Source: a virus. From it: a stretch of DNA of 22,677 nt. Each line of letters opens with the position of its first letter. The stretch's first letter is position 1. A program made the position numbers and the translations under genes. The stretch spans positions 1 to 22,677 of IMG/VR virus record IMGVR_UViG_3300029448_000478; one strand, 5' to 3'. Below are positions 1 to 22,677 of this stretch, one piece after another. Under the pieces are notes generated by a model. The model searched no databases. It was not told where the DNA came from and was given only the letters and a program-made list of their open reading frames with translations.

Positions 1-2895
1 GATTCGAATGATAACAGAAAGTATTTTGATGATGGTAAGTTCAAGGATAGGTTACCTTATAATATTCCAGCTAGAGATGATAGCACATTTGGTTTTGATG
101 AACCATTTATATTGAGACCGATAGGTAATACATGGGGATTAGATAAACCTGAAGGAGAAGGATTTTTTGCTGGTGTCGGTGACTTTTTAAGTCAGATAGA
201 TTCTGCAGCAGGAGATGTTGTTAGAGGAGCACCAGGTTTTACTGGTTTGATTTCAAGAACACTACATGATGCTGTTAGACTTGGTAAATTCTTACTTACA
301 CCTAAAGGTATCTTTTTTCTAGCAAAACAGGCAGGACTACAATTATTAAATCCAAGAAGTGAAACAAGAATATATAATCCATTATCATTAGCCTCTATAG
401 CACCAATCGTTCATATGGATAGGCATCTGAATGAAAGTGGGACTAATAAACTTTATGAGGCAGTAACAAAACATATTGGTATTGATTTATCATTTATAAG
501 TGATGGGGATGCTGATAGTCCACTTGGTAATTATGCCAAGGCCGTAAAGCAAGGACCTTTCAGTAAATCTTGGGTCGATGGAACTACAAAACGAACAACA
601 ATAGCACATCTTGTTGCAATGGTTCCAAGTGCGGGTGGACAAATAGCTCTACCTGGTATACCTGAATTATCATTTGACTTAACGGCAGGAACTATTACAT
701 CACTTTCTCCTAATGTATTTCCTGAGTTAAATAATCAACCTTCATCACCTGATGCACCTTATGCAAAAAATGTTGGTTCACCGATTAATATTGTAATTGA
801 CAAAACAACTGCAGCTGATATGTTAGCTGGAAGACAAGGTGATATATCAGAAAAATCTATACCATTTCAAAAAAATATAGGATTATTAAAAGACGATTTT
901 GAGGGTATATCACTTGGGCATCCTGGTATTCTATATGATGCTCAGAATCCTGACGGAAAATCGGTTGAGCCAAAACTTTATAAAGAGGAAGGAGAAAGTA
1001 TACCAGCAGTAAGAAAGTTTATTATAAATGCTAACGACCCCTTTAATCCTCATGTTGATTTAGCTTTGTATGGTGAGGGACCTATTCCGTATAAAACCAT
1101 ACTTACAAACCTATCCCCTTATATTGATACAGACTCAACAATATATAATAAAACAAATAATTACTTATCCTTAAAGAAAAAAGGTGCAGATGGTAACGAT
1201 GGATATTTTCGATTAGGAACAGGATCACCATCAGTAATCAAAAATTTCAATTTTACTTCTAAACAAAGTGGAACGGATACTACTGGTGTTCTCGGAGAAA
1301 CTATTACTTATAAGTATGACCCATTCAAAACTGAAAATGATGGATATATAAGTCCTACAATCAAGTATTTTTATGACAATAATCAAGGTTTAAATCAAGG
1401 TGATGATACTAAAGATGGATATGTCAAACGATACCATGATGCTCTAACAGAGGGTAGTCCCAAAACATTAGGTGATACATATGAAAAGTTTGTATTGGAT
1501 AATAATAATTTTGGTCGTATGAATCAAGATTTGGATAATCCAACAATTCTCATAAATTCAATATACAAAGATGAGGAAAGATTTCCTAACGCCCTTTCAA
1601 CTGAACCCCAATCACTTTCAACTTTACCAACCACATCCACACAAGGACGACAAGGTCAGTCACTTAACTTTCTTCAAGACCCTAATAATGATTTTAAAAC
1701 AAGAAGTGTTGGTAATTTATTTGGGCCAAGAAACAGAAGTAAATTTGGATTAGTAAATATAACACAAGATGTTGATGATGATGCTAAATATTCATCTACC
1801 AAAGGAGATGGTATCTCACCATTGACAGTTTATAGTGAAAATAGGTTCAAACCTGAGGGAATTAAAGGAGCAACCGAACATGAATTCCAATTAACAGCAC
1901 CGAACAGAGTCGCAGAAGTAGATGGAGTTTTATTCAAAAGAACTTTAGAAACGACAAGTATCACAAATCAAAATTTACACCACAGAGGTGTTGAAGGTGC
2001 TCCTGACTCAAAGGCACTTGGTGTAGGTATATCCAACATTGATAGGTATAGAGTTCTTGCCTATGGTGAATTACCTGATAAAGATAATACTTCACAAAGA
2101 TATTCTGAAAGAGTTAAGGAAGTAAAGGATGGAGTCAAGACTACGGAATCAGTTCCCCCTTTGATGTCAGATTCAGGTGTAATATCAGTATCTACAAAAT
2201 TTGGTAGTCTTGTAAAGAATAAGAGTTTGGGTGATTTAGAAAGGATGGAAAGAATAAATCGTCATAAATATGGTGAAGATGATAACAATGATGACTATAT
2301 AAAATTCAAGTTTTTTGATTTAAATAATAATAAGTATGTCATATTTCCAGCCACTCTGAATGGTATATCTGATTCTGTAACGCCAGAGTATTCAAGTGAA
2401 AAATATATTGGTAGACCTGATAAAATTCACACTTACATTGGAACAGATAGAGAAATAAGTTTTAGCTTCTCTGTGGCAGCCTCATCTAAGCAAGATTTAA
2501 TAATATGTTGGGAAAAATTAAATTACTTATTGGGATTGACTTATCCTTCATGGAAAAAAATATCTAACAGTAATAGAATGGACGCACCATTTATAACACT
2601 CACCATAGGTGATATGTATAACAAGATGCCTGGTTATCTACAAAGTTTATCATTTTCCGTTAATGAACAATCCACATGGGAGATTGATGAGGGTTATCAA
2701 TTACCAAAGGTCGTAGATGTAGAATGTTCATTCACTCATATTGGTAGTCATATACTAGCATCTCAAGGTAAACACTTCGACTTACCTTGGCTAAGAGAAT
2801 TCAGATATACTGAGGGTAATGAATATGAATTATCAGACGACAGACCAGGTGTCTCTGAAACCGATACACAAGATTTTCAAAATTTATTAGGATAA
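1..2895 (+). CDS. Large tail/baseplate structural protein (5' partial)
   Basis: The reading frame is open from the first base of the window, so the N-terminus lies outside; the TTG at 112 is an internal codon rather than a start. At least 964 residues are visible. The N-terminal part carries a hydrophobic stretch (about 270-340 nt) followed by a segment rich in Asn, Asp and Gly, typical of virion proteins. The C-terminal part (about 2290-2790 nt) looks like a separate compact beta-rich domain with the phrases YIKFKFFDL, ISFSFSVAA and PKVVDVECSFTHIG, reminiscent of tail-tube-associated baseplate proteins. It ends 3 bases before a LysM-like baseplate gene, and a hub-like gene follows, which supports a baseplate or tail-tube-initiator role. 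No enzyme motif was seen. The role is inferred from context and composition; the reality of the gene is secure. Confidence 0.8.
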   Translation, partial: DSNDNRKYFDDGKFKDRLPYNIPARDDSTFGFDEPFILRPIGNTWGLDKPEGEGFFAGVGDFLSQIDSAAGDVVRGAPGFTGLISRTLHDAVRLGKFLLTPKGIFFLAKQAGLQLLNPRSETRIYNPLSLASIAPIVHMDRHLNESGTNKLYEAVTKHIGIDLSFISDGDADSPLGNYAKAVKQGPFSKSWVDGTTKRTTIAHLVAMVPSAGGQIALPGIPELSFDLTAGTITSLSPNVFPELNNQPSSPDAPYAKNVGSPINIVIDKTTAADMLAGRQGDISEKSIPFQKNIGLLKDDFEGISLGHPGILYDAQNPDGKSVEPKLYKEEGESIPAVRKFIINANDPFNPHVDLALYGEGPIPYKTILTNLSPYIDTDSTIYNKTNNYLSLKKKGADGNDGYFRLGTGSPSVIKNFNFTSKQSGTDTTGVLGETITYKYDPFKTENDGYISPTIKYFYDNNQGLNQGDDTKDGYVKRYHDALTEGSPKTLGDTYEKFVLDNNNFGRMNQDLDNPTILINSIYKDEERFPNALSTEPQSLSTLPTTSTQGRQGQSLNFLQDPNNDFKTRSVGNLFGPRNRSKFGLVNITQDVDDDAKYSSTKGDGISPLTVYSENRFKPEGIKGATEHEFQLTAPNRVAEVDGVLFKRTLETTSITNQNLHHRGVEGAPDSKALGVGISNIDRYRVLAYGELPDKDNTSQRYSERVKEVKDGVKTTESVPPLMSDSGVISVSTKFGSLVKNKSLGDLERMERINRHKYGEDDNNDDYIKFKFFDLNNNKYVIFPATLNGISDSVTPEYSSEKYIGRPDKIHTYIGTDREISFSFSVAASSKQDLIICWEKLNYLLGLTYPSWKKISNSNRMDAPFITLTIGDMYNKMPGYLQSLSFSVNEQSTWEIDEGYQLPKVVDVECSFTHIGSHILASQGKHFDLPWLREFRYTEGNEYELSDDRPGVSETDTQDFQNLLG

Positions 2896-2898
2896 ACA

Positions 2899-3210
2899 AT
2901 GGGTAGATACGAAAATACAGTGACTAAGAAAAATAAAATAGGACAAAGGGTATATGGTATTACTCTCTATCCATCAATACCGATTCAAGATGGTGATAAA
3001 TTTTATGTCCCAACAGATGGAGAGAGATTGGATACCTTAGCCCACAAGTTTTATGGTGACACCTCACTTTGGTGGATAATTGCAGAGGCAAATTTTCTGA
3101 AAAATGGAAGTTTTTCACTCGATCCTGATAAAGAATTAAGAATACCAATGAATATTAGTCCTATACTAACGGAGTTCAGAAGTATAAATCAAGAATTTTT
3201 GAACAGATAA
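2899..3210 (+). CDS. Small LysM-like baseplate wedge protein (gp53-type)
   Basis: A 103-residue protein. Residues 41-84 form a LysM-like unit: GERLDTLAHKFYGDTSLWW, then a helix (IIAEAN), then a DPDKELRIP strand. In contractile-tail phages this arrangement is typical of the small baseplate wedge protein (T4 gp53 has an equivalent 'LANAIYGNPQLYWVLL' helix) and of P2 gpX-type LysM tail proteins. The gene starts 3 bases after the upstream structural gene and ends 4 bases before the hub-like gene, so the three are one translational block. It probably sits in the virion baseplate. It could instead be a LysM protein of the tube end rather than a strict gp53 homologue. Confidence 0.75.
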   Translation: MGRYENTVTKKNKIGQRVYGITLYPSIPIQDGDKFYVPTDGERLDTLAHKFYGDTSLWWIIAEANFLKNGSFSLDPDKELRIPMNISPILTEFRSINQEFLNR

Positions 3211-3214
3211 TGTT

Positions 3215-5944
3215 ATGATAAATCTAGCACCAATCAACAAAAATGTTAGACAAACACTCGTTGATAGAGAAAAGGCAGCAGCAAGACGCGATTCTCAAAA
3301 TTCTCACGAAACGATAAGTGAAAAATTACAACATAAGTTAGTTAAGGCCCTTTGGGTTAAGATGTATAGTGGTGTAAATTGGAATGGTATCAATGGGGCA
3401 AGAATTTATGGTGGTGAAGTTTTCAAAAATGTAAATGAAGGTTACCCATTAAATTTTGGTTTTACTGAACTCTATGAAGATTCCCACCCTTTAGCACCCA
3501 CCACAGATAGGTTAAAAAGACCGATAGCTGGAATTTTGGATTTATCATGCGAGTATAAAGGTGGATTAAAGGCTATTAGAGAAGCAACTATTAATTGGGT
3601 TGCACATTCTTTGACTGATTTAGAAAGACTAATACCATTTTTTGCATCACCAGGTAAGGGTATTCTTTTGGAGTGGGGATATGGTTCTACAAAAGAGATG
3701 ACCTCACAAACGAATACAACGGTAGATGAAAAAGATTTTTTAGATGGAACTGCATATACGGGTATTAATTCTTTGGTTCTAAAAACTGGTGGATTGTATG
3801 ATGGTATGGCTGGAATTATATCTAATTTTGAATGGTCACTTAGAGATGATGGTGGGTTTAATGTTCAAACAACCATAGTGTCTCGTGGTGTAAATGTTTT
3901 AAGTAAACAACTCGACCAAGCTGACGCACCATTAACTACATCAAATACGGGTCAACCTGATACTCAAGAAGTATGGCCAACTCTCGGAGAGTTTATAGCG
4001 GGTATGCAAGAAACCTTAATTACTATAGCTGTGGGTTCAACATCTTGGTTTGGGTCTAAGAATGTGAGTAAACCATTGGCAAAACCAACTGATACAACCT
4101 GGCAAAGAGGTTCCGTTCAACCACCTGGTGTTTTTATGACTCGAAGTGATGGTAGTTGGTTTGGGTTAACAAAAAATGCAGGCCCTTATATGACATGGGG
4201 TTGGATGGAAGATAATATATTATCTAAGTGGGTGGCAAAATATGATGAAAAGGGCAATATAACTAATTCATTTAGGAGTATAGAACCAGTTGTGGATAAG
4301 GAAACTGGTCAATTTGAATCTCAAGGTGGTGGGTTGACTGATGATATCAAAGAGGCTAAATTTCAATCTGTGGTTGTCAGTAATCATTTTGCACTCGTAA
4401 CTCCACATAGAGATAGATGGATTATACCAGGTCAGTTTCCTGTTGAAGAAGACGAGGAAACAGGTTTTTTCGATAAGCTAAGATTAAATCCAAAAGAGTT
4501 TAGTGCCGCTGTTTCATCAATAGCAGATAATAATTTCGAGAAATTCGGAGTTTCAAATAATGAAAATGATGGTGGATATTTAAGAAACTTAATACTTTCA
4601 GTTGACATGGTGATGGAAGCCTTTCAAGATGCTAAAACATTATCACAAGGATTACAAAACCTATTTAATGATATTAACTCCGATGTGAATGGTTTTTGGA
4701 GTTTTACAGTAGTTAATGACCCATATTTGGCTGGAAATGTAAAAGTCATTGATACAAAAAGCACTGTGGACAACCCATCTTCATATATTGAAAAGGCGAA
4801 AAACACTAAGGAAGAAAATAAAGTAGACTCTCCAATGTATGTGTTTGAATCTTGGGGAGATAGAAGTATTGTTATCAGTCAAACATTATCAGCAAAATTA
4901 CCAAGTTCATTTGCCGTATCAGCCATGTATGCTGGAACAGCAAAAAAAGGAACATCAAATACACAAGGGGATGCCGATGGGGCAGCTTTTGGTTCATTGG
5001 GTGGTGATGGAGATGATGAGTCACAAAAAAATATTGTAGAACCTGCTAAATTATCAGGTAAGTTTGGTTCTATAAATCCATTTTTATTAGAAAATGCAGG
5101 AGACATGAGTGGAACCAGTGATGGATATTTTGGTGTAGAAAAGGGGATAGAGTTTGATTTGATAGATTGGAAAGCTTTGATTGAAAAGTATCAAGAGAAT
5201 CACGAAGATAGAAAAGATGATGAAAAAGATGCAGCAGACAAGAAAATCGATTCAAAGGCAAATACTGCTTCGAAGACTGATGCCCCTATTACGAACTTCT
5301 TTAAGGATTTTGATTCTAAGGCCCTATACACAGATGATGGTAATTTAAAAGAAAATTTTAAAGACGAAATTCTTCATAAAAGAGTTATGAATAATATTTT
5401 ATCAGGAACTGTAAATAAAGAAATGAAGAGTATATCAGCCGATAAAGCTCAAAAAATGAAAGATGCACAAACCTCGACTGATTTATATCCAGTTGATTTG
5501 GACATTACCATCTCGGGTATAGGTGGTATTTATCCAGGTAATGTTTTTCATGTGAGTTACCTACCTGATAGGTTTAAAAATTATTGTGTTTTTCAAGTAA
5601 TGAGTGTAAGTCAAGCAATTAGTGGTGGTAAATGGGAGACCTCAATAGGTGGTCAGTTAAGAGTTGCTATAGGTGCAATCATGGATGCAGCAGGATATGA
5701 TCCTCAACTTATCACCAAAGGTGATGCTAAAATAGCAGAAGATTCTAATTTGGGCCAATCAGAAACTACCAATAGTCGGCCGGCAACAGTATCTCCATCA
5801 GCTGAAAGTGGGGTGAACAATCCTGATGACATTGAAGTCGATGATGGTTTAGTAGGAGAAGGTGATCCTGATTATGTAGGTCCTCCTTCAGCACCAAACG
5901 CTGGTGATTTCGTTCCATCAGGTGGGTGGCCAGGTCAAGGGTAA
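3215..5944 (+). CDS. Baseplate hub-like structural protein
   Basis: A 909-residue protein. Residues about 60-160 hold a conserved-looking segment (SCEYKGGLKAIREATINW, then LIPFFASPGKGILLEWGYG). After a long middle part, a D/K-rich charged linker lies at about 657-692. Residues about 757-825 form a beta-rich block beginning VDLDITISGIGGIYPGNVF and ending KWETSIGGQLRVAIG. That last pattern, a short 'where-is-it, how-is-it-measured' beta barrel with PGN followed by a GGxW strand, recalls hub/spike-adaptor proteins of contractile tails. The C-terminal 80 residues are low-complexity (Pro, Gly, Asp, Ser). The position directly after a LysM-like baseplate gene supports a hub or central baseplate role (gp27/gpD type), but I do not recognise an exact family. 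No lysozyme or peptidase motif was seen. Confidence 0.7.
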   Translation: MINLAPINKNVRQTLVDREKAAARRDSQNSHETISEKLQHKLVKALWVKMYSGVNWNGINGARIYGGEVFKNVNEGYPLNFGFTELYEDSHPLAPTTDRLKRPIAGILDLSCEYKGGLKAIREATINWVAHSLTDLERLIPFFASPGKGILLEWGYGSTKEMTSQTNTTVDEKDFLDGTAYTGINSLVLKTGGLYDGMAGIISNFEWSLRDDGGFNVQTTIVSRGVNVLSKQLDQADAPLTTSNTGQPDTQEVWPTLGEFIAGMQETLITIAVGSTSWFGSKNVSKPLAKPTDTTWQRGSVQPPGVFMTRSDGSWFGLTKNAGPYMTWGWMEDNILSKWVAKYDEKGNITNSFRSIEPVVDKETGQFESQGGGLTDDIKEAKFQSVVVSNHFALVTPHRDRWIIPGQFPVEEDEETGFFDKLRLNPKEFSAAVSSIADNNFEKFGVSNNENDGGYLRNLILSVDMVMEAFQDAKTLSQGLQNLFNDINSDVNGFWSFTVVNDPYLAGNVKVIDTKSTVDNPSSYIEKAKNTKEENKVDSPMYVFESWGDRSIVISQTLSAKLPSSFAVSAMYAGTAKKGTSNTQGDADGAAFGSLGGDGDDESQKNIVEPAKLSGKFGSINPFLLENAGDMSGTSDGYFGVEKGIEFDLIDWKALIEKYQENHEDRKDDEKDAADKKIDSKANTASKTDAPITNFFKDFDSKALYTDDGNLKENFKDEILHKRVMNNILSGTVNKEMKSISADKAQKMKDAQTSTDLYPVDLDITISGIGGIYPGNVFHVSYLPDRFKNYCVFQVMSVSQAISGGKWETSIGGQLRVAIGAIMDAAGYDPQLITKGDAKIAEDSNLGQSETTNSRPATVSPSAESGVNNPDDIEVDDGLVGEGDPDYVGPPSAPNAGDFVPSGGWPGQG

Positions 5945-5949
5945 ATTAA

Positions 5950-6864
5950 ATGAAATCAAAGAAAAAGAAAAATAAAAAAGGTAAAAAGAAAAAAAACAGT
6001 AAACTTTTTTCCAACCTCGGATTTGACCTTGATGCGGTCAAGAATTATTTACCTGGTGCTTGGAAGACTAATCTACAAACCTTGAGAGACATGAAAAATG
6101 AAATCAAAATCCCATCTAAGGCACCCAATAATAAATTTTACAACATCGATAACGCGGGTGTAGTCAATAACACCAATGAATTCATATACTCTGATAGAAC
6201 AATGGTTGAAAGGAACACACCTTATCATATTCATATAGATCCTGATACGAAAAAAGAAACATACATGACGGAAGCTAAACATGAACCTCAATCTGTTAAA
6301 ATATTTAGGGTAAATGGAAATACATTACTTGGTCAGTATCGAAAACTCAAGGCAAATATACCACCACAGGATTATGTTGAACCTTACGAGTGGAATCCTG
6401 CTAAAAAAGATATCAAAAGAGGATTTTCAAAAAGATACTTCGTTAGACAATCCTATGGGGATGAGTTGGTATTTGAAATCAATGAATTAGATTCAAACAA
6501 AAGTGTAACAATGTATGAACAAATAAAAGTCGATTGGGCAGTTGGATATAATAAAAAAGTAACTTTTGATAAAAATACAGAAAATCTTCAATTCTTAGAG
6601 GAGTCAGGATTTGAAGAACTATTGGATGTTTTAGATGCATATGATGGTTATTTAGGACCTGAGGATGTGTTAGAAAATAAATTATTAAGCTTGGATTCAA
6701 GTGTAATTCGATTCGACCCTTCTAAAATGGGCGGTAAGAAAAAAAACAAAAAAGGTGGAAAAAAGAAAAAGAAGAAAAAGAAAGGTGGTTCTAAGGGTGG
6801 CGCATCAGGTGGTAGTCAAGGTGGTTCAAGTGGTGGTTCCAGCGGAGGCGGTGGAGCTTATTAA
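5950..6864 (+). CDS. Unknown protein with lysine-rich ends and Gly/Ser-rich tail
   Basis: A 304-residue protein I do not recognise. Twelve of the first 18 residues are lysine. The last 44 residues (about 261-304) are a lysine block, including eight consecutive lysines, followed by GG-S repeats ending GGGGAY. The body between is ordinary soluble sequence with YFVRQSYGDELVFEINELD and acidic helices near the end (LEESGFEELLDVLDAYDGYL). No signal peptide or membrane segment is seen. It closes the structural block, starting 5 bases after the hub-like gene and separated from thyX by a 53-base gap with a palindrome. Basic ends could bind nucleic acid, lipid A or another polyanion, and glycine-rich tails occur in phage adhesins. 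Both ideas are inference. Confidence 0.7.
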   Translation: MKSKKKKNKKGKKKKNSKLFSNLGFDLDAVKNYLPGAWKTNLQTLRDMKNEIKIPSKAPNNKFYNIDNAGVVNNTNEFIYSDRTMVERNTPYHIHIDPDTKKETYMTEAKHEPQSVKIFRVNGNTLLGQYRKLKANIPPQDYVEPYEWNPAKKDIKRGFSKRYFVRQSYGDELVFEINELDSNKSVTMYEQIKVDWAVGYNKKVTFDKNTENLQFLEESGFEELLDVLDAYDGYLGPEDVLENKLLSLDSSVIRFDPSKMGGKKKNKKGGKKKKKKKKGGSKGGASGGSQGGSSGGSSGGGGAY

Positions 6865-6873
6865 AAGTGTATT

Positions 6874-6888
6874 TGAGATTTTATCTCA
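6874..6888. promoter_or_regulatory. 15-bp perfect palindrome before thyX
   Basis: The sequence TGAGAT TTT ATCTCA is a perfect 6-bp inverted repeat with a 3-base centre, 10 bases after the stop of the structural block. It has no T-run after it, so it is a poor intrinsic terminator. A candidate -10 (TATATT, 6894-6899) lies just downstream with a weak TTTGAG 16 bases upstream of it, which would place the palindrome in the promoter spacer, a common operator position. It may equally be a small mRNA hairpin. Confidence 0.35.
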
Positions 6889-6917
6889 CTAATTATATTC
6901 AAAATTAAGGTTATATT

Positions 6918-7619
6918 ATGAAAGTCGATGTATTAGATAAGGGTTATATTGAACTTGTCGATACACTTGGAGATGACTTAACGCCCGTTAATGCAGCTCG
7001 TGTATCTTTTGGTGGTCGTAGTGATGAATTCACCAACAAGGACAAAAGACTATCAAGGTTTTTAATCAAACACAAACATTTTAGTCCATTCAGACATCAA
7101 CATATTATGGTGATTATTAAGGCACCTGAATTTGTGATGCGACAATGGTATAAGCATGTTGTTGGTATAGAAACCACATCATCAAGTGTAACAAAAGACC
7201 ATGCTTGGAATGAGATTAGTGGTCGTTACATTCCTGTTCAAGAGTATTATCATCCAAATGTTTGGAGAAAACAGAGTGAGGATAACAAACAGGCAAGTGA
7301 AGGTGTGTTGGATGATTTACAGCAGAAGAGAATGTCCGCGTGTTACAATGATTATATGCAACAGGTCGAAATGACTTACGATAGGATGATTAAGGCTGGA
7401 ATGGCTAAAGAACAGGCTCGTATCGTGCTTCCACTTTCACAATACACATTAGTTTGGTGGACAGCGTCTTTCCAAAGTGTGATGAACTTCATCGAATTAA
7501 GAGATGAACCAACGGCACAATGGGAAATACAAGAATATGCAAAAGCACTAAAAGAAATGATGTTAGAGACTTTTCCTGAAACCACTAAACTATGGTCAAA
7601 AGAATATTGGGAAAAATAG
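6918..7619 (+). CDS. thyX: Flavin-dependent thymidylate synthase ThyX
   Basis: A 233-residue protein of normal ThyX length. ThyX makes dTMP from dUMP using methylene-tetrahydrofolate and FAD, in the cytoplasm as a tetramer. Visible hallmarks are the early NAARVSFG, FSPFRHQHI (FAD side), MRQWYKH at 74-80, NEISGRY at 98-104, and the C-terminal REQ-like EQARIVLPLSQYT (165-176) with the dUMP-binding arginine R168. The signature RHRx7S is altered: the second and third residues read KHV and about 12 extra residues (81-97) separate the histidine from NEISGRY. This elongated form still keeps the S and R of SGRY. Start ATG has AAGG upstream. It ends 6 bases before the polymerase-like gene. Together with the reductase at the right end it would raise dNTP supply for phage replication. 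Confidence 0.93.
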   Translation: MKVDVLDKGYIELVDTLGDDLTPVNAARVSFGGRSDEFTNKDKRLSRFLIKHKHFSPFRHQHIMVIIKAPEFVMRQWYKHVVGIETTSSSVTKDHAWNEISGRYIPVQEYYHPNVWRKQSEDNKQASEGVLDDLQQKRMSACYNDYMQQVEMTYDRMIKAGMAKEQARIVLPLSQYTLVWWTASFQSVMNFIELRDEPTAQWEIQEYAKALKEMMLETFPETTKLWSKEYWEK

Positions 7620-7625
7620 GTTATA

Positions 7626-8900
7626 GTGATAATAGAAAAAGACAATCAATTAGAGGATTTCTTACAAGAAAACGAAAATAAAGATTGTTTCATAATTCCA
7701 ATTTTGTCGGATGTAAATCTACATCCACTCAAAAACACTCTGTGTGCTGTGTATGTAAAAATAGTAGATGGGGTGGAGAGAATATTGTGCTTCAATCATG
7801 GTGAAACACTAAAAATAAAATTAGAATTACTCTTGACATTGGATAAACTTGGTCGTAAGTTTGTTTATGATAAAAAACAACTTAATCATATAGTAAAACT
7901 TAATGATGTGGTTGATGTGAACTTACAATACTATATGAGTAAGAATGAACCATTGGAATGGGACGAATTATCCACCAATACACATGATTACTTTCACCGA
8001 GTAATGTGGAAAATGAAAAACACAAATCGTATCATACCAATATTAAAACATTTGGAGTTATGTAGAGAACAGGTTAAGTTATTGGAGAAGCATTATGAAT
8101 TACCAATTCATGAAAAATACAATGATGAGATTATCGGTAATTTAAGTTTTATTGAAAGGGGTGGGTTGAAAAAAGATGATGAGATGGTTTATAGTGAATA
8201 CAATCTATACACCTCAACTGGTAGACCGAGTAATAGATTCGGTGGTATTAACTTTGCCGCCCTCAACAAAAAGGATGGTTCAAGAAAACCATATGTGAGT
8301 CGGTTCGATGATGGGATGTTAGTTGAGTTTGACTATGATGCATATCACTTGAGATTAATAGGACATATATTAGACTATGAGTTTCCAAATGGTTCTGTTC
8401 ATGAGCACATGGCTGAATTTTATGGTGATGTGGATTATGAAACCTCTAAACAGACATCATTTCAGTATCTATATGGTAGGATACCACAAAAAATTATAGA
8501 TACTAACCCATTCTTTTATATTGTGAATGATTACATTACAAAAATTTGGAAGGATTTTAAACGAAGAGATTTGGTAAAAAGTGATATTTATAATAAGGAA
8601 ATACACAAAAAAAATCTTTCTGCCATGAATCGTAATAAGTTGTTTAATTACATGATTCAATTATTAGAAACGGAAAACAACATGAAGGTGTTGAATGATT
8701 TAGTTCCGTATTTAAGAGATAAAAAGAGTAAGTTGATTCTTTATAGTTACGATAGTTTCCTATTTGACTTCAAGATTGAAGATGGATTGGGATTTATAAA
8801 AGATGTCAAGGGTATATTAGAACAGAATGGAGTGTTTCCTACCAAGACATCAAAGGGATTGAATTATCACGAAATGAAAGATATAACGGAGAAATTATGA
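7626..8900 (+). CDS. Divergent family-A (Pol I-like) DNA polymerase domain protein
   Basis: A 424-residue protein starting with GTG (ATAGG lies just upstream). The C-terminal 230 residues follow the Pol I palm/fingers order: STGRPSNRFGGIN (197-209, like TGRLSS..PN), motif A DYDAYHLRLIGH (236-247, catalytic-type D236), motif B KQTSFQYLYG (K275, F279, Y283), a Q-helix-like NYMIQLLETENN (341-352), and motif C YSYDSFLFD (D376). The N-terminal 110 residues could be a reduced 3'-5' exonuclease domain (QLNHIVKLNDVVDVNLQYY). Differences from Pol I: the Glu of motif A is His, the motif B Arg is missing, and the motif C HDE reads YDS. The two metal-binding Asp residues are still present, so activity is possible. 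The start of the next gene overlaps the stop by ATGA. It may be the replicative polymerase, an accessory enzyme, or partly degenerate. Confidence 0.72.
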   Translation: MIIEKDNQLEDFLQENENKDCFIIPILSDVNLHPLKNTLCAVYVKIVDGVERILCFNHGETLKIKLELLLTLDKLGRKFVYDKKQLNHIVKLNDVVDVNLQYYMSKNEPLEWDELSTNTHDYFHRVMWKMKNTNRIIPILKHLELCREQVKLLEKHYELPIHEKYNDEIIGNLSFIERGGLKKDDEMVYSEYNLYTSTGRPSNRFGGINFAALNKKDGSRKPYVSRFDDGMLVEFDYDAYHLRLIGHILDYEFPNGSVHEHMAEFYGDVDYETSKQTSFQYLYGRIPQKIIDTNPFFYIVNDYITKIWKDFKRRDLVKSDIYNKEIHKKNLSAMNRNKLFNYMIQLLETENNMKVLNDLVPYLRDKKSKLILYSYDSFLFDFKIEDGLGFIKDVKGILEQNGVFPTKTSKGLNYHEMKDITEKL

Positions 8901-11014
8901 GTTATTGGGATAAAATAATGGAGGGTTTTAATTACAAATCAAAAGGCGGTGCTCCTGATTTTACCAATCCAAATCATAGGTTATTATTGAGACAGCAATT
9001 ACTAAGTAGTGGTTGGAATGAAAACGCCGTAAACGAGTTATTATATAATCTAACTGAAACAAAGGATGAAACAGACGATTCGTGGTGGACAAAGATGACT
9101 CCACAGCAACAAAAAGATTATATTAAAAAACATCCGAAGTCACAAAAAGCCATGGATGCTGAAAAGGAAAAAGATAAGAAAGACAAAAAACAAAAGTCTT
9201 CGAAACCAACTAAAGAATTAAATGATGTTGATAAAGATTTTTATGATAGGGATGTAGAACCTAATGACAGCGAGTATCAAAGAAGAGTCGAAGCTGGACA
9301 GGTTACTAATGCTGGATTGAAGGATGAAAGTAAAAGAATCACAAGGGATACCATAGCTAAACATTTTCCACCAGGTGTTCCAAAAAAGTATATCGATACG
9401 ATGGTTAGGTTATTAAATTCAAATGGTAATGTAAATATGACGGATGTACTTGATGGTTCGGGAGCAGGAAAGATGCCGGCACAGGCAGCAGAACTATTCA
9501 CCATGATGGCCGCAACAATGAATGATGAACAATTTAATGGTTTGATGAGTGTTATTAATGACCATCACAATAACTTAGAAAACCCTCGTGAGAGACTTTT
9601 CGATAAGGATTGGTTAGAATCTATCGCTGGTGCCAGGGCAAGTATTAGAGATATGGCAGGAGATGATGATATAGAGTTTGGAGCTTGGGACTTGAAGGAT
9701 GAAGTTGAAGCCATGGGGTTAGATTATAATAAAAAAGGTTTTTCAACCGATGTATATTTTAGAACCAAGTCAGGTAAATTAATTGAGGTATCTTTAAAGA
9801 AAGACACCAAAGTCATGTTTGCACAACCGAGTGCAGGTGGTCATGTAGAGGATAAGGCGTTTGAATCACTTTCCAAAAAATCTCCTAAACTTGTTGAAAG
9901 AGCAAGAAAAAATCGAAAGAGAATTGAAGAGTTAAAGTTGAAAAAGAAAGACAAGACCATCACTAAAGAAGAACAACAAGAATTAGGAAAGTTGAAAGAC
10001 TTTAATGATAGAATTCGAAAGGTGGCGATGAACGAACTGTATGGAGAGGACAATCCAGCTAATCCAGTTCGAGCACAAAATGAACAAGAAAAAAGCACCG
10101 ATAGAATGGGAAGGTCTATCACACAGGATGATGTTGCTGAGTTAGAAGGCATTACTGATGAAGAGATAGATGAAATGAGTGGGACACAAGGTATGCCAAC
10201 TGCAGGTATGGATACTGCTACATTGAAGGGTGTTAGACAACTTACCGATGAGATGAAGAAAGCTGGTTATAATGTTCCACCAATAAAGAAAAAAGTCTAT
10301 GACAATTTTATGAAAAATCATGGTGGTGATATAATGGTACCTGATAAAAGAGGTAACATGATACCTCTTAAAAAATTATTAGGAACTGGTCAGAAGTATT
10401 ACGCAAAAACATTAGTAATGATGAATAAGATGTTGGCCAGAAAGGGTAACAAAAAGGCACAGGAAAGAGTTGACTCACACTTACAGATAGGAAAAGATTT
10501 CGAGGAAGCATTCCTCAGAGAGACATTAAATCTTAACACACCTGCAGGAAGGGCAATGTATGATTCAACAATGGACATGATAGCTGAAAAGTTTCCATTA
10601 AAGGCAATGATGGAAGGTGAAGAAGCAATGGCATTAGGTGGTCTTCGTTGTGATCCTGAAGTTTTAGGTGAGGTATTCGGTGTTAATCCTGAAACAAATA
10701 AACCATATACCTATGATGAATTGTCCAAAAAGTTAAAGATAAAAGATGGTAGGTTAGTATTAGAAATAGATGGTCAAGAACCAGTGGTGGTAGCAGACTT
10801 CGTGGTTAGAAATAAAGGTAAGGGGTATAACTCACTAAATTCAGCATCATTCGAGATGAAATTACCTGATGATATGAAACGAAGATTATATTGTTCAAAC
10901 AAAAAACTGGCAGAGAAGAAAGGTGTATCGAGAGATGACTTTAGGAAACGACTATCAGAGGTTGAAATAAAGAATCAAGATAAACTAAAGAAAACTTATG
11001 GGGAGTGTAAATAA
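8897..11014 (+). CDS. Large unknown protein with possible PD-(D/E)XK-like nuclease signature
   Basis: A 705-residue protein whose ATG overlaps the previous stop (ATGA). Residues 63-85 (WWTKMTPQQQKDYIKKHP and on) are a short helical motif I associate with large multi-domain phage proteins. Residues 86-115 are a lysine-rich linker. At 283-302 the sequence STDVYFRTKSGKLIEVSLKK has the order D285 - strand - E297 - SLK301, like the metal-binding core of restriction-type PD-(D/E)XK nucleases, although the exact ExK spacing is not met. Residues about 325-380 are predicted helical and highly charged. The C-terminal part has no recognised family. Translational coupling to the polymerase-like gene suggests a role in DNA metabolism, but a virion role is equally open. 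Nuclease activity is only a hypothesis. Confidence 0.7.
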   Translation: MSYWDKIMEGFNYKSKGGAPDFTNPNHRLLLRQQLLSSGWNENAVNELLYNLTETKDETDDSWWTKMTPQQQKDYIKKHPKSQKAMDAEKEKDKKDKKQKSSKPTKELNDVDKDFYDRDVEPNDSEYQRRVEAGQVTNAGLKDESKRITRDTIAKHFPPGVPKKYIDTMVRLLNSNGNVNMTDVLDGSGAGKMPAQAAELFTMMAATMNDEQFNGLMSVINDHHNNLENPRERLFDKDWLESIAGARASIRDMAGDDDIEFGAWDLKDEVEAMGLDYNKKGFSTDVYFRTKSGKLIEVSLKKDTKVMFAQPSAGGHVEDKAFESLSKKSPKLVERARKNRKRIEELKLKKKDKTITKEEQQELGKLKDFNDRIRKVAMNELYGEDNPANPVRAQNEQEKSTDRMGRSITQDDVAELEGITDEEIDEMSGTQGMPTAGMDTATLKGVRQLTDEMKKAGYNVPPIKKKVYDNFMKNHGGDIMVPDKRGNMIPLKKLLGTGQKYYAKTLVMMNKMLARKGNKKAQERVDSHLQIGKDFEEAFLRETLNLNTPAGRAMYDSTMDMIAEKFPLKAMMEGEEAMALGGLRCDPEVLGEVFGVNPETNKPYTYDELSKKLKIKDGRLVLEIDGQEPVVVADFVVRNKGKGYNSLNSASFEMKLPDDMKRRLYCSNKKLAEKKGVSRDDFRKRLSEVEIKNQDKLKKTYGECK

Positions 11015-11430
11015 TGAGAACACAATTACTTTGTACATTTACCGCAGAAGATAGATTAAAGTTTGTGGTAGATTTAATAATAGCATCACATGATGTTCTG
11101 TTTGATAAAATCTATGTGTTCACGAACCAAAAAGATTCGTCACAGTTAATATGCACTTACAACATACCAAACAACCAAGATAATTTTATCGAAGGTATGG
11201 ATACTATAGCATTACATCGTAAGAAACAATCCAATACATTATACACGATAAATGCACTCAACGAGGTCATCAGAAAAAAGAATAATGGAGTATTGGATAA
11301 AAAATTTCCAATAGAATGGAGTGAGTTTCAAAACTCATTATTGTTAGTCAATGATAAAGGACTAAACATCATACCAACAAGAATTCATAAAATAATCAAT
11401 ACGGAGACTTGGTCAAACGAAAACTTCTAA
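11014..11430 (+). CDS. Small conserved-looking protein of unknown function
   Basis: A 138-residue protein starting MRTQLLCTFT; its ATG overlaps the previous stop (TAATG) and its own stop overlaps the next ATG the same way. The pattern is alternating strands and helices (DRLKFVVDLIIASHDVLFDKIYVFTN, then LICTYNIP), suggesting a small alpha/beta domain with a C-terminal extension. No membrane segment, signal peptide or catalytic motif is visible. I have a faint recollection of similar small proteins next to replication genes in other T4-like phages, but cannot name a family. Its position inside a coupled chain makes the gene itself convincing. Confidence 0.7.
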   Translation: MRTQLLCTFTAEDRLKFVVDLIIASHDVLFDKIYVFTNQKDSSQLICTYNIPNNQDNFIEGMDTIALHRKKQSNTLYTINALNEVIRKKNNGVLDKKFPIEWSEFQNSLLLVNDKGLNIIPTRIHKIINTETWSNENF

Positions 11431-12269
11431 TGAATTATAGGTTTTACTATCCTGATTGGAACAGCAGGGAAGACATCTGTTCCAAACATCCTGAAATCAA
11501 AGAAATCACTAAAGAACCCACAGCTTTTTGGTATGGTGTTGGGCCTAAACGAACCATTAGAAAGACCAAACACTCAATACAAAGATTACTCAAACGAGCA
11601 CATCCATATTTACCAACATTAGTAATTTACTCGATACCCAATAGGGATTTAGGAGCACACTCAAAAGGTGGTGCAGAAAGTGATGATGAGTATTTGGAAT
11701 TCATTCAAGAGTTTTGTAATTCACTTGGAGACAAATCACCAATAGTAATATATGAACCTGATTGTATACCACACATGGAACACATGGGTGTGGTTGATGG
11801 AATGGATAGGTTGAGTTTAATCAAGGCCTCTGTTGAATTATTGAGTAGGACAAACGCTCTTGTATACTTGGATATAGGACATCCCAAATGGTTAAGTCCA
11901 TCCAAGGCCACGAGTTATCTAAGACTATGTGATGTTCATAAGATAAAAGGATTCACACTCAACACGAGTAATTACTACGCCACATCAACTTGTTATAAAT
12001 ATGGAAAGGATATTTCCAAAAGATTGGATGACACACACTTCGTCATCGATACCTCACGAAATGGAAACGGAGCTAACTCCGAACATTTCAATCCCTATGG
12101 TCGTGCCTTAGGAGAACCACCCACAACAAATACCTGTGATGAGATAGTGGATGCTTATCTATGGGTAAAGGTGCCAGGTGAAAGCGATGGAGCCGTAAAT
12201 GGTGGCCCAAAGGCTGGTAGGTTCTCCCATAACCTAGCACTCGACCTAATTCATAATAAAAAAAGTTAA
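11430..12269 (+). CDS. Glycoside hydrolase family 6 (cellulase-type) catalytic domain
   Basis: A 279-residue protein that is almost entirely a GH6 domain, the family of inverting endoglucanases and cellobiohydrolases that cut beta-1,4-glucan. Hallmarks in order: SIPNRDLGAHSKGGA (68-82, D73), IVIYEPD (105-111, the usual acid, D111), VYLDIGH (145-151), GFTLNTSNY (174-182), VIDTSRNGNG (205-214), NPYGRALG (221-228), DAYLWVKVPGESDG (241-254, D253). All the catalytic-site aspartates are kept. There is no signal peptide, linker or carbohydrate-binding module, and the cysteines that secreted relatives place after RD, after W of WC(N/D)P and after DG are L74, F220 and A255, fitting a cytoplasmic or virion protein. 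I chose ATG 11430, which overlaps the previous stop (TAATG), over the TTG at 11409. The natural substrate (cell-surface glucan, exopolysaccharide, host polymer) is unknown. Confidence 0.9.
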   Translation: MNYRFYYPDWNSREDICSKHPEIKEITKEPTAFWYGVGPKRTIRKTKHSIQRLLKRAHPYLPTLVIYSIPNRDLGAHSKGGAESDDEYLEFIQEFCNSLGDKSPIVIYEPDCIPHMEHMGVVDGMDRLSLIKASVELLSRTNALVYLDIGHPKWLSPSKATSYLRLCDVHKIKGFTLNTSNYYATSTCYKYGKDISKRLDDTHFVIDTSRNGNGANSEHFNPYGRALGEPPTTNTCDEIVDAYLWVKVPGESDGAVNGGPKAGRFSHNLALDLIHNKKS

Positions 12270-12287
12270 AATAATTAAAAAAAACAC

Positions 12288-12316
12288 TTGACTTTCTCAT
12301 TTTTTCTCCGTATATT
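12288..12316 (+). promoter_or_regulatory. Repeated early promoter, copy 1
   Basis: -35 TTGACT (12288-12293), 17-bp spacer containing a T-run and CTCCG, -10 TATATT (12311-12316), preceded by an A-tract like an UP element. Transcription would start near 12323, so the in-frame ATG at 12322 would be leaderless, which supports the downstream ATG at 12340 as the start of the HNH/sigma-4 gene. Confidence 0.85.
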
Positions 12317-12339
12317 AATATATGATAAAGAGAGATAAA

Positions 12340-13056
12340 ATGAAAAAGATAAAACTCACAAAAGAAACTAAAAAACATTGGTTTCACGCAAAAGCGTATA
12401 ACAATGAACCAATATTAAATAAACATCATATCATTCCGAGACATCATGGGGGTGTAGATGAACCTCATAACATGACCCCACCGTTGACCTTGATGGAACA
12501 CGCAGAAATGCATCTTGATATCCACAAGAATGGTATTGAGGGAGTCAAAGGAACCAAAGGTTGTAAAGAATGTCTGAAAAACTACAAAACCTTAAAGGGA
12601 CAACATGAGAAATTCAAAATACTAGCCGAGTTATATAAAGGTGATGTCGATACGATAGAATTTTATCGTTACGAAAATAAAGAACCAAATGTCTTAGATG
12701 AAATTTGGGAAGTCACAATTGGTGATGAAAAAGAACACATAGATACATGGGATGTTTCACAGACTATTGGTTATGAAGCAGGTGTTTATGAAAATACAGA
12801 GTTTGAGACACCAGATCATGAAATGATGAAAGATTCCTTGAATGAGGAAGTGACTTGTGTTTTGGACACCCTAAGTGAAAGAGAAAGAATTATTACTGAG
12901 ATGTTCTTTGGAATCAATAGAGAAGATCAATTGACATTGGATGAAATAGGTGAAGAGTTTGATTTAACTCGTGAAAGAGTTCGAGGTATCAAAGAAAAGT
13001 CCATTCAACGACTTCGTCATAGGTCAAGAAGTCAACCACTAAAGTGGTATATTTGA
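12340..13056 (+). CDS. HNH nuclease-like domain fused to sigma-70 region 4
   Basis: A 238-residue protein. Residues 27-62 have an HNH-type pattern: NKHHIIPRHHGG (27-38), N44, and HAEMH (54-58), as in phage HNH and homing endonucleases; CKEC at 75-78 could bind metal. Residues about 165-238 match regions 4.1 and 4.2 of primary sigma factors: LSERERIITEMFFGI (178-192), LTLDEIGEEF (198-207), then the -35-reading helix LTRERVRGIKEKSIQRLRH (209-227) and SRSQPL. In E. coli RpoD the same helix reads TRERIRQIEAK, so the Arg and Glu that contact the -35 element are kept and the following Gln is Gly. Sigma regions 1-3 are absent. It may be a homing endonuclease using region 4 to find promoters, or a phage regulator binding RNA polymerase. 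AGAGA precedes ATG 12340; the ATG at 12322 is too close to the transcription start. Confidence 0.82.
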   Translation: MKKIKLTKETKKHWFHAKAYNNEPILNKHHIIPRHHGGVDEPHNMTPPLTLMEHAEMHLDIHKNGIEGVKGTKGCKECLKNYKTLKGQHEKFKILAELYKGDVDTIEFYRYENKEPNVLDEIWEVTIGDEKEHIDTWDVSQTIGYEAGVYENTEFETPDHEMMKDSLNEEVTCVLDTLSERERIITEMFFGINREDQLTLDEIGEEFDLTRERVRGIKEKSIQRLRHRSRSQPLKWYI

Positions 13057-13085
13057 AAAAAAGTGAAAATAGTTGAAAAAAACAC

Positions 13086-13114
13086 TTGACTTTGTCATTT
13101 TTTCTCCGTATATT
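13086..13114 (+). promoter_or_regulatory. Repeated early promoter, copy 2
   Basis: -35 TTGACT (13086-13091), 17-bp spacer nearly identical to copy 1 (a single C to G change), -10 TATATT (13109-13114). It follows the previous stop by 29 bases, with an A-tract in front. The predicted start (near 13121) falls on the GTG at 13120, leaving ATG 13141 as the real translation start. Confidence 0.85.
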
Positions 13115-13140
13115 CATATGTGATTAAAAAGGAGAATAAA

Positions 13141-13359
13141 ATGATTACAAAAAAAGACCTAATAGTTCCAACCGCAGAGTTCGGATTCAGAAAACCTAAA
13201 ATTGTTAAAGTCGATGTTAGAAAAACCATACTTGACGAGATAAAGGCAGACATGGATGAATTCTTCACCGAGATGGATAAAGCCATCGGTAGAACACCAA
13301 TGACAGACGAAGAAGCTGAACATCTTGAGATGAAAGCTGAATTAGCTCATGGAATTTAA
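13141..13359 (+). CDS. Small acidic/charged hypothetical protein (72 aa)
   Basis: A 72-residue protein, MITKKDLIVPTAEFGFRK at the start and a C-terminal helical half (LDEIKADMDEFFTEMDKA, then EEAEHLEMKAELAHG) rich in Glu and Met. It has its own repeated promoter and a good ribosome site (AAGGAG, 13128-13133). I do not recognise it. Size, promoter and position are typical of early phage proteins that bind host factors. Confidence 0.72.
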   Translation: MITKKDLIVPTAEFGFRKPKIVKVDVRKTILDEIKADMDEFFTEMDKAIGRTPMTDEEAEHLEMKAELAHGI

Positions 13360-13382
13360 TTAAAAAAAGTTAAAAAAAAGAC

Positions 13383-13411
13383 TTGACTTTTACAAAAATA
13401 GTTTGTATATT
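13383..13411 (+). promoter_or_regulatory. Repeated early promoter, copy 3
   Basis: -35 TTGACT (13383-13388), 17-bp spacer of a different sequence from copies 1 and 2 (TTTACAAAAATAGTTTG), -10 TATATT (13406-13411), A-tract upstream. Predicted start near 13418, so the ATG at 13420 is nearly leaderless and ATG 13438 is preferred for the gene. Confidence 0.8.
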
Positions 13412-13437
13412 CAAGTGTTATGAAAAAGGAAAAAATA

Positions 13438-13683
13438 ATGAAACACGAATTAGTTCACGAAACAATAAACATTAAAGGATGGGACATGGTCGGTCCTGTT
13501 GATTGGAAAATTGGTGAAGAAACCGAATTACCATTTGAAGACCATCAGCCTGATAAAACCTTACATTATCTCAATGGATATGATACTGTCGGAACAAGAT
13601 TTATGTGTATCGGTGAGGTAGTTGATGGAACAGTTGTGGATGTGTTTTTTAAGTATCTACTTGGAAAATATAAAGGAGGGTAG
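13438..13683 (+). CDS. Small hypothetical protein (81 aa)
   Basis: An 81-residue protein starting MKHELVHETINIKGWDMVG; beta-rich with acidic turns (EETELPFEDHQPDKTLHYLNG) and ending YLLGKYKGG. A ribosome site AAAGGA lies 8-12 bases before ATG 13438. The gene has its own promoter and is followed after one base by a 32-codon gene whose AGGAGG ribosome site lies inside this gene's last codons. No family recognised. Confidence 0.7.
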   Translation: MKHELVHETINIKGWDMVGPVDWKIGEETELPFEDHQPDKTLHYLNGYDTVGTRFMCIGEVVDGTVVDVFFKYLLGKYKGG

Positions 13684-13684
13684 T

Positions 13685-13783
13685 ATGGGAGAATTGATGG
13701 ATTACATCGAGTTGAGATTGAAAGCGATTAAAGAAAAAGAAAAAAAGAAAAGTAAAAAAGTTAAAAAAAAGGAGTCTAAATGA
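13685..13783 (+). CDS. Very small lysine-rich protein (32 aa)
   Basis: Thirty-two codons, MGELMDYIELRLKAIKEKEK followed by a lysine-dominated end. It has the strongest ribosome binding site in this block, AGGAGG at 13674-13679, five bases before ATG. Its stop overlaps the ATG of the next gene (ATGA at 13780), so it is likely translated and coupled. An amphipathic helix with a basic tail is the only visible structure. It could be a small host-takeover peptide, or merely a device that carries ribosomes into the next gene. Confidence 0.62.
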   Translation: MGELMDYIELRLKAIKEKEKKKSKKVKKKESK

Positions 13784-14001
13784 CATTAAAAGAAATAATT
13801 ATCGAAGCACTTCACGACCCTCAGAATAGGAATGAGGATGGTAGTGTTAAGTGGAATTGGGTTGATTCTGACCTATGGTTACATCCTGAATCCAAGAAGT
13901 TCTCAGACGATGAGAAGATTGAAGCTTTGGATTTCTTTCCTGACGAGGAAGTTCCTGTTTGGGGTGAGTTTACACCAAGAGTAACACATCCGTTACCCTA
14001 A
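13780..14001 (+). CDS. Small hypothetical protein (73 aa)
   Basis: A 73-residue acidic protein, MTLKEIIIEALHDPQNRNED at the start, with NWVDSDLWLHPESKKFSDDEK and a Pro/Trp-rich end (VPVWGEFTPRVTHPLP). GGAG sits eight bases before the ATG and the start overlaps the preceding 32-codon gene by ATGA. Not recognised. It is the last gene before promoter copy 4. Confidence 0.68.
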   Translation: MTLKEIIIEALHDPQNRNEDGSVKWNWVDSDLWLHPESKKFSDDEKIEALDFFPDEEVPVWGEFTPRVTHPLP

Positions 14002-14030
14002 AAAAAACTTAAAATATTCGAAGAAAAGAC

Positions 14031-14059
14031 TTGACTTTCTCGTTTTTTCTTCGTATATT
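14031..14059 (+). promoter_or_regulatory. Repeated early promoter, copy 4
   Basis: -35 TTGACT (14031-14036), 17-bp spacer TTCTCGTTTTTTCTTCG, close to copies 1 and 2, -10 TATATT (14054-14059). The predicted leader runs about 44 bases to ATG 14110. Confidence 0.84.
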
Positions 14060-14109
14060 CTTATATGATTAAAGAGATAAAAACTAACAAAATAAAAAGG
14101 AATTAACAA

Positions 14110-14457
14110 ATGGCTTACATGAATCAAGAAAAGAAAAAAACTCTCGCTCCAAAGATTAAGGAAATCTTAAAGAAGTATAATATGAAAGGGACTCTTTCTG
14201 TCGATAACTATTCAACCTTGAACCTCAACCTTAAAAGTGGTTCAATTGATTTTGAAACTGACCAAATCAATGAGTATTGGTATCAAGACCACTTCAAGGA
14301 TAATCCTGAAGCACTAGCATTCTTGAGTGAAGTCATTCCAGCAATGAACAATGGAAACCATGACAACTCTGATATCATGACAGATTACTTTGATGTCGGT
14401 TGGTATAGTAGTGTTAGACTTGGAAAGTGGGATAAACCTTACATCGTAACTAAATAG
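14110..14457 (+). CDS. Small conserved phage protein of unknown function (115 aa)
   Basis: A 115-residue protein, starting MAYMNQEKKKTLAPKIKEIL with the later phrases MNNGNHDNSDIMTDYFDVGWY and LGKWDKPY. I recall this pattern from small proteins spread across phages and plasmids, sometimes as a domain of larger polyvalent proteins, without known activity. AAGGA lies nine bases before the ATG. It is first in a three-gene unit (14110-14976) read from promoter copy 4. Start choice is clear because no other in-frame start fits the leader. Confidence 0.75.
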   Translation: MAYMNQEKKKTLAPKIKEILKKYNMKGTLSVDNYSTLNLNLKSGSIDFETDQINEYWYQDHFKDNPEALAFLSEVIPAMNNGNHDNSDIMTDYFDVGWYSSVRLGKWDKPYIVTK

Positions 14458-14468
14458 AGGAATTAATT

Positions 14469-14747
14469 ATGAGTTGGACAAATACAATGAAATCGTTTAG
14501 GTTTGTTATTAAACATCCTATAACTGGAAAAAATTGGTCATTCACCGACCACCTAAGTATCGCTGATAAGAGTGTGAGTTGGTATATAACAGATAGGATG
14601 AAAAAAATGATGTCTTGGCAGGATACTGGAAAAGTAGTGAGGATATCTCAAGATGTAAGTGGATTGGGTCGTAGGTTCAAGATGGTCTACTCCGAATCTA
14701 AAGGTTGGGTTGGAGCAGACTTAACAAAGGTAAATCCTTATGTTTAA
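14469..14747 (+). CDS. Small hypothetical protein (92 aa)
   Basis: A 92-residue basic protein, MSWTNTMKSFRFVIKHPITG at the start; aromatic and lysine-rich with a probable beta-sheet core (WSFTDHLSIADKSVSWYITDRM). AGAGGA at 14456-14461 overlaps the stop of the preceding gene and serves as ribosome site. It overlaps the following gene by 8 bases. Not recognised. Confidence 0.68.
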   Translation: MSWTNTMKSFRFVIKHPITGKNWSFTDHLSIADKSVSWYITDRMKKMMSWQDTGKVVRISQDVSGLGRRFKMVYSESKGWVGADLTKVNPYV

Positions 14748-14976
14748 GATTGATAAGATAGAAAATGAGAACATCTACTTTACAAATGGTAAGAATATAT
14801 GGATACTTTACTTCAAAGGGTTTGACTATTGGGGTAAATCACCTAAATTATCCATTGAAGATAGTATGAAAATTGGTAACGCAATGAGAGAAATTGGTTA
14901 TGGAGATTCAGATGTTGATGAATATAGAGAAGAACTGAGAGATGAAAATCCAAACGATTTATATGGAAATAATTAA
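14740..14976 (+). CDS. Small hypothetical protein (78 aa)
   Basis: A 78-residue protein whose first half is beta-rich (MFKIDKIENENIYFTNGKNI, then WILYFKGFDYWG) and whose second half is an acidic helix (VDEYREELRDENPNDLYGNN). The 8-base overlap with the previous gene indicates coupled translation. It ends 10 bases before the -35 of promoter copy 5. Not recognised. Confidence 0.68.
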   Translation: MFKIDKIENENIYFTNGKNIWILYFKGFDYWGKSPKLSIEDSMKIGNAMREIGYGDSDVDEYREELRDENPNDLYGNN

Positions 14977-14985
14977 AAAAAAGAC

Positions 14986-15014
14986 TTGACTTTATCATAA
15001 ATTATGTGTATATT
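14986..15014 (+). promoter_or_regulatory. Repeated early promoter, copy 5
   Basis: -35 TTGACT (14986-14991), 17-bp spacer TTATCATAAATTATGTG, -10 TATATT (15009-15014), A-tract before it. The ATG at 15004 lies inside the promoter and cannot start the next gene. Confidence 0.8.
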
Positions 15015-15042
15015 CTGTCGTAATCAAAAAAAGGAAAAAACA

Positions 15043-15369
15043 ATGAAACAAGATTTTGGAAAAAATATCGAAAGACTAATCGAAAACATCAAAGTAGACT
15101 ACGCCAAGTGGACTACTTGGGAAGAAGGAATCGAGAGATTCAACAAAGGTGTGACCGTTAAAATTGGTAGGAAGTACACCAAAGTTATTCAAGGTAATTC
15201 AGTTTGGGGATTCATCGCGAATGAAGATGGAGTTCTCAAGGGAGTTCCTTACAAGAAAGGTGATGTATTTAAAGCAGCAGGTTGGGCATCACCAGCTAAG
15301 TGGCAAAGAGGTTCTATCTTTGATAAAGGAACTAATTGGTTCGCATGGACAGGACCGAGGTACTTATAA
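15043..15369 (+). CDS. Hypothetical phage protein (108 aa)
   Basis: A 108-residue protein. The N-terminal 45 residues are helical; the rest (GNSVWGFIANEDGVLKGVPYKKGDVFKAAGWASPAKWQRGSIFD, read in two halves at about 51-94) looks like a small beta-barrel of a kind I have seen among hypothetical proteins of T4-like phages, with the phrases KKGDVFKAAGW and WTGPRYL. The start at ATG 15043 has AAGGA at 15031-15035; the upstream ATG at 15004 is rejected because it precedes the transcription start. The stop overlaps the next ATG (TAATG). Confidence 0.7.
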   Translation: MKQDFGKNIERLIENIKVDYAKWTTWEEGIERFNKGVTVKIGRKYTKVIQGNSVWGFIANEDGVLKGVPYKKGDVFKAAGWASPAKWQRGSIFDKGTNWFAWTGPRYL

Positions 15370-15509
15370 TGATGAACAAGATTAAAAGTTTCTTATTATT
15401 TTGGACATTGATTTTTGTCGGATGGATATGGTGGTTAGATATCAGCCCAACTGAGGGTTGGTATCTGATGGAAACATTACCGAATTACATAAAGTATAAA
15501 TTAACTTAA
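15369..15509 (+). CDS. Small single-pass membrane protein (46 aa)
   Basis: Forty-six codons. After MMNKIKS comes one hydrophobic stretch, FLLFWTLIFVGWIWWLD (residues 8-24), long enough to span a membrane, then a short polar tail ISPTEGWYLMETLPNYIKYK. The basic start and acidic or polar end would leave the N-terminus in the cytoplasm. The ATG overlaps the previous stop (TAATGATG). Tiny membrane proteins of this kind act in lysis inhibition, superinfection exclusion or holin-like roles, but nothing here decides which. Confidence 0.6.
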   Translation: MMNKIKSFLLFWTLIFVGWIWWLDISPTEGWYLMETLPNYIKYKLT

Positions 15510-15517
15510 AAAAAGAC

Positions 15518-15546
15518 TTGACTTTCTCGTTTTTTATTCGTAAGTT
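15518..15546 (+). promoter_or_regulatory. Repeated early promoter, copy 6 (variant -10)
   Basis: -35 TTGACT (15518-15523), 17-bp spacer TTCTCGTTTTTTATTCG close to copy 4, and -10 TAAGTT (15541-15546) in place of TATATT. The altered -10 predicts a weaker promoter. Confidence 0.72.
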
Positions 15547-15572
15547 CTATTGTTATTAAAAAAGGAACCAAA

Positions 15573-15869
15573 ATGAAAAAATCACAAATTATAAATTACT
15601 TAAAATTAATTGATGAAGAATTAACAGACGCTTACCATCTTACCGATACTGATGGAACCGTAGATGCTAATTCTTATGTTTCATCCGCTCAAGAATTGGT
15701 TGGTGAGTTAATGGACAACCTACAAGGTAAATTTGATACCATTTCCGATAAGGATGAACACGATTTCAATGAAGCGATGAATGGTGAGTTGATGGGTCCT
15801 GATGGACTACCTCTGAATTTTCCATATCATATAAATGATGGTGAAGGTAGATTAAAAGGTAAAAATTAA
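15573..15869 (+). CDS. Acidic hypothetical protein (98 aa)
   Basis: A 98-residue acidic protein, MKKSQIINYLKLIDEELTDA at the start, followed by a second helix (SSAQELVGELMDNLQGKFD) and an irregular Gly/Asp-rich tail. AAAGGA lies seven bases before the ATG. It is the last gene of the repeated-promoter block and is followed by the non-coding RNA region. Not recognised; acidic small phage proteins sometimes mimic DNA, which is speculation here. Confidence 0.68.
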   Translation: MKKSQIINYLKLIDEELTDAYHLTDTDGTVDANSYVSSAQELVGELMDNLQGKFDTISDKDEHDFNEAMNGELMGPDGLPLNFPYHINDGEGRLKGKN

Positions 15870-15881
15870 GCATTAAAAATG

Positions 15882-15909
15882 TTGTTTTGAGAAATCAAGA
15901 CAATATATA
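15882..15909 (+). promoter_or_regulatory. Candidate promoter of the structured RNA
   Basis: TTGTTT (15882-15887), 16-bp spacer, then TATATA (15904-15909) within an AT repeat. It would start transcription near 15915, almost exactly at the first strand of the RNA's 10-bp 5' stem. The match is weaker than the six repeated promoters; read-through from copy 6 is an alternative source of the RNA. Confidence 0.45.
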
Positions 15910-16048
15910 TATACGAGTCGATTAAGATGTTAAGTCATCACTGTTAGGGGATAGGAATTAAAGAATTCACTTATCTCGTTGAATCGAAGTATGGTTCCCT
16001 TTCTGGACTCGACTCGTAAGTTTTTTGAAAATTTTGAAAATAAAAGTG

Positions 16049-16161
16049 GAGAGATTAATTACCTCTCTATGGGGATTGACCGAAAAATGGGTGACAACGA
16101 AGCCCATAAGGTAATCCACCGAGATGTTGTGGTGACTAACTCAATGCCGAATGTGGTGTTA
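16049..16161 (+). repeat. Structured RNA internal module, copy 1
   Basis: Ordered elements: AGAG/CTCT hairpin (16049-16068), TTGACC (16076-16081), six bases, TGGG...CGAAG-CCCA hairpin (16087-16107), ATAAGGTAAT (16106-16115), a short hairpin, ACTAAC (16135-16140) and GTTA (16158-16161). The same ordered elements recur in copy 2. Confidence 0.65.
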
Positions 16162-16209
16162 ACAAGGTAGTTTCGTAGACATACGACTCGGAATGTACTT
16201 TTAGAAATA

Positions 16210-16377
16210 CAAAGAAGCGATTCTTTGACCTCTTTGTGGGTAAGGGTAAAACCGAAGTCCCACCGTGTGACCGAATAATTTATTCTCAGAGAGATAAGGT
16301 AATGACACAGAAGTTGTTTTCGCTCCAACGATAACTAACCATTATTGAGGAGAACCATCGTAACTGATGGGTGTTAG
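16210..16377 (+). repeat. Structured RNA internal module, copy 2
   Basis: Ordered elements: GNRA-loop hairpin (16210-16227), TTGACC (16225-16230), six bases, TGGG...CGAAGTCCCA hairpin (16236-16263), an extra hairpin (16273-16285), ATAAGGTAAT (16294-16303), GTTG/CAAC hairpin (16313-16329), ACTAAC (16334-16339) and GTTAG (16373-16377). It is longer than copy 1 through insertions inside loops. Confidence 0.65.
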
Positions 16378-16547
16378 GTAAGAGGTTCGAACAAATCTGA
16401 GCTAAAAGTTGTAGGTATTCGCAAAATCCTACATCCCAATATTTTCAAACATTGGAAGGTATCTTTACAGATTGAAAAGATGAGAAGGGTGTTATTGTAT
16501 TCCCTAACTTTCCAAAAAATTTGACTATTGATAATCATAGTCCTTAG

Positions 16548-16612
16548 AGGTGATGAGGCTTTCTTACATATACCGATAATTTAATTTATCTAAAACTCAT
16601 CACCTTTTTTTT
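16548..16612 (+). terminator. Intrinsic terminator of the structured RNA
   Basis: Perfect 10-bp stem AGGTGATGAG (16548-16557) with CTCATCACCT (16596-16605), immediately followed by eight Ts (the last stem T through 16612). The 38-base loop holds its own hairpin GATAA/TTATC (16575-16590). It marks the 3' end of the RNA and separates it from the next gene. Confidence 0.88.
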
Positions 16613-16634
16613 AGCTTAAAATGAGAATTAATAA

Positions 16635-16859
16635 ATGAGTATTTATTGGAACAAATATTATGGTTATGATGAAAAGTATCCTGACGAACCAAATTACAGA
16701 GCGATATCAGGTATATTTTTTAATAGAGACTTTACTTTGATTATCATTTGGAGTAAACTGCAAATACATTTATCAGTAAGAGATTTAAGAGAGTGGAATC
16801 CCTTTGAGGGGCCACCACCACCATCAAAATGGTATCATTTTTTAGCAAGAAATATTTGA
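16635..16859 (+). CDS. Small hypothetical protein (74 aa)
   Basis: A 74-residue aromatic-rich protein, MSIYWNKYYGYDEKYPDEPN at the start, a hydrophobic beta stretch (DFTLIIIWSKLQIHLSV) and a proline run (FEGPPPPSKWYHF). Only a weak GAGA precedes the start and no clear promoter was seen between the upstream terminator and the ATG, so expression is less certain than for its neighbours. Coding-like composition and the clean fit between the terminator and the gp32 leader support it. Confidence 0.52.
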   Translation: MSIYWNKYYGYDEKYPDEPNYRAISGIFFNRDFTLIIIWSKLQIHLSVRDLREWNPFEGPPPPSKWYHFLARNI

Positions 16860-16887
16860 TTTTTTTATCAAAAAGTTATACTTATAT

Positions 16888-16913
16888 TTGTCAAAGGTTA
16901 CGACCAATGACAA
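16888..16913 (+). promoter_or_regulatory. Hairpin in the gp32-like gene leader
   Basis: TTGTCA (16888-16893) pairs with TGACAA (16908-16913), then a symmetric AA/AA internal loop, GGT/ACC and a UACG tetraloop (16899-16902). A TATACT (16877-16882) with a poor -35 (TTGATT, 15 bases upstream) would start transcription near the base of this hairpin. The rest of the leader to ATG 16958 is A/T-rich and unstructured. In T4, gp32 binds a structured and unstructured leader on its own mRNA to shut off translation; the same logic may apply. Confidence 0.45.
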
Positions 16914-16957
16914 TTAATAATTAACAAATTAAACATAAAACATAAGGAGAATATCGA

Positions 16958-17719
16958 ATGGATATTAACGCCGTAAGAAAGAGGTTAGCTCAATTACAAA
17001 CGACTAACACTCGAACTACAAATCTATGGAAACCCCAGCCGGGTAAAACTCAAATCAGAATCTGCCCTTACAAACTACAAAAAGACACTCCGTTTATTGA
17101 GCTGTTTTTTCATTATGACTTAGGTGGAAAGTCTTATCTTTCACCAACTTCATTTGGAAGACCTGACCCAATCGAAGAGTTTGCTGACAAGTTAAAGTCA
17201 AGTGGTAATCGTGAGGATTGGAGACTTGGTAAGAAGTTAGAAGCAAAACTCAGAACATTCGCACCAGTAGTGGTTCGTGGAGAAGAAGCACAAGGTGTTA
17301 AGTTTTGGGGTTTTGGTAAAACTGTTTATCAAGAACTACTATCTATCATAGCAGATCCTGACTATGGTGACATATCCGACCCACTCAATGGTCGTGATGT
17401 CGGAGTTGAGTTTTTAACCGCCGAAGAGACTGGAGCATCGTTTCCAAAAACAAACATTCGTGTTAAACCAAATCAAACTCCTATCACAGAGGATAAGGCT
17501 CAACTTGAGAATATCTTAGACAATCAAAAAGACATTACGGAAGTTTATCAAGAATTATCTTATGATGAACTAAGTGATGCTCTTAATAATTGGTTGACAC
17601 CCGATGATGAAGAAAAGGAAGAAACTAAAGACGAATCAGTTCCAGCATCAACTTTAAAATCAGCAGTAAAGACTACTGAAAATGTAAGTGATGCTTTTGA
17701 TGACCTTTTTAACTCTTAA
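16958..17719 (+). CDS. Single-stranded DNA-binding protein (gp32-like)
   Basis: A 253-residue protein with the layout of T4 gp32: a basic N-terminus for cooperative binding (AVRKRLAQLQ, 5-14), a core (LWKPQPGKTQIRICPY, then KFWGFGKTVYQELLSIIADPDYGDISDP at 115-142) and an acidic tail (PDDEEKEETKDES, ending SDAFDDLFNS) of the kind that docks replication partners. Only one cysteine (C36) is present, so the gp32 zinc site (one His, three Cys) is missing. It coats single-stranded DNA during replication and recombination. AAGGAG lies 7-12 bases before the ATG. The recombinase gene starts 17 bases after its stop, so both are probably one transcript. Confidence 0.88.
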   Translation: MDINAVRKRLAQLQTTNTRTTNLWKPQPGKTQIRICPYKLQKDTPFIELFFHYDLGGKSYLSPTSFGRPDPIEEFADKLKSSGNREDWRLGKKLEAKLRTFAPVVVRGEEAQGVKFWGFGKTVYQELLSIIADPDYGDISDPLNGRDVGVEFLTAEETGASFPKTNIRVKPNQTPITEDKAQLENILDNQKDITEVYQELSYDELSDALNNWLTPDDEEKEETKDESVPASTLKSAVKTTENVSDAFDDLFNS

Positions 17720-17736
17720 TCGATAAGGAGAATTCA

Positions 17737-18843
17737 ATGGCTTTAGCAGTCAAAGATGAGCTGGCACAGGCTCTTGCTGAAAATCTTAATAAGAACTTCA
17801 AGAACAATCGTGTAGCTTACTTTTTAGATGGAAGTGATTCCACTCCTACAGACATCAAGGAGTTTATATCAACTGGTTCATCTATCTTAGACTTAGCTAT
17901 TTCCAATAGACCAAATGGTGGAATCGCCGTTGGTCGTATAACCGAAATCAACGGATTGGAAAGTAGTGGTAAGTCTTTGATAGGAACTCACATATTAGCA
18001 GAAACTCAGAAGAAAGGTGGACTTGCCGTCTACATAGATACTGAGACTTCGGTTAGTCGTGAGTGGTTAGAAACAATTGGTATCGATGTACAAAACCTAC
18101 TTTATCTTCATGTTGAAACCGTAGAGGATATTTTTGAATGTATTGAAAATATTGTCTCAAAGGTTCGTGAAAGTGATAGAGATAGGTTAGTGACTATCTT
18201 GGTTGATAGTTTAGCTGCAGCCTCTACTAAGGTGGAGATGGAAGCTGACTATGACAAAGATGGATGGGCAACTTCTAAAGCCATTGTTATCTCAAAGGCT
18301 ATGAGAAAAATTACTCAAATGATTGGTAGAGAAAGAGTAGCTTTGGTATTTACAAACCAACTCAGACAAAAACTCGGAGTTATGTTTGGAGATCCGTGGA
18401 CAACAAGTGGTGGTAAAGCACTACCATTTCATTCTTCAACGCGTATTCGATTAAAGAATATGGGACAGATAAAGGACACGAAGAAAAATACTTTAGGTAT
18501 GAAAGCTCGAGCCCAAATAATCAAGAATAGATTAGGGCCACCATTGAGACATGCTGACTTTAACCTTTACTTCGATAGTGGTATTGATGATAAGGGAAGC
18601 TGGTTACAAGTCTTGAAAGACCACAAGTTACTAAAGGTAGCAGGAGCTTGGTACACCATTCAATACGAAGGTGAGGACATTAAATTCCAATCCAAAGATT
18701 TTAAGGGTGTATTAGAAAAAAATCCTGAACTCGAAGGACATTTGTATAAACAAATATGTGATGCATCAATCTTAAAATATCAAACCGAAGAGTTAGGTAT
18801 TGATGATGTGGAATATACAGACGAAGTGGTCGGCGATGAGTAA
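17737..18843 (+). CDS. RecA/UvsX-type recombinase
   Basis: A 368-residue RecA-family strand-exchange ATPase. Walker A is GLESSGKS (73-80), E103 in DTET is the usual catalytic glutamate, Walker B is TILVDSL (153-159), and the DNA-binding loop region reads TNQLRQKLGVMFGDPWTTSGG (from 206) followed by KALPFHSSTRIRL. That loop resembles bacterial RecA (NQIRxKIGVMFG...TTTGG) far more than T4 UvsX, although the neighbours are T4-like. AAGGAG sits 8-13 bases before the ATG. The next gene starts inside this gene's last codons (overlap 18836-18843). It partners gp32 in recombination-dependent replication and repair. Confidence 0.92.
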   Translation: MALAVKDELAQALAENLNKNFKNNRVAYFLDGSDSTPTDIKEFISTGSSILDLAISNRPNGGIAVGRITEINGLESSGKSLIGTHILAETQKKGGLAVYIDTETSVSREWLETIGIDVQNLLYLHVETVEDIFECIENIVSKVRESDRDRLVTILVDSLAAASTKVEMEADYDKDGWATSKAIVISKAMRKITQMIGRERVALVFTNQLRQKLGVMFGDPWTTSGGKALPFHSSTRIRLKNMGQIKDTKKNTLGMKARAQIIKNRLGPPLRHADFNLYFDSGIDDKGSWLQVLKDHKLLKVAGAWYTIQYEGEDIKFQSKDFKGVLEKNPELEGHLYKQICDASILKYQTEELGIDDVEYTDEVVGDE

Positions 18844-19897
18844 AGGTCGATATCTTTCGATACTCGATGAAATAAAGAAACACGGCGGTGATTCTTACTC
18901 CAATAATCCCAATGAGAAAGTTCTGATAATAGATGGCCTGAATACTTTTATAAGAGTGTTTAGTGTTATACCAACTACCAATGATGATGGTATTCATGTT
19001 GGTGGAATAGTTGGTTTTCTGAAATCGGTAGGTTACGCAATTAAGATGTTAGCTCCTACTCGCACTATCATAGTTTTTGATGGTAAAGGTGGGAGTAACC
19101 GCCGCCGTAAACTTTATCCTGAATATAAGGCAAAACGAACAACCAAAATCAGACTCAATCGTGTAAATGAGTTCGAGAACATAGATGATGAACGGCATTC
19201 TATGTTGATGCAACTATCGCGATGTGCTGAATATTTGGAAAGACTGCCCGTAAATATTTTATCAGTTGACAATGTCGAGGCAGACGATGTTATGGCTTAT
19301 ATTGCAAAACAGTTACTACCCAAGAGTAAAACAGTTATTATGAGTACCGACAAGGACTTTTTACAATTGGTTAGTGACAGAATTTCGGTTTGGTCGCCGA
19401 CAAAAAAGAAACTCTACAATCCTGAAAAAGTATTGGAAGAATACAAGGTTACATCTAAAAACTTATTGTTGAGTCGAATATTTGAAGGTGACCAATCTGA
19501 TAACATTAAGGGTGTTATGGGAATTGGGATTAAAACACTCCTAAAAAACTTTCCACAATTTGGTGATGATGTCAAGATAACTCGTGATGAAATCATAAAA
19601 GAAGCTCAAAAACATAAAGGTAGTAGATTTTATGATTTAATTTTAGATAGTGTCGATACAATACATTTAAATCATAGATTAATGCAACTTCAAGATGTTG
19701 ACATTAGTGGAAATGCAAAATTAAAAATTAACAGAATAGTAAATGGAGAGATACCTGAACTATCCAAACCGAACTTTCAAAAGATGTTCATAGAGGATAG
19801 GATGTATGGTGCCTTACCGAACATGGATAGTTGGATAATGCAAACTTGGACTAAATTGAACAGGTATGCTAAGATTAACAATGGGACGAAAGCGTAA
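18836..19897 (+). CDS. 5'-3' exonuclease / RNase H, FEN family
   Basis: A 353-residue nuclease of the T4 RNase H / T5 D15 / Pol I 5'-nuclease family, which removes RNA primers and flaps. Metal ligands are visible in order: LIIDGLNT (D33), IIVFDGKGGSNRRRK (D82), VEADDV (E148, D150, D151), MSTDKDF (D172, D174) and EGDQSDN (D219, D222) followed by the helix-hairpin-helix-like GVMGIGIKT. Basic YKAKRTTKIR near residue 97 is the usual arch helix. I chose ATG 18836, which overlaps the recombinase stop, over an in-frame ATG at 18800 inside the recombinase. It shares the replication operon with gp32, recombinase and helicase. Confidence 0.92.
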   Translation: MSKGRYLSILDEIKKHGGDSYSNNPNEKVLIIDGLNTFIRVFSVIPTTNDDGIHVGGIVGFLKSVGYAIKMLAPTRTIIVFDGKGGSNRRRKLYPEYKAKRTTKIRLNRVNEFENIDDERHSMLMQLSRCAEYLERLPVNILSVDNVEADDVMAYIAKQLLPKSKTVIMSTDKDFLQLVSDRISVWSPTKKKLYNPEKVLEEYKVTSKNLLLSRIFEGDQSDNIKGVMGIGIKTLLKNFPQFGDDVKITRDEIIKEAQKHKGSRFYDLILDSVDTIHLNHRLMQLQDVDISGNAKLKINRIVNGEIPELSKPNFQKMFIEDRMYGALPNMDSWIMQTWTKLNRYAKINNGTKA

Positions 19898-20063
19898 ATA
19901 TCAAACAGAAGAAGAAAGAAGGGATGCACAACGGAAGTGGCAGATGGAACACTACGAACGCAACAAAGATAGGATTTTGCAAAAAGCCAAAGATACTTAC
20001 AAGAAGAAGAAACGAGAAAAAATGAGACAAAGAAGAGGCAAGAGTATCTATGGTGACCAATAA
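19881..20063 (+). CDS. Small very basic protein (60 aa)
   Basis: Sixty residues, MGRKRKYQTEEERRDAQRKW then a mostly Lys/Arg/Glu helix (HYERNKDRILQKAKD) and KKKKREKMRQRRGK. No hydrophobic core, so probably a single charged helix that binds nucleic acid or a replication protein. It overlaps the nuclease gene by 17 bases and its stop overlaps the helicase ATG (TAATG). ATG 19866 would add five residues and has AACAGG before it, so either start is possible. It sits where T4 has helicase-loading genes, but no homology to gp59 is visible. Confidence 0.62.
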   Translation: MGRKRKYQTEEERRDAQRKWQMEHYERNKDRILQKAKDTYKKKKREKMRQRRGKSIYGDQ

Positions 20064-21430
20064 TGAGTGAACAAAACACTTTACTTAAATTCGGACACAA
20101 ATTCCAAACAAAAGTCATATCATCCCTATTGGGTGAGAAGGTTTTCCTACAAACCATTTGTGATATATTAGAACCTGAATATTTTGATGCTGATTCCAAC
20201 AAATGGATAGCACAAACTATAAGAGATTATTTCTTTGAGTACAAAACCTCTCCAACACTTGAGGTAATGAAGGTCAAGATAGATGAGATAGAAAATGATA
20301 TACTCAAAGTTGCTGTGGTGGATGGATTGAAAGAGAGTTGGAGATTGATTCAAAGTACAGACTTGAAATTCGTACAAGAACAAACATTAGAGTTCTGTAG
20401 GAATCAAGTCATTAAGGCTGCTATCATGGATAGTGTGGACTTACTGGAAGTTGGTCAGTATGATGAAATAAAAAAGATGGTTGATGAGGCCATGAAGGCT
20501 GGTAGTGAACGAGATTTAGGACATGATTACATTGATGGTATTGAAGAAAGACTTACAAAGTCCTCAAGGGAAACCGTAAAAACAGGTTGGGATCCGATTG
20601 ATGAACTGATGGATGGTGGATTAGGTGGTGGAGAACTCGGTGTTGTTGTAGCTCCAGCAGGTATTGGTAAGACTTGGTGTTTACAGAGTATGGGAGCATC
20701 AGCCATGAAGAATGGATTGAATGTTGTTCATTATACATTGGAGTTAAACCAAAACTATGTTGGATTACGATACGATACCATTGTTAGTGGAGTACCAACA
20801 GCAAATATCAAGTTCTATCAAGATGATGTAAAGAAAAAGATAGACGCTATTGAAGGAACATTATTGATAAAATACTTTCCAACCAAAAGTGCTACAGTCC
20901 AAACTCTAGCCGCACACTTGAGTCAGATAGAAATACAAGGTATAAAACCTGATTTGGTATTGGTTGATTACGCTGATATTTTAAAAGGTATGGGTAGTGA
21001 AAAACGGCATGTATTGGAAAATATCTACGAGGATTTAAGAGGATTAGCTGGAGAAATTGAATGTCCGATATGGACAGCTTCACAGGCTAATCGTAGTTCA
21101 TTGGAAGAGGAAGTGATTGATGCTACAAAAGTTGCTGAGGCTTACTCGAAGGTGATGATAGCTGATTTTGTTGTTTCGGTTAGTAGGAAGGTAGAGGACA
21201 AAATAGCTAACACAGGTAGATTTCATGTGATTAAAAATAGATTCGGGCCAGATGGAGTTACTTATCCATCTTCAATTAACACGAATATAGGTAAGATTGA
21301 GGTATTTGAGTCCACTCAAGGTGGTGGTATGGATGCTCAAGGTAAGATGGATAACTCACAAGAGTTTATGAGAAAAACCTTGGCACAAAAGAAAAAAATA
21401 TTCGAAAAAGACCTCGATGGCTTCGAATAG
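20063..21430 (+). CDS. Replicative DNA helicase (DnaB/gp41-like)
   Basis: A 455-residue hexameric 5'-3' helicase of the DnaB/gp41 type. The N-terminal 150 residues are helical (DnaB-like interaction domain). The RecA-fold core has TGWDPIDELMDGGLGGGELG (174-193), Walker A APAGIGKT (197-204), THE LELNQ (about 222-227) segment replacing DnaB's SLEM, Walker B-type LVLVDYADIL (near 299), and the sensor-like WTASQANRSS. The C-terminus ends FEKDLDGFE, acidic. Its ATG overlaps the upstream stop. No primase domain is fused and no primase gene occurs in the window. It would unwind the fork, with gp32 and the recombinase encoded just upstream. Confidence 0.92.
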   Translation: MSEQNTLLKFGHKFQTKVISSLLGEKVFLQTICDILEPEYFDADSNKWIAQTIRDYFFEYKTSPTLEVMKVKIDEIENDILKVAVVDGLKESWRLIQSTDLKFVQEQTLEFCRNQVIKAAIMDSVDLLEVGQYDEIKKMVDEAMKAGSERDLGHDYIDGIEERLTKSSRETVKTGWDPIDELMDGGLGGGELGVVVAPAGIGKTWCLQSMGASAMKNGLNVVHYTLELNQNYVGLRYDTIVSGVPTANIKFYQDDVKKKIDAIEGTLLIKYFPTKSATVQTLAAHLSQIEIQGIKPDLVLVDYADILKGMGSEKRHVLENIYEDLRGLAGEIECPIWTASQANRSSLEEEVIDATKVAEAYSKVMIADFVVSVSRKVEDKIANTGRFHVIKNRFGPDGVTYPSSINTNIGKIEVFESTQGGGMDAQGKMDNSQEFMRKTLAQKKKIFEKDLDGFE

Positions 21431-21465
21431 AATGGCATATATATTATATTTAATAATGGTCGGGT

Positions 21466-21471
21466 TATACT
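21466..21471 (+). promoter_or_regulatory. Weak candidate promoter before the reductase
   Basis: TATACT (21466-21471) inside GTTATACT, the same octamer seen at 16875-16882 before the gp32-like gene. No -35 consensus is visible 17 bases upstream. It may be a middle- or late-type phage promoter core, or coincidence. Confidence 0.25.
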
Positions 21472-21501
21472 AAACGGCGTTATAAAAAATAGAGGAGAAC
21501 A

Positions 21502-22677
21502 ATGGAAAAATTTAAGTTAACAGATACTTTCATAAACAAGTATAAAAGAAGAAAGGCTCCTTTCGGTTTTAATGGATTAGGTGAATTGGTTTACATGAGA
21601 ACCTATTCAAGAATCAAAGAAAATGGAAAGAACGAAAGATGGTGGGAAACCGTTCAACGAGTTGTTGAGGGAACCTACACTATGCAAAAGAATTGGATTG
21701 ATTCACATCAATTAGGGTGGAATCCGTGGCAAGCACAAGCTTCAGCTCAAGATATGTATGAGCGTATATTCACTATGAAGTTTTTGCCACCCGGCCGTGG
21801 TCTTTGGGCAATGGGAACGCCTGTTACCGAAGAAAAAGGTTTGTACGCCGCCCTTAATAATTGTGCATTTGTATCAACAAAAACACTAAAAGACGATTAC
21901 GCAAAACCATTTTGTTTCCTTATGGACGCAAGTATGTTGGGTGTTGGTGTAGGATTCGATACAAAAGGTGCAGGAGAGATAGTAGTAAAGGGAGTTGACT
22001 CGAAAAGAGAAGAACAGGTATTTCAAGTACCTGATACTCGTGAAGGTTGGGTAGAATCTTTAAGACTACTATTAGAAAGTTACTTTCATGGTCAAGCTCC
22101 TGTACAATTCGATTATTCCATAGTTAGACCAGCTGGAGTACCGATAAAGGGATTTGGTGGAGTTAGTTCAGGACCTGAACCATTGCAAGAGGTTCACGAG
22201 GATATTAGAAAGGTATTAGATAAGAATAGTGGAGAACCAATTACCATCACAACAATCGTAGATATTATGAATCTCATCGGTAAATGTGTTGTAGCAGGTA
22301 ATGTAAGAAGAACTGCAGAGATTGTATTTGGTGACCCTAATTCAGAAGAATATTTAGATTTAAAGAATTACAAAGTGAATCCACATAGAGAACAATATGG
22401 ATGGACATCTAACAATAGTATATTTGCTGAGTTAGGTATGGATTACACAGAAGCCTCAAAGAGAATTGTAGATAATGGAGAACCTGGTTTTGCTTGGTTA
22501 GATAACATGAGAAAATATTCTCGTATGAAGAATGGTGGTGATAATAAAGACCATAGAGTAATGGGTGGTAATCCTTGTTTAGAACAATCATTAGAGAGTT
22601 ATGAGTTATGTTGTTTGGTAGAAACATTTCCAGATAACCATGACGATTTAGAAGATTACAAACGAACACTAAAGTAC
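21502..22677 (+). CDS. nrdJ: Adenosylcobalamin-dependent ribonucleotide reductase (class II), 3' partial
   Basis: The first 392 residues of a class II, B12-dependent ribonucleotide reductase; the frame is open to the last base, so the C-terminal part is outside. The sequence follows the monomeric triphosphate-reductase type (Lactobacillus RTPR): LNNC (C121, redox-active partner), GVGVGFD (147-153), VRRTAEI (268-274), and the active-site NPCLEQSLESYELCC (357-371) with C359, E361 and C370 at the same spacing as C408, E410 and C419 of the Lactobacillus enzyme. It turns ribonucleotides into deoxyribonucleotides using adenosylcobalamin, so it depends on host B12. GAGGAG lies 4-9 bases before ATG. 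The preceding 71-base gap holds only a weak promoter-like element. Confidence 0.92.
   Translation, partial: MEKFKLTDTFINKYKRRKAPFGFNGLGELVYMRTYSRIKENGKNERWWETVQRVVEGTYTMQKNWIDSHQLGWNPWQAQASAQDMYERIFTMKFLPPGRGLWAMGTPVTEEKGLYAALNNCAFVSTKTLKDDYAKPFCFLMDASMLGVGVGFDTKGAGEIVVKGVDSKREEQVFQVPDTREGWVESLRLLLESYFHGQAPVQFDYSIVRPAGVPIKGFGGVSSGPEPLQEVHEDIRKVLDKNSGEPITITTIVDIMNLIGKCVVAGNVRRTAEIVFGDPNSEEYLDLKNYKVNPHREQYGWTSNNSIFAELGMDYTEASKRIVDNGEPGFAWLDNMRKYSRMKNGGDNKDHRVMGGNPCLEQSLESYELCCLVETFPDNHDDLEDYKRTLKY

Follow-up and report, generated by a model that had tools for sequence, protein, structure and literature searches.

A 22,677-nucleotide stretch of viral DNA, hereafter the window, encodes a 279-amino-acid glycoside hydrolase family 6 (GH6) protein with an intact active site and with neither an export signal nor the conserved disulfides of the family. 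From sequence comparison, we infer that phage GH6 is a large, old clade, common to two very different environmental phage groups and apart from the cellular GH6 proteins that we sampled. Some phages, then, probably carry their own cutter of beta-1,4-linked glycans.

Identity, active site and predicted structure of the GH6 protein

Translation of the window gave a stop-free open reading frame of 279 amino acids at 11430-12269 on the plus strand. The protein matched the Pfam family PF01341 (Glyco_hydro_6) with an E-value of 5.5e-47 and 161.5 bits, against a curated cutoff of 27 bits, over profile positions 14-299 of 305. Its top relative among PDB sequences was 1up0, Cel6 of M. tuberculosis (E 4e-50), followed by T. 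fusca Cel6A (1tml, 1e-41). The N-terminal residues M1-N2-Y3-R4-F5-Y6-Y7-P8 are invariant across the close family, and this conservation does not extend to the TTG at 11409 that would give a longer protein; we therefore place the start at M1.

The aspartates D73, D111 and D253 align with the catalytic RD, EPD and SDG blocks, and the fourth active-site aspartate, D148, is also present. All 61 phage-clade and all 26 bacterial sequences share these four residues, as well as Y67, E109, W154 and K247; E251 is also among the key residues noted. When the phage protein is set against T. fusca Cel6A, the RD, EPD, D(A/I)GH and SDG/ADG blocks all align, and we take D73, D111, D148 and D253 to be equivalent, by alignment, to D79, D117, D156 and D265 in T. 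fusca numbering. Against close relatives, the dN/dS of the GH6 gene was about 0.05-0.08, with dS near saturation, and this low ratio indicates strong purifying selection.

We modelled the protein from 76 sequences (mean pLDDT 88.7, pTM 0.90), and this model was used in place of an earlier one from 17 close sequences, which was dropped with a pLDDT of 54.6. The model matched M. tuberculosis Cel6 (1uoz/1up0) with a TM-score of 0.89; against 1up0 the Z-score was 33.1 over 276 residues at 2.5 A, with 34% identity. For T. fusca Cel6A (1tml, 2bod) the Z-score was 31-32 at about 31-33% identity. The longer cellobiohydrolases scored about 25-27, compared with 31-33 for endoglucanases. The phage protein is thus predicted to adopt the GH6 distorted barrel fold, and its 279-amino-acid length and best structural neighbours would fit the short endo form of the family. 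A structural search of BFVD with the phage protein returned no GH6, and its weak matches were other barrels.

Taken together, the profile match, the structural model and the genomic context support the assignment of the phage protein to GH6 with its active site intact. The original prediction of a GH6 domain with whole hallmark blocks, made from the letters of the DNA, is therefore confirmed, and both the profile and the structure searches place the protein within the family rather than outside it. From the family and the intact residues follows the prediction that the enzyme cleaves beta-1,4 bonds.

Export features, gene neighbourhood and the phage GH6 clade

GH6 is usually discussed as a family of secreted cellulases. 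The four cysteines of its two disulfides (CCCC) are kept in 26/26 of the bacterial homologues compared. Of the 61 phage-clade proteins, none keeps the first pair and 8 keep the second pair complete, and the window's own lineage has a cysteine at 0/4 of these positions. The phage rows have no hydrophobic stretch in their first 45 residues, where the top 12-residue mean hydropathy is 1.22. The protein begins at the catalytic domain, with structural alignment from residue 1, and signal peptide, linker and binding module are all absent, in keeping with its earlier description as a bare 279-residue domain. The catalytic-domain start, the lack of N-terminal hydrophobicity and the cysteine loss lead us to predict that phage GH6 folds in the reducing cytosol. 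Disulfide loss would suit any cytosolic life, and so it cannot separate release at lysis from virion packaging or intracellular action.

IMG/VR holds about 28 close relatives of the window protein (77-88% identity), and a broader query found at least 115 contigs encoding a GH6 relative, 80 of which were kept and read. Exactly one GH6 was present in each of the large phage contigs tested (10/10). Group 1 consists of the window, L001-L033 and the more distant L116-L118, and has the gene order ThyX, PolA-like, ORF705, ORF138, GH6, gp32, UvsX. About 28 independent contigs repeat this order and flank GH6 with phage genes, which upholds the claim that a phage carries the gene. Group 2 is the rest of L114-L164 and, besides GH6, has no gene matching the window; its GH6 neighbours are peptide deformylase and, by inspection, 2OG-oxygenase-like and glycosyltransferase-like genes. 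In G004, the sole group 2 member checked, the terminase is 58% identical to that of the jumbo Pseudomonas phage PA5oct. A Megablast search of INPHARED gave no match for the window and, for L139, tRNA genes only.

The original prediction also had GH6 adjoining a polymerase-type gene, and here it was mistaken, as ORF705 and ORF138 intervene. The DNA polymerase A-like gene (7626-8900, plus strand; sharing 34% identity with the family A DNA polymerase that Flavobacterium phage immuto encodes), ORF705 (8897-11014, plus strand), ORF138 (11014-11430, plus strand) and GH6 overlap by 1-4 nt, and the ORF138 stop, directly upstream, overlaps the GH6 ATG (TAATG). We read the four genes as one putative operon. 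ORF138 is conserved and is a marker of the phage group; it had no match among solved structures. ORF705 has a conserved N-terminus of about 55 amino acids and a hypervariable C-terminus, as do its homologues in L002-L031 and L116, and it had no Pfam or NCBIfam match. By eye, a stretch resembling PD-(D/E)XK can be seen in the window copy of ORF705, and one resembling HNH in the L004 copy.

Directly after GH6, a plus-strand gene at 12322-13056 encodes a sigma-70 region 4 domain, preceded by an N-terminus that matches HNH weakly, below the Pfam cutoff. The accessory slot that holds both is bordered downstream by a gene for a gp32-like single-strand DNA-binding protein (16958-17719, plus strand), and the UvsX/RecA-like recombinase gene (17737-18843, plus strand) was our yardstick for the backbone. 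ORF138 has at least 577 relatives in IMG/VR. Among the matches listed, the ORF138-gp32 gap was 83-124 nt in 43 of the 68 loci holding both genes, and GH6 lay between the two in 3 of 80 ORF138 loci; these fractions describe the listed matches and do not estimate prevalence. Other loci held different cargo, including pilin-like genes, and these varied contents make GH6 one among several inserts there. We conclude that, in the window's group, GH6 occupies an accessory slot that is empty in most relatives among the matches listed. The pilin-like genes are of type IV (L228:6628-8163 and L232:5338-6896), and two of them carry the PF07963 N-terminal methylation motif.

In a tree of 54 sequences, a branch supported at 100/100 separated the 27 phage rows from the rest, and a faster tree of 88 rows gave the same split between phage and cellular proteins. 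Bacterial rows in the trees and alignments were the best among the matches listed, and cellular relatives closer than those sampled could exist. Between the window and G004, identity was 24% for UvsX, 29% for gp41 and 27% for ThyX, compared with 48% over the full length for GH6. Within group 1, GH6 does not evolve more slowly than UvsX (81% and 86%, respectively, between the window and L012; 49% and 70% between the window and L118), so slow evolution does not account for the 48%. Such identity against diverged backbones argues that the gene moved between them, or that both drew on one phage-clade source. The two myovirus backbones thus appear to be anciently diverged, with the GH6 gene passed between phages. 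The GH6 of L116-L118, 49% identical to that of the window, sits at the same junction, and the tree joins it with group 1 at 98/93; it may have been inherited vertically from long ago or have replaced an earlier copy.

Candidate roles of the enzyme

Our preferred explanation, to which we assign an even chance, is that the protein is a long-adopted, inverting GH6 endo-beta-1,4-glycanase that folds in the cytosol and is released at lysis to cut a host-surface glycan. Phages would have acquired GH6 long ago and remodelled the protein for folding in the host cytoplasm. The enzyme would build up inside the infected cell until the phage's own holin and endolysin lysed the host and freed it. Freed GH6 could then cut beta-1,4-linked glycan in the host capsule, biofilm matrix or wall debris, letting progeny escape or avoid trapping. 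A broader version, put forward tentatively as a possibility, is that the phage-specific clade, passed between distant myoviruses, serves as a post-lysis glycan cutter beside the endolysin, with beta-1,4-glycan in the matrix or capsule of bacteria from aquatic habitats as its target. The substrate suggested at the outset, a beta-1,4-glucan or a comparable polymer of the envelope or matrix, is plausible by analogy.

Without an export signal, a cytosolic enzyme would need either lysis or a place on the virion to meet a polymer outside the cell. As a virion-associated depolymerase, GH6 would sit on the tail or baseplate and clear surface glycan at entry. The GH6 gene of group 1 does lie downstream of a baseplate block (gp53-like gene at 2899-3210 of the window), and in the Streptomyces phage Gilgamesh a GH6 protein with an extra N-terminal domain is encoded after annotated minor tail genes. 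However, the window-type protein is all catalytic domain and has no docking domain in its 279 amino acids, there are no tail genes among the group 2 neighbours, and the ORF138-gp32 slot of relatives holds non-structural cargo. The missing docking domain and the non-tail neighbours in group 2 lead us to prefer release at lysis, and we give virion carriage a modest chance at most.

We regard as rather unlikely an auxiliary metabolic gene, with hydrolysis of glucans or oligoglucans in or around the infected cell feeding phage production. The substrates of GH6 enzymes are beta-1,4-glycan polymers, which cells do not usually store in the cytosol, and an enzyme without a signal peptide cannot meet extracellular polymer before lysis. 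In its favor, many other metabolism-like genes are present in both phage groups, and a viromics study, in the passages compared, interprets GH6 in this way (PMC8725595).

It is doubtful that the enzyme is an accessory lysis factor, cutting the beta-1,4 glycan strand of peptidoglycan with or in place of an endolysin. Like typical endolysins, the protein is cytosolic and signal-less. According to a published study, the bacterial GH6 enzyme CslZ, which has no binding module, is active on cellulose, chitin and peptidoglycan; it degraded S. coelicolor peptidoglycan where its D120A mutant did not (PMC9040799). On the other hand, the nearest solved structures to phage GH6 are endoglucanases, the protein has no peptidoglycan-binding module, and members of both groups have dedicated endolysin-type genes separate from GH6: GH108 with PG_binding_3 in G001, a lysozyme type in G005-G008 and a GH19 type in G009. 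These separate endolysins make GH6 unlikely as the main lysis enzyme, and the idea that it is the only endolysin was dropped, given the lysozyme, GH108 and GH19 genes on the same contigs. Searches for the peptidase M15_4 and SLT families found neither, and no lysis cassette lay beside GH6 in the regions read.

Bacterial contamination or misassembly, of which the bacterial-looking MT836874 filed as a phage is a reminder, is ruled out by the order shared among about 28 independent contigs with flanking phage genes, by the single GH6 in 10/10 large phage contigs, and by the one clade of phage copies with a cysteine pattern not seen in bacterial homologues.

Group 1 hosts are likely Bacteroidota or neighbouring phyla. 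Flavobacterium (Immutovirus) and Microcystis are the hosts of isolates that share the backbone of group 1, and G001, G003, G015 and G016, all of group 1, encode a full-length outer membrane protein of the TonB-dependent-receptor type, of 936-948 amino acids, with CarboxypepD_reg and Plug domains. A TonB-dependent receptor with CarboxypepD_reg is typical of Bacteroidota and neighbouring phyla; on a phage, such a protein is unusual to our knowledge. In G001 the receptor-type gene (L259; G001:59200-62019) follows a ribonucleotide reductase gene and adjoins a glutamine synthetase gene (L168:2082-3071; G001:62082-63074). In group 2, G004:107217-110294 (L177) carries genes for a SufC-like ABC ATPase, a SufBD-core protein and a SufS-like class V aminotransferase, apparently a run of iron-sulfur assembly genes.

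A large, old phage clade in which catalytic residues are intact while export signal and disulfides are absent shows that phages have domesticated GH6 and that strong selection keeps it. If the enzyme acts at lysis, as we prefer, phage infection in aquatic habitats would be tied directly to degradation of the beta-1,4-glycan matrix, and the protein would offer a compact, disulfide-free GH6 for reducing conditions.

Comparison with known GH6 enzymes and phages

Phage GH6 shares its whole-domain fold and active-site aspartates with the endoglucanase Cel6 (CelA1) of M. tuberculosis (1up0, 1uoz), a cellular enzyme grouped with the secreted GH6 proteins; the phage protein differs in starting at the catalytic domain and in lacking the signal peptide and conserved disulfides. 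The same two features are missing in comparison with the endoglucanase Cel6A of T. fusca, which also bears a binding module and linker.

Carriage of GH6 by a phage had been called seldom reported. This holds for the annotated record (one isolate among 50,697 INPHARED phage records, no PHROGs family, one paper found), but the gene is not rare in nature, as at least 115 IMG/VR contigs encode a GH6 relative. GH6 on viruses was already known; for the clade itself, we found no PHROGs family, no NCBIfam entry and no description in the open-access literature searched. The top INPHARED match, MT836874 (L029), labelled Bacteriophage sp., was rejected as apparently bacterial DNA. Its ORFs include a TonB receptor-like protein, an AraC-like regulator and a hydrolase, and no phage-like gene was seen.

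On viral scaffolds from Mariana Trench sediments, GH6 is listed as an auxiliary metabolic gene and a proposed cellulase (PMC8725595). That account, which we compared by description only, calls the gene host-derived, from Gemmatimonadetes or Proteobacteria, and the passages compared mention neither a clade of phage proteins nor their architecture or loss of cysteines (PMC8725595). Our results suggest caution, in that viral GH6 is not always a recently stolen auxiliary metabolic gene. Among isolates, Flavobacterium phage vB_FspM_immuto (Immutovirus) and Microcystis phage Mel-JY01 have a window-like order around ORF138, gp32, 5'-3' exonuclease and helicase, and GH6 was found in neither in the INPHARED search.

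The single INPHARED isolate with GH6 is Gilgamesh, and its architecture is different. In the tree its protein is placed with the bacterial GH6 sequences, though the data do not reject a grouping with the phage family in a single clade (p-AU 0.07), so that it may lie inside or outside the phage clade. Gilgamesh gp72 (MN234216), annotated as a glycoside hydrolase, is likewise a phage GH6 domain without the first disulfide pair. Unlike the window protein, to which it is 33% identical, it has 444 amino acids, with the additional domain and minor tail gene neighbours described above.

Follow-up and report, generated by a model that had tools for sequence, protein, structure and literature searches.

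A T4-like marine virus carries, between orf98 and orf74/gp32, a non-coding RNA gene that is probably a transcription unit in its own right, bounded by a promoter and a terminator; it has two modules related to the manA RNA, and its product would act in trans. The source is a linear 22.7-kb virus record, analysed at its full length of 22,677 nt (the window). The RNA falls in the non-coding stretch between orf98 and orf74/gp32, and is followed in order by genes for gp32, a RecA/UvsX-like recombinase, a 5'-3' exonuclease and a DnaB-like helicase. An initial annotation had proposed a large multi-domain structured phage RNA here, and covariation, the promoter, the terminator and the lack of coding all support that proposal. 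The features referred to below are as follows, in window coordinates.

15885-16612, + strand: whole putative non-coding RNA gene including its promoter, with a covarying 5' stem, a conserved core of ~430 nt and a covarying terminator
15885-15911, + strand: predicted promoter of the RNA, directly 5' of it, TTTTGA ... TATATATA (written as TTTTGA-N-TATATATATA, 15885-15913)
15912-16018, + strand: 5' domain, closed by ten perfect pairs, TACGAGTCGA (15912-15921) with TCGACTCGTA (16009-16018)
16021-16449, + strand: core, closed by the A/T-rich helix P1; the stretch of ~430 nt that recurs in relatives covers 16018-16453
about 16021-16034 (5' strand) and about 16438-16449 (3' strand), + strand: helix P1, enclosing the outer manA helix
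16046-16191, + strand: module A, manA-like and covarying, with a P2 hairpin, P4/P5 and a four-way junction P6-P9 with a GUGGU loop
16072-16076 (GGGAT) and 16433-16437 (ATCCC), + strand: outer manA helix P3, paired in 23/23 relatives, two pairs changing on both sides
16210-16227, + strand: hairpin P10 between the modules, CAAAGAA-GCGA-TTCTTTG, seven pairs and a GCGA loop in the window
16235-16437, + strand: module B, manA RNA (RF01745), 64.5 bits
16285-16290 (CTCAGA) and 16396-16401 (TCTGAG), + strand: pseudoknot PK2, from the unbiased tree-based covariation scan, paired in 23/23, five sequence versions
16313-16316 (GTTG) and 16361-16364 (TAAC), + strand: possible loop-loop contact, paired in 23/23, zero pairs changing on both sides
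16452-16515, + strand: three-way junction with nine closing pairs (stem ~16452-16460/16507-16515 in the MFE fold), only in close relatives
16546-16612, + strand: 3' hairpin and intrinsic terminator with its U-run, stems compensatory between relatives
16858-16957, + strand: gp32 promoter, leader hairpin and ribosome-binding site, separate from the RNA and kept in relatives that lack it
16958-17719, + strand: gene for a gp32-like ssDNA-binding protein (PF08804, E 8e-11), the next conserved gene, outside the RNA gene

Relatives were found via RecA and gp32 scans of IMG/VR, in which the core recurs upstream of gp32; those with two modules are all metagenome contigs. Since RNAalifold, run without constraints on the full transcripts, produced only a poor consensus, the helices were drawn by hand and then counted. 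Across 23 non-redundant relatives 93.9% of the cells of the 93 drawn pairs hold and 60 of the 93 pairs change on both sides, with a covariation score of 0.519, whereas 500 shuffles give 0.228 ± 0.008 and slid structures no more than 0.13. Because hand-drawn helices lean towards the alignment, we added an unbiased scan of 95,266 column pairs in 35 sequences (G statistic with average-product correction), its null being substitutions replayed on a FastTree tree in 60 replicates by a script of our own in the manner of R-scape, not R-scape itself. Eleven pairs reach E<0.05, all of them Watson-Crick or wobble: eight lie in drawn helices, two in helices P12 and P13, and one exposed PK2, which reads CUCAGA/UCUGAG in the window and CUUAGA/UCUAAG, CUUGGA/UCCAAG, CUCUGA/UCAGAG or CUUUGA/UCAAAG elsewhere among the relatives. 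The covariation score is decisive evidence for a structured RNA, and the proposal withstood comparison with homologues, whose stems do carry compensatory changes. Folding energy alone is weak evidence that fails even to pick the strand: z is -2.4 for the + strand as against -3.0 for its complement (20 shuffles each). The initial annotation had seen about 700 nt without a credible gene. A coding region was rejected: in 35/35 relatives no frame of the core is open on either strand, with at least five stops in each + frame and no conserved reading frame across the region.

The individual elements differ in how far they are conserved. P1 is the weakest helix because of its low complexity; its mean duplex energy is -8.1 kcal/mol for own pairs, -6.8 when strands are swapped between sequences and -3.6 with shuffled 3' strands. 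The 5' strand of P3 is in module A and its 3' strand in module B, so that both modules are inside one closing helix, and since the flanked relatives match the profile end to end, both modules go together. The perfect 10-bp 5' stem noted earlier is present, and in relatives its domain is replaced by a short hairpin whose arms are compensatory (ACGAGTCGA/TCGACTCGT, GTATC/GATAC, TGTCT/AGACA, GACC/GGTC). The reported GNRA hairpin with a seven-pair stem is likewise found in the window; at the P10 position the stem recurs in relatives with compensatory arms but the GNRA loop does not, and 64% of its cells are paired in alignment A1, where P10 is partly misaligned. The three-way junction closed by nine pairs does appear in the MFE fold, and is kept in close relatives only. 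Pairing of GTTG with TAAC may represent a loop-loop contact. Four related loci (L052, L063, L066 and L067) have an extra structured-looking 3' domain of ~130 nt between core and terminator, confined to that subclade.

The affinities of the RNA are with manA, a family described from bioinformatics by Weinberg et al. 2010 (PMC2864571) and listed in Rfam as RF01745, type Cis-reg. Searched with the covariance models of Rfam 15, module B scores 64.5 bits against the manA cut-off of 55.2, and a second, weaker match covers 16047-16266 (E 5e-7). Thirty of 50 related records exceed the cut-off, and in 15 of the 50 there are two matches, with the additional one immediately 5' of the other; 14 control genomes gave no manA match. 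The reciprocal search agrees, in that a model of module B built without cyanophage sequences (R2) finds manA in 10/10 cyanophage loci with E values of 9e-13 to 4e-4. A blastn search of the region against the phage collection returned no match because cyanophage manA is too diverged. Module B shares with manA a hairpin, the UGACnGAAUAA/UAAGGU helix, the four-way junction, the 3' hairpin and the outer closing helix, GGGAG/CUCCC in manA and GGGAU/AUCCC here with two covarying pairs. A PK2-like complement is also visible by inspection in cyanophage copies (GGCAU/AUGCC in P-SSM2, GGUCA/UGACC in S-CREM1).

For module A the resemblance is more distant. It reaches up to 42.7 bits against the manA model in relatives, below the cut-off, and these matches run ~30 nt into module B; a model of module A gave no convincing match in the cyanophage loci, and its direct sequence alignment with module B is weak. 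The two modules have UGACCGAA...UAAGGUAAU in common, and module A is likely a copy of the same domain. Judged by these model matches, module B is manA and module A likely so, which would make the RNA a two-module variant and a new form of the family. The earlier suggestion of a class like GOLLD or ROOL, or a new one, is not borne out as regards membership of those families, the RNA falling instead in another known family, manA: GOLLD, ROOL, OLE, HEARO and raiA gave no Rfam 15 match up to E 10, and three further matches to other Rfam families (E 1.5 to 5) were judged to be chance. The RNA differs from manA in having two modules rather than one inside a closing helix, extra 5' and 3' domains, and its own terminator ahead of a separate promoter for the next gene.

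Both ends of the transcript are predictions from sequence. As the initial annotation had it, there is a candidate promoter at the 5' end, and this element is strongly conserved at the same place in most relatives; at the 3' end an intrinsic terminator pairs GGTGATGAG with CTCATCACC (16596-16604) ahead of eight T, and its arms also differ in compensation between relatives. The gp32 promoter lies downstream of this terminator, and the gp32 leader hairpin (16888-16915), at the start of the predicted mRNA, has compensatory arms of its own (TTGTCA/TGACAA, ATCAAG/CTTGAT, GTATC/GATAC). In one relative (L031, 4960-5077) the core is absent: the RNA promoter abuts the RNA terminator, and the gp32 promoter comes next. 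A diverged RNA, suspected there from the terminator, was ruled out by a full-model search without filters, which found nothing of module B and so revealed the loss of the core; we read this natural absence as a deletion. From the L031 unit one would expect no more than a short hairpin RNA bearing the conserved apical sequence.

The neighbours of the RNA also change. A pattern scan of IMG/VR gave at least 119 stretches, the RNA being common in marine virus contigs, and RNA and next gene share a strand in every case. Among the matches listed, that gene is gp32 in 101 of 110 newly fetched loci and hsp20 in two (L194, L279); in two the RNA is upstream of a gene for 703-705 aa (L224, L254; the L224 copy resembles phage cobalamin-biosynthesis-like, CobT-like, proteins) and in two it precedes a gene without Pfam match (L255, L278); one locus (L248) has one gene in between and two end too soon to tell. 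Searched as exact matches, the pattern turned up in none of 84,980 genomes of bacteria and archaea. By gp32 and RecA the closest cultured phage is Microcystis phage Mel-JY01 (48-56%), followed, by gp32 only, by Flavobacterium phages (37%), and manA is absent from the complete genomes of Mel-JY01 and Flavobacterium phage immuto. Among the RNA carriers examined, only the window has orf74 (16635-16859, + strand) between RNA and gp32; three other loci (L017-L019) have an orf74 relative and no RNA.

In the single-module manA loci of cyanophages a sigma-70 promoter (TTGACA-N16-18-TATAAT, at most two mismatches) ends 0-9 nt before manA in 9/10 cases, the background being 0.7 such matches per kb of strand. 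Here too the surroundings vary: manA comes after gp23 in P-HM1, S-SSM5 and P-RSM4, before gp32 in P-HM2 and before talC in P-RSM6, and in P-TIM68 the next annotated gene is on the opposite strand. Terminators follow closely 3' of manA in P-HM1, S-SSM5 and P-SSM7, while in P-HM2, P-RSM6 and P-SSM2 a start codon comes soon after the end of manA without a clear terminator, in the manner of a leader. In Synechococcus phage S-CREM1 (L090, 1633-2003) manA occupies the whole interval that separates the tRNA-Leu and tRNA-Asn genes of a tRNA array, which looks as though it were excised along with the tRNAs. The window itself has no tRNA or tmRNA.

Because the RNA promoter, 5' hairpin and terminator are conserved and the gp32 promoter is separate, and because the core is lost in L031, neighbours change, cyanophage copies have promoters and no antiterminator was found, we favour a stand-alone RNA, and infer both its transcription as predicted and an action in trans. 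The constant co-orientation with the next gene and the leader-like copies in P-HM2, P-RSM6 and P-SSM2 count against this. The proposed promoter would give a transcript of ~700 nt ending at its own terminator, which would fold with both manA modules in one closing helix and a pseudoknot in the second, and would act in trans rather than as a leader of the next gene. The conserved loops of the two modules might then act as a pair of sites to which a host or phage protein binds in the course of infection; this seems the most likely mode of action, although it is a guess and weakly supported. By extension, all manA RNAs could form, in place of a riboswitch family, a stand-alone class with a promoter of its own that binds a host or phage factor in trans, of which the two-module form would be divalent and may assemble into larger RNA or RNA-protein complexes, a generalization that we offer as tentative and rather doubtful.

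The main competing explanation is a tandem riboswitch in the gp32 leader, the two modules being ligand-binding aptamers and the terminator at 16612 the switch. It was the location in 5' UTRs that led to manA being put forward as a riboswitch candidate (PMC2864571), and the RNA is indeed co-oriented with and close to the next gene, with a terminator in between. However, the gp32 promoter follows that terminator and is kept where the RNA is absent, and next genes differ both in relatives and in cyanophages. An antiterminator would be expected as complement of the terminator arm in the core, yet its length is 4.2 nt as against 4.14 by chance (20 loci, exact Watson-Crick pairs only). The separate promoters, changing neighbours, core loss in L031 and lack of an antiterminator all weaken this explanation for the two-module RNA, for which we consider it unlikely; going by its arrangement, the variant does not appear to be the cis-regulatory 5' UTR element implied by its Rfam type. 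For cyanophage manA a riboswitch is only weakened, since some copies are within ~50 nt of the next start codon.

The T4 gene 32 leader, which serves translational autoregulation through a pseudoknot, is like this RNA a structure 5' of a gp32 gene. The RNA described here terminates before gp32's own promoter, however, and also precedes other genes.

It is still less probable that the RNA is a carrier for its 3' hairpin, the latter acting as a base-pairing small RNA that the manA modules stabilise. In the larger clade 49 loci (some being overlapping fetches of one contig) have an apical sequence, TTTTAGTTTCCAC, after the core; it is otherwise found in the 1.05 Mb searched only at the same place in L031, where it persists without the core, and is better conserved than the stem beneath it. 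Against this, the apical sequence differs from TTTTAGTTTCCAC in the window and close relatives, and it is the manA core that covaries most strongly. That the RNA is a giant one of the GOLLD, ROOL or OLE kind, forming cages or oligomers, is very improbable, similar though the size, several domains, stand-alone unit and phage genome are to the large stand-alone phage RNAs GOLLD and ROOL (established knowledge, and PMC12286853), because it is manA and not their Rfam models that the RNA matches.

Since 2010 manA has stood as an orphan among riboswitch candidates, and it is still classed as cis-acting in a 2025 review; among open-access papers we found no experimental study of it. The conserved succession of promoter, RNA and terminator, the disappearance of the core in one piece from a relative and the unrelated next genes point instead to an independent RNA, so that to look for a ligand suited to the downstream gene may be to start from the wrong model. 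As cultured cyanophages carry manA, the question is directly testable. In five cyanophage loci (L175, L177, L178, L179 and L092) the -35 box of the manA promoter (TTGACA) overlaps the hairpin of an upstream terminator (GAGGGTGCTTGACACCCTCTTTTTTTATGCTATAAT), so that terminator and promoter use the same bases.

Two other genes of the window deserve mention. That at 11409-12269 (+ strand) encodes a glycoside hydrolase of family 6 (PF01341, E 6e-47), a cellulase-type family, here in a phage. The product of 12322-13056 (+ strand) has sigma-70 region 4 at its C-terminus and, by eye, an HNH-like histidine-rich N-terminus, and is possibly a phage sigma factor.
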